The translations under genes were made by a program, and so were the position numbers. The notes below the pieces were generated by a model. The model ran no database searches, had not been told where the DNA came from, and saw only the letters and a list, made by a program, of their open reading frames with translations. This document shows positions 1 through 56,764 of a stretch of 56,764 nucleotides of DNA, in pieces (position 1 is the first letter of the stretch; each line of letters opens with the position of its first letter). This stretch comes from Aquificaceae bacterium (GTDB lineage: Bacteria > Aquificota > Aquificia > Aquificales > Aquificaceae): assembly GCA_025057455.1 (NCBI GenBank), contig JANWWY010000006.1, positions 1 to 56,764 of the forward strand, in the 5' to 3' direction.

Positions 1-36
1 CAGTTCTTCTTTATAATTCTTCCAATCTCTCTTCAT
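1..36 (-). CDS. Partial start of an unidentified gene, possibly a transposase
   Basis: A minus-strand frame opens with ATG at 36-34 and stays open to the window edge, reading MKRDWKNYKEEL. From memory this resembles the N-terminus of some IS5-type transposases (RDW-x-YN-x-x-LV). No Shine-Dalgarno is evident. Only 12 codons are visible, so both the gene call and the family are tentative. Confidence 0.25.
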   Translation of the reverse strand, partial: MKRDWKNYKEEL

Positions 37-187
37 GGTGTAATGTTATCTCACAAACTTAATATTAGACACAGCAATAACAAACAAAAAATTAGGTAAA
101 AAGTCAAACGAAATTACACCCTTACTAAATATATTTGATAGACTTCCATTCTTTGCACTTATAAACCTTCGCACTCTAGCACTTCCC

Positions 188-970
188 CTACTCCAACCTG
201 TACCTCACCGGCAACTTCACCACCACCTCCACTGGAGGCTTCGGGAAAAGACCGGCCACTCTTTTGACCGTTTCTATTGCATTCCTATCAAGAACCTCGT
301 AGCCTGAGCTTTCCAAAACTCTAACCTCTTTGAGAGTTCCATCCTCATCTATACATATACTCAGCACCACTTTGCCTTCCCATCCCATCTTGCGGGCAAG
401 GGGCGGATAGGTTATGTTCCTCTGGACAATGTGAGAAATTACAAAGAGCTTTTCCTTCAGGAACATATCACGCTGAAGCTCCAAAGAGGATAGAGCTGTC
501 TCTGTTTTTTGGGTTTCCTCGCGAGCACCCAAAGATCCTACGCCCCTCGCATCCTGCCTAGCCTTATCCTCAAGCACTGCGGAATTTCCAAGCTTTCTTG
601 TTTCAGGAGCTTCTTCACCAAAGCCCCGCAGTGTAGCATCATTAGTATTCTGGAAAGTTTCTTCCTCTCTTGCTATTCTCTCAGATAGCTTTTTGGCTTC
701 CGCACGGACTTCTTTCTCCTTCTCCTGATGTGCAATTTCTTGCCTCTTATATTCTACATGCGCAGGTAATGTGTACCCTCTGGTTTTAAACCCTTCCCTC
801 CGTTCCTGAGGTTCCTCAAAAGAGCTTTTCTGAAATTCAACCAAACTAAGGTCTATCTCAACGGGTCTCTTGCTTTTGTCAAAATCTCTGTTCCAAAAAA
901 GCAAAAGGGAAAAAAGCACTGCGGTATGGATTATAAAAGAAAACAGATAAGCCTTAAAAGTTCGGCTCAT
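188..970 (-). CDS. tonB: TonB-family energy transducer
   Basis: TonB links the ExbB-ExbD proton channel in the inner membrane to outer-membrane receptors. The 260-aa protein has one N-terminal membrane segment (about residues 8-27). A long charged Glu/Lys/Arg-rich periplasmic linker follows, in place of the usual Pro-rich one. The C-terminal TonB domain (about 185-260) carries the conserved YPPLAR motif, a GxVVLSICIDEDG strand and a closing PVRYRLE. Its ATG overlaps the exbD stop by 4 nt, so it is the third gene of an exbB-exbD-tonB operon. No TonB-dependent receptor lies nearby, so the cargo is unknown. A TolA-like role is possible but less likely, because the C-terminus is clearly of TonB type. 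Confidence 0.88.
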   Translation of the reverse strand: MSRTFKAYLFSFIIHTAVLFSLLLFWNRDFDKSKRPVEIDLSLVEFQKSSFEEPQERREGFKTRGYTLPAHVEYKRQEIAHQEKEKEVRAEAKKLSERIAREEETFQNTNDATLRGFGEEAPETRKLGNSAVLEDKARQDARGVGSLGAREETQKTETALSSLELQRDMFLKEKLFVISHIVQRNITYPPLARKMGWEGKVVLSICIDEDGTLKEVRVLESSGYEVLDRNAIETVKRVAGLFPKPPVEVVVKLPVRYRLE

Positions 971-1347
971 CTCTGCACCTCCGTCCTTATGGAGACCCTT
1001 TCAAAGCCATACCTTTTAAAAAGGTCCAGAAGGTTTACGAGGCTCTGAAGGCTAGCATTCTTGTCACCTACTATTACAAGCCTTGTGTTGGGGTTTATGC
1101 TTCTGAGTATTTCTTCCAGCTCACTTAGACTTAATTCTCTTCCTTCGAGAAAGAGTTTACCTTCTCTCGTCAGGACTATCTGTAGGCTTTTGAGTGTTTC
1201 TTCGTGTTTTTGGCTGGCTTTGGGAAGGTTTACTGGTATACTGCCTTGCACTACAAAGGTAGCAGTGATGAGCACTATGGTAAGAAGCACAAGCATTATG
1301 TCTACAAGAGGTATAATGTTTATGGTGCTAAATTCTCTATCTTCCAA
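967..1347 (-). CDS. exbD: ExbD/TolR biopolymer transport protein
   Basis: Stator subunit of a Ton/Tol-type proton channel. The 126-aa protein has a single N-terminal membrane helix (about residues 14-34) and a small periplasmic domain. The helix holds the motif PLVDIMLVLL, in which Asp16 corresponds to the conserved proton-carrying aspartate of ExbD/TolR. It overlaps exbB by 11 nt upstream and tonB by 4 nt downstream, so the three genes are probably translationally coupled. Length and topology are typical of the family. Confidence 0.9.
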   Translation of the reverse strand: MEDREFSTINIIPLVDIMLVLLTIVLITATFVVQGSIPVNLPKASQKHEETLKSLQIVLTREGKLFLEGRELSLSELEEILRSINPNTRLVIVGDKNASLQSLVNLLDLFKRYGFERVSIRTEVQR

Positions 1348-1762
1348 TTTTTGCCTCCCAGAGGGCTATTTTTTCCCGCACCTTTCTTAAGAGGTAGTTG
1401 TATAGCACCGAGGAGGGAATAGCCACCAGAAGTCCCACCGCAGTAGCTTTGAGCGCAAGTGCGAGACCTACCATTATTTCCTTTGAGTCTACAAAACCCT
1501 CCTCACCTATCGTATAAAAAGTAAGCATAATGCCCAGCACTGTTCCAAGAAGACCTATGTAGGGTGCATTGGAAGCCACAGAGGCTATAAGGAAAAGCCC
1601 TTTTGTGAGCTCTATCTCAAGCTCTTGACGAGTGGAGAATTCTTCAAGTGCCACCCTTCGGTAAAAGAGAAGTCTTTCTATACTTACACCCACAGACAGA
1701 AAGCTTAGGAAAAGGAGAAAACCTATTACGCCATAGTCAATTGAGATTTTTAACCACTCCAT
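1337..1762 (-). CDS. exbB: ExbB/TolQ/MotA-family proton channel protein
   Basis: Inner-membrane channel subunit that uses the proton-motive force to power TonB. At 141 aa this is the short ExbB type. It has three hydrophobic segments (about 8-28, 55-80 and 100-120). The family signature lies around APYIGLLGTVLGIML and the ALKATAVGLLVAIPS helix. It is the first gene of exbB-exbD-tonB. The ATG at 1762 is supported by a -10 hexamer TAAAAT 7 nt upstream with no Shine-Dalgarno, which suggests a leaderless transcript. Confidence 0.9.
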   Translation of the reverse strand: MEWLKISIDYGVIGFLLFLSFLSVGVSIERLLFYRRVALEEFSTRQELEIELTKGLFLIASVASNAPYIGLLGTVLGIMLTFYTIGEEGFVDSKEIMVGLALALKATAVGLLVAIPSSVLYNYLLRKVREKIALWEAKIGR

Positions 1763-1769
1763 ATTGTTA

Positions 1770-1775
1770 ATTTTA
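1770..1775 (-). promoter_or_regulatory. exbB -10 element (leaderless)
   Basis: On the minus strand TAAAAT ends 7 nt before the exbB ATG. Standard -10 geometry puts +1 at or beside the start codon. No convincing -35 is visible. Confidence 0.5.
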
Positions 1776-1920
1776 ACTTAATGCATACGGTAAAACCACT
1801 GATGTTTTAAAAAGGGGCAAGGGGAGGCCCAAGATGGACGCACGAGGTGCAAACACTCATGATAATATAACATAAAGTTCACCAATTTTTAACATGAGAT
1901 TTGTCATAAAGTTTTTGTGG

Positions 1921-1926
1921 TAGAAT
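1921..1926 (+). promoter_or_regulatory. icd -10 element (leaderless)
   Basis: TAGAAT is followed by 7 nt (ATTTCTC) and then the icd ATG at 1934. No Shine-Dalgarno is present. A TTGTCA at 1901-1906 is only 14 nt upstream, too close for a normal -35. Confidence 0.5.
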
Positions 1927-1933
1927 ATTTCTC

Positions 1934-3196
1934 ATGGATTGGGACAATGTATACAGATGGGAAGGAAAGGCATTAATCCCTCAGGATGGGCAATTTATAA
2001 GACTGAGAGAAGACAAGAGCATTGAGGTGCCAGACAACCCTATCATTCCCTACATAGAAGGGGACGGTATAGGTCCAGAAATAGCCCCTGCCATGATACA
2101 CGTAGTAAACACTGCTGTGGAAAGGGCTTATGGTGGTTCAAGGAAAATCTACTGGTTGGAACTGCTTGCGGGAGACAAAGCGGAGGAAAAGACTGGCAAC
2201 CGTATGCCCGAGGAAACCCTGGAGATTTTAAAACAAGCCATAGTTTCCATAAAAGGACCGTTGGGAACACCTGTAGGCAAGGGAGGAAAATCCCTCAACG
2301 CAATTCTGAGACAATCTATGGATTTTTATTCAGCTATAAGACCAGTGTACTGGTTAGGTCAAGCTACACCGATTCCAAACCCAGAAAGAGTGAACGTAGC
2401 AGTTTTTAGGGAAAACTCCGATGACGTTTACATGGGAATAGAATACATGCCAAAGGCTGAAAACACTCAAAAAGTTAGGGAGTTTTTCCTTAGGGAAATG
2501 GGTGTATCCGAGTATGCTCTGCCCATGGACTGCGGTATAACTGTAAAACCCATGAGCGAATACAAAACAAAAAGACACGTAAGGAAGGCACTAAGATGGG
2601 CAATTGAAAATAAAAAGAAGGTAGTGGCTATAGTAGGTAAAGGCAACATTATGAAGGCTACAGAAGGTGCCTTCATGAACTGGGCTTTTGAGGTGGCAAA
2701 GGAGCCAGAGTTTGAAGGAAAGGTAATAACGGAAGGAGAGCCAAAAGACGGTCAGGTGCTTATGGTGAAGGTAATCACAGACCAGATGCTTATGCAGTTG
2801 GTCTTAAAGCCAGAGGCTTATGATGTGATAGTTACTCAAAACCTTAACGGGGACTACATTTCAGACCTTGCCTCAGCCTTGGTGGGTGGTCCTGGCTTTG
2901 TGCCAAGCGGTAACATAGGAGATGGATATGCCCTCTTTGAATCCACGCACGGAACAGCCTACGACATAGCAGGTAAGGGGATAGCCAATCCTCTTTCTCT
3001 CACTCTTTCTGGTGCCATGATGTTGGAATACATGGGTTGGAAGGATGCTGCTGAGCTCATCTATCAGGCGGTAAGAAGGGCAATAGGTGAAAGGCTTGGA
3101 ACTCCGGACATAGCTGGCGGTTTTAGAAGAATGGGACAGCAGGCAAAGGAACTATCTACAATGGACTTCGCAAAAGCGATAGCGGAAAGGGTATAA
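1934..3196 (+). CDS. icd: Isocitrate dehydrogenase, NAD-type cofactor site
   Basis: Interconverts isocitrate and 2-oxoglutarate (or oxalosuccinate) in the TCA cycle. In Aquificaceae it probably runs reductively for CO2 fixation. The 420-aa protein aligns end to end with the E. coli-type homodimeric enzyme. It has IEGDGIGPEI near residue 45, the substrate loop GKSLNAILRQ near 117-126, and FRENSDDVYMGIEY. The cofactor loop reads HGTAYDIAG. Here Asp344 and Ile345 replace the Lys-Tyr of NADP enzymes, a substitution known to mark NAD-dependent forms in this subfamily. The gene is monocistronic and divergent from exbB. A 2-oxoglutarate-carboxylase-like biotin carboxylase lies 30 kb away. Confidence 0.93.
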   Translation: MDWDNVYRWEGKALIPQDGQFIRLREDKSIEVPDNPIIPYIEGDGIGPEIAPAMIHVVNTAVERAYGGSRKIYWLELLAGDKAEEKTGNRMPEETLEILKQAIVSIKGPLGTPVGKGGKSLNAILRQSMDFYSAIRPVYWLGQATPIPNPERVNVAVFRENSDDVYMGIEYMPKAENTQKVREFFLREMGVSEYALPMDCGITVKPMSEYKTKRHVRKALRWAIENKKKVVAIVGKGNIMKATEGAFMNWAFEVAKEPEFEGKVITEGEPKDGQVLMVKVITDQMLMQLVLKPEAYDVIVTQNLNGDYISDLASALVGGPGFVPSGNIGDGYALFESTHGTAYDIAGKGIANPLSLTLSGAMMLEYMGWKDAAELIYQAVRRAIGERLGTPDIAGGFRRMGQQAKELSTMDFAKAIAERV

Positions 3197-3390
3197 GGAA
3201 GAGCTCTTGGACTGAAAATTTTAAGACTTTCGTTTACCCGCATATGCACTTATCGTAAGCGCAAGAGCAAGATTTTTGAACTCACACTGGGGATGATATA
3301 CATGCCAAGTATAGCAATCGGTATTTATTATTACTTGGAGATTACCTGCTTATAAAACACAAAACTCAAAATTACCGTAACCTCCTCTCA

Positions 3391-3409
3391 AAAACCTGAT
3401 TAAGGTTTT
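3391..3409 (-). terminator. Weak terminator-like hairpin at the end of murD
   Basis: AAAACCT (3391-3397) and AGGTTTT (3403-3409) form a 7-bp stem whose loop contains the murD stop codon. On the minus strand the downstream arm continues into a short T run. The stem is short and AT-rich, so it is a candidate only. Confidence 0.3.
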
Positions 3410-4665
3410 GTAAGGCTATTTACATAATCCTTAAACCTATTCCCTCTGTCCTTGTAATCTTTAAACATATCAAAGGAGGCACAGGCTGGAGAGAAGAGAA
3501 GCACATCGCCGGGCACTGCCCTGTCAAAAGCCATGCTGACTGCATCCTCTAAGTCTCTTGCAAGGTAGACTTGACACCCTTGCCATGCCTTGGCTATTTT
3601 TTCCTTTGCCTCACCTATGAGCACGCAAGACTTTGTCTTTCTCTTTACAAGTTCCCTTATGCTCTCAAAGTCCCCACCTTTATCCCTTCCACCTGCGATT
3701 AGCACTACTTTCCCGTCCTCAAAGCTTTCAAGGGCTGATTTTAAGGCATTTACCGTGGTGGACTTTGAGTCGTTGTAAACCTGCACGCCGTTGAAAATGC
3801 CCAAGTATTCCATTCTGTGAGGAAGTCCTGCAAAACTGTAGAGGACATCCCTTATGATTTCTAAGGGTACTTGCATAAGTCTCGCTATTGCACTGGCAAA
3901 AAGAGCATTCTGCCAGTTGTGCCTTCCCCTTATCTTTAGCTTTTCTACTTCAAAAAGCTCTTCACCGAGAAAGTAAGCCCTGCCGTTGTTTATATAGCCA
4001 TGCTTTCCTTCCTCAAGAAGGTAGAACTTTTTAGCCTTGCTCTCCGTCTTACTTACCCTTTCATCCGAGGCGTTCAGTAGCAGAAAGTCTTCTTCCCCCT
4101 GCCTTGAGAAGATGTTCCTCTTACTCCAGAGGTAATCATCCATACTCCCGTGCCAGTCAAGATGGTCCTCAGAAATGTTAAGAAAAGCTCCTATATGAGG
4201 TTTGAAGGTCTTTAGCGTCTTCCCTTGAAAGGAGGAGACTTCAAGCACCGCAAGACAAGAAGGATTCCTCAACACTATTTGAGAGAGTGGGATACCAGCA
4301 TTGGCACCTTCTTCCACATTAGCATAAAACTCTCTTAGCATGAGGTATGTTAGTCTTGTGGTTGTTGATTTTCCATCGGTACCAGTTATGGCAATGGCTT
4401 TACCGCTGAAAAACCTCCAAGCGAGCTCTAACTCCCCTATAACTTCCAGTCCTCTCCTTTCCGCTTCTTTCCACAGAGAATGATGGGGAGGTATGCCAGG
4501 TGATAGGACAACCATATCCACGAGGTTTATGTATTCTTCAAACCTATCGCCCTCTGCATCGTCCCCTGCATAGACCTCAAAGCCCTTCGCCTTTAAAAGC
4601 TGGACCGCAGCCTTACCACTTACACCAAGACCCCAGACAAGAACCTTTTTCATTAGACTAAACAT
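3400..4665 (-). CDS. murD: UDP-N-acetylmuramoylalanine-D-glutamate ligase
   Basis: Cytoplasmic Mur ligase that adds D-Glu to UDP-MurNAc-L-Ala. It has an N-terminal UMAG-binding Rossmann domain (VWGLGVSGKAAVQLL), a central ATPase with P-loop TGTDGKSTTTRL near residue 95, the HLDWHGSMDDY motif, and a C-terminal domain beginning near AGLPHRMEYLG with YNDSKSTTVNA. It follows mrdA by 4 nt, as the last gene of the mre operon. Two starts are possible: ATG 4665 (MFSLMKK) and ATG 4653 (MKKVLVWG). AAGGA lies 11 nt before the first. The second matches the family N-terminus better. Confidence 0.93.
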   Translation of the reverse strand: MFSLMKKVLVWGLGVSGKAAVQLLKAKGFEVYAGDDAEGDRFEEYINLVDMVVLSPGIPPHHSLWKEAERRGLEVIGELELAWRFFSGKAIAITGTDGKSTTTRLTYLMLREFYANVEEGANAGIPLSQIVLRNPSCLAVLEVSSFQGKTLKTFKPHIGAFLNISEDHLDWHGSMDDYLWSKRNIFSRQGEEDFLLLNASDERVSKTESKAKKFYLLEEGKHGYINNGRAYFLGEELFEVEKLKIRGRHNWQNALFASAIARLMQVPLEIIRDVLYSFAGLPHRMEYLGIFNGVQVYNDSKSTTVNALKSALESFEDGKVVLIAGGRDKGGDFESIRELVKRKTKSCVLIGEAKEKIAKAWQGCQVYLARDLEDAVSMAFDRAVPGDVLLFSPACASFDMFKDYKDRGNRFKDYVNSLTKP

Positions 4666-4669
4666 TCTA

Positions 4670-6436
4670 TCAAAGTTCCTTGTGGATGCCTTCCATGTAT
4701 ATTCTTTCCAATATTTTCCTTGCTATGGGTGCTGCAGCGGAGCCTCCAGAGCCTCCATGCTCCACCAACACGCCTATGACAAAAATGGGGTCTCTGTAGG
4801 GTGCAAACCCTACAAACCAAGCATGGTCCCTTAGATGATAGGGAAGGTGCTTTCTTCTTGCACTGATAGCTGATACTTGAGCGGTTCCAGTTTTTCCGGC
4901 TATCTCTACGATTTTAGAGTTTGCAGTGGTAGCGGTGCCAGCCCTCACCACATCCCTTAGAGCTTCTCTCACCATGGCAAAGTGCTCTGGCTTAGCTCTT
5001 ACAAGCTTGTATACGCTCTTGGTCGCTCTCCAGATTACGTTGCCCTGGGCGTCCCTTTTTTCTTTTATCAGCAGAGGTCTGTATATGACGCCGTTGTTGG
5101 CTATGGCCATCATCATAAGGGTTTGTTCAAAAAGGGTAGATTTCATAAAGCCCTGACCTATGGACATGTTTACCGTGTCGCCCCCATACCACGGTTCCCT
5201 TAATCTGTTTCTCTTCCACTCGGGTGTGGGTATAAAACCAGATGAGAGAGGTAGGTCAAAGGGAATTTTCTCACCGTAAGAAAACTGTCTTAAAAATCTT
5301 TCCATTTCTCTTGGACCAAGCTTGTAATAACCATTCTGATAAAAGTAAACATCGCAGGAATCTTTTATGGCTTCGTGAAGGTTTACCCATCCATGACCCG
5401 ACCTGTGCCAGCAGAAAAACTCCCTGTTTCCAAGCTCAAAACTCCCCCTGCACAACACACTTTCCCTTGAAGAAACTCCCTTTTCAAGCAAAGCCATACC
5501 AAGAGCGGGCTTAATAACGGAGGCTGGTGGGTACTTGGCATGAGTCACCCTATTAAAAAGGGGTCTAAGCTTGTCCTCGTTATACTGTTGCCAAAGCTGG
5601 GATATGTTATTGGGGTCAAAGGTAGGATAGCTTAGCAGACAGAGCACTTCACCAGTTCTTGCATCCAGTATAAGCACGCCCCCGGCCTTGTGCCCAGATT
5701 CCCTGAAAACCTCATAGGCTATCTTCTGCACCCTCACGTCTATAGTGGTTACTATAGTTTTTCCCTTTTCTGGCTCTGTATAACCCAATTTGCCCGTTAT
5801 GCGACCGACTGCATTTACCATAACCTCTTCCGTCCCTATCCTACCCAAAAGGTCATCATCAAAAGCCCTCTCTATGGCAAACATACCCACCAAACTCTGT
5901 GGTCCTATCCTGCTTCCATACTTTTTTAATAGGGACTCATCTGGATAGCTCACATACCCAACCGTATGCGCACACATATCACCGTAGGGGTAGTACCTTG
6001 TGGGCAAGATGTTTATAAAAACACCAGGAAGTTTATAACTGTGATTGTAAAACTTGTCTATGTCCTCCTGGCTTTTAAGCTCGGTGAGTATTATGGGTTC
6101 TATTGCTTTTCTCTTCCTTATGCTTTCATAATCAAGCTCGACACCAAATAGGTCTTTTAGGTTTTCAATCACATCCTTCAGGTCTGCACTGTACTGTAGC
6201 TTTTGGTGGTCAAGGAGTAGCATATACCTCGGGACATCATAAGCCAACCTCTCCCCATTCCTGTCCAGTATGTCCCCCCTTTGAGGATATATAACTCTCC
6301 TTCTTACGTAGTTTCTTTGGGCAAGCTCCTTGTAGTGCTTTCCCCTTACTATCTGAAGATAGAAGAGTCTTGCTATAACCACAAAGTAGGCAATAAAACC
6401 TAAAAAAATCAGAAAAAGAAACCTCCTTCTGTTCAT
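4670..6436 (-). CDS. mrdA: Penicillin-binding protein 2 (elongasome transpeptidase)
   Basis: Class B PBP that crosslinks peptidoglycan during rod elongation. It has an N-terminal membrane anchor (about 5-24) and a pedestal domain starting at YVRRRVIYPQRGDILDRNG. The transpeptidase domain contains the Ser-x-x-Lys tetrad in YPPASVIKP, an SCD triad in the SxN position, and KTGTAQ. Length (588 aa) is near normal. The start overlaps the mreD stop by 4 nt. The position between mreD and murD fits PBP2 rather than the septal enzyme FtsI. No RodA gene is in the window. Confidence 0.93.
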   Translation of the reverse strand: MNRRRFLFLIFLGFIAYFVVIARLFYLQIVRGKHYKELAQRNYVRRRVIYPQRGDILDRNGERLAYDVPRYMLLLDHQKLQYSADLKDVIENLKDLFGVELDYESIRKRKAIEPIILTELKSQEDIDKFYNHSYKLPGVFINILPTRYYPYGDMCAHTVGYVSYPDESLLKKYGSRIGPQSLVGMFAIERAFDDDLLGRIGTEEVMVNAVGRITGKLGYTEPEKGKTIVTTIDVRVQKIAYEVFRESGHKAGGVLILDARTGEVLCLLSYPTFDPNNISQLWQQYNEDKLRPLFNRVTHAKYPPASVIKPALGMALLEKGVSSRESVLCRGSFELGNREFFCWHRSGHGWVNLHEAIKDSCDVYFYQNGYYKLGPREMERFLRQFSYGEKIPFDLPLSSGFIPTPEWKRNRLREPWYGGDTVNMSIGQGFMKSTLFEQTLMMMAIANNGVIYRPLLIKEKRDAQGNVIWRATKSVYKLVRAKPEHFAMVREALRDVVRAGTATTANSKIVEIAGKTGTAQVSAISARRKHLPYHLRDHAWFVGFAPYRDPIFVIGVLVEHGGSGGSAAAPIARKILERIYMEGIHKEL

Positions 6437-6879
6437 ACCACCTTACTATACCGCCTTAGAAATACAGCAAGAGTAATCCATTCAATAAAAAATCCAAGCA
6501 GGGCAAGCCAGAGGTTAAACTCCAAGTAATACCTTGACCTAAAAATTACAACCGTCCAAAGCCTCTCAAGAATGGAAAGAAAGATGTATACTAAAACAAC
6601 GGACAATCTACTGGGAAAATGGTATCTTTGCTTCACAAAATTCAATCCTATGGTGAAAAAAACATATCCAGAAAGGTGAAGACCAAAGGAATCTTGAAAA
6701 AGGTCCAAGAAAAAACCAGATGGTAGAGCTTTCTTTAACCCATAATCTTCTTCGTTTAAAAGATTTAGAAACAGGTAAACCAATAAAAGATTAGGCACTA
6801 GAAGAGCATTTTGAAAAACTGCTAATAGCACAGAACTCTGAAAGTAAGCAATTAGAAAGGAAAAAAGGTAAAACCTCAT
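6433..6879 (-). CDS. mreD: Rod shape-determining protein MreD
   Basis: Small polytopic membrane protein of the elongasome. At 148 aa it has about five hydrophobic helices (around 1-18, 22-42, 50-66, 70-95 and 115-140) and little soluble sequence. Identification rests on topology, size and its place between mreC and mrdA, because MreD sequences diverge strongly. It overlaps both neighbours by 4 nt. Confidence 0.85.
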   Translation of the reverse strand: MRFYLFSFLIAYFQSSVLLAVFQNALLVPNLLLVYLFLNLLNEEDYGLKKALPSGFFLDLFQDSFGLHLSGYVFFTIGLNFVKQRYHFPSRLSVVLVYIFLSILERLWTVVIFRSRYYLEFNLWLALLGFFIEWITLAVFLRRYSKVV

Positions 6880-7664
6880 AGCTTTTCCTTGATAACTATG
6901 CAGAAATACAGTTTCCTTATATCTGAGAAGGGTTTGACCTTCACACTTTTGAAAAAGCTTCCGCCCTCTTGCGATACACTGTGAACTGTGCCTATGACCA
7001 GCTGTGGAAAATACTTGCCTGGTACCCTAAGGAATACGGAATCTCCTTCCCTGATGGGGTCCTCCAAGTTTACATGGAGAAGAGAACCATACGGATAACC
7101 GCCCCTGTATATGTATGCCTTCTCCCCAGAAACAGCACTTATGGAAAAATCCCCAGAAAATACTGTTCTTACACGAGAAGACCCACCGTACACCTTGTCC
7201 ACTATACCTACCAAATGGCTACCGTGGAAAACCACCATACCTTCTTCAATTCCAGCATCCTGACCTCTGTCTATTAGTATAAAGGTCTCGTTACCCGACG
7301 GGTCATAGGCTATAACGTGGGCATATAGAATAGGGTAGCTCTTTATGTTCTGGCTAAGGTTTATTGTGTTGCTGAGAGCAGTAAGGTTGCTTTCGCAAGC
7401 ATGAAGCTGACTTTTGTAAAGAGCACAAGCTTGAAGCTGGCGCTTTAGTCTTTGATTCTCTAAGCTTACATCTTTGAGAAATACGTAAACTTCAAAAAAA
7501 TGTCTCGTCCTATCTACCAAGACCCCTTTTAACTCAAAAAGAGGTTGTATAACCTGTTTAGTGAGACTGTATACACTTTCAAAAAAGGGAAGTGCTGAGA
7601 GATTTATAAAGTACAATATTAGACTGATAAACAGAGCAAGGACTGCTAAAGCATGTCTTTTCAT
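6876..7664 (-). CDS. mreC: Rod shape-determining protein MreC
   Basis: Bitopic protein linking the MreB filament to periplasmic PBP2. The 262-aa protein has one N-terminal membrane helix (about 5-24) and a coiled coil (about 60-100). Its two-lobed beta domain contains the family motifs DRGQDAGIEEGMVV, LVGIVDKVYGGSSRVRT and IREGDSVF. It overlaps mreB by 4 nt upstream and mreD by 4 nt downstream. Confidence 0.9.
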   Translation of the reverse strand: MKRHALAVLALFISLILYFINLSALPFFESVYSLTKQVIQPLFELKGVLVDRTRHFFEVYVFLKDVSLENQRLKRQLQACALYKSQLHACESNLTALSNTINLSQNIKSYPILYAHVIAYDPSGNETFILIDRGQDAGIEEGMVVFHGSHLVGIVDKVYGGSSRVRTVFSGDFSISAVSGEKAYIYRGGYPYGSLLHVNLEDPIREGDSVFLRVPGKYFPQLVIGTVHSVSQEGGSFFKSVKVKPFSDIRKLYFCIVIKEKL

Positions 7665-8692
7665 GCCATGGCAACTTTTCTTATAAGGTCTATGTTATCA
7701 AGCACCTTACCTACACCTTTGGCAACTGCGGTTATTGGGTCTTCACAGTAGTGAGTTTTTATACCTGTTTCCCTCTCTATTCTTATGTGGAGGTTTCTAA
7801 GCAAGGATCCACCACCGGCGAGGGTTATGCCCCTGTCCGCTATGTCCGAAGCAAGCTCCGGTGGCGTTCTTTCTAAGGTGGACCTTATGGCGTTAATCAC
7901 GGAGGCTACTACATCCTCTAAAGCTTCTGTCACATCTCTGTTACTTATCTTGATTACCTTTGGCAGTCCCGTTATGTCCCTGCCACGTACCTCTATAAAC
8001 CTTTCCTCTTCCTCATATATGGCACTACCCAACTCTATTTTTGCCTTCTCTGCTGTTTGTTCTCCTATCAGGAGGTGATGTTTTTTCTTCACATGCTGAA
8101 TTATGGCTTCCGTCATTTCATCCCCTGCTACCCTTATAGAATTGGAAACCACTATACCGGCAAGAGATATAACCGCTATTTCCGTAGTTCCACCGCCTAT
8201 GTCCACTATCATGTTGCCCACTGGTTCCTCTATGGGAAGGCCTGCACCTATGGCTGCAGCCATGGGCTCCGCAATTAGATAAACCTCTCTGGCACCAGCA
8301 CTTCTTGCTGCATCTATGACCGCTCTCTTTTCCACCTGCGTAACGCCAGAGGGTACACCTATAACCACCCTGGGCTTTGCCTTGAAGATACTTCCGCCTA
8401 TCGCCTTGTTTATAAAGTATGACAGCATAACCTTCGTGGCTTCAAAGTCCGTTATAACACCATCTCTAAGAGGTCTAACCGTCTGTATGTTTTCTGGGGT
8501 TTTTCCGAGCATTTCCTTGGCTTCCCTTCCCACAGCCAGCACTCTCCCACTTTTTATGTCTATTGCCACTATAGAGGGCTCATAAAGCACTATCCCTTTT
8601 CCCTGCGAATAGACAACGGTGTTCGCTGTTCCGAGGTCTATCCCAATATTGTTTGAGACAAAACCAAGAAGATTTGCTAATTTGTTTAACAT
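7661..8692 (-). CDS. mreB: Rod shape-determining actin homologue MreB
   Basis: Actin-fold ATPase that guides lateral wall synthesis. The 343-aa protein begins with a short amphipathic helix, then NNIGIDLGTANTVVY (phosphate 1 loop) near residue 14. It has VDIGGGTTEIAVIS (phosphate 2) near 165 and ITLAGGGSLLRNL (adenosine motif) near 290. It is the first gene of mreB-mreC-mreD-mrdA-murD. TATAAT ends 7 nt before its ATG, and only 17 bp separate it from the divergent spoT start, so the two promoters overlap. AAGG directly abuts the ATG, too close to act as a Shine-Dalgarno. Confidence 0.95.
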   Translation of the reverse strand: MLNKLANLLGFVSNNIGIDLGTANTVVYSQGKGIVLYEPSIVAIDIKSGRVLAVGREAKEMLGKTPENIQTVRPLRDGVITDFEATKVMLSYFINKAIGGSIFKAKPRVVIGVPSGVTQVEKRAVIDAARSAGAREVYLIAEPMAAAIGAGLPIEEPVGNMIVDIGGGTTEIAVISLAGIVVSNSIRVAGDEMTEAIIQHVKKKHHLLIGEQTAEKAKIELGSAIYEEEERFIEVRGRDITGLPKVIKISNRDVTEALEDVVASVINAIRSTLERTPPELASDIADRGITLAGGGSLLRNLHIRIERETGIKTHYCEDPITAVAKGVGKVLDNIDLIRKVAMA

Positions 8693-8709
8693 CCTTAATA
8701 TTATAAACT
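8693..8709. promoter_or_regulatory. Overlapping divergent promoters of mreB and spoT
   Basis: The whole 17-bp gap is a near-palindrome. On the minus strand TATAAT (8705-8700) ends 7 nt before the mreB ATG. On the plus strand TATTAT (8699-8704) ends 5 nt before the spoT ATG. The two -10 hexamers occupy the same base pairs, any -35 elements would lie inside the opposite gene, and both mRNAs would be leaderless. Confidence 0.55.
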
Positions 8710-10803
8710 ATGGAAACTCTCGCAGGTAAAAAGTTAGAAGAGAGACTATTCAGACTTTTGGGAGCGGAGGATGAACTTGTAAGAAAAGCCCTTGAGTTTA
8801 TAGAAGAAAAGCATTCAGGCCAGTATAGGAAATCTGGCGAGCCTTATGTAGTCCATCCCATTGAAGTTGCTATTATCCTTGCGGAGCTCCAGCTAGATAA
8901 GGCTACTGTTGTAGCTGGACTTTTGCACGATGTGTTAGAAGACACAGATACCACGTACGATGAAATCAAGAAAAGCTTCGGTAAAGAAATTGCGGATATA
9001 GTGGAAGGGGTTACTAAACTGGGTAAAATTCATTTCAAGGACCTTCAGACCCATAAGGCGGAAAACTATAGAAAGTTGGTCCTTGCCTTTTCTAGAGACC
9101 TTAGGGTTATCTTCGTAAAGCTTGCGGACAGGCTTCACAACATGAAAACTCTACAGTGCTTTGGTAGGGAAAAGCAGATAAGAATAGCAAGGGAAACTTT
9201 AGAAATCTATGTGCCTATAGCTAACAGATTGGGACTGTGGAAGGTAAAGACAGAACTTGAAGACCTTTGCTTTATGCACCTGTATCCAAAAGAATACGAG
9301 GAAGTAAAGAGTTTTGTAGGTAGAAGCAGGAAGGAGTTAGAGGATTACCTTAAGAGAGTTTTTATCCCCAAACTTAAAGAGGAGCTAAAGAGGTCAAACA
9401 TACAAGCCTATGTCACCTACAGACCTAAACATCTGTTTGGTATATGGCAAAAGACCCTACGTAAAGGCATAAGATTGGAAGATGTGCACGATGTTCTGGG
9501 TGTGAGGTTAATTGTAAACACTGTGCAGGAATGTTACTTGGTTCTCGGTTTAGTCCATAGTATTTTTACGCCTGTGCCTGGAAAGTTTGATGACTATATA
9601 TCCCTACCAAAACCTAACCTTTACCAGTCTCTGCATACCGCTGTAATAGGTCCAAAGGGTAAGATGGTAGAGGTTCAAATAAGAACCTGGGAAATGCACG
9701 AAAGGGCTGAGAAGGGTATAGCAGCCCATTGGGCATACAAGGAAGGAAAGAGGGCTGCAGAGAGTGGAGTATACTCATGGCTAAAGGGGCTTGTGGAAAG
9801 CGTACAGGGAAGTAAGAACGCCGAAGAACTGCTGGAAAATCTTAAGCTTGAACTGTTCTCAGAGGAGGTTTTCGTCTTTACTCCAAAGGGTGACCTCATA
9901 GTGCTTCCAAAGGGTGCAACGCCCGTGGATTTTGCTTACCATATACACACGGAGGTTGGAAACCACTGTACGGGTGCAAAGGTAAACGGCAGGATAGTAC
10001 CCCTTAATTACAAACTTCAAAACGGTGATATGGTGGAGATTATTACAAGTCCCAACAAAAAGCCAAACCCTGAATGGCTTAACTTTGTGGTCACATCAAA
10101 GGCAAAGAGCAAGATAAAGGCAGTCATAAAGGAACTTGAGAGGGAAAGACACCTGCAAATAGGAAGGGAAAGGCTTGAACTTTATTCGCAAAAGCTGGGT
10201 ATAGAAAGGTTGGCACTTATAAAGAAACTCTCAGAAGAAACTGGTATAAAATCCGATGAGGAGATTTTTCTCCTTTTAGGCAGTGGGAAGCTTTCAAAGG
10301 AAAAGGTCTTTTCCCTCTTTAGAAAAACCCATAAGGAAAAATCCCAGGAAAAGGTAGAGGATGTTCTTCATATTGATGGGCTCGGCAACGTGCTTCACAG
10401 CCTTGCACAATGTTGCAATCCTTTGCCGGGTGAGGAAGTTTACGGTATCATCTCAAGAGGAAAGGGGCTCATTATACACTCAAAGGACTGTCCTAATCTT
10501 TCACACCTTTTAAAGGTATCCCCAGAAAAGGTTATAAAAGTTCTTTGGAACAAAGCACAGGGGCTTCATCCAGTAAGGCTTAGGCTTTTGGTAAAGGACA
10601 GGATGGGAATTTTAGCAGAAGTGACTTCAACCATAGCAAAGTTAGACTCTAACATAACAGAGGCGAGGACAAAGAGCCTTCCTTCAGGACAAGCTCTGAT
10701 GGACTTTACCCTTCAGGTGGAAGACTACAAGAGCTTTCAAAGGATAAGGGAAGCCCTCCAAAGTTTGGAGGGCGTGGAAGAGGTTCAGAGGCTCATGGGT
10801 TGA
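8710..10803 (+). CDS. spoT: Bifunctional (p)ppGpp synthetase/hydrolase (Rel/SpoT)
   Basis: Controls the stringent-response alarmone. Domain order in 697 aa: HD hydrolase (about 30-170) with the catalytic [10 protein letters not shown]; synthetase (about 210-345) with [20 protein letters not shown] and [11 protein letters not shown] (about 385-445) from [18 protein letters not shown]; a helical/zinc-finger region with [14 protein letters not shown]; and a C-terminal ACT domain (about 620-697). Both catalytic centres look intact, as expected for a single long RSH enzyme. No second RSH gene is in the window. The start was chosen because the family's N-terminus lies just here. It overlaps the clpB 3' end by 19 nt. 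Confidence 0.94.
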
Positions 10804-13745
10804 AAGCTTAGCTTTCCATCCACGAGGTCAACGAGGACCTTTTGTCCGTCTCTTATTTCACCCTTTATTATTAAGTTTGCCATGGGCGTCTCTAAATGTT
10901 TCTGGAGGGTTCTTTTGAGTGGTCTTGCACCGTAGGCGGGGTCATACCCCAGCCTTACCAGATACTCCTTTGCAGGAGTCGAAAGCTCTATGCTTATGTT
11001 CCTTTCAGTAAGTCTCCTGTTTATGTTAGCTACAAGAAGGTCTATAATTTGGAAGAGTTCTTTCATGGTAAGAGGCTTGAAGACTATTATCTCATCTACC
11101 CTGTTTAAGAACTCAGGTCTGAAGTAGTAGCGAAGCTCCTCCAAAACTTTTTCCTTTGCCCTTTCAAATTCTTTCTGTACTTTTTCTTCATCACTATCAA
11201 GGGATATGTTCAGAAGATACTGAGAGCCTATGTTGGATGTCATGATAATAACCGTATTCCTAAAGTCTATGGTCCTTCCGTGGGAGTCTGTTAGCCTTCC
11301 GTCGTCTAGCACCTGCAGGAAGAGGTCAAAGACTCTTGGATGAGCCTTCTCTACCTCATCAAGGAGTATAACAGAGTAAGGCTTTCTGCGAACTGCTTCT
11401 GTTAGTTTGCCCCCTTCTTCATAGCCTACGTATCCAGGCGGTGCACCTATGAGTTTGGCTACGCTGTGCTCTTCCTTGAACTCGGACATGTCCAGCCTTA
11501 TAAGGGCATCTTCGTCACCAAAAAGAAGCTCCGCAAGAGCCTTTGAAAGCTCCGTTTTGCCTACGCCCGTGGGACCCAAGAAGAGGAAGCTTGCTATGGG
11601 TCTTTTGGGGTCTTTCAGACCTGCCCTCGCCCTTCTTATGGCTTCGGAGACTGCTACCACTGCATGTTCCTGGTCTATTACCCTCTTGTGAAGCTCTTCC
11701 TCGAGCTTTAGAAGTCTTTCCATCTCCTCTTCTCTTAGCTTTGCTACCGGTATGCCCGTCCACTCTGAGACTACCTGTGCTACATCATCCCATCCAACGA
11801 GGAGCTCCTGCGCCCTTTTGGACTCTAATTCCTTTAGCTCCTTTTCAAGCTTTACTCTTTCTATTTTAAGGTTTGCCTCCTTTTCGTAGTCCCCGACCTC
11901 GGAGGCTCTGAGTATCTCTTGGTCAAGGTCTTCTATTCTCCTTTTAATCTCCGCAATCTTTGCTTCTACACTGCCAGACTTGGAAAGCATTGTCTGCTTT
12001 TCTTTTTCCAATTGAACCCTCTTTATCTTAAGCTGTGCTTCCTTTTCGTAGTTGCCTTCAAGGTAGGCCTTCTGTATTTCTTCTTCAAGGGCTTTGAGTT
12101 TACGGTCTATCTCTTGGACTTCTGGTGGCAAGGAAACTACGGACAGCTTTTTGCGTGCGGATGCTTGGTCTAAAGCATCTATGGCTTTGTCTGGGAGCTT
12201 TCTAAAAGTCACATACCTCTTTGTTAGCTTTACGGCAGCCTCAAGGGCATCGTCGCCTATCCTTACTTTGTGGTGCTTTTCCAATTTTGGCCTCAGACCT
12301 TTAAGAATTTCAAGGGTTTCTTCTTCTGTGGGTTCTTCCACGTATATGGGTTGGAACCTTCTCTCAAGGGCTGGGTCCTTTTCTATGTATTTTCTGTACT
12401 CGTCCACGGTGGTAGCACCTATTATCCTTATCTCACCCCTTGCCAGTGGAGGCTTTAGCATATTGCCTGCATCTATTGCACCCTCTGCCTTTCCTGCGCC
12501 TACGACGGTGTGTATTTCATCTATGAAAAGTATCACATTGCCCTTTTGTTTTACTTCTTCCAGCAGGCTTTTAAACCTCTCTTCAAACTCTCCCCTGTAT
12601 TTAGAACCCGCTATGATAGAACCCATGTCTAAGGCTATGACGCTTTTGTCTTGAAGCTCCGCAGGAACCTCCTTGTTTACTATCCTCTGAGCAAGACCTT
12701 CCACAATAGCCGTCTTTCCTACCCCTGGGTCGCCCACAAGCACTGGGTTGTTTTTGGTCCTTCTTAGTAGCACCTCAATAAGCTGGTTTATCTCTTTTTC
12801 CCTTCCTATAACTGGGTCAAGCTTGCCCTCCCTTGCCATCTGAGTTAGGTCCGTCCCAAACCTCTCTAAGGGGGACTTTTCCTCTTCCCTTAGTTCCTGT
12901 GCTACATCCTTCATTTTTTCACCTCCTGATACTTCTTCCAAAATTTTACCCGCTATAGTATCCTTTGCCTCTAAAAGGCTTGCCACTACGTGGTATGGCT
13001 CTACCTGCGAAAGTCCCTCGGCAACAGCCTTGTCCTGAGCCTTTTCAAGGACTTTGACCAAGTTTTCAGAATAATCAAAGGCTGGCTCTTTACCAAAGAC
13101 TATCTTTCCTACCGCATCCAATATCCTGTCCGTGGATATACCGAGTTCTCTAACCTGCTGTATCAAACTTGAAGATTCAAGAGCCCTTTTTATCAGCCCA
13201 TCTATGCTGAGCTTGTTTTCAAGAAAGGCTTTAACATCCTCTTGCTTGAAAACCGTGGAAAGGCTCCTTTCCACTCCCTCCAACTGGCTTCTGTATTGCT
13301 CTTCCATCCTCTCAAGCCTCCTAAGCTCCACCTGAAGCTCCTGATAACCCCAGTAGTCTCCATAACGCCTCGCTTTCTCCAATTCTTGTCGTATTCTCTC
13401 TTTTGCCTTTTTTATCTTTTCCAGTTCTATCTGGACCTGCCCTATGTCTGACTTTACTTGCATTATCCTGCTTCTTAGGTCTATGAGGTGTTTGGCTTCT
13501 TGCTCCACCGCCCTGTCTATCTGAGAAGAAAGTTTTTCAATATACTCAGAGATTCTTCTATAAAGAGACTTTGCCTCTATACCCTTCTTCTCCAAATACT
13601 TAGCTAAAGCCGACTTTTCGTCCTGTAAAAAAACCATCAAGAGATGGTCTGTATCCACCTTGCTATCGCCCTTCTTTCTTGCCAATTCCTTTGCCCTGTT
13701 TAGGTATTCCAGAGACCTAGCGGAGAACAGGTTTTCACTGAACAT
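10785..13745 (-). CDS. clpB: Disaggregase ClpB with coiled-coil insertion in the N-domain
   Basis: Hexameric AAA+ protein that rescues aggregated proteins with DnaK. The two Clp_N repeats (about 5-66 and 225-283) are separated by roughly 150 residues of predicted coiled coil. Next come NBD1 with Walker [14 protein letters not shown], a long M-domain coiled coil, NBD2 with Walker [13 protein letters not shown], and the C-terminal domain. At 986 aa it exceeds the common 860. The frame is also open from a GTG at 13751. The ATG at 13745 is preferred because AGGAGG sits 5-6 nt upstream of it and abuts the GTG. A promoter with TTGACA and TATTAT lies upstream. Confidence 0.94.
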
Positions 13746-13774
13746 GTTCACCTCCTAATTTTACATTGCTTTTT

Positions 13775-13802
13775 ATAATATACTTTAGTTAACTTTTGTC
13801 AA
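13775..13802 (-). promoter_or_regulatory. clpB promoter with -35 and -10
   Basis: On the minus strand TTGACA (13802-13797), a 16-bp spacer and TATTAT (13780-13775) form a near-consensus sigma-70 promoter. Expected +1 is near 13768, giving a leader of about 22 nt that carries the AGGAGG ribosome site. This is one of the few non-leaderless first genes here. No CIRCE-like inverted repeat is visible. Confidence 0.6.
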
Positions 13803-13874
13803 GTATTAAAATAGACAGGATAAGCTGTGGGGCTTCTCATGTTCAGGGGTAAGGGGCCTAAGAAGCTCGCTTCC

Positions 13875-14309
13875 CTATAATGGCACTTTGTATTCCTGCT
13901 TGACTTCTGTGCCGGCGATTTCAGCTACCGTTGTGTTGGTCAGGTATTCAAGAATCTTTTCTTTTAGTGCAGACCATTTGCCGTGTAGAGGGCAGTGTAC
14001 GGCGTTCCACTCTTCACACTTGCCAGCTCTTAAGGCACAGTAATCAAGTTTGTAATCCTCGTCTAAGTACCGGATAACATCCATTATGGTTATGTCTTTC
14101 GGTGAAACAACCAAGATAAAACCACCCGTAGGACCCTTGTAAGATTTTAAAACCTTCTCCTTTGCCAATTTATGGAATATCTTTGAGAGAAAAGGTTTTG
14201 GAATTTTCTGTGCCTCCGCTACTTCCTCTACCTTTACAAGCCTGTCTCTGTTAGTAGCAAGGTATGCGAGGGCAAGCAAGGCATACTTTACAGTTTCCGA
14301 GTATATCAT
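13875..14309 (-). CDS. Rrf2/IscR-family transcription regulator
   Basis: Winged-helix regulator of the Rrf2 family, many members of which bind an Fe-S cluster. The 144-aa protein has the HTH segment in VKVEEVAEAQKIPKPFLSKI and the wing LKSYKGPTGGFIL. It has three cysteines, C91, C98 and C106, at the position where IscR/NsrR bind their cluster, so a redox- or iron-sensing role is likely. The target is unknown. It lies 52 bp from divergent glnE and just upstream of clpB. TATAAT ends 9 nt before its ATG. Confidence 0.88.
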   Translation of the reverse strand: MIYSETVKYALLALAYLATNRDRLVKVEEVAEAQKIPKPFLSKIFHKLAKEKVLKSYKGPTGGFILVVSPKDITIMDVIRYLDEDYKLDYCALRAGKCEEWNAVHCPLHGKWSALKEKILEYLTNTTVAEIAGTEVKQEYKVPL

Positions 14310-14318
14310 AAAAATGAA

Positions 14319-14324
14319 ATTATA
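14319..14324 (-). promoter_or_regulatory. -10 element of the Rrf2 gene
   Basis: Perfect TATAAT on the minus strand, ending 9 nt before the ATG at 14309. No Shine-Dalgarno lies in between. Confidence 0.5.
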
Positions 14325-14349
14325 GGATGTGAAATACGCCGTGCAATAT

Positions 14350-14355
14350 TAGAAT
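14350..14355 (+). promoter_or_regulatory. glnE -10 element (leaderless)
   Basis: TAGAAT ends 6 nt before the glnE ATG at 14362, and the intervening ATAAAC has no ribosome site. Confidence 0.5.
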
Positions 14356-14361
14356 ATAAAC

Positions 14362-17148
14362 ATGATAGCCACTTTCCCAGTAGATTGGTGGAAAAAGGCG
14401 GAAGAGAAAGTTTTTAATCTGCAAAAGGCAAGGGAGAGCCTTGAAGAGCTTTTGAAAAAACATCCAGATCCCCAAAGTTTAATAGACTATCTAAATGAAC
14501 GTAGATTTGTGCTTCTGCTTGAACTTCTTGACCAGTCTGAGTGTATAAGAAAGTTTTTGATAAACCACCCTGAAGACTTTCAAAGGACTATACCTGGCCT
14601 TTGGTATGTTTTTAAAGACAGAGAAACCTATCTAAAGGAGCTTAGAGACCTTTTGCCAGACAGTATATCCGATGAAGAATTTTCGAAAAGGCTTGCCTAC
14701 TACAGGCATAGAGAGCTTATGCGGATAGTTTCTAAAGAGATTTTGGGCACCGCAAAGCTTCAGGACCTTTTGCACGAATATTCACAATTGCCAGATGCCA
14801 TGCTCCAGGTTTGCTACGATAGAGCTCTGGCGGAGTTTGTGGATAAATACGGTAAACCTACGGATGAAGAAGGAAAGCCTGCCACAGGCTGTATCATAGC
14901 TCTTGGTAAACTGGGAAGTTACGAGCTTAATTACTACTCAGACATAGATATTATGTTTATCCATTCCAGCGACAAAGGTTATGCTGGTAGGCTGACCCTA
15001 AACGAGTTTTTCTCAGGCTTGTTTCAGAAGGTTTTTAGGTTGATGACCCAAGTAACCTCCGAAGGTAAGCCCTATGAGGTTGACCTGGACCTTAGACCCT
15101 TTGGAAAGTCCGGACCAATAAGCATGTCCTTGAGAAGCGCTGAGCTGTACTATGAATCCTACGGAAGAACATGGGAAAGGTTTGCCTTGCTAAGAGCCAG
15201 GTACTGTGCAGGGGATGAGGAACTTTATAGGGCTTTCGACAAAGAGGTAAAAGAGCCCTTCGTTTTTAGAAAATCAATAGACTACAGGGTTTTGGATGAA
15301 ATAAGGCTCATAAAGGCTCAGATAGCCAGCGAGGCAAAGAAAAGACTTCTTAACAAGCAAAACGTAAAAACGGGGGAAGGTGGCATAAGGGAAGTAGAAT
15401 TTACCGTGCAGGCTTTAGTGCTTATCCTTGGTGGGAAGTTTCCTTTCCTTAGAGAGAGCAACACTTTTAGAGCCATATGGAAGCTAAATCAGAAGGGTGT
15501 TTTTTCCAACGAGGAAGCCCTGTTTTTAGAAAGAGCTTACGAGTTTTTGCGTAAACTTGAACACAAGATTCAAACTTACGCATGTATGCAAACCCAGAGC
15601 TTCTCACATTCTGATATAAAAAGGCTTGCAAAAGTTATAAACATGGATGAAAAAACTTTTGTTGAATCTTACAAGAATTACACGCAAGGTGTAAGCGGTA
15701 TCTTTTCCAGCATAATGCCATCACAGGAAGAAGACCTTCATCCACTTCAAAGGGTTTTTCTAAACCAGGATGCGGAAGAAGCGGTAGAGATGCTGAAAAG
15801 TTTAGGCTTTAAAAGCCCCGTTAGAGCTTACAACATACTTTCCAGCTACATAACTGGGAGAGAAGGGATAAAACTCTCCACTCAGGAAAAGCAAGCTTTC
15901 ATAAGGCTATTACCCAAGATAATAGAAACTATGACTCAAACCACAGACCCTGACGAGACACTTTCCAACTTTGACAAATTCTTTTCCAATCCCACAGGCA
16001 GAAAAGTAGTCCTCAGCCCTGCAAAGGAGGATGTAAACAAAAACCTATGCAGGATATTCTCCCTCTCTTCTTATCTCTCCACTCTCATAAGCAGATACCC
16101 AGATTTGGTGGAAGATGTGCTCACTCTTTACCAAGATTTCCCCACCTTAGAGGAGTTTGAAGAAGAATTTGAAAAATACAAGGAGACGCTAAATTTAAGC
16201 CAAGAGGACCTTTATCGGAGGTTTAAAAAAGTCTGGGAAATCAGGATAGCACTCGTTTATCTCCTAAAGAAAGATGATAGATACAAGAAGCTTTTTGATT
16301 TTTTCCAAAGTCTTTCGGACCTTTCGGACTTTTTGCTAAAGAAGCTTTGGAAAGACCTCGGCGTTGACAGTATGATACTCGTGGCTCTTGGGAAATACGG
16401 AAGTAAGGAGCTTACCGTAGGTTCTGACTTGGACCTTGTTTTTGTCTCCGAAGAAACTGGTCAGGAGAAGACGAAGAAGGCACAGGAACTAATAGTCTTC
16501 CTAACAAAACACACCTCAGAGGGATACCTTTACAAAGTAGATTTCAGACTAAGACCCATGGGAAGCGTAGGAGAAATAGCACCATCCATTGACTTTTACA
16601 GAGAGTATTTCCAAAACCATGCAAGAACATGGGAGAGACTTGCATGGACAAGATGTAGATACATTATAGGAAAAACTGAGTTGCAGGAAGAGTTTGAACA
16701 CTTGCTCAGGAGCTTTCTCTTTGAAAAACCTCTTGGTGAGATAGAAAGAAGGGAAATAAGAGACATGAGGTTTGCCCTTGAGAGCAACGCAAGGAAAAGA
16801 AAAGGATTTTTAGATATTAAGTTTTCCGCTGGTGGTCTCATAGATGCGGAGTTTATCATTCAGTATTATACGCTCTTGGAAAGGTTAAGAGAGCCTTCTA
16901 TGACAAGGGCTTGCGAAAAACTCATGCAAACGCACCCCCTGCTACGGGAAGTTTACGATAACTACCTTTTTCTTAGGCTCGTGGAAACGAGACTAAGACT
17001 TTCCAAAGAATCCGCTGGCTCTGTGCTAAGCCTTCAGGAGATAAACAAAGTGGCAAACTCCTTGGGAATAAGTGCGGAGGAATTAGAGGAAAAAATAAAG
17101 GGTAGCATGAAAAGATTAAGAGAGATTTTTCTTGAGGTTTTTGATTAG
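14362..17148 (+). CDS. glnE: Glutamine synthetase adenylyltransferase/deadenylylase
   Basis: Adjusts glutamine synthetase activity by adding or removing AMP. The 928-aa protein has the expected two nucleotidyltransferase halves. The first is GKLGSYELNYYSDIDIMF near residue 185 with DLDLRPFGKSGP. The second is GKYGSKELTVGSDLDLVF near 680 with VDFRLRPMGSVGE. Each is followed by a helical GlnD-UR_UTase domain (REVEFTVQ and IDAEFIIQ motifs). Length is close to the usual 945. Monocistronic; the start follows a -10 box by 6 nt. Confidence 0.93.
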   Translation: MIATFPVDWWKKAEEKVFNLQKARESLEELLKKHPDPQSLIDYLNERRFVLLLELLDQSECIRKFLINHPEDFQRTIPGLWYVFKDRETYLKELRDLLPDSISDEEFSKRLAYYRHRELMRIVSKEILGTAKLQDLLHEYSQLPDAMLQVCYDRALAEFVDKYGKPTDEEGKPATGCIIALGKLGSYELNYYSDIDIMFIHSSDKGYAGRLTLNEFFSGLFQKVFRLMTQVTSEGKPYEVDLDLRPFGKSGPISMSLRSAELYYESYGRTWERFALLRARYCAGDEELYRAFDKEVKEPFVFRKSIDYRVLDEIRLIKAQIASEAKKRLLNKQNVKTGEGGIREVEFTVQALVLILGGKFPFLRESNTFRAIWKLNQKGVFSNEEALFLERAYEFLRKLEHKIQTYACMQTQSFSHSDIKRLAKVINMDEKTFVESYKNYTQGVSGIFSSIMPSQEEDLHPLQRVFLNQDAEEAVEMLKSLGFKSPVRAYNILSSYITGREGIKLSTQEKQAFIRLLPKIIETMTQTTDPDETLSNFDKFFSNPTGRKVVLSPAKEDVNKNLCRIFSLSSYLSTLISRYPDLVEDVLTLYQDFPTLEEFEEEFEKYKETLNLSQEDLYRRFKKVWEIRIALVYLLKKDDRYKKLFDFFQSLSDLSDFLLKKLWKDLGVDSMILVALGKYGSKELTVGSDLDLVFVSEETGQEKTKKAQELIVFLTKHTSEGYLYKVDFRLRPMGSVGEIAPSIDFYREYFQNHARTWERLAWTRCRYIIGKTELQEEFEHLLRSFLFEKPLGEIERREIRDMRFALESNARKRKGFLDIKFSAGGLIDAEFIIQYYTLLERLREPSMTRACEKLMQTHPLLREVYDNYLFLRLVETRLRLSKESAGSVLSLQEINKVANSLGISAEELEEKIKGSMKRLREIFLEVFD

Positions 17149-17160
17149 TCCCTCTCAATT

Positions 17161-17292
17161 TTGCAAGAGTGGATTAAGTTTCCAGTCAAAAGCTCATCTG
17201 ACGGAGAGGTTTACGGTCAGCACTTGAAGCAAATCATAGAAAGGGATAGAGATAGAAAAATTTCTTCAGGCGGTTCATATAAGAGTCTATAG
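17161..17292 (+). CDS. Possible small ORF or gene remnant after glnE
   Basis: A 43-codon frame from TTG (17161) to TAG (17290-17292) reads like real protein, with segments such as WIKFPVKSSSDGEVYGQ and LKQIIERDRDRK. No ribosome site precedes it and no family is recognised. It may be the tail of a decayed gene. The rest of the 17149-17403 gap holds only the promoter of the next gene. Confidence 0.2.
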   Translation: MQEWIKFPVKSSSDGEVYGQHLKQIIERDRDRKISSGGSYKSL

Positions 17293-17378
17293 TCCCTTTA
17301 TCTGCAAAATCTGTTTTTACGGTTGAATAAATGACTGTAAGCATCGGAACTTTTGAATTTTTACAAGCTTAGATGCAT

Positions 17379-17397
17379 TATAATTCTAATGCGGAGG
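17379..17397 (+). promoter_or_regulatory. -10 and Shine-Dalgarno deciding the start at 17404
   Basis: TATAAT (17379-17384) lies 19 nt upstream of ATG 17404, and GGAGG (17393-17397) lies 6 nt before it. Expected +1 is near 17391. This excludes the upstream in-frame ATGs at 17353 and 17389. Confidence 0.6.
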
Positions 17398-17403
17398 TCA
17401 AAT

Positions 17404-17754
17404 ATGAGAAAATTAAATGTCGCCATAGCTGGACTTGGTAGGGTTGGGAGTGAGTTTCTTTCAGCCCTTTTGATGGTAAGCTCAGAGGCGGTAAGGGTCG
17501 TTGCGGTGGCAGAGCCAAGGGAAGACCTTCCCAGCGTAAAACTTGCAAAGGAAAGGGGCATAGCCTATTTCAGGGATGCCAGGGATATGCTCCTCTCCCT
17601 TGAGGACATGATAGACGTACTTTTTGACCTCACGGGTGATGCCTTAGTTAGGAGTGACCTCCATGACATAATTATGAAAACTAACAATAAAAAAACCATC
17701 ATAGTCCCAGAACCGGTAGCATTTCTCATATGGAGTCTTCTGAAGAAAGAATAA
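17404..17754 (+). CDS. Small stand-alone Rossmann-fold protein
   Basis: About 116 aa, starting with the dinucleotide-binding motif VAIAGLGRVGSEFLSAL, then a VVAVAEPRED strand and the segment VLFDLTGDALVRSDL. This resembles only the N-terminal NAD(P)-binding half of homoserine, aspartate or Gfo/Idh-type dehydrogenases. No catalytic domain follows, as a stop occurs where it would start. It may be a redox or nucleotide sensor, or a subunit needing a partner. No specific function is assigned. It overlaps the downstream acetyltransferase by 25 nt, suggesting coupling. A Shine-Dalgarno supports this start. Confidence 0.6.
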   Translation: MRKLNVAIAGLGRVGSEFLSALLMVSSEAVRVVAVAEPREDLPSVKLAKERGIAYFRDARDMLLSLEDMIDVLFDLTGDALVRSDLHDIIMKTNNKKTIIVPEPVAFLIWSLLKKE

Positions 17755-18248
17755 GACCTATGAAGGAGGAAGACCTTCCTAAGGTCCTTGAGATAAGCCA
17801 GGAGTGCTTTGGCTCCGATGCTTGGAACAGAAAAGCCTTTGAAAGGGAGTTTGAGCTGGACTATTCTTACAAATTTGTATTAGAAAAGGAAGGGGAAGTG
17901 ATAGGATACGCCATCGTATGGAAGATTTTTTATGATGTTACCCTTATGTCCATAGCTTTAAAAAAGGATTACTGGGGAAAGGGCTACGGAAAAAAGCTTA
18001 TGAGATTCCTTATAGAATACTTCAGAGGAAAAGCGGAGAGGTTTTTGCTGGATGTAAGAAGGTCCAACATCAGAGCCATAAGACTGTATCAGTCTTTGGG
18101 TTTTAAAATAATCTCAGAGAGAGCTAAGTACTACTCTGATGGTGAGAACGCCTTTCAGATGGCTTTAGACTTGGAGGTAATGGATGCAGATAAAGGGAAG
18201 ACCGCTGAAGCTACTCATCCCGGAAGAAGAAATAGCCAAGAGAGTTAA
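17730..18248 (+). CDS. rimI: GNAT-family acetyltransferase, RimI-like
   Basis: Probable N-terminal acetyltransferase of ribosomal protein S18 or a relative. The GNAT fold runs from IRPMKEEDLPKVLEISQECF, through the acetyl-CoA loop KDYWGKGYGKKLM near residue 82-94, to RRSNIRAIRLYQSLGF and YYSDGENAFQMAL, all RimI-like features. About 25 residues after the fold have no family counterpart and overlap the start of hpt by 65 nt. Second gene of the 17404-18708 operon. The substrate is not certain. Confidence 0.8.
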   Translation: MESSEERIRPMKEEDLPKVLEISQECFGSDAWNRKAFEREFELDYSYKFVLEKEGEVIGYAIVWKIFYDVTLMSIALKKDYWGKGYGKKLMRFLIEYFRGKAERFLLDVRRSNIRAIRLYQSLGFKIISERAKYYSDGENAFQMALDLEVMDADKGKTAEATHPGRRNSQES

Positions 18249-18708
18249 AGAGCTTGCCCAAGAGGTGCAGGAGTGTTTCTCCGAGCCCTTTCTTGTGGTT
18301 AGCCTACTAAAAGGTGCCTTTGTTTTTACCGCAGACCTTATAAGAAACTTTACCCTGCCAGTCCAGGTAGATTTTATGTGGGTGTCCAGCTATGGTTCTT
18401 CTCAGGAAAGTCAAGGTCACGTAAAGGTTGTAAAAGACTTAGACAGGGACATAGATGGTCTTAGGGTTTTGCTGGTGGACGATATCTTAGACACGGGGCA
18501 TACGCTCATGGAAGTTTACAGGCTTCTCAATCTAAAGGGTGCAAAAGATGTAAAAACTTGCGTTCTTTTGGACAAAAAAGAAAGAAGAAAGGTAGCCTTT
18601 GAAGCTGACTTTGTGGGTTTTCAAGTCCCAAACCTTTTTTTGGTGGGCTACGGACTTGACTGGGATGAGGAAGGCAGGAACTTAAGGGGCATTTACGCAG
18701 TTATGTAA
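18184..18708 (+). CDS. hpt: Hypoxanthine-guanine phosphoribosyltransferase
   Basis: Purine salvage enzyme converting hypoxanthine/guanine and PRPP to nucleotides. The 174-aa protein has the family N-terminus LLIPEEEIAKRVKELAQEV, VVSLLKGAFVFTADL, the flexible loop around VSSYGSSQES, and the PRPP motif VLLVDDILDTGHTL near residue 97. The Lys/aspartate base-contact region and a FLVGYGLDWDEEGRNLRGI close also match HPRT. The 65-nt overlap with rimI is large but both reading frames look genuine there. Convergent with pncA, overlapping 8 nt. Confidence 0.9.
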   Translation: MQIKGRPLKLLIPEEEIAKRVKELAQEVQECFSEPFLVVSLLKGAFVFTADLIRNFTLPVQVDFMWVSSYGSSQESQGHVKVVKDLDRDIDGLRVLLVDDILDTGHTLMEVYRLLNLKGAKDVKTCVLLDKKERRKVAFEADFVGFQVPNLFLVGYGLDWDEEGRNLRGIYAVM

Positions 18709-19285
18709 TGTCTTGTATGCTTATGCTCACCGCACCGTTTTCTAACATCTCCTCTATAGCCTTCTCCGAGTCTCCAGGTTTTACGTCCACACCCTTTATC
18801 CCGTCCATAAGCAGGAAAACTTGGTAGCCAAGGTTTATGCCACCGAGTACTGTATTCTTCACGCAGTAATCTGTAGCCACACCCCCAACAAACAACCTTT
18901 TTATTCCTCTTTCCCTTAAAAGACTGTCAAGGATTGTTCCCTGAAAGCCTGAGTAGGCATCAAAGTCTCTGCTGGTACCCTTCGAGATTATAAACCTGTT
19001 GTCCTGTGGAATGAAAAGCTCTGGATGAAACTCTGCCCCTTCTGTGTCCTGAACGCAGTGAGGTGGCCACAAGCCCCCCTGTTCCTTGAAAGAGATATGG
19101 TCTTTTGGATGCCAGTCCCTTGTAAAGAATATGGGAAGACCTATTTCAAAAAATAGCTTTATGTACTCATTAAGCCTTGGCACTATCTTGTCCCCATCTG
19201 GCACGGGAAGGACACCTTGTGGCATAAAGTCTCTTTGCATATCTACCACTATAAGGGCATCTCTTTTTGTAAGCTTTACCTTCAT
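18701..19285 (-). CDS. pncA: Nicotinamidase (isochorismatase family)
   Basis: Deamidates nicotinamide to nicotinate in NAD salvage. The 194-aa protein has the catalytic aspartate in IVVDMQRDF, the metal ligands in RDWHPKDHISF, a lysine in ISKGTSRDFDAYSGF, and the nucleophilic cysteine in GGVATDYCVKNT. These give the Asp-Lys-Cys triad plus the Asp-His-His zinc/iron site. It overlaps the upstream sfsA stop by 4 nt, so both are cotranscribed. nadD occurs elsewhere in this window. Confidence 0.92.
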   Translation of the reverse strand: MKVKLTKRDALIVVDMQRDFMPQGVLPVPDGDKIVPRLNEYIKLFFEIGLPIFFTRDWHPKDHISFKEQGGLWPPHCVQDTEGAEFHPELFIPQDNRFIISKGTSRDFDAYSGFQGTILDSLLRERGIKRLFVGGVATDYCVKNTVLGGINLGYQVFLLMDGIKGVDVKPGDSEKAIEEMLENGAVSISIQDIT

Positions 19286-19923
19286 GGCTCTACCTCCACG
19301 GGTATCTCATCCTTAATTTTAATTTCTTCAAGACTAACCAAACATCTAAAAGCCATTACTTCCAAGCCAAGCTCTACGTATTTCATAAGTGCTCTTGAAA
19401 AAGCTGGGTCCACTTCCCAGTTGGGCGAGAAAACCCTTGCATCTTCTCTCTGAACCACAAAAACTATAAGGGGCTTATAACCTTCCCTTGAGAGCTGAAT
19501 AAGCTTCTCAATATGCTCCTTCCCTCTCTTAGTGGGTGCGTCAGGGAATAGAGCTCTGTAGCCTTTTACCAAGTTTACAGACTTGACTTCAACGGGTCTT
19601 CCTTCCATGAGAAGGTCAAACCTCTTATTTCCAAACCTTGGCTCAAAAGTTGCCTGAGTTTTTGCATGTTCCAAGTACAGCTTAGGTGCCATGTGAGAAT
19701 CTATGCACACGAGAAAACCTCTGTAGTCTATCAACAAGATTTCAAAGGGATGTTTTCCCGTCTTTGTTGAAAGATATACGGTGTTACCCTTAAAGAGAAG
19801 TTCTCTGAGCCTGCCAGTATTCCTGATGTAGGCGGTATACTCTTGTCCGCAGACCGATACAAGACCTACGAACCTGTTTAGCCTTTCCAAAAATGTGGCT
19901 TTTATAAGCTGTGGAAGCTTCAT
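19282..19923 (-). CDS. sfsA: SfsA-family DNA-binding/nuclease-like protein
   Basis: Member of the sugar fermentation stimulation protein family, whose fold combines an OB-like N-domain with a restriction-endonuclease-like core. The 213-aa protein shows FLERLNRFVGLV, the strand EVKSVNLVKGYRALFPDAPT and KRGKEHIEKLIQL, all typical. The Glu-x-Lys in VEVKSVNL is the nuclease-like motif. The biological role is unsettled in any organism. First gene of sfsA-pncA. A GC-rich hairpin ends 10 nt before its ATG, with no Shine-Dalgarno. Confidence 0.88.
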   Translation of the reverse strand: MKLPQLIKATFLERLNRFVGLVSVCGQEYTAYIRNTGRLRELLFKGNTVYLSTKTGKHPFEILLIDYRGFLVCIDSHMAPKLYLEHAKTQATFEPRFGNKRFDLLMEGRPVEVKSVNLVKGYRALFPDAPTKRGKEHIEKLIQLSREGYKPLIVFVVQREDARVFSPNWEVDPAFSRALMKYVELGLEVMAFRCLVSLEEIKIKDEIPVEVEP

Positions 19924-19933
19924 AATTAGAAAG

Positions 19934-19953
19934 GCCCCACCGGGCGGTGGGGC
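19934..19953. repeat. Perfect GC-rich hairpin before sfsA
   Basis: GCCCCACC (19934-19941), a 4-nt loop and GGTGGGGC (19946-19953) form a perfect 8-bp stem 10 nt from the sfsA start. Neither strand continues into a T run, so it is not an obvious intrinsic terminator. It may be a leader structure of sfsA mRNA or part of an untranslated RNA. Confidence 0.5.
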
Positions 19954-19960
19954 AAAACAA

Positions 19961-20000
19961 TTAGGGGAGGGAGGGGGAGGGAGTTTCTAACTTCCCCTAA
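19961..20000 (+). other. G-quadruplex motif inside an inverted repeat
   Basis: Four G-tracts (19964-19967, 19969-19971, 19973-19977 and 19979-19981) are separated by single A residues, a near-ideal G-quadruplex motif on the plus strand. They lie within the arms TTAGGGGA (19961-19968) and TCCCCTAA (19993-20000), so duplex hairpin and quadruplex are alternatives. The site is in the 146-bp divergent gap between sfsA and lysC. Confidence 0.6.
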
Positions 20001-20056
20001 CTTTTTCATCTAAGGATTATTATATGTAAAATTTTTTTCTTTGTCAAGGGGTGTTG

Positions 20057-20062
20057 TAAAAT
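20057..20062 (+). promoter_or_regulatory. lysC -10 element (leaderless)
   Basis: TAAAAT ends 7 nt before the lysC ATG (20070). The spacer ACTTAAG has no ribosome site. Confidence 0.5.
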
Positions 20063-20069
20063 ACTTAAG

Positions 20070-21308
20070 ATGAAGCTTTTGGTGGTTAAGTTTGGTGGGA
20101 CTTCTGTAGGGAGCCTTGAAAGGATACACAATGCCTCAAAAAAAGTCATCCAGAAGTTAAAAGAGGGTTACAAGGTGGTGGTGGTTTCCTCTGCCATGGC
20201 TGGCGAGACAGATAGGCTCATCAATCTTGCAAAGCAGATAGAACCTATACCACCAGAAAGGGAACTGGATATGCTCATATCTACGGGCGAACAGCAAGCT
20301 ATAGCTCTATTTGCCATTACACTGCAGAAGTTGGGAGTTCCCGCAGTTAGCTTATGTGGCTGGCAAGTACCCATAATTACTGATAAAGTGCACACAAAAG
20401 CAAGAATAAAGAAAATAGGAGTTCAAAGGTTGAAAAACCTTTTAGACGAAGGCTATACGCCAGTGGTGGCTGGCTTTCAAGGCGTTACGGAAGATTGGGA
20501 AATAACCACCCTCGGAAGGGGAGGGTCTGACCTCTCTGCGGTAGCCCTTGCCTACGCACTGGGTGCGGACTGTGAAATATACACGGACGTAGAGGGCGTT
20601 TTCACCGCTGACCCAAGAATAGTGCCTAACGCAAAAAAAATTCCCATTATCTCCTATGAAGAGATGTTAGAAATGGCTTCGCTGGGTGCAAAGGTTATGC
20701 AAGCAAGAAGCATAGAATTTGCTATGAAGTACAGAGTAAGAATACATGTTAGGAGCTCCTTTAGCGATAATGAGGGGACTTGGATAGTCCCAGAGGAGGA
20801 AGTCATGGAAAAGAGCGTAGTAAGAGCTATAACCCTTGAGAGGAACGAGTCAAGGATAACAGTGGTAAGAGTTCCTGACAGACCTGGTATAGCCTACAAG
20901 ATATTCAAAGCTCTGGGAGATGCCCACATAGTGGTAGATATGATAGTGCAAAATGTGTCCCATCAGGGTTATACAGACATGTCCTTTACCGTAAACAAAA
21001 ACGATGCACCAAAGGCTGAGGAAATAGTAAGAAGGGTAGCTAAGGAGGTAGACGCTCAAGAAGTAGTAAGGGATGATAACATTGCCAAGGTTTCTGTAGT
21101 AGGTATAGGCATGAGAAGTTCCTACGGAACCGCGGCTAAGGTTTTTGAAGTACTCTACAAAAACCACATAAACATAATGGCCATATCCACATCGGAGATA
21201 AAAATCTCCTGCCTTATAGAGGATAAATACGGGGAACTTGCGGTAAGGGAACTCCATAGCGCTTTTATAGAAGAGGGTGAAGAAGTAAAGGTGGTAAATG
21301 AGTCTTGA
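20070..21308 (+). CDS. lysC: Aspartate kinase
   Basis: Catalyses the first step of the Lys/Thr/Met pathway. The 412-aa protein has the kinase domain opening [29 protein letters not shown] near residue 150 and [15 protein letters not shown]. Two C-terminal ACT domains follow (about 265-335 and 345-405; [16 protein letters not shown] and [17 protein letters not shown]). These imply allosteric feedback, probably by lysine and/or threonine. Length is typical of monofunctional enzymes. It overlaps hldA by 11 nt. The G-quadruplex region lies upstream. Confidence 0.95.
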
Positions 21309-22248
21309 CAAAGACAAGCTCTCAGAAATCCTTCAGAGGTTTAAAAGTCTCAAGATTTTGGTGGTTGGAGATGTAATACTTGATAGGTACCTCTTTGGCA
21401 AGGTAGAAAGAATATCGCCAGAGGCACCCGTTCCAGTTCTTGAGGTCCAAAGGGAAGAATTCAGGCTTGGTGGTGCTGGCAACGTGGCCAACAACCTATC
21501 AACTCTTGGAGTAAAGACCTGTCTTCTTGGAGTATTAGGACAAGATTACGGAAGGCACATAATTAGGGGCCTGCTTAAAGAAGCCAACATAGAAGACCTA
21601 ACGGTGGAAGATGAAGAAAGACCCACAACGGAGAAGATGCGTATAGTTGCCATGTCTCAACAGCTTTTGAGAGTTGACAACGAGAGCACGCAGGTGGTGC
21701 AAGGAAAGGTGCTTGAAAAACTCCTCCAGAGGCTTGATGTGGATGTGGACGGCATTATCCTCTCAGACTACGCAAAGGGCGTTGTTTGCAAAAGTATAGT
21801 GGATAGGATAAGAGAAAAAAAGACCTTCTTTGCAGTTGACCCAAGACCTCAAAATAAAAGCCTGTATGTAGGTGCAAGCCTGATGACCCCCAACGAGAAG
21901 GAAGCAAGGAGTATGGTACAGGAGGAAAACTTACAGAGCCTCGGCTGGAGGCTAAAGAGGGAACTAAAACTCCGTACGCTGGTAATAACCCTTGGTCAAA
22001 AGGGCATGGCCCTTTTTGATAGGGAATTTAAGGTATTCCCCGCAAAAGCAAGACAGGTTTACGATGTTTCTGGCGCTGGCGATACTGTCGTTGCGGTGCT
22101 TACCGCTTCAGTTCTGAGTGGTTTGGACTGGGATACTTCTTGTGAGCTTGCAAATCTATGTGCTGGCATAGCAGTAGGTAAGCTGGGAACAGCAACGGTC
22201 AAACCAGAGGAGCTATTTCAAAGCCTTGAGGAAGGGTGCAGAGTTTGA
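21298..22248 (+). CDS. hldA: Heptose-7-phosphate kinase (HldE kinase domain/RfaE1)
   Basis: Makes ADP-heptose precursor for LPS core: phosphorylates D-glycero-D-manno-heptose 7-phosphate. The 316-aa PfkB-family kinase has [24 protein letters not shown] near residue 20, [14 protein letters not shown], and the catalytic [15 protein letters not shown] near 255. The second HldE domain (adenylyltransferase) is absent, as in split RfaE1/HldA proteins. A GT9 heptosyltransferase-like gene is 240 nt downstream on the other strand, consistent with LPS synthesis. Confidence 0.9.
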
Positions 22249-22555
22249 AGACTTTGCGGTAGAGTATCTTCGGAGCATAGGTTACCACATAATACACAGA
22301 AACTATCGTTGCAAAGGAGGGGAGTTGGACATTATAGCCCTCGATGGGAATAGGTTGGTCTTTGTAGAGGTCAAAGGTGGAAGAGCAAAAGAGCTGGGCG
22401 ACCCTGTAGAGAGAATAGACAGGCGGAAGATGAAAAGGCTTTTGTCCTGCATTGAAGAATATCTGAGTAAAAACCCTGTGGAAAACTACGGCTTTGAGGT
22501 CGTAGTTGTAAGAGGTCCCTTTGTAGAACACATAAGGGAGGTGGAATTTGAGTAG
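22226..22555 (+). CDS. yraN: YraN family (UPF0102) endonuclease-like protein
   Basis: A 109-aa protein of the restriction-endonuclease-like fold. It has the family N-terminus [35 protein letters not shown] and VFVEVKGG, giving the Glu-Asp-Glu-Lys constellation of this fold. Cellular function is unknown across bacteria; roles in DNA processing have been suggested. It overlaps the hldA end by 23 nt. It overlaps the GT9 gene tail-to-tail by 70 nt. Confidence 0.88.
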   Translation: MRKGAEFEDFAVEYLRSIGYHIIHRNYRCKGGELDIIALDGNRLVFVEVKGGRAKELGDPVERIDRRKMKRLLSCIEEYLSKNPVENYGFEVVVVRGPFVEHIREVEFE

Positions 22556-23313
22556 GCTTTTATGAAGGCTCTATATAGACCCTCTGTCTGCAGACAAGAC
22601 CTATCCTCGCACACATGGGGAAAACAGGGACTACATGTGAGGTTTAGGCTTATCTTAAATACTCGTTTACCTATGGGTTTCCACACTATGGGGTCTGTAG
22701 GTCCGTAAAAGACAAAGGTTGGAACACCGCAGTAGCTGGCAAGATGGGAAATACCGCTGTCCAGACCCACAAAAAGCCTCGCACCTTTGAGGCTTTTGGC
22801 AATCTCTAATGGGTAAAGGCTCTCGTAGTAGTTTTTTACATGCTCCTTTAGCCACTGGTCTGCCTCCCCTACGAAGTATACCGTTTTAAAGCCTTCTTTC
22901 CTTAGAAAGTGCTCTATCCTCAGGAAAAGCTCAAGGGGTGGATTTTTCTTCCTTGAACCGCTGGAAGGGTGAAGAACCGCAAAGCCTTCAAGAGGATTTT
23001 CTCTCATAGGCTCTATGGGAAGGATTTCTGAAAACTCACCCCTCAGGTTTAAACTCTTTATATAGTATTCCAAAATCCATCTTCTATCCTCTGGAAAAGG
23101 CTTTAGGTTGCCCTCGTAGGATATGATTATTTTTCCTTCAAAGTTCTCCTGCGGAATTTCAGAGCTTATAAAGTCTGCCCATCCTACTTCCTTCGCTATG
23201 GCGTAGTAGTCTGTGTTTCCTACCGCCCAAACCTTTTTTCCAGACTTTTTTAAAAGCTCAAGCAGAGGGAAGGTAACAATAGTGTCCCCAAGACCGCCCC
23301 TTCGGTAAAGCAT
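22486..23313 (-). CDS. GT9-family (heptosyltransferase-like) glycosyltransferase
   Basis: Probable LPS-core or related sugar transferase. It opens with RRGGLGDTIVTFPLLELLKK, the nucleotide-sugar GT-B N-domain. The C-domain has VLHPSSGSRKKNPP, VYFVGEADQWL, and the family signature GARLFVGLDSGISHLASYCGVPTF shortened here around its Asp-Ser-Gly core. The tail CSPCFPHVCEDRSC is usual for the family. About 30 residues after it are antisense to yraN and look unselected. ATG 23319 lies only 3 nt from the -10 box, so ATG 23313 is preferred. Confidence 0.83.
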   Translation of the reverse strand: MLYRRGGLGDTIVTFPLLELLKKSGKKVWAVGNTDYYAIAKEVGWADFISSEIPQENFEGKIIISYEGNLKPFPEDRRWILEYYIKSLNLRGEFSEILPIEPMRENPLEGFAVLHPSSGSRKKNPPLELFLRIEHFLRKEGFKTVYFVGEADQWLKEHVKNYYESLYPLEIAKSLKGARLFVGLDSGISHLASYCGVPTFVFYGPTDPIVWKPIGKRVFKISLNLTCSPCFPHVCEDRSCLQTEGLYRAFIKAYSNSTSLMCSTKGPLTTTTSKP

Positions 23314-23319
23314 CCACAT

Positions 23320-23336
23320 GCTATAATAAGGATTTT
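23320..23336. promoter_or_regulatory. Overlapping divergent promoters of GT9 and SPOUT genes
   Basis: Plus-strand TATAAT (23322-23327) ends 9 nt before ATG 23337. Minus-strand TATTAT (23328-23323) ends 9 nt before ATG 23313. The -10 hexamers share five base pairs. Confidence 0.5.
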
Positions 23337-23909
23337 ATGATAAACCACAACGTCTTTATAGCTCTACTTCACTATCCAGCTATGGACAAGGAGGGTAGGA
23401 CCATAATAACCTCCTTTACAACCATGGACCTTCATGATATTGCAAGGCCAGCCAGAGCATATGAGATAAACACCTACTACATAGTCCAGCCCGTAGACGG
23501 TCAAAGGTTAATAATAAAAAGGCAAATAGACTACTGGTTATCGGAAGAGGGGCTAAGAACAAATCCAACGAGGAACCAAGTGGTAAAGCTTGTAAAACTC
23601 TGCTACACCTTTGACGAGGTCATAGAAGACATTCAATACATGAGAGGTAAAAGACCTGTAATAGTGGGCACCGACGCAAGAACTTACCCAAAAACCATAT
23701 CTTACAAAGGACTCTCTGAGGAAATTCACAAAAGAGAAAAGGACTTTCTCATCGTCTTCGGCACTGGTTATGGCATACCCCCCTCCTTGATGAACACCTT
23801 TGACTACATTCTTGAGCCTATATACGGTGCAGGTGAGTGGAACCATCTTTCTGTTAGAAACGCTGTAGCTATAATACTTGATAGGCTCTTGAGCAGGAAC
23901 AGGTGCTAA
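23337..23909 (+). CDS. SPOUT-fold RNA methyltransferase family protein
   Basis: The 190-aa protein matches the 'Methyltrn_RNA_4' type of SAM-dependent RNA methyltransferase. It has the N-terminal [17 protein letters not shown] and [15 protein letters not shown], central [11 protein letters not shown], and the knot region [15 protein letters not shown] with [15 protein letters not shown]. The RNA target is not known; relatives often sit beside trmD. It is separated from mraY by a single base, so the two are cotranscribed. Confidence 0.82.
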
Positions 23910-23910
23910 T

Positions 23911-24990
23911 ATGATTTACCATATTGCCCTATACCTGAGAGATTATTTGTTTGTATTCAACGTTTTCAAGTACATTACATTTAGGTCTTTCCTTGCGGTT
24001 TTTATAGCTTTCGCCATAACCCTCGTGCTTACACCCATCTTCATGAAAAAGATGAAAGCAATACAGAGGCTCTTTAGGGGCTACATTAGAGAATACACGC
24101 CAGAAGGACATCTCATAAAAAAATATACGCCCACCATGGGCGGTCTTATCATAGTGCTTTCCGTAGTGCTTACCTCTGTGCTTCTCATGAGGCTTGACCT
24201 GGTATATTTTTGGATAATAACCTTTTGTATACTGGGCTTTGCCCTTGTGGGCTTTTGGGATGACATCCTAAAGCTCAAAAACAAAAAGGGCATATCCGCA
24301 AAGAAGAAGTTCTTGGGGCAGGTTTTCGTGTCTGGTGTAACTGCTGTTGCCATATACATATACGGTGGCGTGGACACCAAACTGTACTTTCCACTTTTTA
24401 AGAACCTTCAGATAGACTTTGGTCTTTTATACATACCCTTTGCCATGCTGGTTATCATAGCCACTTCCAACGCAGTAAACTTAACCGATGGGCTTGATGG
24501 ACTTGCTATAGGTCCGGTTATGACCACAGCAGCGAGTCTGGGAGCGGTAGCTTATGCGGTGGGGCATGTAAAGATTGCCAATTATCTTAACATACCCTAT
24601 GTGCCCTATGCGGGGGATATAGCCATCGTGTGCTTTGCTATCGTAGGTGCAGGGCTTGGATTTCTCTGGTTTAATGCCTTTCCCGCACAGCTTTTTATGG
24701 GTGATGTGGGCGCCTTAGCCTTGGGTGCAGGACTAGGTGCCATAGCCCTTGTTTCCAAGTCTGAACTTTTACTGCCCATAGCAGGTGGTATATTTGTCTT
24801 TGAGACCCTATCGGTGATTCTTCAAGTAGCCTACTTTAAGCTGACAAAGGGCAAAAGGCTGTTTAAGATGGCTCCCTTTCACCATCACCTTGAACTCTCA
24901 GGAGTGCCAGAACCTAAAATAGTGGTAAGGATGTGGATAGTGTCTATTCTACTCGGTATTCTTGCCCTTGCCACTCTCAAGCTCAGGTGA
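23911..24990 (+). CDS. mraY: Phospho-MurNAc-pentapeptide transferase
   Basis: Integral membrane enzyme that makes lipid I from UDP-MurNAc-pentapeptide and undecaprenyl phosphate. The 359-aa protein has about ten membrane helices. Signatures include [13 protein letters not shown] near residue 70, [34 protein letters not shown] near 190, [21 protein letters not shown], and [22 protein letters not shown] near the end. It is separated from the mre operon by 15 kb and has no other mur genes next to it. Its 3' end overlaps the DUF192 gene by 42 nt. Confidence 0.95.
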
Positions 24991-25365
24991 TAACAGTATG
25001 TTGTTGTAAAGGCATCTTCTTCCTCTTAAAAGCTCCACTACCGTATCTACGGGTGCTGGTGAGGAGACTGTAACTACTCCATACTTGTCAACTGGAGGAA
25101 GGTAGGATTTGCCCACAACTCTGCCAGAGTCTATCCAATAAATGTCAAGCTCAAGGTAAGTGTTCTTGTTCCAAAAATGTCTGATAGCCTTATTTTTATA
25201 GAGGAAAACCATTCCGTCGTATCCTACAAGAGACCTATAATTCATAAGCCCTCTTTCGTGCTCTTGCGGTGTATCTGCTACCATAAGCCTGCATACAGGA
25301 ACTTGTGAAAAGGATATGATAACACTCAGGAAAAGTGCACACATTGTATTGAAAATCATTAGCAT
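24949..25365 (-). CDS. DUF192 family exported protein
   Basis: The 138-aa protein has an N-terminal signal-like hydrophobic stretch (about 1-22) and a DUF192 domain. The domain shows the motifs [35 protein letters not shown] and [15 protein letters not shown]. The family's function is not established. An in-frame second ATG (25359) is an alternative start. It is divergent from fur with a 20-bp gap and overlapping -10 boxes. Confidence 0.82.
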
Positions 25366-25385
25366 ATGGTTTATATTATATACCT
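25366..25385. promoter_or_regulatory. Overlapping divergent promoters of DUF192 and fur
   Basis: Minus-strand TATAAT (25380-25375) ends 9 nt before ATG 25365. Plus-strand TATATT (25372-25377) or TATTAT (25374-25379) ends 8 or 6 nt before the fur ATG 25386. The two -10 elements overlap. A Fur site here could control both genes, but no clear Fur box is seen. Confidence 0.5.
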
Positions 25386-25814
25386 ATGCTTAAGGAAGAA
25401 AAGCTTAAAGAGTTTATTGAGGCTTGCAAGCATATGGGGTTGAAAATTACACCCCAGAGAGTGGCAGTTTATGAGGTTCTGTTAAGCAGAGAAGACCACC
25501 CTACCGTTGAGGATATATACAACGAGATAAAGAAGAAATATCCCTTTGTTTCTCTTGCTACCGTTTACAGGACAGTAGAAACTCTGGAAGAATTGGGCTT
25601 TGTGAAAAAGGTAGCCTACTGGGGCGGTTCTGTTAGGTACGATGCCAACACCAACGACCATCACCACCTGATATGCACTCAATGCGGAGCCATAAGGGAC
25701 ATAGAGTTTTGTATAGACTGGAACCCACCTGCCTACATGGAAGGCTATAGAGTTCACAACTATTCCCTCCACATATACGGTGTTTGTCCCCAATGTCAAG
25801 CCAGGGAGAACTAA
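25386..25814 (+). CDS. fur: Fur-family metal-responsive repressor
   Basis: The 142-aa regulator has a winged helix (MGLKITPQRVAVYEVLL, PTVEDIYNEIKKKYPFVSLATVYRTVETL) and a dimerisation domain with NDHHHLICTQCG and a C-terminal CPQC. The HHH cluster and the two CxxC motifs imply a regulatory metal site plus a structural zinc. Fur (iron) and PerR (peroxide) cannot be separated by eye; Zur is less likely. It is expressed from an apparently leaderless mRNA, and phhB overlaps its end. Confidence 0.9.
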   Translation: MLKEEKLKEFIEACKHMGLKITPQRVAVYEVLLSREDHPTVEDIYNEIKKKYPFVSLATVYRTVETLEELGFVKKVAYWGGSVRYDANTNDHHHLICTQCGAIRDIEFCIDWNPPAYMEGYRVHNYSLHIYGVCPQCQAREN

Positions 25815-26107
25815 GGGTCTACAAAAAGGAGGAAATAGAGGAAAGGCTTAAAGACCTTCCCCAGTGGCATTACGAAGGGAACCAGCTTGTCAGGGAGTAT
25901 GCCACAAAGGGCTGGAAGGAGACCGTATTCCTGTTTAATGCCATTGCAAGCCTTGCGGAAGCTCTGTGGCACCATCCAGACGTTGAAGTAGGTTACAAAA
26001 AACTCAAGGTAAAGCTCACAACACACGAAGCCAATGGCATAACAGATAGAGACTTTAAGCTAGCTGAGGAGATAGAAAAAATAGCTTCCCTTTTACTAAA
26101 AAGATGA
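25793..26107 (+). CDS. phhB: Pterin-4a-carbinolamine dehydratase
   Basis: Small enzyme of the PCD/DCoH family that dehydrates 4a-hydroxy-tetrahydropterin. In organisms without aromatic hydroxylases it may serve pterin or molybdopterin metabolism. The 104-aa core has LPQWHYEGNQLVREY, ALWHHPDVEVGYKKLKVKLTTHE and the ITDRDFKLAEEIE close, with the catalytic His-His-...-His-...-Asp pattern. The start is uncertain. TTG 25784 and ATG 25793 are in frame and both overlap fur, with no Shine-Dalgarno for either, so ATG is preferred. Confidence 0.86.
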   Translation: MSSQGELRVYKKEEIEERLKDLPQWHYEGNQLVREYATKGWKETVFLFNAIASLAEALWHHPDVEVGYKKLKVKLTTHEANGITDRDFKLAEEIEKIASLLLKR

Positions 26108-26113
26108 TATAAT
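26108..26113 (+). promoter_or_regulatory. tRNA-Asp -10 element
   Basis: TATAAT ends 12 nt before the mature 5' end of tRNA-Asp, so the primary transcript would have a 5-6 nt leader. It is a useful internal reference for -10 geometry. Confidence 0.55.
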
Positions 26114-26125
26114 ATACCCTCTGCA

Positions 26126-26203
26126 GGAGCCGTAGTTCAGCCCGGTCAGAACGCCGGCCTGTCAAGCCGGAGGGCGCGGGTTCAAGTCCCGTCGGCTCCG
26201 CCA
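26126..26203 (+). tRNA. tRNA-Asp(GUC)
   Basis: Full cloverleaf. The acceptor stem GGAGCCG/CGGCTCC is perfectly paired, and the anticodon arm CCGGC-CTGTCAA-GCCGG carries anticodon GTC. The T-arm has GGTTCAAGTCC, the discriminator is G, and CCA is encoded (26201-26203). It sits between phhB and rpiB, each with its own promoter signal. Confidence 0.97.
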
Positions 26204-26212
26204 CTCTATATT

Positions 26213-26218
26213 TATAAT
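26213..26218 (+). promoter_or_regulatory. rpiB -10 element (leaderless)
   Basis: TATAAT ends 6 nt before the rpiB ATG (26225). It begins 10 nt after the tRNA-Asp CCA end. Confidence 0.5.
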
Positions 26219-26224
26219 AGTTCT

Positions 26225-26671
26225 ATGCTTACAATAGCCATAGGTTCAGACCATGCGGGTTATCCTCTAAAGGAAAAAATAAAAGAGTTTCTTCTGTCCA
26301 AAGGTTATAAAGTTATTGATTTTGGTACTCAGTCAATGGATTCCACAGATTATCCCCTTTTTGCCAGGGATGTGTGTCTTGCGGTTCAGAGGAATGAAGC
26401 TCAAAGAGGCATTCTGGTATGCGGTACTGGCATAGGCATGTGTATAACCGCCAACAAGTTTAGGGGTATAAGAGCTGCTCTGTGTATGAATGAGTACATG
26501 GCACGTATGAGCAGGAAGCACAACGATGCCAATGTGCTGTGTTTAGGTGATAGAATTATGGGTGATGACTTAGCCCTTGCAGTGGTGGAGGCGTGGCTTT
26601 CTACAGATTTTGAGGGTGGAAGACACGAACGAAGGGTAAAGCTCATTAGAGAAATAGAGGATATGCTATAA
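26225..26671 (+). CDS. rpiB: Ribose-5-phosphate isomerase B
   Basis: Interconverts ribose 5-phosphate and ribulose 5-phosphate. The 148-aa RpiB/LacAB protein has GSDHAGYPLKEKIKEFL, DFGTQSMDSTDYP, the active-site cysteine in VCGTGIGMCITANKFRGIR near residue 66, and NDANVLCLGDRIMG. Its stop codon lies inside the -10 box of the ATP synthase genes that follow. Confidence 0.94.
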   Translation: MLTIAIGSDHAGYPLKEKIKEFLLSKGYKVIDFGTQSMDSTDYPLFARDVCLAVQRNEAQRGILVCGTGIGMCITANKFRGIRAALCMNEYMARMSRKHNDANVLCLGDRIMGDDLALAVVEAWLSTDFEGGRHERRVKLIREIEDML

Positions 26672-26684
26672 TACCTAAAGGAGG
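26664..26684 (+). promoter_or_regulatory. atpF' promoter and ribosome site
   Basis: Extended -10 TGCTATAAT (26664-26672) contains the rpiB stop codon. AAAGGAGG (26677-26684) lies 5 nt before the ATG at 26690. Expected +1 is near 26679, so the leader would be very short and the ribosome site would sit at the mRNA's 5' end. Confidence 0.5.
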
Positions 26685-26689
26685 CTACC

Positions 26690-27130
26690 ATGGACATACA
26701 GCAGGCTATGTACCCTAATATAACCCTTCTTATTCAATTAATCTTATTTCTCGTTTTTGTAGCCCTTGTAAGAACCTTTTTAGTAAAGCCTTACTCTAAT
26801 ATAATAGAGGAGAGGGAAGCGATAGTTCAAAAGAATACAGAACAGGCACTTAAACTAAGAAACGAAGCACAAAAATATGTAGAAGAGGCGAACTCCATAC
26901 TGGAAAGGGGCAGAAGAGAGTCCAACGAAATACTCCAGCAGGCAAGAAGGGAGGCGGAAAAGCTTAGAGTAGAGATGCTTGCAAAAGTAGAGCTTGAGAC
27001 TCAAGAAGAAATAGCCAAAGCGGTAGAGGAAATAAGAAAGAGTTTGCAGGTAGAGAAGAAAAAGTTGGAGGAAAGAATAAAGGAAGTGGCAGAGCTTATC
27101 ACTAAGAAGGTGTTGGAGGAAGCAGCATGA
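26690..27130 (+). CDS. atpF: F-type ATP synthase b' (or first b) subunit
   Basis: Peripheral-stalk subunit of F0F1-ATP synthase. The 146-aa protein has one N-terminal membrane helix (about 10-30; LLIQLILFLVFVALVRTFLV), then KPYSNIIEEREAIVQKNTE and a continuous charged coiled coil. It is one of two tandem b-type subunits, as in phototrophs and Aquifex, where b and b' form a heterodimer. It is followed by a second b gene overlapping 4 nt and by delta. The alpha, beta, gamma, a and c genes are not in this window. Confidence 0.87.
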   Translation: MDIQQAMYPNITLLIQLILFLVFVALVRTFLVKPYSNIIEEREAIVQKNTEQALKLRNEAQKYVEEANSILERGRRESNEILQQARREAEKLRVEMLAKVELETQEEIAKAVEEIRKSLQVEKKKLEERIKEVAELITKKVLEEAA

Positions 27131-27621
27131 GCGAAGGGCACCATACCATAGAGCTTATATGGAAAGGCTTAAACATCTTGGCTTTTCTCGGTATAGTTTA
27201 CTACTTTGGTAAAAAGCCAGTTTCTGAAGCTTTCAGCAGATACTTCCAGGGTTTAACGGAAAGGCTAATACAATCGGAGAAGGATTTAAGAGACGCAACG
27301 GAGGAATTGAGAAAAGCTAAGGAAAACCTTCAAGATGCCCAAAGACGATACGAAGAACAGTTGAAACTCGCTCAGGAGACTGCAAAGCTTACAAAGGAAG
27401 AGGAAGAGAAAAAGGCAAGAGAAATCGCAGGTAGGATAAGGGAAAAGGCAAAAGAAGTCATTGAAATTGAACTAAAGAAGGCAAAAGAAGAGCTTATTCG
27501 CTACGGTGCTGAAAAAGCTTACGCTCTTGCGGTAGAAGCTCTAAAGGAGAAATTTGAGGATGAGAGGGTGCAAAGCCTATACATAGAAAGGTCTCTAAAA
27601 AAGCTGGAGGCTAAGAAATGA
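27127..27621 (+). CDS. atpF: F-type ATP synthase b subunit (second)
   Basis: Second peripheral-stalk b subunit, 164 aa. It has a membrane helix (about 10-26; GLNILAFLGIVYYFG), the RFxxL-like SRYFQGLTERLIQSEKDL region, and a long coiled coil ending in a short helix that should contact delta. It overlaps atpF' by 4 nt and atpH by 4 nt, so stoichiometric expression through coupling is likely. Confidence 0.87.
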   Translation: MSEGHHTIELIWKGLNILAFLGIVYYFGKKPVSEAFSRYFQGLTERLIQSEKDLRDATEELRKAKENLQDAQRRYEEQLKLAQETAKLTKEEEEKKAREIAGRIREKAKEVIEIELKKAKEELIRYGAEKAYALAVEALKEKFEDERVQSLYIERSLKKLEAKK

Positions 27622-28154
27622 ATGCCAGACCGGAGATAGCAAGAAAGGTAGCAAAGCTTCTCCTTGCAAAGACACCAAAAGATAAGGAAAAACTTACCAA
27701 AGTCTCTGAATTCCTTCAACTCTTATACAAGCTCTACAGGTCAGAGAGGGAATTTAGGGGCTTCATCCTAAATCCTACCATACCAAAGGAGAATAAGCTG
27801 GGTTTCCTCAAAGGACTCAGAGAAAGGTTTGAGCTTGATGCCAGCATAGACGAGGTCATTGACTACATCCTCGAGATAAGTGCTGTGCCTTTTATTAATG
27901 AAATAAAAAGAGTGTACGATTATGAAGTGGATAAGCTCCTAAGGGTTAGCAAGGCACTTTTGGTGCTTGCCAGAAGGGTGGACGATGCAGAGCTTGAGAG
28001 GATAAAGACAGCTATTAGGAAGTTTACGGGTAGAGACTACGACTTTGAAGTGGTGCAGGACCCGAGCCTTATAGGGGGTTTTCTCGTAAAGACTTCAAGT
28101 TTTGTTGTGGATGCCTCAGTAAAAAGAGAGCTTGAAGGATTGTTGAGAGTATAA
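27618..28154 (+). CDS. atpH: F-type ATP synthase delta subunit
   Basis: Caps the F1 head and binds the b stalk. The 178-aa protein has the helical N-domain (EIARKVAKLLLAKTP, FRGFILNPTIPKENKLGFL) and the C-terminal motif EVVQDPSLIGGFLVKTSSFVVDASVKREL, shortened in most bacteria to the same GG-F-x-V core. It is the third gene of the b'-b-delta cluster. Confidence 0.9.
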   Translation: MNARPEIARKVAKLLLAKTPKDKEKLTKVSEFLQLLYKLYRSEREFRGFILNPTIPKENKLGFLKGLRERFELDASIDEVIDYILEISAVPFINEIKRVYDYEVDKLLRVSKALLVLARRVDDAELERIKTAIRKFTGRDYDFEVVQDPSLIGGFLVKTSSFVVDASVKRELEGLLRV

Positions 28155-28155
28155 C

Positions 28156-28434
28156 ATGGAATATCCAGTAGCAAAATTTGAAGAATTGGCTAAAAGGCTT
28201 AAGTCTATGGCAATACCACCAGAGGTGGACGTGGAGCTTCTTTTGCCAGACAGGGATAACGTGGAGTACCCTACCGCAGTTATTACCTATCTTGAAGGGG
28301 ACGAGGAAGGTCCACATAAAGAGGTAGTTTTCAATGAGGCATACTGGAATTCCCCTGTTGAAAACCTCCTTGGTGCAATCATGCATCAGGTAAAGTCTCT
28401 TATGGAGGAATTACAATCTTTTGAAGGAGAATAG
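28156..28434 (+). CDS. Conserved-looking protein of unknown function between atpH and ndk
   Basis: Not recognised. The 92-aa protein is acidic, with an amphipathic N-terminal helix (FEELAKRLKSM), a beta-like middle (VDVELLLPDRDNVEYPTAVITYLEG) and a C-terminal helix (LLGAIMHQVKSLMEELQSF). There are no membrane segments, signal peptide or cysteines. It starts 1 nt after the atpH stop and ends 12 nt before ndk, so it is part of the same transcript. Confidence 0.7.
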   Translation: MEYPVAKFEELAKRLKSMAIPPEVDVELLLPDRDNVEYPTAVITYLEGDEEGPHKEVVFNEAYWNSPVENLLGAIMHQVKSLMEELQSFEGE

Positions 28435-28446
28435 AGGAGGTAGAAA

Positions 28447-28869
28447 ATGGAGAGAACTCTTGTCATTGTCAAACCCGATGCCTTTGAAAAGGGTGCCACT
28501 GGAAAAATAATAGACAGATTCCTTTCGGAAGGCTTTAGGATAAGGGCTATGAAGCTCTTTATGTTTACAAAGGAGCAGGCTGGGGGCTTTTATGCGGTTC
28601 ACAGGGAAAGACCCTTCTTTGGGGAACTTGTAGAGTTTATGACCTCTGGTCCTGTGGTAGCAATGGTCTTAGAAGGTGAGGATGCCATAAGAAGGGTCAG
28701 GGAGATAATAGGTCCAACCGACAGCAACGAGGCAAGAAAGGTAGCTCCCAACTCCATAAGGGCTCTCTTTGGCACAGACAAGGGGAAGAATGCGGTGCAT
28801 GCTTCCGATTCCAAGGAATCCGCAGATTATGAAATACCCTTTATCTTTTCACAGCTTGAAATGGTCTGA
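28447..28869 (+). CDS. ndk: Nucleoside diphosphate kinase
   Basis: Transfers gamma-phosphate between nucleoside triphosphates and diphosphates. The 140-aa protein has ERTLVIVKPDAFEKG, AVHRERPFFGELVEFMTSGP, RKVAPNSIRALFGTDKGKNAVHASDS with the phospho-histidine in AVHASDS, and a slightly diverged C-terminus. GAGGAGG lies 5-6 nt before the ATG. Its 3' end overlaps hemH by 43 nt tail-to-tail. Confidence 0.95.
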   Translation: MERTLVIVKPDAFEKGATGKIIDRFLSEGFRIRAMKLFMFTKEQAGGFYAVHRERPFFGELVEFMTSGPVVAMVLEGEDAIRRVREIIGPTDSNEARKVAPNSIRALFGTDKGKNAVHASDSKESADYEIPFIFSQLEMV

Positions 28870-29846
28870 AGGACTATTTCCTTAAGGGCTTGAATGTAAG
28901 TGGGGTGTGTCTTTAGAGTAGGAATTCTGACAAAGTCCACCCCCCTCTCTCTTGCCAATGAGCCATAAACATGGTCAAGCTCATAAAGGGTCTCTGAATG
29001 CTCACAGGTAAAGGACACTGGAATTACCGCTATCCTTTTAAAATTGGCATTTATAAGCTCCTTTAGCAGTTGCTCTGTAGAGGGTTCAAGCCATTTTGTA
29101 GGTCCTACCTTGCTCTGGTATCCTATGGCATACTCAACGCTGGGAAAATGCTCCATAATGAGCCTAACTGTTTCTTCCGTTTGCCTCTGGTAGGGGTCTC
29201 CTTCCTTTATGATGATAATGGGTAGGCTGTGGGCTGTAAAGAGAAAAAAGTATTCGTGCCAGTTTGGAAGGTTCTCCTTTATGTTTTCCACCATTGCCCT
29301 TATGTAGGTGGGGTGATTATGATAGCAGTTTATTCTGTAGATTGGTATGGAAGAGGGGTAGAAGTAGGATTTTTCCTGACCCTTTAGGGTAGTTAGATTA
29401 AAATGTCTACCCCTTGGTAGTATCCTTCTAAATACCCTATCGAACTCATTAAAGGATGAGCCCGTGGTGGTTCTGCTGTACTGCGGATAGAGGGGCAAAA
29501 GTACTATTTTATCTATGGGATGTTTAAAAAGCTCTCTTAGGGCTTCTTCCGTAAAAGGGTGCCAGTAGCGTAGAGCTACCACAACCTTAAAGTCCTTACC
29601 CAGCATACGCTGCAAAGCTTCCGCCTGTGCCTGTGTTTGCTCCCTCTGGGGTGATTTACCCCCCATAATCTCGTAGTAATGCATTGTCTTTTTCGCTCTT
29701 ACCCTTGATATGAACCATGCAAGGGGCTTTTGTAGAAACCTTGGAAACCTTATTATGTCGTGGTCTGAAAACAGGTTATACAGAAAAGGCTGGACCGCCT
29801 CAAGACTGTCTGGACCTCCCATGTTAAAGAGAACTACGCCTATCAT
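28827..29846 (-). CDS. hemH: Ferrochelatase
   Basis: Inserts iron into protoporphyrin IX in the last step of heme b synthesis. The 339-aa protein begins VVLFNMGGPDSLEAVQPFL, has LPLYPQYSRTTTGSSFNEF near residue 130, FTAHSLPIIIIKEGDPY with the metal-site histidine near 207, and IAVIPVSFTCEHSETLYELD with the catalytic Glu. It is the third gene of the EAL-hisA-hemH transcript, 8 nt after hisA. hemN, acting earlier in heme synthesis, is also in this window. Confidence 0.94.
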   Translation of the reverse strand: MIGVVLFNMGGPDSLEAVQPFLYNLFSDHDIIRFPRFLQKPLAWFISRVRAKKTMHYYEIMGGKSPQREQTQAQAEALQRMLGKDFKVVVALRYWHPFTEEALRELFKHPIDKIVLLPLYPQYSRTTTGSSFNEFDRVFRRILPRGRHFNLTTLKGQEKSYFYPSSIPIYRINCYHNHPTYIRAMVENIKENLPNWHEYFFLFTAHSLPIIIIKEGDPYQRQTEETVRLIMEHFPSVEYAIGYQSKVGPTKWLEPSTEQLLKELINANFKRIAVIPVSFTCEHSETLYELDHVYGSLARERGVDFVRIPTLKTHPTYIQALKEIVLQTISSCEKIKGIS

Positions 29847-29854
29847 GGATAGGA

Positions 29855-30559
29855 TTATAACAGCTCCTTTAGATTTATTCTGCCCTCGTAGATTGCCTTT
29901 CCAACCACTACGCCTTCCACTACATCCATTAGTCTTTTGATGTCTTCTAAACTTGCTACGCCCCCAGAGGCAAGCACGGGCTTTTTTACAAACCTCTTAA
30001 ATTCCCTGTAGGGCTCCACATCAACGCCTTCAAGGGTACCATCTTTTTCTATGTTGGTATACAAATAGCCCCATATGGGCTTCTGGTCGTATTCAAGGGC
30101 CAAGTCTTGAGGGCTTTTTATACTCTCTTCTTTCCAACCACCCACCGCTACTTTTCCACCCTTTGAATCCACAGCCAAAATTGTCCTTTCAGGAAAGGTA
30201 CTTAATATTTCTTCAAAGGTATTGGGTTTTCTTACAGCCAAGGTGCCTATTACAAAGTAATCTATGCCCTCTTCCTTTAGCACTTGACAACTTTTCAGGT
30301 TTCTTATACCACCGCCTACCTGCACCTTGCCAGAAAAGGACCTTCTTATAAGCCTTATAGATTGCAGGTTAGCAGGCAGGCCTTTGAGACTTCCGTCCAA
30401 GTCCACAACATGAAGCCTCCTAAAGCCGACCTCTTCAAACAGTTTTGCCATATCCTCCGGTGATGCGGAGTATACCTTAACCTTTTCAAAGTCTCCTTTG
30501 AAAAGCCTTACAACCTTACCTTCTTTTAAGTCTATGGCTGGTATTACAAAATCCCTCAT
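29855..30559 (-). CDS. hisA: ProFAR isomerase (histidine biosynthesis)
   Basis: Isomerises the ProFAR intermediate in histidine synthesis. The 234-aa TIM barrel begins FVIPAIDLKEGKVVRLFKGD with the catalytic Asp in AIDLK. It has LHVVDLDGSLKG, VQVGGGIRNLKSC, a second catalytic aspartate region near YTNIEKDGTLEG, and VLASGGVASLEDIKRL. HisA rather than HisF is indicated by IPAIDLKEGK and by the length. It overlaps the EAL gene by 4 nt, an unusual partner. Confidence 0.94.
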   Translation of the reverse strand: MRDFVIPAIDLKEGKVVRLFKGDFEKVKVYSASPEDMAKLFEEVGFRRLHVVDLDGSLKGLPANLQSIRLIRRSFSGKVQVGGGIRNLKSCQVLKEEGIDYFVIGTLAVRKPNTFEEILSTFPERTILAVDSKGGKVAVGGWKEESIKSPQDLALEYDQKPIWGYLYTNIEKDGTLEGVDVEPYREFKRFVKKPVLASGGVASLEDIKRLMDVVEGVVVGKAIYEGRINLKELL

Positions 30560-31782
30560 ATTATCTCTGGCCTCCCGAGATAATAACCTTGAGCCATATC
30601 CACTCTTAGGCTTTTAACCAACTCTAACTCTTCCCTTGTTTCCACCTGCTCTACAATAAGCTTAAAGCCCAGCTTTTTCAGACCCATTACAATCCATTTA
30701 AGCATGCTCTTCTCCTTTAAAAAGAAGCCGTCAAGCTTTACTAGGTCTGGTCTTGCTCTTATGAGTCTTTCTATGGATGAGTATTCAACACCAAAGTCAT
30801 CCACTGCCGTCCAAAAACCGTAGCCTTTTATCTCCCTTATAAGCTCTAATAGGTCTTCGGTGTTTGCCGTTATCTTCCCCTCGGATATTTCAAGCACAAC
30901 CCTTGAAGGATTAATGCCATGGGAGATAACATCCTTGTAGAAGTCCAACACCTTAATTTTCCCCTTTGCTATAAAGTTGATAAAGTTGTGAGGAAAGTTT
31001 ATGTACAACTTTCCATCCATTCTGTATGCACTAAATTTAGAAAGGGCTTTTTGAAGAACCAATTCTTCAAAGGGACCAATGAGAGAGGTCTTTGATAGGT
31101 CTTCTATAAAACAACCTGCCGGTATTATAGTGCCATCCTCCTTTACAAGCCTCATGAGGACTTCGTAGCCCTCTACCTTATCATTGCTAAGAGAGTAGAT
31201 AGGTTGGAAGGCTGGTTCTATGGCATCCTTCTGCAGTGCCTCAAGAAGAGCTTGATGGTTTATCTCCCTTTTTGAAGGTTTTTCTTCAATCACTATGGTA
31301 CTGTTACCCCCCTTCATCTTGGAATTGGCTACGTATCTCTCTAATAAGTCCAGTACATCCTCCACTCTGTCTCCCTCTGGCACAAAGCTATATATACCTA
31401 TGGTCAAGCTCACATCTAACAAAGATTGAAGGCTCTCTATCTTGTTTCTTATTCTTCTGGATACCTTTTCCGCACCCTTTAAATCGGAGTTGGGAAGTAA
31501 AATTAGGAAAGAACTACCCTTATACTTACCTGCTACATCACTCCTTCTTATGCTCTCTTCTATTACTTCTGAAATTTTAAGAAGAACATGGTTCCCATAA
31601 GCATAGCCCATTTTTTTGTTTATCTGCTTCATATTATCCACATCCAAAAGCACTACAGAGAGAACTTCTTGTTTTCTTTCGTAGAGGTAAATGAGCTTTT
31701 GAATGTATTCAATTAGACAACCTGTGTTAGAGACCAGCGTTTTTCGATAAAGCTCCAGACAACTGAGGTTTTTCCTAAGCAC
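30556..31782 (-). CDS. Degenerate GGDEF plus intact EAL domain protein
   Basis: Probable c-di-GMP phosphodiesterase. The 408-aa protein lacks membrane segments. The GGDEF-type domain (about 35-165) keeps DVDNMKQINKKMGY but reads KGSSF (88-92) in place of GGDEF, so cyclase activity is not expected. The EAL domain (about 175-405) keeps EVLMRL, an Asn in YINFP, LEISE, VDDFGVEYSS, VKLDG, VEQVET and QGYYLGRP, so the metal and catalytic residues look present. It starts with GTG at 31782. TATTTT ends 7 nt upstream, overlapping the divergent hslV promoter. Confidence 0.85.
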   Translation of the reverse strand: MLRKNLSCLELYRKTLVSNTGCLIEYIQKLIYLYERKQEVLSVVLLDVDNMKQINKKMGYAYGNHVLLKISEVIEESIRRSDVAGKYKGSSFLILLPNSDLKGAEKVSRRIRNKIESLQSLLDVSLTIGIYSFVPEGDRVEDVLDLLERYVANSKMKGGNSTIVIEEKPSKREINHQALLEALQKDAIEPAFQPIYSLSNDKVEGYEVLMRLVKEDGTIIPAGCFIEDLSKTSLIGPFEELVLQKALSKFSAYRMDGKLYINFPHNFINFIAKGKIKVLDFYKDVISHGINPSRVVLEISEGKITANTEDLLELIREIKGYGFWTAVDDFGVEYSSIERLIRARPDLVKLDGFFLKEKSMLKWIVMGLKKLGFKLIVEQVETREELELVKSLRVDMAQGYYLGRPEII

Positions 31783-31802
31783 AGGCTTTAAAATATTAAC
31801 CT
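31783..31802. promoter_or_regulatory. Overlapping divergent promoters of the EAL gene and hslV
   Basis: Plus-strand TAAAAT (31789-31794) ends 8 nt before the hslV ATG. Minus-strand TATTTT (31795-31790) ends 7 nt before the GTG of the EAL gene. The two share five base pairs. Confidence 0.45.
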
Positions 31803-32339
31803 ATGCAAAGAGCTAAGTCAACTACAGTGCTATGCGTCAGTAGAAACGGTCAAACTGTCATGGGCGGGGATGGTCAGGTCACCCTTGGGTCATCTGTAAT
31901 AAAGCACAGGGCAAAAAAGATAAGAAAGCTTTACAAAGATAGTGTTTTGGTTGGTTTTGCAGGCGCTGCGGCTGATGGGCTTGCCCTAATGGAAAGGTTA
32001 GAAGCAAAGCTGGAAGAATTTAGGGGAAACCTTTTAAGGGCGTGCGTAGAGCTCGCAAAGGACTGGAGAATGGACAGAAGTCTTCGTAGGCTTGAAGCTC
32101 TCCTTCTTGTGGCTGACAAGGAACGTATGCTCTTGCTTTCTGGGAATGGTGACGTTATAGAGCCAGATGAGCCAGTGCTTGCCATAGGTTCTGGTGGGGA
32201 CTATGCCAGAGCTTCCGCCTTGGCTCTTTACAGAAACACCAACATGTCTGCGGAAGATATAGTAAGAGTGTCCCTAAGCATAGCAGGCGAGATATGCATA
32301 TATACTAATCAAAGCCTAATCGTAGAGAAGTTGGAATAG
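31803..32339 (+). CDS. hslV: ATP-dependent protease peptidase subunit HslV
   Basis: Proteasome-like peptidase that pairs with the HslU unfoldase. The 178-aa precursor has a short propeptide (MQRAKS) followed by the mature N-terminus [20 protein letters not shown]. Thr7 is therefore the expected nucleophile. [31 protein letters not shown] and the lysine-bearing region are typical. hslU is not in this window. Promoter overlap with the EAL gene. Confidence 0.94.
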
Positions 32340-32343
32340 GAGT

Positions 32344-32349
32344 TAAAAT
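32344..32349 (+). promoter_or_regulatory. -10 element of the biotin carboxylase gene
   Basis: TAAAAT ends 7 nt before ATG 32357, within the 17-bp gap after hslV. No ribosome site is present. Confidence 0.4.
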
Positions 32350-32356
32350 TTATAAC

Positions 32357-33784
32357 ATGTTCAGAAAGGTGCTTGTTGCCAACAGAGGCGAAGTGGCCCT
32401 GAGAATCATAAGAGGTTGTGAAGAGCTGGGCATAAGGACAGCTGCCATATATTCAGAGGTAGACTCCAAGTCCTTGTACGTAAAAAAAGCTGACGAAGCT
32501 TATCTAATACCCGGGGACCCCGTAAGAGCTTATCTGGACTATGTAAGAATTGTGGACCTTGCCAAGTCCATAGGTGCGGATGCTATACATCCGGGTTACG
32601 GCTTTTTGGCTGAGAATGCGGACTTTGCTCGCTACTGTGAAAAGAAAGGTATAACCTTCATAGGTCCCTCACCCGAACACATAGAGCTTTTTGGGGACAA
32701 GGTAAAAGCCAAAAGAGCTATGGAAAAATTGGGCATTCCAACAATTCCAGGTTCACCAGAACCCCTTAGCAATTACGAGGATGCAATGCACTATGCAAGA
32801 GAAATAGGCACACCCGTCATACTAAAATCCGCCTACGGTGGTGGTGGAAGGGGCATGAGGGTAGTCAAGAATATTGAGGATTTGCCCAGACTTTTTGAGT
32901 CTGGTTACAGAGAAGCGGAGACCTTCTTTGGAAAAGGTGACCTATTCGTTGAAAAGTATTTGGACAACCCAAAACACATAGAGGTGCAGATACTGGGTGA
33001 TAAATACGGGAACGTGGTTCATCTAGGTGAGAGGGACTGCTCCGTGCAGAGAAAACACCAGAAGATTGTAGAACTAACACCCTGCCCAGTTCTTCCAAGG
33101 GACTTAAGACAGAAGATGTTAGGTTTAAGTGTAAAGGCTATGATGCAAGTGGGATATTACAGTGCAGGAACCCTTGAGTTTCTTGTAGACCTGAATAACA
33201 AGGAGTTCTACTTTATTGAGATGAACACACGCCTTCAGGTGGAACATACCATAACGGAGATGGTTACGGGGATAGACATAGTGGAAACCATGATAAGGGT
33301 TGCCATGGGTGAACCCCTTCCCTTTAATCAAAGCGATATAACCTTTAGGGGCTATGCCATTGAATTTAGGATAAACGCAGAAGACCCAAGAAGAAACTTT
33401 GCACCCGCACCGGGTAAAATAACCGCCTACTACTCACCAGGTGGACCCGGTGTAAGAATGGATGCGGGTGTCTACAAGGATTACGTAATACCACCCTATT
33501 ACGATTCTATGATAGCGAAGATGAGTGTATGGGCTCTTACCTGGGACAGAGTGCTGGCAAGGGCAAGGAGGGCAATCGACGAGTTTATAATAAGAGGTGT
33601 TCCAACCAACATACCATTGCACAGAGAAATAATAAGAGACCCAGAGTTTATATCTGGGTACTTTGGCATTAGATTCTTGGAGGAAAAGCTCCCCACCTAC
33701 GATTTTGAAGTAGAGGGAGTGAAGGACCCAGAAACGTTAGCTCTTGCCGTGTCTGCCGCCGTTGCCGCTTACTACGGGTTATAA
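32357..33784 (+). CDS. accC: Biotin carboxylase subunit (AccC/PycA/CfiB family)
   Basis: Carboxylates biotin on a carrier protein using ATP and bicarbonate. The 475-aa ATP-grasp protein has KVLVANRGEVALRIIRGCEE, HPGYGFLAENADFA, the glycine-rich loop SAYGGGGRGMRVV, GERDCSVQRKHQKIVE, and MNTRLQVEH followed by TITE where PVTE is usual. The extra tail ending AVSAAVAAYYGL is like those of two-subunit pyruvate and 2-oxoglutarate carboxylases, so PycA or CfiB is as likely as AccC. No carboxyltransferase or biotin carrier gene is adjacent. The symbol is provisional. Confidence 0.85.
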   Translation: MFRKVLVANRGEVALRIIRGCEELGIRTAAIYSEVDSKSLYVKKADEAYLIPGDPVRAYLDYVRIVDLAKSIGADAIHPGYGFLAENADFARYCEKKGITFIGPSPEHIELFGDKVKAKRAMEKLGIPTIPGSPEPLSNYEDAMHYAREIGTPVILKSAYGGGGRGMRVVKNIEDLPRLFESGYREAETFFGKGDLFVEKYLDNPKHIEVQILGDKYGNVVHLGERDCSVQRKHQKIVELTPCPVLPRDLRQKMLGLSVKAMMQVGYYSAGTLEFLVDLNNKEFYFIEMNTRLQVEHTITEMVTGIDIVETMIRVAMGEPLPFNQSDITFRGYAIEFRINAEDPRRNFAPAPGKITAYYSPGGPGVRMDAGVYKDYVIPPYYDSMIAKMSVWALTWDRVLARARRAIDEFIIRGVPTNIPLHREIIRDPEFISGYFGIRFLEEKLPTYDFEVEGVKDPETLALAVSAAVAAYYGL

Positions 33785-34515
33785 ACTAAGCTCACACCCC
33801 TGCTTTGAAAACCTTCTGGGCTTATTACTTTTACGGTAAAGGTTGTCTTTGCCTTTGGCATAGGAGCCTCAAGAGAAAAGCCAGTTGTTCTTCCAATCTC
33901 CCTTTCTTGCTCATAAACTACAAACTCCCTGTAATTCCTCGGATAAAACCAAACAAGGTATATTTTGTCCTTTCCCTCCCTTATTTCCAAACCTTCCACC
34001 TCTGGCACAGGGGGAGGGGGCTTCGGCTTTACGCAAAAATTTAGAGGATAGCTCTCCGCATTACCTTTTACTCCCGTTATGGCATAGCACCTTTCTGCGT
34101 ATTCCCTTTTAATGTAGAAACTCCCCATAAGGCTTTTACCTTCTTCCAAAATAAGAAGACCATCCTTGAGAGGATATAGTCTATAGGCAGGAAAGCCTAT
34201 AGGCTCAAGCTTTACCTCTTCCTCCTTCTCTGATATCTTTATGGAGGGCATGCCGTCTATTGCATTTCCCACACAGAACTTTTGAGACTTCCCCCTAAGC
34301 CTCTGAACAGAAAAGCAGAAAGCTTCCTTATACTCTCTTGCCCAGTAAGGTCCTTCCCTTTGAAAGCCTTTTACGCTCACTTCGCCAGAGAGGCTTCTCA
34401 CGTATACCTTTGACCCTACACGCCTTATCTCAACCTCTGGGGACTTTAGGACCTCTGGGTTTGCCTTTATTCCACAAGCGGTAAGAAAAAAAACAAAGAG
34501 GAGAAGACCCCTCAT
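33772..34515 (-). CDS. Putative lipoprotein with FnIII-like C-terminal domain
   Basis: Not assigned to a named family. The 247-aa protein has a signal peptide with lipobox LTAC (Cys14) followed by Gly, so it is likely membrane-anchored outside the cytoplasm. A beta-rich body contains several cysteines (for example CFSVQRLRG, FCVGNAI, RCYAITG, FCVKPKPPPP). After the Pro-rich hinge the last 80 residues look like a fibronectin-III or Ig-like fold. It overlaps the rhodanese gene by 4 nt, and the biotin carboxylase 3' end by 13 nt. Confidence 0.7.
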   Translation of the reverse strand: MRGLLLFVFFLTACGIKANPEVLKSPEVEIRRVGSKVYVRSLSGEVSVKGFQREGPYWAREYKEAFCFSVQRLRGKSQKFCVGNAIDGMPSIKISEKEEEVKLEPIGFPAYRLYPLKDGLLILEEGKSLMGSFYIKREYAERCYAITGVKGNAESYPLNFCVKPKPPPPVPEVEGLEIREGKDKIYLVWFYPRNYREFVVYEQEREIGRTTGFSLEAPMPKAKTTFTVKVISPEGFQSRGVSLVYNP

Positions 34516-34829
34516 TTAGGAGGTCCAGACTCCTTTTCGTAGGGCCAAACGAGTATACCACCTGCTAAGTTGTAAGCCTCGTAACCCATATGCCTTAGAA
34601 AGTAAGTAGCAAAGGCACTCCTTTCACCACTCCTGCAATAAACTATGTAAGTTTTATCCTTAGGAAGGTCTTTAAAGGCATACCTTAACTCATCCAACGG
34701 TATGAGCATAGAGTTGGGAATTCTAAGTTGCACATGTTCCTGTGGTGTACGAACATCAAGCAAGACTACATTATCTTTCTGTAGCATTTCCTTTGCTTCT
34801 TGAGGTCCAACCTCAGGCACCTGAAACAT
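34512..34829 (-). CDS. Single-domain rhodanese
   Basis: Probable sulfurtransferase carrying persulfide. The 105-aa domain has VVLLDVRTPQEHVQLRIPNS, the catalytic Cys in IVYCRSGERSAFATYFLR and the closing YNLAGGILVWPYE. The active loop CRSGERS has the length typical of sulfur rather than arsenate or phosphate forms. No signal peptide, so probably cytoplasmic. It has a strong ribosome site (AGGAGG, 5 nt before ATG) and an inverted repeat over its -10 box. Cotranscribed with the lipoprotein gene. Confidence 0.88.
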   Translation of the reverse strand: MFQVPEVGPQEAKEMLQKDNVVLLDVRTPQEHVQLRIPNSMLIPLDELRYAFKDLPKDKTYIVYCRSGERSAFATYFLRHMGYEAYNLAGGILVWPYEKESGPPK

Positions 34830-34840
34830 AAAAACCTCCT

Positions 34841-34863
34841 TTGAGTTATTAATTATAACTCAA
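34841..34863 (-). promoter_or_regulatory. Operator-like inverted repeat over the rhodanese promoter
   Basis: Perfect 9-bp arms TTGAGTTAT (34841-34849) and ATAACTCAA (34855-34863) flank a 5-bp centre. On the minus strand TATAAT (34857-34852) lies inside the repeat, and the ribosome site CCTCCT complement is at 34835-34840. A dimeric repressor binding here would block transcription of the rhodanese-lipoprotein pair. Confidence 0.55.
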
Positions 34864-34907
34864 ACACAGGATTCAACATAGTACGGTGGTAGGAATTGGA
34901 GATGTGC

Positions 34908-34913
34908 TAAGAT
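34908..34913 (+). promoter_or_regulatory. nadD extended -10 element
   Basis: TGC followed by TAAGAT makes an extended -10. It ends 10 nt before the nadD ATG (34924). Confidence 0.4.
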
Positions 34914-34923
34914 TTTAACACTC

Positions 34924-35538
34924 ATGAAGCTTTTTTTTGGTGGTAGTTTTGACCCCGTGCATATGGGTCATCTTATAATAGCCAGAGATGTTGTTGAAGT
35001 CCTTGGTTTTAACAAAGTGGTCTTTGTGCCTGCCTTTCAGGCACCCTTGAAAGACCCGCATGTGGCAAGTCCAGAGGAAAGAATGCACATGCTAAATCTT
35101 GCCCTAGAAGGCTGTGAGGGTTTTGAAGTAAGCAACATAGAGTTGCAAAGAGGGGGCATTTCCTATACGGTGGATACCGCTAAATATATTTACAAAAAGT
35201 ATGGAGAAAGACCTTTTTTCCTGGTAGGTGCGGACAGCTTTCTCACTTTGCATCTTTGGAAGAGCCCTGCTGAACTTGTCTCCCTTGCTCGCTTTGTGGT
35301 AGTAGATAGAGAAGGCTACTTAGATAGAATAAGAACTTACGTAAAACAATCCTTCCCACAGCTTACAGAAAATAGGGATTTTATCTTATTTTCCGCAAGA
35401 AGGATAGACATATCATCTACAGAGATAAGGAAGAGGGTAAAAGAAGGCAGAAGCATAAAGTGGATGGTGCCAGAGAGCGTAGAAGCTTACATAAAGGAAA
35501 CAGGTCTTTACACTACGCGACCTTCTCCAAAGGTTTAA
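34924..35538 (+). CDS. nadD: Nicotinate-nucleotide adenylyltransferase
   Basis: Makes deamido-NAD from nicotinate mononucleotide and ATP. The 204-aa nucleotidyltransferase has the N-terminal FFGGSFDPVHMGHLIIARD (GSFDPxHxGH), FVPAFQAPLKDPHVASPEER, FLVGADSFLTLHLW and the C-terminal DISSTEIRKRVKEG. All are diagnostic for NadD. Its 3' end overlaps sulP by 26 nt. Confidence 0.94.
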   Translation: MKLFFGGSFDPVHMGHLIIARDVVEVLGFNKVVFVPAFQAPLKDPHVASPEERMHMLNLALEGCEGFEVSNIELQRGGISYTVDTAKYIYKKYGERPFFLVGADSFLTLHLWKSPAELVSLARFVVVDREGYLDRIRTYVKQSFPQLTENRDFILFSARRIDISSTEIRKRVKEGRSIKWMVPESVEAYIKETGLYTTRPSPKV

Positions 35539-37291
35539 AGTCTTCTTCTTTTACAGTCCAGCATTCCTTAAAGACCGCATAGGGGCATTTCTTCCTGCAG
35601 TATTCGTGGTCAAGCTTTTTGAAAAGTTCCACTATGGACTGTCCTTTGGATTCAAACACCAAATCCACCTGCATGTGCTTGTCAATGTCTACCTTTTCAA
35701 GCAGAGGATAGAGAGAACAGCCTATGTTGGCGAGAGCCGGCTCTATGTTCATAGACTTTATCCTGTCTAAGAGCCTTACTAACATTAGGCTTCCTGATGC
35801 GTCTATGTAGTTTACCGCCTCTAAGTCCAAAAGGACAAACTTAAGAGCCTTTCTACGCTCTTCTACCTTCTGAAGCACGTATTCGTATACATACTCCGCA
35901 TTTCCAAAGTATATGGACATGTTGGGTCTTATGTAAAGAATCTGAGGACACTCTGGCAAGTTCTCCCTCTCGGCGTTTACAAAGGTAGAAGACCGAGGAT
36001 TTCTTGTAAGCACCACAATGCGCGGATACATGGTCTTGTACACAAAACTGCCAAAGGCTATGAGGGTGCCAAGGGTAATGGCAACCCATAGGTCCATGAA
36101 GAACACGGTTGTAAAGGTTACACCTGCTACAATGCCGTCAATGGGGTTTATCCTATAGAGTTTGATTATTTCCTGTGGTTTTATCAGACTTATGACCGCG
36201 GAGAGAACTATGGCGGAGAGGGTTGCTTTAGGAAGATAGTAAAATAGGGGTGCAAGAAAAAGAAGTGTGAGACCTATAACAGAGCCGGTTATTACGCTGG
36301 CTATGGGTGTTTTTGCTCCGAGCTGAAAGTTCAAAGCGGACCGAGAAAAGGAACCTCCCACAGGGAAACCCTTAAAAAGACCAGCCACCATGTTGGCAAG
36401 ACCTTGACCTATAAGTTCCTGATTGGGGTCCCACTTGTCTCCCGCTCTGATGGCAAGCTGTTTTGCTATGGCTACAGCCTCCATAAGCCCAAAGGCGGAT
36501 ATAACCAAGGCACCTACCCAGAGCTGTGAAAAGGTCCTGTAATCCACAGAAGGAATCTCCAAGCTGGGAAGACCGCTAGGCACATTAGCCACCACAGAAA
36601 CTCCAAAGTTTTGAAGACTAAAAAAGTAAGAGGCTAAGGAAGTAACTATAACAGCCAGTAAAGCGCCTGGAACTAAAGGACTTATCCTTCTTGAAAACCA
36701 TATTATGGCATAGGCAAGAATCCCAACCGCCAAAGTGTAGGGGTTCGTCTGGGAAATTTTGCCAATAATGTCTGCAACAACCTCGTATATGTGTGTGCTC
36801 TGGGTTATCTTAAAGCCAAGCAAATGTCCTACCTGACTGAGTGCTATGACAAGGGCACCAGCGCTGGTAAAGCCCACTATGACGCTGTTGGATATTAGCT
36901 CCACTATAAAGGCAACTTTTAAAAGTCCTATAATCAACCTTATAAAGCCAACCATAAGGGCAAGCACTGCAGCCAGGGTTATCCACTTTTCACTTCCTGG
37001 CTCCGCCAGTCCATAAAGGGCTGAGCTAGTAAGCAGTGCAGTCATAGCAACAGGACCAGTTGCAAGAAAACGTGAGCTTCCAAAAAGAGAAGCTACTATG
37101 ACCGGCAAAAAAGAAGCATATAGACCGTATATGGGTGGCATGCCAGCCAATAGGGCATAGGCCATGGATTGGGGTACAAGGACTGCTGCAACAGTTAGAC
37201 CCGCAACCAAATCTCTCGTAAATTTGTCCTTGTCATACTTGGTTAGCCATGGCATAAAGGGGGCAAGGTCAAAGGTGATGTTTATCTTCAT
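35513..37291 (-). CDS. SulP-family anion transporter with STAS domain
   Basis: Membrane transporter, substrate probably sulfate, bicarbonate or another anion. The 592-aa protein has SulP signatures (LVAGLTVAAVLVPQSMAYALLAGMPPIYGLYAS near residue 30, here only in part: LVPQSMAYALLAG), roughly 10-14 membrane helices (25-415) and a C-terminal STAS domain (about 440-555; VLLDLEAVNYIDASG). The tail has three cysteines, C565, C569 and C577, in EYCRKKCPYAVFKECW. No carbonic anhydrase gene is adjacent. Its start overlaps the PIN-like gene by 4 nt. Confidence 0.88.
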   Translation of the reverse strand: MKINITFDLAPFMPWLTKYDKDKFTRDLVAGLTVAAVLVPQSMAYALLAGMPPIYGLYASFLPVIVASLFGSSRFLATGPVAMTALLTSSALYGLAEPGSEKWITLAAVLALMVGFIRLIIGLLKVAFIVELISNSVIVGFTSAGALVIALSQVGHLLGFKITQSTHIYEVVADIIGKISQTNPYTLAVGILAYAIIWFSRRISPLVPGALLAVIVTSLASYFFSLQNFGVSVVANVPSGLPSLEIPSVDYRTFSQLWVGALVISAFGLMEAVAIAKQLAIRAGDKWDPNQELIGQGLANMVAGLFKGFPVGGSFSRSALNFQLGAKTPIASVITGSVIGLTLLFLAPLFYYLPKATLSAIVLSAVISLIKPQEIIKLYRINPIDGIVAGVTFTTVFFMDLWVAITLGTLIAFGSFVYKTMYPRIVVLTRNPRSSTFVNAERENLPECPQILYIRPNMSIYFGNAEYVYEYVLQKVEERRKALKFVLLDLEAVNYIDASGSLMLVRLLDRIKSMNIEPALANIGCSLYPLLEKVDIDKHMQVDLVFESKGQSIVELFKKLDHEYCRKKCPYAVFKECWTVKEEDFKPLEKVA

Positions 37292-37632
37292 AGCCTTAAC
37301 CTCTTTACTCCAACTTTTTCATACTGTACTTCCTTTAGAGCTTCAAAAAGGTCCATACCCTGCGCATAAAGGTTTACAGCCTTTTCAAGCTCTGGCTTTC
37401 CCTCCACCTTAAAAACTCTGTCTTCTAATATGGTCCTCAAACTTTTTGCTACCTTTTCTCTGTCAACCCCGTAGTTGTATTCAAGAAGGTAGGCAAGCTC
37501 TATTAGAGTATAGGAGGATACAAAAACCTTTCCCTTCTTCCTTTCCACTTTTCTTAGATGCTCTTCCAACCTCTCAGCCTTTTCACCCTTTGTAAGGAAG
37601 TCTATTATGTCTTGTGTGTCTATGGCATCCAT
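37288..37632 (-). CDS. PIN-domain-like protein, probably catalytically degenerate
   Basis: The 114-aa protein resembles VapC-type PIN nucleases, with Asp5 in AIDTQDIIDFL, Glu45 in SYTLIELAYLL and Asp94 in GMDLFEAL. It ends before the fourth acidic residue normally carried by a TFD/SFD motif. No antitoxin gene precedes it. It is wedged between proA (13-nt overlap) and sulP (4-nt overlap), so it is probably an RNase relic or a binding protein rather than an active toxin. Confidence 0.65.
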   Translation of the reverse strand: MDAIDTQDIIDFLTKGEKAERLEEHLRKVERKKGKVFVSSYTLIELAYLLEYNYGVDREKVAKSLRTILEDRVFKVEGKPELEKAVNLYAQGMDLFEALKEVQYEKVGVKRLRL

Positions 37633-38933
37633 TCGGGAGGAACCCCTACGTTGTCTCTGACCTGACCGTTACCCAAAACCACGAATTTTTGTATGGTAAG
37701 CTCTTCCAGAGCCATAGGACCCCTTGCGTGTATCTTATCTGTGGATATGCCCATCTCCGCACCCAGCCCAAATTCGTTGCCATCGGTAAACCTTGTGGAA
37801 GCATTCACATAGACTGCGGCAGAGTCCACTTCCTTTATGAACCTCATAGCCTTCGTGTAGTTTTCCGTTACTATAGCATCGGAGTGCTTCGAGCCGTACT
37901 TTTCTATGAAATCTATTGCTTCTTCTAAGCTTTCAACAGTTTTTACAGCCAGCACAAGGTCAAGGAACTCCTCGTAATAATCTTCCTCCTTGGCTGGCAC
38001 CGCCTTCACATGAGAAAGCTCCTGCCTTGACTTAATAACCTCCAAAGACTCTTGGTCGCACCTTAGCTCCACGCCAGCCCTGCCTAAAATGTCCGCCATT
38101 TTTGGCCAGAAGCTATGTAGGAGGTTTTTATGAATTATGAGGTTTTCTACTGCGTTGCAGACAGAAGGTCTTTGAACCTTTGCGTTATAGACTATGTTGT
38201 ACGCTTTGTTTAGGTCCGCATCCTCGTCCACGTATATGTTGCACACGCCCTTGTAGTGTTTTATAACTGGCACCCTTGCCCTTTCCGCTACAGCCCTTAT
38301 AAGGCTCTCTCCTCCCCGCGGTATAGCTACATCCACTTTACCTTCCATGCTGAGGATTTCCCAGACTATCTCCCTTTCCGGTCTGTCTATGAACTGAAGG
38401 GCTTCTTCAGGAAAGCCCGTTTCCCTACAGGCTTGTCTTAGAATTTCCACCAGAGCCCTGTTGGAGTTTATGGCTTCCTTCCCACCTCTTAGCACAACGG
38501 CGTTAGAAGACTTCATGCATAGGGATGCAGCCTCTATGGTCACGTTGGGTCTTGCCTCGTAAACTATGAAAATAACACCCAGTGGTACCCTCATCCTACC
38601 CACCTGAAGACCGTTGGGAAGCGTCCACATGCTCGTAATTGCACCCACGGGGTCTGGCAAGCTTGCCACATCCCTTAAAACCTTTATCATGCCGTCTATA
38701 CGCTTGTCGTTGAGAAGAAGCCTATCTATCAGAGCTGGGGACAGACCATTAGCCCTCGCATAATCTATATCCTTGGCATTTTCCTCCTTTATGTATTCCC
38801 TCCTGGCATCCAAAAGCTCCGATGCCCTTAGAAGGGCTTTGTTTTTTATGTCTGTGTTTAAGCTCGTAAGCTTCCTGAGGGTTGACCTTGCAAGTTCAAC
38901 CTTTTCTTCTGCGTAGTTTTTGAGGTCTACCAT
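37620..38933 (-). CDS. proA: Gamma-glutamyl phosphate reductase
   Basis: NADPH-dependent second step of proline synthesis. The 437-aa aldehyde-dehydrogenase-fold protein has GRMRVPLGVIFIVYEARPNVT, CMKSSNAVVLRGGKEAINSN, the catalytic cysteine in QRPSVCNAVENLIIH near residue 255, and ASTRFTDGNEFGLGAEMGIS near the end. It follows fliI by 8 nt, so it appears to be read from the flagellar transcript. proB is not in this window. Confidence 0.94.
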   Translation of the reverse strand: MVDLKNYAEEKVELARSTLRKLTSLNTDIKNKALLRASELLDARREYIKEENAKDIDYARANGLSPALIDRLLLNDKRIDGMIKVLRDVASLPDPVGAITSMWTLPNGLQVGRMRVPLGVIFIVYEARPNVTIEAASLCMKSSNAVVLRGGKEAINSNRALVEILRQACRETGFPEEALQFIDRPEREIVWEILSMEGKVDVAIPRGGESLIRAVAERARVPVIKHYKGVCNIYVDEDADLNKAYNIVYNAKVQRPSVCNAVENLIIHKNLLHSFWPKMADILGRAGVELRCDQESLEVIKSRQELSHVKAVPAKEEDYYEEFLDLVLAVKTVESLEEAIDFIEKYGSKHSDAIVTENYTKAMRFIKEVDSAAVYVNASTRFTDGNEFGLGAEMGISTDKIHARGPMALEELTIQKFVVLGNGQVRDNVGVPPEWMP

Positions 38934-38941
38934 GTTTTAAA

Positions 38942-40219
38942 TTATAATAGCTTTTCGTAGATTCTTCTTAGGTCATCTAAGCTTTGCTGATAGTCTATCC
39001 TTTCTCCTATGTCTTGTTTAAAAAATCTGTCTATTTCTTCCTTGTTCTTTACTACCTTATCTACCATGGGATTACTGCCCTGTGTGTAGAGTCCGAGATT
39101 CACCATATCTTCCATGGAATCATAAGAGCTAAGAAGCTCTCTGATGTATACAGCCATCTTCATGTGGTCCTGGCTTACAACCTGGGGCATTACCCTGCTT
39201 AGACTTCTTACAGGGTCTACGGAAGGATATAAACCTGCGTTAGCCCTCTTTCTTGAGAGAATTATGTGTCCATCCAACACACCCATCAAGGAATCTGCTA
39301 TTGGGTCTAAGGTTATATCGTCACCCTCTACCAGCACGCTAAATATGCCTGTTATACTGCCTCTTTTGAAGTTTCCGCAGTTTTCCACCACCTTGGACAG
39401 AAGGTAGAAAACAGAAGGGGTATAACCCTTCATGGTGGGAGGCTCCCCGGCGGATAGTCCTACCTCCCTTTGTGCCATTGCCAGCCTTGTTATGGAATCC
39501 ATAACCAAGAGCACATCCATACCCTTGCTCGCAAGATACTTTGCGTGTACTATGGCACTTATGGCCCCCTTTACCTTTAGTATGGGCGTTTGGTCCGAGG
39601 TCGTAACTATTACCACACTCTTTTTTCTTCCCTCTTCTCCCAAGACATCCTCAAGAAACTCCCTGACTTCCCTCCCCCTTTCACCTATGAGGGCAAGCAC
39701 CACCGCATCTGTCTTGCTGTTTCTTATAATCATGCCCAAGAGGGTACTCTTTCCTACGCCTGCACCGGCAAATATGCCCACCTTCTGCCCACTTCCCAAA
39801 GTAAGCATGGCGTTTATGGACCTTACACCGCAGTCAAAAATCTTTCTTATTCTCTCTCTTTCAAGAGGATTTATGTCCTCTAACCATATGGGTCTTTTTT
39901 CCCCGTAAACCCACGTACCATCAGAAAGCCTTCTGCCAAAAGGGTCTATCACCTCACCCAAAAGCTCTGGACCCACGATAGTAGAGAGATGTTCCTTTTT
40001 TATCCAAACCTTATCTCCAGCTCTCACACCCGATATGTCGCCAAAGGGCATAATTATGCAACGGTCTTCATTAAAGCCTATTATCTCTCCTTCTACGGGT
40101 TCTTTCCTGTGGGGGTATATGACCACATGGTCTCCCACAGCACCCTCCGTGTTGTAAGCTTCCAAGTATACACCGCTGGCTCTGTATACCTTATGGTAAA
40201 CTTTGAATATTCCCCTCAT
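38942..40219 (-). CDS. fliI: Flagellar export ATPase FliI
   Basis: Powers or regulates the flagellar type III secretion apparatus. The 425-aa F1-beta-like ATPase has Walker A in GIFAGAGVGKSTLLGMI near residue 160, ALIGERGREVREFLED, the Walker B region VLLVMDSITRLAMAQRE, and SRKRANAGLYPSVDPVRSLSR. Glycine-rich loop and neighbours (fliH, fliG) separate it from ATP synthase beta and from Rho. Confidence 0.94.
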   Translation of the reverse strand: MRGIFKVYHKVYRASGVYLEAYNTEGAVGDHVVIYPHRKEPVEGEIIGFNEDRCIIMPFGDISGVRAGDKVWIKKEHLSTIVGPELLGEVIDPFGRRLSDGTWVYGEKRPIWLEDINPLERERIRKIFDCGVRSINAMLTLGSGQKVGIFAGAGVGKSTLLGMIIRNSKTDAVVLALIGERGREVREFLEDVLGEEGRKKSVVIVTTSDQTPILKVKGAISAIVHAKYLASKGMDVLLVMDSITRLAMAQREVGLSAGEPPTMKGYTPSVFYLLSKVVENCGNFKRGSITGIFSVLVEGDDITLDPIADSLMGVLDGHIILSRKRANAGLYPSVDPVRSLSRVMPQVVSQDHMKMAVYIRELLSSYDSMEDMVNLGLYTQGSNPMVDKVVKNKEEIDRFFKQDIGERIDYQQSLDDLRRIYEKLL

Positions 40220-40868
40220 TTCTGTAATCGTCTAAAAGGTCTTGTAAAATATCCTCATACCTTCTTTCAATCCAAATCTTGGGAGTTTCCACAAGGAATT
40301 CACCTTCCTTTAGGTCTCTCTTTATCATGGGGTTTATCTGAAGGGATTCGCTCATGTTTTCCTTCAACCTTTCCAGATAGGGGACCAACCTCTGAAAATC
40401 TTGGGGGCTCAAGTACAGGTTTATCTGCCCCTTTAACTCTATTCCTGCATCGAAGACTTTGGACAAAGCCTGTAGGGTAACATGCTCTTTGGGTATATCT
40501 TGGATAAGTAGTAGCCTCTTTGTTAAATCCACTGCAAGTTTTATGGTCTCTTGTCTTAGATGAAGGAGTGCTTCCTTAAGAGCTTGCATTAGGTTATCGG
40601 AGATGGACTTGAGAAGATGGTCTTCCTCTTCCCTTTTCATGAGCCTTAAGTTTAAGTCCTCCTTATCCTTTAGGAGTTCTTCCTTTTCCTTTTCCAAGCC
40701 CTCCACCCTTAACTTGAGTTCTTCTATTTGCCTTTTTAGTTCCAATATCTGAACCATGTAGCCTTGTTCCAGCTCTTGGCATGGATAGTTTTCCTTGTCT
40801 TCCTGGACACGTTCCTCTCTTCTTTCCTCTGCAGGATATGTATGGTAGAGCAGTTTGAAATCAGACAT
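40191..40868 (-). CDS. fliH: Flagellar assembly protein FliH
   Basis: Regulator and stator of FliI. The 225-aa protein has a long acidic coiled coil (about 40-110; QILELKRQIEELKLRVEGLE) and a C-terminal domain with TIKLAVDLTKRLLLI and IWIERRYEDILQDLL. Sequence similarity within FliH is low, so its place between fliG and fliI is the main evidence. It overlaps fliI by 29 nt and fliG by 8 nt. Confidence 0.85.
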   Translation of the reverse strand: MSDFKLLYHTYPAEERREERVQEDKENYPCQELEQGYMVQILELKRQIEELKLRVEGLEKEKEELLKDKEDLNLRLMKREEEDHLLKSISDNLMQALKEALLHLRQETIKLAVDLTKRLLLIQDIPKEHVTLQALSKVFDAGIELKGQINLYLSPQDFQRLVPYLERLKENMSESLQINPMIKRDLKEGEFLVETPKIWIERRYEDILQDLLDDYRNEGNIQSLP

Positions 40869-41865
40869 AGGACTCCCCTCCCGTTATATCTATTATGCCC
40901 TGGTCAGCCAGGTTTTTTATGACTTGTATTACTTGTTTCTGTGCTTTTTCCACCTCAGAAGCTCTAACAGGACCAAGGGCTTCCATATCCTCCCTCATTA
41001 TGTCTGCTGCCTTCTTTGACATGTTTGAGAAGAACTTTTCCTTAATGTCTTCGGGTGCACCCTTTAGTGCTATTATAAGGGTGCTTTTGTCCACAGCCTT
41101 TAGCACCTCTACTATGGCTCTGTTGTCCAGTTTTCTTATGTCCTCAAAGGTAAACATTTTCTCCTTTATCTTCTCCGAGAGGTATGGGTCTTCTTCGTCA
41201 AGCTTAGCCAGTATCTTGTTTACCGCTTCTCTGTCAAGCATGTTTAAAAGTTCGGCGGTTAGTGTTATACCCTCCATCTTTTGCATTATACCGCTTACGC
41301 CCATACTCCTTATCTCTTCCGCAAGAACTTCTATGAGTTCACCAAAAAATTCTGGTGATATGTTCTCAAGAGTTGCAAGCCTCTTTATCACATCTATAGC
41401 AATGGTGTCAGGAAGCAATTTGAGTATTTCAGAGGATTTAGCAGGACTCAGCTGAGAAAGCACTACCGCTATAGTTTGTGGGTGCTCGTTCTTGAGTATG
41501 TTGGCGAGTATTTTGCTATCAACCCTTTCCAGCTCCTGAAAACTCTTTATAAGGCTTGAACTGCTCAAAAATTCATATATCTTGGCAAACTTGTCCGGTG
41601 GAAGCGTCTTCCTTGCAAACTCCAAGAGTGCATCTACGTCAGGGGCTATGAAAGAGGTTGCCTTATACTCTTCTATGAACTCTTTGGCTATTTCCTCTAT
41701 GTCCTTTAGAGTTATTCCCTCAAGGTTCGTAGCGTGCATTAACAATTCCTGTATTTCCTCATCAGAAAGCTCTTTCATCACCTCCACAGCTATCTGAGGG
41801 GGCATTGCCATAAGCAGTATGGCTGCCTTCTGTGACTTACTAAGTTTACTTCTTGTTTCCGGCAT
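40861..41865 (-). CDS. fliG: Flagellar motor switch protein FliG
   Basis: Rotor protein that couples proton flow to rotation. The 334-aa protein has KSQKAAILLMAMPPQIAVEVMKEL (N-domain), the middle-domain motif NEHPQTIAVVLSQL with its EHPQ loop near residue 133, and the C-domain charged helix FEDIRKLDNRAIVEVLKAVD holding torque residues. First gene of the fliG-fliH-fliI-proA-PIN-sulP run. No Shine-Dalgarno before its ATG. Confidence 0.94.
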   Translation of the reverse strand: MPETRSKLSKSQKAAILLMAMPPQIAVEVMKELSDEEIQELLMHATNLEGITLKDIEEIAKEFIEEYKATSFIAPDVDALLEFARKTLPPDKFAKIYEFLSSSSLIKSFQELERVDSKILANILKNEHPQTIAVVLSQLSPAKSSEILKLLPDTIAIDVIKRLATLENISPEFFGELIEVLAEEIRSMGVSGIMQKMEGITLTAELLNMLDREAVNKILAKLDEEDPYLSEKIKEKMFTFEDIRKLDNRAIVEVLKAVDKSTLIIALKGAPEDIKEKFFSNMSKKAADIMREDMEALGPVRASEVEKAQKQVIQVIKNLADQGIIDITGGESYV

Positions 41866-41919
41866 GTATATTAATTTAAAACTTTTTGAGATAGGTCATC
41901 GTAAGGTGAAAAGTAAAAC

Positions 41920-41931
41920 CTATAATTATAG
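41920..41931. promoter_or_regulatory. Palindromic -10 between fliG and moaE
   Basis: CTATAATTATAG is a perfect 12-bp palindrome containing TATAAT on both strands. For moaE the plus-strand TATAAT (41921-41926) ends 7 nt before ATG 41934. For fliG the minus-strand copy would give a leader of about 50 nt; TTAAAT nearer the fliG ATG is an alternative. Confidence 0.45.
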
Positions 41932-41933
41932 CC

Positions 41934-42356
41934 ATGGTTCCTAAGGTCTATTTAGGCGTTGAATGGATTGGTGCGGAAAGAGTCCTTTCAGAGTATCAAC
42001 CACCTCAAGAGTGCGGTGCCAGCCTTTTGTTTCTGGGCATTGCCAGGTCTGCACCAGAAGATGGGGACGTAGCGGAACTCCACTATGAGGCATTTCCAGA
42101 AATGGCCATCAGGGTAATGGAAGAGATAAGAGAGGAAACCTTGAGGACCTTTCCCGTAAAAGAGGTGTTTATCCATCACAGGCTTGGTGTGGTAAAGGTA
42201 GGTGAGCCTTCTTTTATGGTGCTTGTGTTTGGCGGTCATAGGGAGGAGACTTTTAAAGCCTGTAGATATGCGGTGGACGAGGTGAAAAAAAGAGCGCCCA
42301 TCTGGAAAAAGGAAGTATTTAGAGATGGGAAAAGTCAATGGGTGATGGGTGCATGA
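41934..42356 (+). CDS. moaE: Molybdopterin synthase large subunit
   Basis: With MoaD converts precursor Z (cPMP) to molybdopterin. The 140-aa protein has [31 protein letters not shown] shortened around its LHYEAF core, [16 protein letters not shown], and the C-terminal [20 protein letters not shown] with the catalytic lysine region. moaD is not adjacent. It overlaps moaA by 4 nt. Confidence 0.93.
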
Positions 42357-43354
42357 TACTTGATAGACTTGGAAGAGAGCTGCGGGACCTACGCATCTCA
42401 GTCACAGACAGGTGCAATTTTCGTTGCCAATTTTGTATGCCAGAAGGAGAAGAATACCACTTCTTTAGACGCGAGGAAATACTCAGCTTTGAAGAGATAA
42501 GGGACTTTGTAAGGAGTATTTTGCCACTTGGCATAAAAAAGGTAAGGCTCACTGGTGGAGAACCACTGCTAAGGAGAGACATAGAGAAACTAATAGCAAT
42601 GCTATCAGCCTTGCCAATAGAAGACCTTAGCCTTACTACAAACGGCTTTTTTCTGAAAGAAAAGGCAAAAGACTTAAAATCCGCCGGTCTGAATAGGATA
42701 ACTGTAAGCCTTCACTCTCTTAAAGATGAGGTTTTTTCTAAGCTTGTGGGTAGGGATGTTAAGGTTTCAAGGGTGATTGAGGGTATAGAGGAATCTATTA
42801 AGTTGGGGCTTGCGCCCGTAAAGGTGAACGTGTGCGTCATAAGAGGCGTAAACCACGAAGAGATTGTGGATATAGCCAAGTTTTTCAAGGATATGGGGGT
42901 TGTAGTAAGGTTTATAGAATTCATGGATGTGGGTAACTTAAACGGATGGTCTATGGAGAGGGTTTTTTCTGTAAGGGAAATGTTTGAGCTTTTAAGCAGG
43001 TATTTTGATTTAGAGCCCGTGGAGAAAAGCTACAGGGGTGAGGTGGCAGAAAGGTACAGACACAAGGACTGTGGTGTTGAAATAGGGTTTATATCTTCCA
43101 TTACTCAGCCCTTTTGCGGAGACTGCAACAGACTTAGACTCACGGCGGATGGAAGGCTTCTTACCTGCCTTTTTGCCCAAGAAGGGCACGATGTAAAGAC
43201 CCTTATAAGGTCTGGAGCCAGCGAAAAACAGATAAGGGAATTTGTGATTAGAGTATGGAACAGAAGGGAAGATAGATACTCGGAAAAAAGGCTGGAGCTT
43301 TTGAAAGAGGGTATAATACCAAAAAAGGTGGAGATGTTCAAAGTTGGGGGCTGA
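42353..43354 (+). CDS. moaA: GTP 3',8-cyclase MoaA
   Basis: Radical-SAM enzyme that starts molybdenum cofactor synthesis. It begins [20 protein letters not shown], with the SAM cluster cysteines in [22 protein letters not shown], and the second cluster in [19 protein letters not shown]. The GG tail that normally inserts in the active site appears as KVGG at the very end. An in-frame ATG at 42338 exists, but ATG 42353 overlaps the moaE TGA (ATGA) and matches the family start. Confidence 0.95.
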
Positions 43355-43356
43355 GA

Positions 43357-43770
43357 ATGATAGAATACAAACAGGTAGAGTTTCTTATAAATCCTAAGAA
43401 AAACCGCATATGGGCTGTGAGTATGCCAGACGGTGAACTTTTAACAGACCTCGTATCTGTAAAAAGGGCACGCTTTTGCGTAGAATCTGGAGAACAGTTC
43501 TGGCTAAACCCTTTTGGTGGTGCTTATCATTGGACTACAAAAATCTCAGAACCTTATGAGGAAGAGTTTGTAAGGTTTAAGCAGGAGGCACAGCAATACA
43601 TGTGCATTTTTGGGCTTCAAGTAGCTCATTTGGAGCATGTTGATTTCTCTCCCATTTCTGGAGACCTAATATTTGATGATGAAAGGCTAAAGGAAAAACT
43701 TAGAGAGGGAGCATACGCAGACTTTAAAAATTTCATGCTTGAGCTCTGGGAATACATAAAGGAGGAATAA
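43357..43770 (+). CDS. Unknown protein in the moaE-moaA operon
   Basis: Not recognised. The 137-aa protein has no signal peptide or membrane helix. It is rich in aromatic residues (QFWLNPFGGAYHWTTKI) and has two cysteines (RFCVESG, YMCIFG). The C-terminal half is helical and charged. It starts 2 nt after moaA and ends 1 nt before the Trm112-like gene, so it is certainly part of this operon. A role near molybdenum cofactor is a guess from context only. Confidence 0.7.
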   Translation: MIEYKQVEFLINPKKNRIWAVSMPDGELLTDLVSVKRARFCVESGEQFWLNPFGGAYHWTTKISEPYEEEFVRFKQEAQQYMCIFGLQVAHLEHVDFSPISGDLIFDDERLKEKLREGAYADFKNFMLELWEYIKEE

Positions 43771-43771
43771 A

Positions 43772-43972
43772 TTGCTAAGCAAGGAGCTTTTGGAAATACT
43801 AGCATGCCCAAAGTGTAAGGGAGACCTCCTCTATGACCAAGAGAAAGAAGTTCTCATATGTCCCTCCTGCAGGGTTTACTATCCCATAGAAGAGGATATA
43901 CCTATACTGCTCATAGACTCCGCAAAGCCTCTTGAAGAGCTTCAAAAAGCCCCTCAGGAGAAGAGAGAATAG
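43772..43972 (+). CDS. Trm112-family small zinc-ribbon protein
   Basis: The 66-aa protein has MLSKELLEILACPKCKGDLL, a second CPSC pair and VYYPIEEDIPILL, the Trm112/YcaR pattern with two CxxC zinc pairs. Family members activate methyltransferases or act in lipid A metabolism in other bacteria. It starts with TTG, supported by GGAGGAA 5 nt upstream. Its last 62 nt are antisense to the HAD gene. Confidence 0.83.
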   Translation: MLSKELLEILACPKCKGDLLYDQEKEVLICPSCRVYYPIEEDIPILLIDSAKPLEELQKAPQEKRE

Positions 43973-44579
43973 CACCTTCTGGCACAACTCTCTCTCCCAC
44001 ATGCACGTATTCAAAGGGTTTTGCGTATATTTTCCTGTAGTCTTTGTACATTTGCCAGTCTGCCAGGCTATCACCCACGTACACACCCGCATCTATGCCA
44101 AGGCTCTCCACGCAAAGATGCAAGGCATAGGGATGGGGCTTTCTTAGCTCCTCCTGAGGAATGGTATCCTCATCCACAAAGGCATCAAAGAAAGGAGAAA
44201 GTTCATGCTTTTGGAAAAGATAGAGAAGGTCTTCCCTTGGTCTTCCTGTGACTATACCGAGAGAATAACCCATTTCTTTTAGCCTTTGAAAAAAGCCTCT
44301 ATCTAAAAGAAGCCTCTCTTTATCTCTCAGGGATTTATAAAAACTGTTAAAGACCTGTATGATATCATCCAGACTTGCGTCCCCCCCGTATTCCCTTATG
44401 ACTTCAAGAGTGGCAATCCAGTCGTTGTTTATACCTCTTAGAAACTTTATCCTTCTTACCTCCTCTATAGGTACCTCTTTCCCTAAGAAGTGTTCTGCGG
44501 TGTGTTTTATGGCATAGTGGTAAGACTCACTTACATCTGCAATAACGCCGTCTACATCAAAGACAATACCCTTTTTCAT
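43911..44579 (-). CDS. HAD-family phosphatase, phosphoglycolate-phosphatase-like
   Basis: Cytoplasmic HAD hydrolase, substrate uncertain. The 222-aa protein has motif I FDVDGVIADVSESY with the nucleophilic Asp, motif II IVTGRPRED, a lysine in LRKPHPYALHLC, and motif IV YVGDSLADWQMYK. The helical cap between motifs I and II is of the phosphoglycolate phosphatase class. It overlaps the LysR regulator by 4 nt, so the two are coupled. Confidence 0.82.
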   Translation of the reverse strand: MKKGIVFDVDGVIADVSESYHYAIKHTAEHFLGKEVPIEEVRRIKFLRGINNDWIATLEVIREYGGDASLDDIIQVFNSFYKSLRDKERLLLDRGFFQRLKEMGYSLGIVTGRPREDLLYLFQKHELSPFFDAFVDEDTIPQEELRKPHPYALHLCVESLGIDAGVYVGDSLADWQMYKDYRKIYAKPFEYVHVGERVVPEGAILSSPEGLFEALQEALRSL

Positions 44580-45487
44580 CCCATCACTAATTCGGAGCTC
44601 ACTTTGGAAAGAAGAAACTTCATAAACCTACTTGCCAAGTAGGTAAGCTTTTCATGCTCCGGATATATGATGTAATACCACCTTAGGGCATTAAAGCCTT
44701 TTATCTTCACTGGCACAACCTCACCCTCTTCAATGGACTTTTCCACTATACCCTTTGAAAGAAAACTACAACCATAACCATTTTTTACCATGCTTAGGAT
44801 GGACCTTCCGCAGTTTATTTCTATTCTTACGTTTAGCCTTTCAAAGATGAGCCCCAACCTTTCCAATTCCTCCTTTACCACCTTTCTCGTGCCAGAGCTC
44901 ACCTCCCTAAAGATAAGGTCCACGTTGTAAAGTTCTTCGGGTTCAATCTCTCCCCTTTTGGCAAAGGGATGGGACGGATGGGTAAAGAAGACCACCTCAT
45001 CCGCAAACCATTTTATGGAGCTAAAGCGTTCTGAAGGTTCTCTCTCTATGATGCCTATGTTTAACACGCCGGAGGAAAGTGCTTCTTCTATGTGCTGAGA
45101 GTTGTCCACAAGAACCCTTATGGATATGTTGGGAAGTTGCTTATGAAACTCTACCAAAAGCTCTGGTACTTTGTACTCACTTAGCGTAGTGCTTATACCA
45201 AGAAGGAGCGTATCCTTGAAGTCCTTCTTTATCTTTGCCATTTCCTCCATGAGGGTCTCATAGCTACCCAAAAGGTTCTTGGCTATCTGGTATATTCTCT
45301 TGCCCTCGTCTGTTAGCACTATTCTACCGCCCTGTCTTTGGAAGAGCTTGGCACCAACTATCCTCTCAAGTGCCTTTATCTGTTGAGTTACCGCAGGCTG
45401 GGTTATGTAAAGAATTTCAGAGGCTTTGGAAAAACTACCAAGGTCTGCTACAGCCACAAAAGTCTTAAGCTTGCTTATGTCTATCAT
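44576..45487 (-). CDS. LysR-family transcription regulator
   Basis: The 303-aa regulator has an N-terminal HTH (FVAVADLGSFSKASEILYITQPAVTQQI cut here to its core SFSKASEILYITQPAVTQQI) and a periplasmic-binding-like effector domain (about 90-300; LLLGISTTLSEYKVPELL, VVFFTHPSHPFAKRG, IEINCGRSILSMVKNGYG). The effector is unknown. It resembles CysB/CbbR-type relatives in the GISTTLSEY segment. Cotranscribed with the HAD phosphatase, so that gene may be a target or functional partner. Confidence 0.86.
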   Translation of the reverse strand: MIDISKLKTFVAVADLGSFSKASEILYITQPAVTQQIKALERIVGAKLFQRQGGRIVLTDEGKRIYQIAKNLLGSYETLMEEMAKIKKDFKDTLLLGISTTLSEYKVPELLVEFHKQLPNISIRVLVDNSQHIEEALSSGVLNIGIIEREPSERFSSIKWFADEVVFFTHPSHPFAKRGEIEPEELYNVDLIFREVSSGTRKVVKEELERLGLIFERLNVRIEINCGRSILSMVKNGYGCSFLSKGIVEKSIEEGEVVPVKIKGFNALRWYYIIYPEHEKLTYLASRFMKFLLSKVSSELVMG

Positions 45488-45536
45488 TTCATTACTTTAA
45501 ATTTTAATATAAAACCTCCTTATGGCAAGAATAAGT

Positions 45537-45938
45537 TTAACTTATCTTAAAAAGATCCTTCACAAGATTTTCTATCTGCTCCAACAGCTTACTGAGCTCT
45601 TCTTTTTTCAGACTCTTTACCTCCTCCAACACCCAATGCTCCCTTCTCATGTGGTTTATTGAATAGGGACAGCTGTCTCTCGCTTCAGGTGAAAGGGTTA
45701 TTAGTATGTCCACATCCTCGTAGGGTATAGCGGATATGTCCTTTGGATGCAGTCCCTCTACGGAATAACCCCTTTCTACAAGCAGGCTTATTACTTCATC
45801 GGGCACCTTCTGTGCCGGATTTATACCCGCCGAGTATATGTCTGGTAAAAGGAGAGCCAGCCTTGAGACCTTTTTAGCCACAGCCTCAGCCATTATGCTC
45901 CTAACTGCGTTTTTGGTGGATATAAAGGCTATCTTCAT
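45537..45938 (-). CDS. Low-molecular-weight phosphatase-like protein lacking the catalytic Cys
   Basis: The 133-aa protein has the LMW-PTP/ArsC fold. The loop that should read C-x-x-N-x-C-R-S is FISTKNAVRSIMAEA. Ser7 (codon TCC) replaces the nucleophilic cysteine and Val12 the second one. The general-acid Asp-Pro is also absent (HWVLEEVKSL). It should not be an active phosphatase or arsenate reductase. It may bind a phosphate group or a partner. It lies 6 nt after rdgB on the same strand. Confidence 0.75.
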   Translation of the reverse strand: MKIAFISTKNAVRSIMAEAVAKKVSRLALLLPDIYSAGINPAQKVPDEVISLLVERGYSVEGLHPKDISAIPYEDVDILITLSPEARDSCPYSINHMRREHWVLEEVKSLKKEELSKLLEQIENLVKDLFKIS

Positions 45939-45944
45939 AAGGCT

Positions 45945-46550
45945 CTATTTTAGCATCTTAAGGAGCTCCAGCAGTCTTCTGAGTGCCTTTCCTCTGTGCG
46001 ATATTTTGTCCTTCTCCTCTGGCCTTAGCTCCGCCATAGTTTTTGTGTAGCCCTCAGGCTGGAAGATAGGGTCATACCCAAAACCGCCTTCACCTCTTGG
46101 CTCATAGGTTATTGACCCGTCGCACCTGCCCTCCGCCCAAAGACCCCAGTCACCTGCGTAGACCAAAACACAGGCAAAGAAGTAGGCACTCCTGTCTTCT
46201 ACACCTTCCATGAGCCTTAGGACCTTCTTTATGTTAGCCATGTCCCTTGTAGTTTCCACAGGTTCTTGTCCTCCCCAAGATAGGCTGTAGAACCTACTGG
46301 AGTATATACCAGGATAGCCGTCAAGGGCAGGAATTACAAGACCAGAGTCGTCCGCAAAGGTAGGTATGCCATAGACTTCATAGTAAGCCTTTGCCTTTAG
46401 GTAGGCATTTTCTAAGAAGCTTAGACCCTTTTCCTCCACCTGCAGGCTCTGGTCAGCAATTAGAATTTCTATCCCAGAACCTTCAAAAAGCCTCTTTATC
46501 TCTCTGACTTTCCCCTCGCTTGTGGTGGCAAGTAGTAGTTTATTTAGCAT
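45945..46550 (-). CDS. rdgB: XTP/dITP pyrophosphatase (RdgB/HAM1)
   Basis: Removes non-canonical purine nucleotides from the pool. The roughly 201-aa protein has [48 protein letters not shown] in part ([18 protein letters not shown] is the metal/active region), and [23 protein letters not shown]. An upstream ATG (46601) would overlap gatB. ATG 46550 is preferred because it fits the family N-terminus and has TATAAT 6 nt upstream. Confidence 0.93.
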
Positions 46551-46565
46551 GCTAAAATTATAAGC
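46551..46565. promoter_or_regulatory. Overlapping divergent promoters of rdgB and gatB
   Basis: Plus-strand TAAAAT (46553-46558) ends 7 nt before the gatB ATG. Minus-strand TATAAT (46562-46557) ends 6 nt before the rdgB ATG 46550. At 15 bp this is the shortest divergent gap in the window. Confidence 0.5.
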
Positions 46566-47981
46566 ATGGAGTTTGAACCAGTAATAGGTCTTGAAATACA
46601 CGTGCAGATGGATACAAAAACCAAGATGTTCTGTGCCTGCCCCGTGGAGTTTGGCGCAGAACCTAATACAAACGTATGTCCAGTATGTCTTGGACTGCCG
46701 GGAAGTTTACCTGTGATAAACAAAAGGGCTGTAGAGTTTGCGGTAAGAGCTGCCCTTGCCCTAAATTGTAAAATAAACACTCGTTCCCTGTTTGCCAGAA
46801 AAAACTACTTCTATCCAGACCTCCCAAAGGGTTATCAAATATCACAGTACGAAGAGCCTTTGGCTGTGGATGGGTGGCTGGAAGTTGAAAATAAAAAGGT
46901 TCGCATAAGAAGACTGCACATAGAAGAGGACGCAGGCAAAAACATACACGAAGGCTCAAAAACCTTTGTGGACCTTAACCGTGCGGGAACACCCCTTATG
47001 GAAATTGTAACGGAGCCTGACATAGATTCACCACAAATGGCAAGGGAGTTTCTTGAGAAGCTCAGAAACATAATGAGATACACGGGAGTATCCCGCGCAG
47101 ACATGGAAAAGGGTCAACTTCGCTGCGATATAAACCTATCTATAAGACCAAAGGGTTCAAAGGAGCTTGGAACAAGGGTGGAAATAAAAAACGTCAACTC
47201 CTTCAGGTTTGTGCAGAAGGCTATTGAGGCTGAAATGGAGCGTCAGATAAAACTAATCCTATCTGGTGAGAAGGTGGTGCAAGAGACAAGAACCTTTGAC
47301 CCCTCAACGGGACTTACACACCCTATGAGAACGAAAGAAGAAGCTGAGGACTATCGTTATTTTCCAGACCCAGACCTTCTACCTCTTGTCCTATCCGAAC
47401 AGTGGATAGAAGAAATAAGAAAAAGCATGCCAGAACTACCAGAACAGAGGTACGAGCGGTTTGTAAGGGATTACCGCTTAGAAGCCTACTCCGCAAAAGT
47501 CCTAACGGACAACAAGGAGCTTGGAGATTTCTTTGAAGAATCCTTAAAATACTATGACCAAGACCCTCAACTTACAGCCAATTGGCTATTGAATGACCTT
47601 CTTGGAAACCTCTCGGAAGTTTCCAAGGATATTGAAAGTTCTCCCGTTAACCCCAAGGCTTTAGCAGAGCTCGTAAGGCTCATAAAAGAAGGGGTGCTAT
47701 CCTCAAAGCTGGCAAAGGAAGTCCTCAAGGTTATGGTTTCTACGGGTAAAGAGCCGTTGCAGGTTGTAGAAGAGAAGGGACTAAGACAGGTCAGCGACGA
47801 AGCAACCATAAAGGGTATGATTGAAGAGGTACTGAAAGAAAACGCAAAAGAAGTAGAGAGATACCGTTCGGGGGAGGAGAAGGTGTTTGGATTTCTCGTA
47901 GGGCAGGTAATGAAGAAGGCAAAAGGAAAGGCAAACCCTCAGCTTGTAAACAAGCTCCTCAGAGAAATGCTCGCTACATGA
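46566..47981 (+). CDS. gatB: Asp/Glu-tRNA amidotransferase subunit B
   Basis: Part of GatCAB, which amidates misacylated Glu-tRNA(Gln) and Asp-tRNA(Asn). The 471-aa protein starts [20 protein letters not shown]. It has the zinc cysteines in [13 protein letters not shown] and [31 protein letters not shown], the [17 protein letters not shown] motif, and a C-terminal helical YqeY-like tail domain. gatA and gatC are not in the window. Confidence 0.95.
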
Positions 47982-48388
47982 CTGACTTTTACCTCTTTCT
48001 GGCTCATGTGGTAGTTTTTGTGCACTTTCTTTGGGTTCTCTTTTTGCTCCTTGGTTGGCTTCTTGCCCTTAGGTTTGAGCTAATAAGGTGGCTACACATA
48101 TTTGGCGTTTTGTTTGCTCTTTTTTTGAACATAACCCATCTTTATTGCCCTCTAACATACTTAGAAATATGGCTAAGAAAAAAGGCGGGAGCACAAGCTT
48201 ACGATAGCTCTTTCATAATCCACTACTTAGAAAAGCTCATATACATAAGCATACAGCCAGAAACGCTTAGACTTTTAACATACATTTTCGTTCTTTTGAT
48301 GGCTCTTTTCCATGGGTATCTCTTTTATAGAAAAAGATATCTTAAAATTTCCCTATGCTGGATGCAGAGAGGTTTCTATCGGAGGTAG
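47978..48388 (+). CDS. DUF2784 membrane protein
   Basis: The 136-aa protein has three to four hydrophobic helices (about 5-30, 35-58 and 95-115). It shows the DUF2784 pattern [18 protein letters not shown] and [19 protein letters not shown]. Function is unknown. It overlaps gatB by 4 nt and the DUF294 gene by 34 nt. Confidence 0.8.
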
Positions 48389-50211
48389 AACCCTTTAACA
48401 AGCTTAGCAGAAAAGAGGTTCAGACTGCAGCCCATAACCTGTTGGTAGAGTACTGCAAAAAGGGAGAAGTCGTATTCCAGGAAGGTTCAAAGCCTTTGGA
48501 ATTTCTTTATATTCTCAGGAGCGGTGGTGTAGTTCTTGAAAAGGATGGTGAGCTGGTAGAATACATTCACGAAGGAGAGAGCTTTGGATACATATCCCTT
48601 ATGAGTTCAAACCCGCCCACTTCCACAGCCAAAGCCATAGAGGATAGCGTCCTTTTTCTTCTCAACAAAAAGATTTTTGATAGCCTCATGGGTTCAAATC
48701 AAGCCTTTAGAGAGTACTTTATGCAGAGGATGGCAAAAAGACTGCAAAACCTCACGGAAAGGAAAGCACTTTCCACCGTAGAAAGACACATGGAAGTTGC
48801 CATAGAAGAGGTAAACCTTAGACCTCTTTTGATTTTAGAAGGGGACAAAAGCGTGGAAGATGCGATAAAGGAAATGGTAGCCAAGGATAGCACCTACGTG
48901 CTGGTAAAAATGGAAGAAACCCTCGGTATATTCACGGAAAGGGACATTCTTAAAAGGGTCTTGGCAAAGGGACTCAAACCAGAGGAAGTAAAACTAAGGG
49001 ATGTAGCCACATACCCGCTCGTAACCATAGAAAGCCAAAAAACTCTCTACGATGCCATGGTTACCATGGCAAGGCATGGCATAAGAAAGCTTTTAATAAC
49101 AAAGGATGGAAAGCCATTAGGTGTAATAGAAGATAGAGACCTTATAGCCCATGAGACCAAAAACGCGGTGCTTTTAATAAAGGAAATAGATAAGGCAAAG
49201 GATATCCAAGACCTCAGATACCTTTACAACCTTGTAAAACAGCAAGTTTTGGAGCTTGTCTTCCAAGGAACAGACCCAGAAAAACTCGGTGAGTACATAT
49301 CTGAGATAAACGACCGAATTATGAAAAGGGCGGTATACTTAACCCTTAACAGGATAGGGGAAGAACCTCTGGTGCCATTCAGTATAATGGTGTTGGGGAG
49401 CGAAGGCAGAAGGGAGCAAAGTTTGAAAACAGACCAGGACAACGCTTTGATATACGAAGACTATCCCCTTTTAGACTTTGAGCCAAAGGCTTACTTTGAA
49501 AGGTTTTCACATGTCTACATTCAAACACTACTGGAAATCGGTTTTCCTCCCTGCCCGGGTAATGTGATGATATCCAACCCCTTCTGGAGAAGGTCTTCAA
49601 AGGAGTGGCAAAAAGCCGTAGAGGAATGGGTTGAAAAGCCAAAGCCGGAAAATATTCTCAATGTAGCCATCTTTTTCGATTTTAGGAATGTGTTTGGTAA
49701 TCAAGCCTTAGTGCAAGAGCTGTGGAACTACGTAAAGAGCAAAGTAGGGAAAAATCCAGGATTTCTACCCTTTCTTGCGGTGGATGCGGTGCGATTTAAA
49801 CCACCCGTGGGATTCTTTAGAGATTTTGTAGTGGAAAAAACTGGAGAGCACAAGGGAGAGATAGACATAAAGAAGGGTGGCATATTTCCAATAACGCAAG
49901 GGGTCAGAGCGTTGGCTCTTGAAAAAGGTATAGATAAACAAAACACCTTTGAACGCATAGAGGAGCTTTCCAAGCTCGGAGTTTTCTCGTCAGATTATGC
50001 AAAGGACCTCAAAGAAGCCTACAGGTTTCTACTGGCTTTAAGGTTTAAATACCAAGCCCTTAAGATAAAAGAAGGTAAGGAAGCGGACAACTACATAAAT
50101 CCCAACAGGCTATCCCGTGCGGAAAAAGGCACGCTCAAGGATGTGTTCAGGATAATAGGAGAATTTCAGGATTTTCTGTACGATAGGTATAATCTGAGGT
50201 TCTTTGAATGA
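48355..50211 (+). CDS. cNMP-binding/CBS/DUF294 nucleotidyltransferase-like protein
   Basis: The 618-aa protein has a cyclic-nucleotide-binding domain (about 5-120; VVFQEGSKPLEFLYILRSGG), a CBS pair (about 155-265; MVTMARHGIRKLLITKDGKP) and a DUF294 nucleotidyltransferase-like domain with the signature LGSEGRREQSLKTDQDNAL near residue 345. A C-terminal helical domain (about 470-615) completes it. Relatives are often next to a DnaQ-type exonuclease, as here. Probably a ligand-sensing signalling protein; substrate unknown. Confidence 0.86.
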   Translation: MLDAERFLSEVEPFNKLSRKEVQTAAHNLLVEYCKKGEVVFQEGSKPLEFLYILRSGGVVLEKDGELVEYIHEGESFGYISLMSSNPPTSTAKAIEDSVLFLLNKKIFDSLMGSNQAFREYFMQRMAKRLQNLTERKALSTVERHMEVAIEEVNLRPLLILEGDKSVEDAIKEMVAKDSTYVLVKMEETLGIFTERDILKRVLAKGLKPEEVKLRDVATYPLVTIESQKTLYDAMVTMARHGIRKLLITKDGKPLGVIEDRDLIAHETKNAVLLIKEIDKAKDIQDLRYLYNLVKQQVLELVFQGTDPEKLGEYISEINDRIMKRAVYLTLNRIGEEPLVPFSIMVLGSEGRREQSLKTDQDNALIYEDYPLLDFEPKAYFERFSHVYIQTLLEIGFPPCPGNVMISNPFWRRSSKEWQKAVEEWVEKPKPENILNVAIFFDFRNVFGNQALVQELWNYVKSKVGKNPGFLPFLAVDAVRFKPPVGFFRDFVVEKTGEHKGEIDIKKGGIFPITQGVRALALEKGIDKQNTFERIEELSKLGVFSSDYAKDLKEAYRFLLALRFKYQALKIKEGKEADNYINPNRLSRAEKGTLKDVFRIIGEFQDFLYDRYNLRFFE

Positions 50212-50834
50212 TGTCTTTGAAAGGATTTATTTTGAAAAGGCTAAGACAAGAAGCTTGGGAGAGGTTTAACTGGGAGGTGGACAAAAAACAAGACATTCAA
50301 AGGGCCTGCTTTGTTGTCTTTGACACAGAAACAACAGGCTTAGACCTGAAGAAGGATGAAGCCCTTAGCATAGGTGCGGTGAGAATAGAAAATCTGAGGA
50401 TTGACCTATCAAAGAGCTTCTATGCTCTCCTAAAACCCACTAGAGAATTAACCGAGTCCGTAAAGGTGCACGGTATAACACCCCAAGAACTCAAAGAGGC
50501 AAGGGATAAAAGAGAGGTTTGCTTGGACTTTATTGAATACGCAAGAGGTTGCATACTGGTTGGTTACTTTGTTCACATAGACGTTACTATGATAAAGAAA
50601 TTGGTTGAAAGAGAGTGTGAAGGGTTTTTCCATCCTCACACTCTGGACGTAGTGGACATGTTAGAGAAAAAGGATAGAATCCCAACCTTGGAGGAACTTC
50701 TCAAAACTTATGGTCTTCCAGTTTCTTCCTTTCACAATGCCATTGAAGATGCATACATGACAGCCCTCGTTTTTCTTAGACTTTTGAAGGAAGAAAGATA
50801 TTCAAAAGTTGGGGAATTACCCTTAAGGCATTAG
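50208..50834 (+). CDS. DnaQ-like 3'-5' exonuclease
   Basis: The 208-aa DEDD exonuclease has ExoI VVFDTETTGLDLKKDEALSI with the two acidic residues near residue 37, ExoII LVGYFVHIDVTMIKK, and ExoIII HNAIEDAYMTALVFL with the catalytic His and Asp of the DEDDh group. It may be a PolIII epsilon relative or a nuclease tied to its DUF294 partner, with which it overlaps by 4 nt. Confidence 0.84.
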   Translation: MMSLKGFILKRLRQEAWERFNWEVDKKQDIQRACFVVFDTETTGLDLKKDEALSIGAVRIENLRIDLSKSFYALLKPTRELTESVKVHGITPQELKEARDKREVCLDFIEYARGCILVGYFVHIDVTMIKKLVERECEGFFHPHTLDVVDMLEKKDRIPTLEELLKTYGLPVSSFHNAIEDAYMTALVFLRLLKEERYSKVGELPLRH

Positions 50835-50847
50835 CAAGGGTTTTAAG

Positions 50848-50921
<74 letters not shown>

Positions 50922-50934
50922 TACAGAATATATA

Positions 50935-50940
50935 ATTATA
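50935..50940 (-). promoter_or_regulatory. Initiator tRNA -10 element
   Basis: Minus-strand TATAAT ends 13 nt before the mature 5' end. It sits in the gap after pepQ, so the tRNA can be transcribed alone as well as from pepQ read-through. Confidence 0.5.
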
Positions 50941-50943
50941 CTG

Positions 50944-52008
50944 TTAAAGCTCTACCAAGTCAAGAGGAATATCAGAAAGAGGCTCACCAAATCCTTTCTG
51001 AACTGCCACTATATTCTCAAGCCTTACGCCAAACTTACCCTTTAGGTATATACCGGGCTCTATTGTGAATACCATACCCTCCTCTATTGTTGTGTTTTTA
51101 TCCTGTCCCTTGTAATAGACTCTTGGAAATTCGTGTATTTCTATGCCAACGCCGTGTCCTGTGGAATGATTGAAAAACTTGCCAAACCCTTTTTTTCTTA
51201 TGTATTCCCTTGCGGTTCTGTCCACCTCCGATATTTTATTACCTACCTTGACCCTATCGAGAGCAAAAAGATGAGCATCTCTTACTATGTTGTATATTCT
51301 TCTAAACTCGCTGTCCGCCCTGCCAAGATAGATAGTGCGCGTAAAGTCAGTGCAATAGCCCTTCCACAAGAGTCCCATATCTATAAGGATTGGCTCGCCG
51401 TGCTTTATTCTTCTGTTGGAGGTTTCCCAATGGGGTATAGCTGAGCCTTCACCAGATGCCACAATAGCAGGAAAGCTCTCACCCAGTGCACCTTCTTTGA
51501 AAAACTCGTAGACGAGCATAGACCTTACCTCAAGCTCTGTAAGACCTTCCCTTATCGTTGGTATAACTCTTCTGTATACCCTGTCGCTGGCTCTTACACC
51601 CTCTCGCATAAGCTCTATTTCTCTCTCTTCTTTTATCGCCCTAAGGTCTTTCAGAAATCCAGAAACTCCCACCCAAGTAAAACCTCCCCTTAGCCTCTTC
51701 TTAAACTCACAGCTTATCCTATCCTCCTCATAGCCGACCCTCTTAACCTTTAGCTTCCTCAGGAGTGCATTTATTGCCCTTATGGCATTCCCCTCTATAA
51801 GTATCACATCCCAACATTTGAGAAAAGTCTTTGCCTTTTCATAATACCTTCCATCGGTAAGAAGATGATAAGAATCCCTGCTCACAACCACATAGGCATG
51901 GCTTGACCTGAAGTCAGATAGGTAAAAGACATTAGGTTGTGAACTAAAAAGAAAGGCATCAAGGTTCTTTTTTCTTAGTAGCTCTTGAACTTTTTCTATT
52001 CTCTTCAT
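50944..52008 (-). CDS. pepQ: Xaa-Pro peptidase (M24 family)
   Basis: Metallopeptidase cleaving at proline. The 354-aa protein has a creatinase-like N-domain (NVFYLSDFRSSHAYVVV) and a pita-bread catalytic domain. Ligands are Asp and Asp in LIDMGLLWKGYCTDFTRT, His in STGHGVGIEIHEFP, Glu in FTIEPGIYL and Glu in GVRLENIVAV. The PepQ versus PepP assignment is not certain. It overlaps the rpoN stop by 4 nt. Confidence 0.9.
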   Translation of the reverse strand: MKRIEKVQELLRKKNLDAFLFSSQPNVFYLSDFRSSHAYVVVSRDSYHLLTDGRYYEKAKTFLKCWDVILIEGNAIRAINALLRKLKVKRVGYEEDRISCEFKKRLRGGFTWVGVSGFLKDLRAIKEEREIELMREGVRASDRVYRRVIPTIREGLTELEVRSMLVYEFFKEGALGESFPAIVASGEGSAIPHWETSNRRIKHGEPILIDMGLLWKGYCTDFTRTIYLGRADSEFRRIYNIVRDAHLFALDRVKVGNKISEVDRTAREYIRKKGFGKFFNHSTGHGVGIEIHEFPRVYYKGQDKNTTIEEGMVFTIEPGIYLKGKFGVRLENIVAVQKGFGEPLSDIPLDLVEL

Positions 52009-53108
52009 CCTCTGCCCTCCAACTGTCTCCTGTACTTGTTGACAGTCCTCCTTGCTATCCTTATACCCCTATCAGAAAGAAGGCGAGAAAGCTCTAAATC
52101 AGACTTTCCCTTTCCCTCACTTTCTAAAAGCTCCTTTAAGACTCTCAGTATTTCCTCCCTGCTTAAACCCTCTTTGCTCTCTCGTAGGAAGAAAGACCTC
52201 AGAGGAAACACACCTACCGGTGTTTTTGCGTACTTTCTGCTTATTACCCTGCTTACTGTGGAAAGACTAACACCAGTCCTTTCTGCCACCTCGCCGAGCG
52301 TAAGGCTTTTTAGGGGTGCTTTACCCAGCATAAATCCCTTTTGCCTCTCCAAAATGAGCTCGGCCACCGTACGAAGCAATCTACGCCTTAGTTCAAGAAC
52401 GAAAGCTATTGGCTTCGAGGTGCCTACCGCTTCAACATCCCAAAAGTCATCCATGAGAAATACATACCAATCGCTACCGTCGTATTCAAAGACCACATCT
52501 ACACTACCACTCCTATAGCTAACCTCTTCACCATCAAAGGGACTTAGCTTTAACTTAGATAGAGCTTCCTTTGCCCTTAGTTCTTTGCTTTTTCCCTTTA
52601 GAACCTCCAAGACCTGCTCTTGTAGCTCCTTGTCCCCAGGATACAGCTCTTCTAACTGAAGAAGCACAAATTCCTCCAAATTTTTACAAGCTACACCCAA
52701 GGGCTCTATCTCTCTTTTTATAAAATCCCTTATTTCTTCCACGTAATCTTCATCAACACCGTAGTATTCCGCTATATCTTTTACGCTTCCCACGAAAAAG
52801 CCCCTGTAGTCTAAATTGGCAACAATCTCCCTCGCTATATCCAGGTCAAGTCCATCAAACTCATACCTTATTTGCTCCTCTACCTTTCTTATTTCGCTCT
52901 GTTTGTAACTTATCTGAGGTTCCTTGTATTCTCCATAAAACCATCTGGGCTTGGTGCGAAGGGTAAATTTTAGCTGTGGACTTTCCTCCTGTTTAGCCTC
53001 CAGTTCCTGAAGGAGTTCTTCGGAGGTTTTCATTAGCATCTCAAGGCTGTTTTCTATCTTAAGAAGCAAGCTTACCTTTGGTGTAGTTATAACCTTGATT
53101 GCCTTCAT
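52005..53108 (-). CDS. rpoN: RNA polymerase sigma-54 factor (short form)
   Basis: Sigma factor for enhancer-dependent promoters. At 367 aa it is shorter than the usual 400-480. Region I is reduced: the usual Gln-rich start is missing, but SLEMLMKTSEELLQELEAKQEESPQL fits its second half (shown here as SEELLQELEAKQEESPQL). The core-binding domain, the HTH in LTLGEVAERTGVSLSTVSRV and the RpoN box as ARRTVNKYRRQL (canonical ARRTVxKYRE) are present. It overlaps corC by 4 nt and pepQ by 4 nt. Confidence 0.92.
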   Translation of the reverse strand: MKAIKVITTPKVSLLLKIENSLEMLMKTSEELLQELEAKQEESPQLKFTLRTKPRWFYGEYKEPQISYKQSEIRKVEEQIRYEFDGLDLDIAREIVANLDYRGFFVGSVKDIAEYYGVDEDYVEEIRDFIKREIEPLGVACKNLEEFVLLQLEELYPGDKELQEQVLEVLKGKSKELRAKEALSKLKLSPFDGEEVSYRSGSVDVVFEYDGSDWYVFLMDDFWDVEAVGTSKPIAFVLELRRRLLRTVAELILERQKGFMLGKAPLKSLTLGEVAERTGVSLSTVSRVISRKYAKTPVGVFPLRSFFLRESKEGLSREEILRVLKELLESEGKGKSDLELSRLLSDRGIRIARRTVNKYRRQLEGRG

Positions 53109-54352
53109 GCCTTTTCCTCTTCCTTTGTGGTTATAAATATGTTTACTATTCTGTTTCCTTCCATTTTGTCCACCACAAATTTAAAGCCGTCGTAGACAAA
53201 CTGGTCACCTTCTTCTGGAACCTTAGAGAGCATGGCCATGACAAACCCACCTATTGTATCGTATTCGTAGTCCTCAGGAAGACTAAAGCCTATCCTCTCC
53301 GCCGCTCTTTCCACATCCACCCAACCGTTAACCATGTATGTGTCCTTAGAGACCCTTACTATGTCCTCTTCCCAACTCTCTGGCACATCCCCGAAAAGAT
53401 ATCTCATTATGTCATAGAGGCTAACAAGACCAGATAGTTCACCGTGCTCACCTACCGCAAGAGCGGTCTGAGCTCTGTAGTTTCTCATTTCCCTAATAAG
53501 GTCCGTTATGCTTAGTATCTCGGGTACAAAAAGTGCTTCCCTCTTAAAATCTGCCAACTTTCTGCCTAAATTGTCCCATATTGGAACAAGGTCCTTTACG
53601 TACAGCATGCCAACAATGTGGTCTGGACTTCCTGAGAATAGAGGGATTTTGCTGTGTTTTTTCTTCAATATATCATCAAGAGCCTCCCCAACAGTTATAT
53701 CCTCCGGTAGCATAAAAATGTCAGGTCTTGGTGTCATTATCTCTTTGACTGTGACCTCTTTCAGATTTATTGCCCTGTCTATAGATTCCATGTTTTTCCT
53801 ATCAAAGTATCCCATGGATATGCCCATCTGAAGAAGCTCCGAGAATACCTCCGCATAGTCCTTTCCCTTATCTTCTGACTCTAAGAAGTTTGAAAGTCTT
53901 CTTACTGGTAGGCTCAGGATGAGCCTTACTGGCTCTAATAGCCTATGTACTAAGATAAAGGGTAGGTAATATATGGGTGCAAGCTTCGTGGTAAAGGGCA
54001 GGACTATGTTTTTGGGCAAGACTTCACCAAAAATAAAGATAAGGCTTGTGGAGAAAAGCACCGCTAAACCTGCCCCCTTAGGACCAAAAAATTCCACAAA
54101 AAGCTTGGTGCCGTAAGAGGATATAAGTATGTTTACAAGTTCGTTGCCAAGCAAAATAGTAAGAAGAACTTCCCCGGGTCTTGATAAAAGCCCCAGCAAA
54201 GACCTATAAATCTTTTTCCTCTCTCTGAGTTTAAGAAGGTAGCGGTTTGCACCAAAAAAGACCACTTCCGAGGAGCTAAAAAACCCAGAAAGGAATAGTA
54301 AAAAAGCAAATATTAGAACTTCAGTATAGATTGCATGAGACGATGCGTCCAT
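53105..54352 (-). CDS. CorC/HlyC-type CNNM membrane protein with CBS domains
   Basis: Probably involved in Mg2+ or Co2+ homeostasis. The 415-aa protein has an N-terminal DUF21 membrane domain (four helices, about 10-185; FLSGFFSSSEVVFFGANRYLL). A CBS pair (about 205-325) includes VKEIMTPRPDIFMLPEDI, and a CorC_HlyC domain (about 335-410) includes EYDTIGGFVMAML. Its start overlaps the oppF-like gene by 32 nt and its end overlaps rpoN by 4 nt. Confidence 0.88.
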   Translation of the reverse strand: MDASSHAIYTEVLIFAFLLFLSGFFSSSEVVFFGANRYLLKLRERKKIYRSLLGLLSRPGEVLLTILLGNELVNILISSYGTKLFVEFFGPKGAGLAVLFSTSLIFIFGEVLPKNIVLPFTTKLAPIYYLPFILVHRLLEPVRLILSLPVRRLSNFLESEDKGKDYAEVFSELLQMGISMGYFDRKNMESIDRAINLKEVTVKEIMTPRPDIFMLPEDITVGEALDDILKKKHSKIPLFSGSPDHIVGMLYVKDLVPIWDNLGRKLADFKREALFVPEILSITDLIREMRNYRAQTALAVGEHGELSGLVSLYDIMRYLFGDVPESWEEDIVRVSKDTYMVNGWVDVERAAERIGFSLPEDYEYDTIGGFVMAMLSKVPEEGDQFVYDGFKFVVDKMEGNRIVNIFITTKEEEKA

Positions 54353-55232
54353 CTATGTTTACCTCCTTGACACCATCCTCACACTCCTTTAGCCTTTGTT
54401 TGCATAGGGAAAAGAAAGGACAAAGGTATTCAAAGTCCTCCCAAGGCAAGTCCTCTATGCCTTCCTTTCTGTTAGAGGGATGTTTTGCGGGCATGGTGCT
54501 CAGAAGATACTGTGTGTAAGGATGAAAAGGTTTGCTTAGAATTTCCTGAGTTGGACCCATTTCCATGAGCTTCCCCCTGTAGAGAACTGCTACCCTATCT
54601 GCCACCCTTTCCACAGCTCTTATATCGTGGGTTATAAGCAGGGTGCTTATACCCTCTTCTTTTAGCCTAACGAAAAGGTCAAGTATACCAGCTCTATAAC
54701 TCATATCAAGAGAAGAGGTAGGCTCGTCAGCCACTATAAGTTTAGGCTTTATGACTATTGCTCTCGCTATGGCAACCCTTTGCCTCTGTCCACCCGATAA
54801 ATTCTCTGGGCTCCTTTCCATAAACTCCTCATCTAAGCCTGCCCTTTTAAGAGCTTGCAAGACTTTTTCTTTTCTTCCTCTCTCGCCGTGAACCAAAAGT
54901 GGCTCTTCTACTATTTGCCATACTTTCATGCGCGGGTTGAGAGAACTCCTTGGGTCCTGAAAAACCGCAGAAACCAGTTTTGTGTATTCTTTGCCCATTT
55001 TAAAGGGGTCTTTGTCTTTAAGAAGCAGAGAACCAGAAGTGGGCCTTTCAAGCCTCAGTATTATCTTACCTATCGTGCTTTTACCAGAGCCAGACTCGCC
55101 TACCAGAGAAAAGATTTCGCCTCTTTTTATGCTAAAGCTAACATCTTTGACAGCCCAGATTTGTCTTTTTGAAAAGAGTCCAACTGTATAAACCTTTGAG
55201 AGGTTATTTATTCTTAAAAGGTCTTCACTCAT
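54321..55232 (-). CDS. Oligopeptide/dipeptide ABC transporter ATPase (OppF/DppF type)
   Basis: The 303-aa ATPase has Walker [13 protein letters not shown] near residue 45, the signature [15 protein letters not shown] near 147, and Walker [13 protein letters not shown]. The C-terminal extension has the [14 protein letters not shown] cysteines typical of the oligo_HPY domain. No permease, binding protein or OppD partner is in the window, so it is an orphan subunit or serves a system elsewhere. It overlaps the hemN stop by 4 nt. Confidence 0.88.
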
Positions 55233-56599
55233 ATGGTTCTTGAAAATCTTTGCTCCTTTTTTGCCTTTATGTACTGGTCAAAGACCATGGCTATGTTCCT
55301 TATAAGAAGTCTACCCTCCGGCAGTGCTCTAATGGATTTCTTCTCCAACTTTAAAAGTCCATCCCTTTCCATATCTTTTAGCTCTTCAAGCTCCGAAAGG
55401 AAGTGTTCTTCAAAGTTAATTCCAAACATCTTCTCTATCTTATCAAAATGGCACTGGAAGTTGCACATAAGCTCCATGATAACCTCACGCCTTATTATGT
55501 CCTCCTGAGTAAGCAGACACCCTCTCATAATAGGCAATCTTCCCCCGTCTATAGCAAGATAGTATTCTCTTATGGTCTTGTAGTTTTGAAAGTACGCATC
55601 GTAAAGCATGCCTATGGAAGTAGCACCTATACCTATCAAGTCCACGCCCTTTTTAGTGGTATAGCCCTGAAAATTCCTCCACAGCGTGCCATCTTTTTGA
55701 GCTTGAGCCAGCTCATCCTCTGGCTTGGCAAAATGGTCCATGCCTATATATATATACCCAGCCTTTTGGAACATGTCTATGGTCATCTCTAATATTGTTA
55801 GCTTATCCTCCGGAGGGGGAAGAGTTGATGGGTCTATCTTCCTCTGAAGGGGCTTTAGCCAGGGCACGTAGGCAAAGTTGTAAACCGCTACCCTATCTGG
55901 CTGTAGCTCTATGGTTTGCTGTATGGTTTTTTGAAACTTTTCTGGTGTCTGGTAAGGAAGCCCGTATATGAGGTCTATGTTTATGCTCTTAAAGCCAAGG
56001 CTTCTAAGGTCTTTCATAACCTTTTCCATAAGCTCGTACGGTTGAATCCTGTTTATGGCTCTTTGCACCTCTGGGTCAAGGTCTTGAAGACCCATGCTTA
56101 TGCGATTAAAACCAAGCTCTCTGAAAGTCTCCAGCTGACCATCTGACAGATACCTTGGGTCTATCTCAACGCTTATCTCCGCTTCTTTTTCTACGTTGAA
56201 GGTCTCTCTTATCTTCTGAAACAACTCCCTTATTTCTTGGCTGCTAAGGAAGTTGGGAGTGCCACCACCCCAATGAAGCTGAACCACAGGTCTTGAAGTA
56301 TCCAAGACCTTTCCCAACAGCTCCATTTCCCTGTAGAGGTAGTCTAAATACCTTCTGGTTACATCCTTCCTATGGGAAATTATGACATTACAGCCACAGA
56401 ACCAGCAGGCACTTTCACAGAAAGGTATGTGAAAGTACAAAGATAGAGGTCTTCCTTGAAGGTTGCTTTCGGTGAGCTTCGTCTTGTAGTCTTCTTCACC
56501 CACACCCTCGTGGAATTCTGTAGCGGGAGGATAACTCGTATATCTTGGACCCGGCTTATCGTACTTCCTTATAAGGTATTCGTTGAATATAGTCTTCAT
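55229..56599 (-). CDS. hemN: Oxygen-independent coproporphyrinogen III dehydrogenase
   Basis: Radical-SAM enzyme decarboxylating coproporphyrinogen III in anaerobic heme synthesis. The 456-aa protein has [15 protein letters not shown] near the start, the cluster motif [10 protein letters not shown] near residue 62, [12 protein letters not shown] near 108, [20 protein letters not shown], and a C-terminal HemN domain. Length and the N-terminal segment mark true HemN rather than the shorter HemW. First gene of hemN-oppF-corC-rpoN-pepQ. TATATT ends 8 nt before its ATG. Confidence 0.94.
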
Positions 56600-56607
56600 G
56601 ACTTATA

Positions 56608-56613
56608 AATATA
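56608..56613 (-). promoter_or_regulatory. hemN -10 element (leaderless)
   Basis: Minus-strand TATATT ends 8 nt before ATG 56599. No ribosome site is visible. Confidence 0.4.
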
Positions 56614-56664
56614 TTTCAACCTCGTGCCTTGTCTTTGCAACCAAGGTGTAGAAAGACAATATAA

Positions 56665-56736
56665 ATCCAAACTCCACACGGTAGATTAGCAACCTTTTCC
56701 AGTTCCAGTCGCAACCCCACACAGTGGGATTAAAAC
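56665..56736. CRISPR. Possible CRISPR array edge: two related repeat-like units
   Basis: Unit 2 (56708-56736, 29 nt) has a CCCAC/GTGGG stem (56716-56720 and 56724-56728) and ends ATTAAAAC. Unit 1 (56665-56693) contains CTCCACACGGTAGATTAG and ends GCAAC. Both share CACAC-(A/G)-GT and GATTA near their ends. From memory, unit 1 resembles 29-nt CRISPR repeats of Aquificales that end ATTAGAAAC. Only 14 nt separate the units, too short for a normal spacer, and the window ends 28 nt after unit 2. The array is therefore unproven. Confidence 0.38.
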
Positions 56737-56764
56737 CCGTTAGGGCTACCTCCTTGAAAGTCTT

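Follow-up and report, generated by a model that had tools for sequence, protein, structure and literature searches.

A 17-bp mreB–spoT spacer in Aquificaceae as a candidate bidirectional promoter, probably leaderless in both directions

Introduction

Bidirectional promoters of an 18-bp class have already been reported in bacteria, in which two -10 elements overlap with a one-bp offset between their hexamers and carry reciprocal -7T/-11A positions (PMC10268837; PMC12825309). Leaderless genes, marked by a TA-like signal approximately 12 bp before the start, have likewise been reported in Aquificae, where, in the part of the survey drawn on here, they were detected in two of five genomes and make up 20.7–32.4% of the genes there (PMC3160421). 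In the dRNA-seq study of A. aeolicus, which reports ncRNAs, a search of the main text found no discussion of leaderless genes. Divergent promoters with overlapping polymerase sites, and therefore coupled firing, are also known from the EcoRV and CfrBI restriction–modification systems (PMC5333194).

The 17-bp spacer between the divergent genes mreB and spoT of an Aquificaceae genome resembles each of these systems in part. With the 18-bp class of Warman and Grainger it has in common pseudo-symmetrical overlapping -10 elements with little or no -35 element, and both often sit between divergent protein genes; it differs in that the predicted transcription starts coincide with the start codons, which would leave no leaders and an intergenic region consisting of the -10 alone. 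Members of this class in E. coli have been described with regulators (e.g., SoxR, MarA, and AcrR), unlike mreB/spoT (PMC12825309; PMC10268837). A TATAAT-type box about 11–13 bp before the start, the phylum, and the lack of a Shine–Dalgarno sequence are shared with leaderless genes in the portion of the survey used here, which has A. aeolicus among its examples and scores single genes rather than two leaderless genes on one box (PMC3160421). The EcoRV and CfrBI promoters differ in their C-protein control, in the leadered C transcript of EcoRV, and in their unrelated genes, whereas no regulator is known for mreB/spoT (PMC5333194). Our literature search found no paper that treats two leaderless genes on one -10 element as a class, and we regard the novelty of such a class as provisional.

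Materials and Methods

The window is the whole stretch of 56,764 nt that was analyzed, part of a draft MAG (G000; 1.42 Mb, 66 contigs) of the Aquificaceae, a heat-loving group. Related loci were taken from records named Aquificaceae, Hydrogenobacter, Thermocrinis, and Aquifex. Thirteen other genomes were used for comparison within the genus, 11 of which contain the spoT start, and loci on contigs already within the G-numbered genomes were counted once. Divergent gene pairs were surveyed in 273 kb of the window genome and in 400 kb from each of four further genomes, two of them congeners (G006 and G013) and two from other genera (G022 and G018), with genes and starts called by a simple caller of our own.

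Results and Discussion

Organization of the mreB/spoT Locus

Family matches place mreB at the head of an operon-like run on the minus strand (mreB, mreC-like, mreD-like, PBP2, and murD) and a RelA/SpoT gene on the plus strand (Table 1), in agreement with the identities given in a preliminary description of this DNA, which had been made from the letters alone. A domain search of G000 found one gene with a RelA_SpoT domain, consistent with the single (p)ppGpp synthetase/hydrolase that had been proposed. Positions 8690–8712 read directly as CAT-CCTTAATATTATAAACT-ATG, so that the A of the mreB ATG (8692, minus strand) and the A of the spoT ATG (8710, plus strand) are 18 bp apart. The sequence and the ORF coordinates thus agree with the 17-bp geometry described earlier, and the boxes TATAAT and TATTAT are superimposed as had been claimed. 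An in-frame stop lies a few bases upstream of each start codon, so these starts are the only ones available nearby.

Table 1. Coordinates of genes and of observed or predicted promoter features at the mreB/spoT locus (window positions).
Feature	Position	Strand	Basis or remark
murD	3400–4665	-	TIGR01087 above cut-off
mrdA, penicillin-binding protein 2 (PBP2)	4670–6436	-	TIGR03423 above cut-off
mreD-like	6433–6879	-	TIGR03426, 29.3 bits, cut-off of 34.85 not reached
mreC-like, operon gene 2	6876–7664	-	Below curated cut-off, E 1.2e-43
mreB	7661–8692	-	NCBIfam TIGR00904/NF010539, Pfam MreB_Mbl
mreB codons 4–6 (AAA TTA GCA)	8675–8683	.	Synonymous positions nearly invariant; -27 to -35 from spoT start
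Predicted mreB transcription start, at the A of ATG or the preceding G	8692–8693	-	TATAAT 7–8 bp upstream
Candidate shared core promoter, 17-bp intergenic spacer CCTTAATATTATAAACT	8693–8709	.	14 of 17 columns invariant in nine congeneric species
Putative spoT -10, TATTAT (5/6)	8699–8704	+	ATG 5 nt away, as in each of the 11 linked species and G007
Putative mreB -10, TATAAT (6/6)	8700–8705	-	ATG 7 nt away; 6–8 nt in all 11 linked species
Predicted spoT transcription start, A of ATG	8710	+	TATTAT 6 bp upstream, no Shine–Dalgarno
spoT/rsh, bifunctional-type RelA/SpoT homologue	8710–10803	+	TIGR00691 above cut-off; HD_4, RelA_SpoT, TGS, ACT

The first T of the -10 box is located 13 bp before the ATG of mreB and 11 bp before that of spoT. 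A correctly spaced Shine–Dalgarno sequence is absent for both genes in the window and in the linked congeners that were checked; in the window species, AAGG abuts the mreB ATG at zero spacing. A consensus scan requiring a -35 element identified no promoter at the site and, in the 300 bp to each side of it, no two-hexamer promoter, and a search by eye for a -35 hexamer on both sides gave only poor matches at 19-bp spacing. By itself, the spacer is only mildly unusual compared with chance, being AT-rich: shuffling produced two opposed boxes as good as these at rates of 1.6% (mononucleotide) and 4.2% (dinucleotide).

A Candidate Bidirectional and Leaderless Promoter

At a probability of about 0.8, we favor the reading that the spacer is a bidirectional sigma70-type promoter, leaderless both ways, and one instance of an architecture generic to Aquificaceae; that mreB and spoT share a superimposed -10 element is well supported at the level of sequence. 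The nearly symmetrical AT core would present TATAAT towards mreB and TATTAT towards spoT, and polymerase may bind it in either orientation, singly, each transcript starting at, or 1–2 nt from, the A of its start codon. The whole intergenic region would then be the shared -10, and its length of 17 bp could be explained by the 18-bp distance between the starts of a symmetrical -10 combined with leaderless starts on both sides.

The register agrees exactly with that of the 18-bp class. With t = 8711, the plus hexamer occupies t-12 to t-7 and the minus hexamer t-11 to t-6, and the reciprocal -7T/-11A positions coincide at T8704 and A8700 (TATTAT on the plus and TATAAT on the minus strand). A T at -18 of each start, supplied by the A at the opposite +1, is present if transcription begins at 8710 and 8692 (T at 8692 on the plus strand and at 8710 on the minus strand) and is absent for 8711 and 8693. 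At the published optimum of 7 bp, spoT transcription would begin within the ATG, at 8711, and a 6-bp distance is therefore needed for 8710; this distance is the weakest point of the fit. Both genes carry a -10-like signal approximately 12 bp upstream, as leaderless genes do, and both mRNAs are probably leaderless, because the boxes lie 5–7 nt from the start codons without a properly spaced ribosome-binding site, a point that the preliminary description had overlooked.

Conservation Within the Genus

In 10 of the 11 testable congeners, mreB is the head-to-head neighbor of spoT. The spacer measures 17 bp in eight of these congeners and in the window, 16 bp in G002, and 18 bp in G012. Among the nine species with 17 bp, spacer columns 4–17 (TAATATTATAAACT) are invariant and columns 1–3 are free. 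Synonymous sites of the flanking genes are saturated among congeners while this core is invariant, only 1 of 46 four-fold sites in mreB (11 species) and 2 of 59 in spoT (nine species) being unchanged. The comparison with four-fold sites indicates that the arrangement of the boxes is non-accidental, and it is on conservation that the case rests.

The only invariant four-fold site of the mreB stretch examined falls in the patch of codons 4–6, of which codons 4 and 6 are identical in 11 of 11 species and codon 5 in 10 of 11. This patch may act on spoT as a weak upstream element, or it may reflect a 5′-end constraint on a leaderless mreB mRNA. A record titled Acidobacteria bacterium J001 (RFFP01000027.1; L005) also contains an Aquificaceae spoT/mreB region, with the same promoter core as the window and protein identities to it of 75 and 87%, respectively; the name of this record looks wrong.

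Separated and Looser Arrangements

Recurrence in related genomes, which had been proposed as a check on the arrangement, holds for most of the genus. In G007 the two genes lie apart, and they are likewise unlinked in G014, G022, and G023. In G007, spoT lies beside rplT and keeps TATTAT-AACCT-ATG. Its mreB has TATAAT 9 nt before the ATG and is head-to-head, across the 21-bp spacer AGAGCTTATAATACTATACGC, with a gene that has a Pfam class I synthetase match and was taken, from a reading of its sequence, as leucyl-tRNA-synthetase-like. In this spacer TATAAT faces mreB and TATTAT faces the other gene. In G022, TATAAT is found 7 nt before the mreB ATG. Each gene retains its own box after separation, and superposition is therefore required by neither.

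In the g6, g7, and g9 genomes and in Aquifex MAGs, the pair is head-to-head at a distance of 31–50 bp and mreB has a Shine–Dalgarno sequence, with GGAG-type ribosome-binding sites in g6, g7, and g9. Because the genera with longer spacers carry this mreB signal, the 17-bp form appears to go with the absence of an mreB leader; the direction of change is one that we infer. In three Aquifex MAG loci (L011, L012, and L014), a TATATT located 8–9 nt before the spoT ATG overlaps a TATAGT that faces the Shine–Dalgarno-led mreB, and L013 is similar, not identical. These four loci are read here as candidates for a related shared promoter.

Short Divergent Spacers in Aquificaceae Genomes

Across the genome samples, -10 boxes peak 6–10 nt before the starts of genes that come first in a transcription unit. 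A box is present at 31 of 72 divergent starts in the window genome, none of the 31 having a Shine–Dalgarno sequence, although this scarcity is partly forced because both signals use the same few bases. Spacers of 14–20 bp make up 27–29 of approximately 226–230 divergent pairs in the five Aquificaceae samples (about 12%), counts that shift by a few across three settings of the gene caller and include orthologous pairs recurring among the three congeneric samples. Boxes facing both ways occur in 24 of 27 to 25 of 29 of these short spacers, compared with a shuffle mean of 6.6–8.1 and a highest shuffle count of 16 (500 shuffles, any setting). The commonest divergent spacer is 17 bp (9 of 226 pairs, three of the nine being mreB/spoT orthologues), and no spacer of 0–11 bp was found among the 226 pairs. 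All 20 spacers of 21–27 bp contain TANNNTA cores (shuffle mean 5.4), which fits the idea of a shared promoter. The architecture of mreB/spoT is generic: unrelated housekeeping pairs in the sampled genomes share it.

Within the window, a 15-bp spacer (GCTAAAATTATAAGC, 46551–46565) separates a Ham1-family gene (45945–46550, minus strand) from gatB (46566–47981, plus strand), and a closely similar spacer, GCCTAAAATTATAAAGC, is present at L083:7665–7681. A 23-bp spacer (CCACATGCTATAATAAGGATTTT, 23314–23336) lies between genes for a member of the glycosyltransferase-9 family and a SAM-dependent RNA methyltransferase; in it, TATAAT on the plus strand overlaps TATTAT on the minus strand. In one version of the gene calls, putative overlapping start codons (e.g., CATG) were seen at L086:14684–14691 and L085:14322–14323, with TATAAT inside the opposite coding sequence.

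Alternative Explanations

The preliminary description went further and proposed a dedicated switch without a regulator, in which exclusive firing at the shared -10 would set reciprocal expression of mreB in growth and spoT in starvation. Its premise stands: because of the geometry of the boxes, two polymerases cannot occupy the site together and both directions cannot be used at once, the superimposed -10 giving steric exclusion (PMC12825309), and the pairing is kept in nearly all testable congeners and, with longer spacers, in several other genera. The switch itself does not follow from this geometry, and we consider it very unlikely. In published work on five bidirectional promoters of E. 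coli, loss of one direction left the other almost unchanged: basal firing was too low for competition to be more than negligible, and repression of one direction by the other required strong activation of one side (PMC12825309). Moreover, unrelated pairs such as Ham1-family/gatB use the same architecture, mreB has another partner in G007 and is unlinked from spoT in three further genomes, and a switch would also need a factor that biases direction. What remains of the proposal is a conserved, shared, superimposed -10 rather than a growth/starvation switch. A variant in which the shared -10 couples transcription of the elongasome and of the alarmone enzyme, the favored direction lowering the other, is just as doubtful; the bias could come from (p)ppGpp effects on polymerase at two different discriminators, and the locus would then link cell-wall growth to the stringent response by a feedback that needs no regulator.

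It is also conceivable, though unlikely, that one gene only uses the box and the other is transcribed with a longer leader from a promoter inside the coding sequence of its neighbor. The Shine–Dalgarno leader of mreB in several other Aquificaceae genera points this way, as does the -35-like synonymous patch on one side only; against it, both boxes are conserved at correct spacings, each accompanies its own gene where the two have separated, neither gene in this genus has a correctly spaced Shine–Dalgarno sequence, and the consensus scan of 300 bp to each side turned up no two-hexamer promoter. The AT palindrome TAATATTA (8696–8703), near-perfect in its symmetry and strongly conserved in nine species, might be thought chiefly or solely an operator, bound by a repressor or nucleoid protein, rather than a polymerase site. 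We judge this highly improbable, since L029 (GCATATTATA) no longer has an intact palindrome and L031 (CTATTATTATA) has a changed one, although both retain TATAAT and TATTAT, and other short spacers share the box-to-start distances and not the palindrome.

Significance

As a probable bidirectional leaderless promoter, mreB/spoT looks like compact genome design and not like a purpose-built growth/starvation switch. The architecture is probably a product of genome compaction in which both genes are expressed constitutively at a low level, and competition between polymerases, possible in principle, would probably be weak unless one direction were strongly activated. The locus would be a clear, conserved case of a divergent promoter close to the apparent minimum size, with one -10 and no leaders, and the genome samples suggest that approximately one in eight of the divergent pairs of Aquificaceae follows this design. 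If the starts are confirmed, genome compaction would link bidirectional promoters with leaderless translation, and a 17-bp rule could aid the annotation of divergent genes and the prediction of starts in the phylum. The predicted absence of leaders and of 5′-UTR regulation would also make this locus a clean test bed for polymerase competition.

At its 3′ end, spoT overlaps by 19 bp (10785–10803) with the gene that follows on the minus strand, judged by inspection to encode a ClpB-like ATPase, and this overlap, added to the short 5′ spacer, leaves spoT tightly boxed in at both ends.
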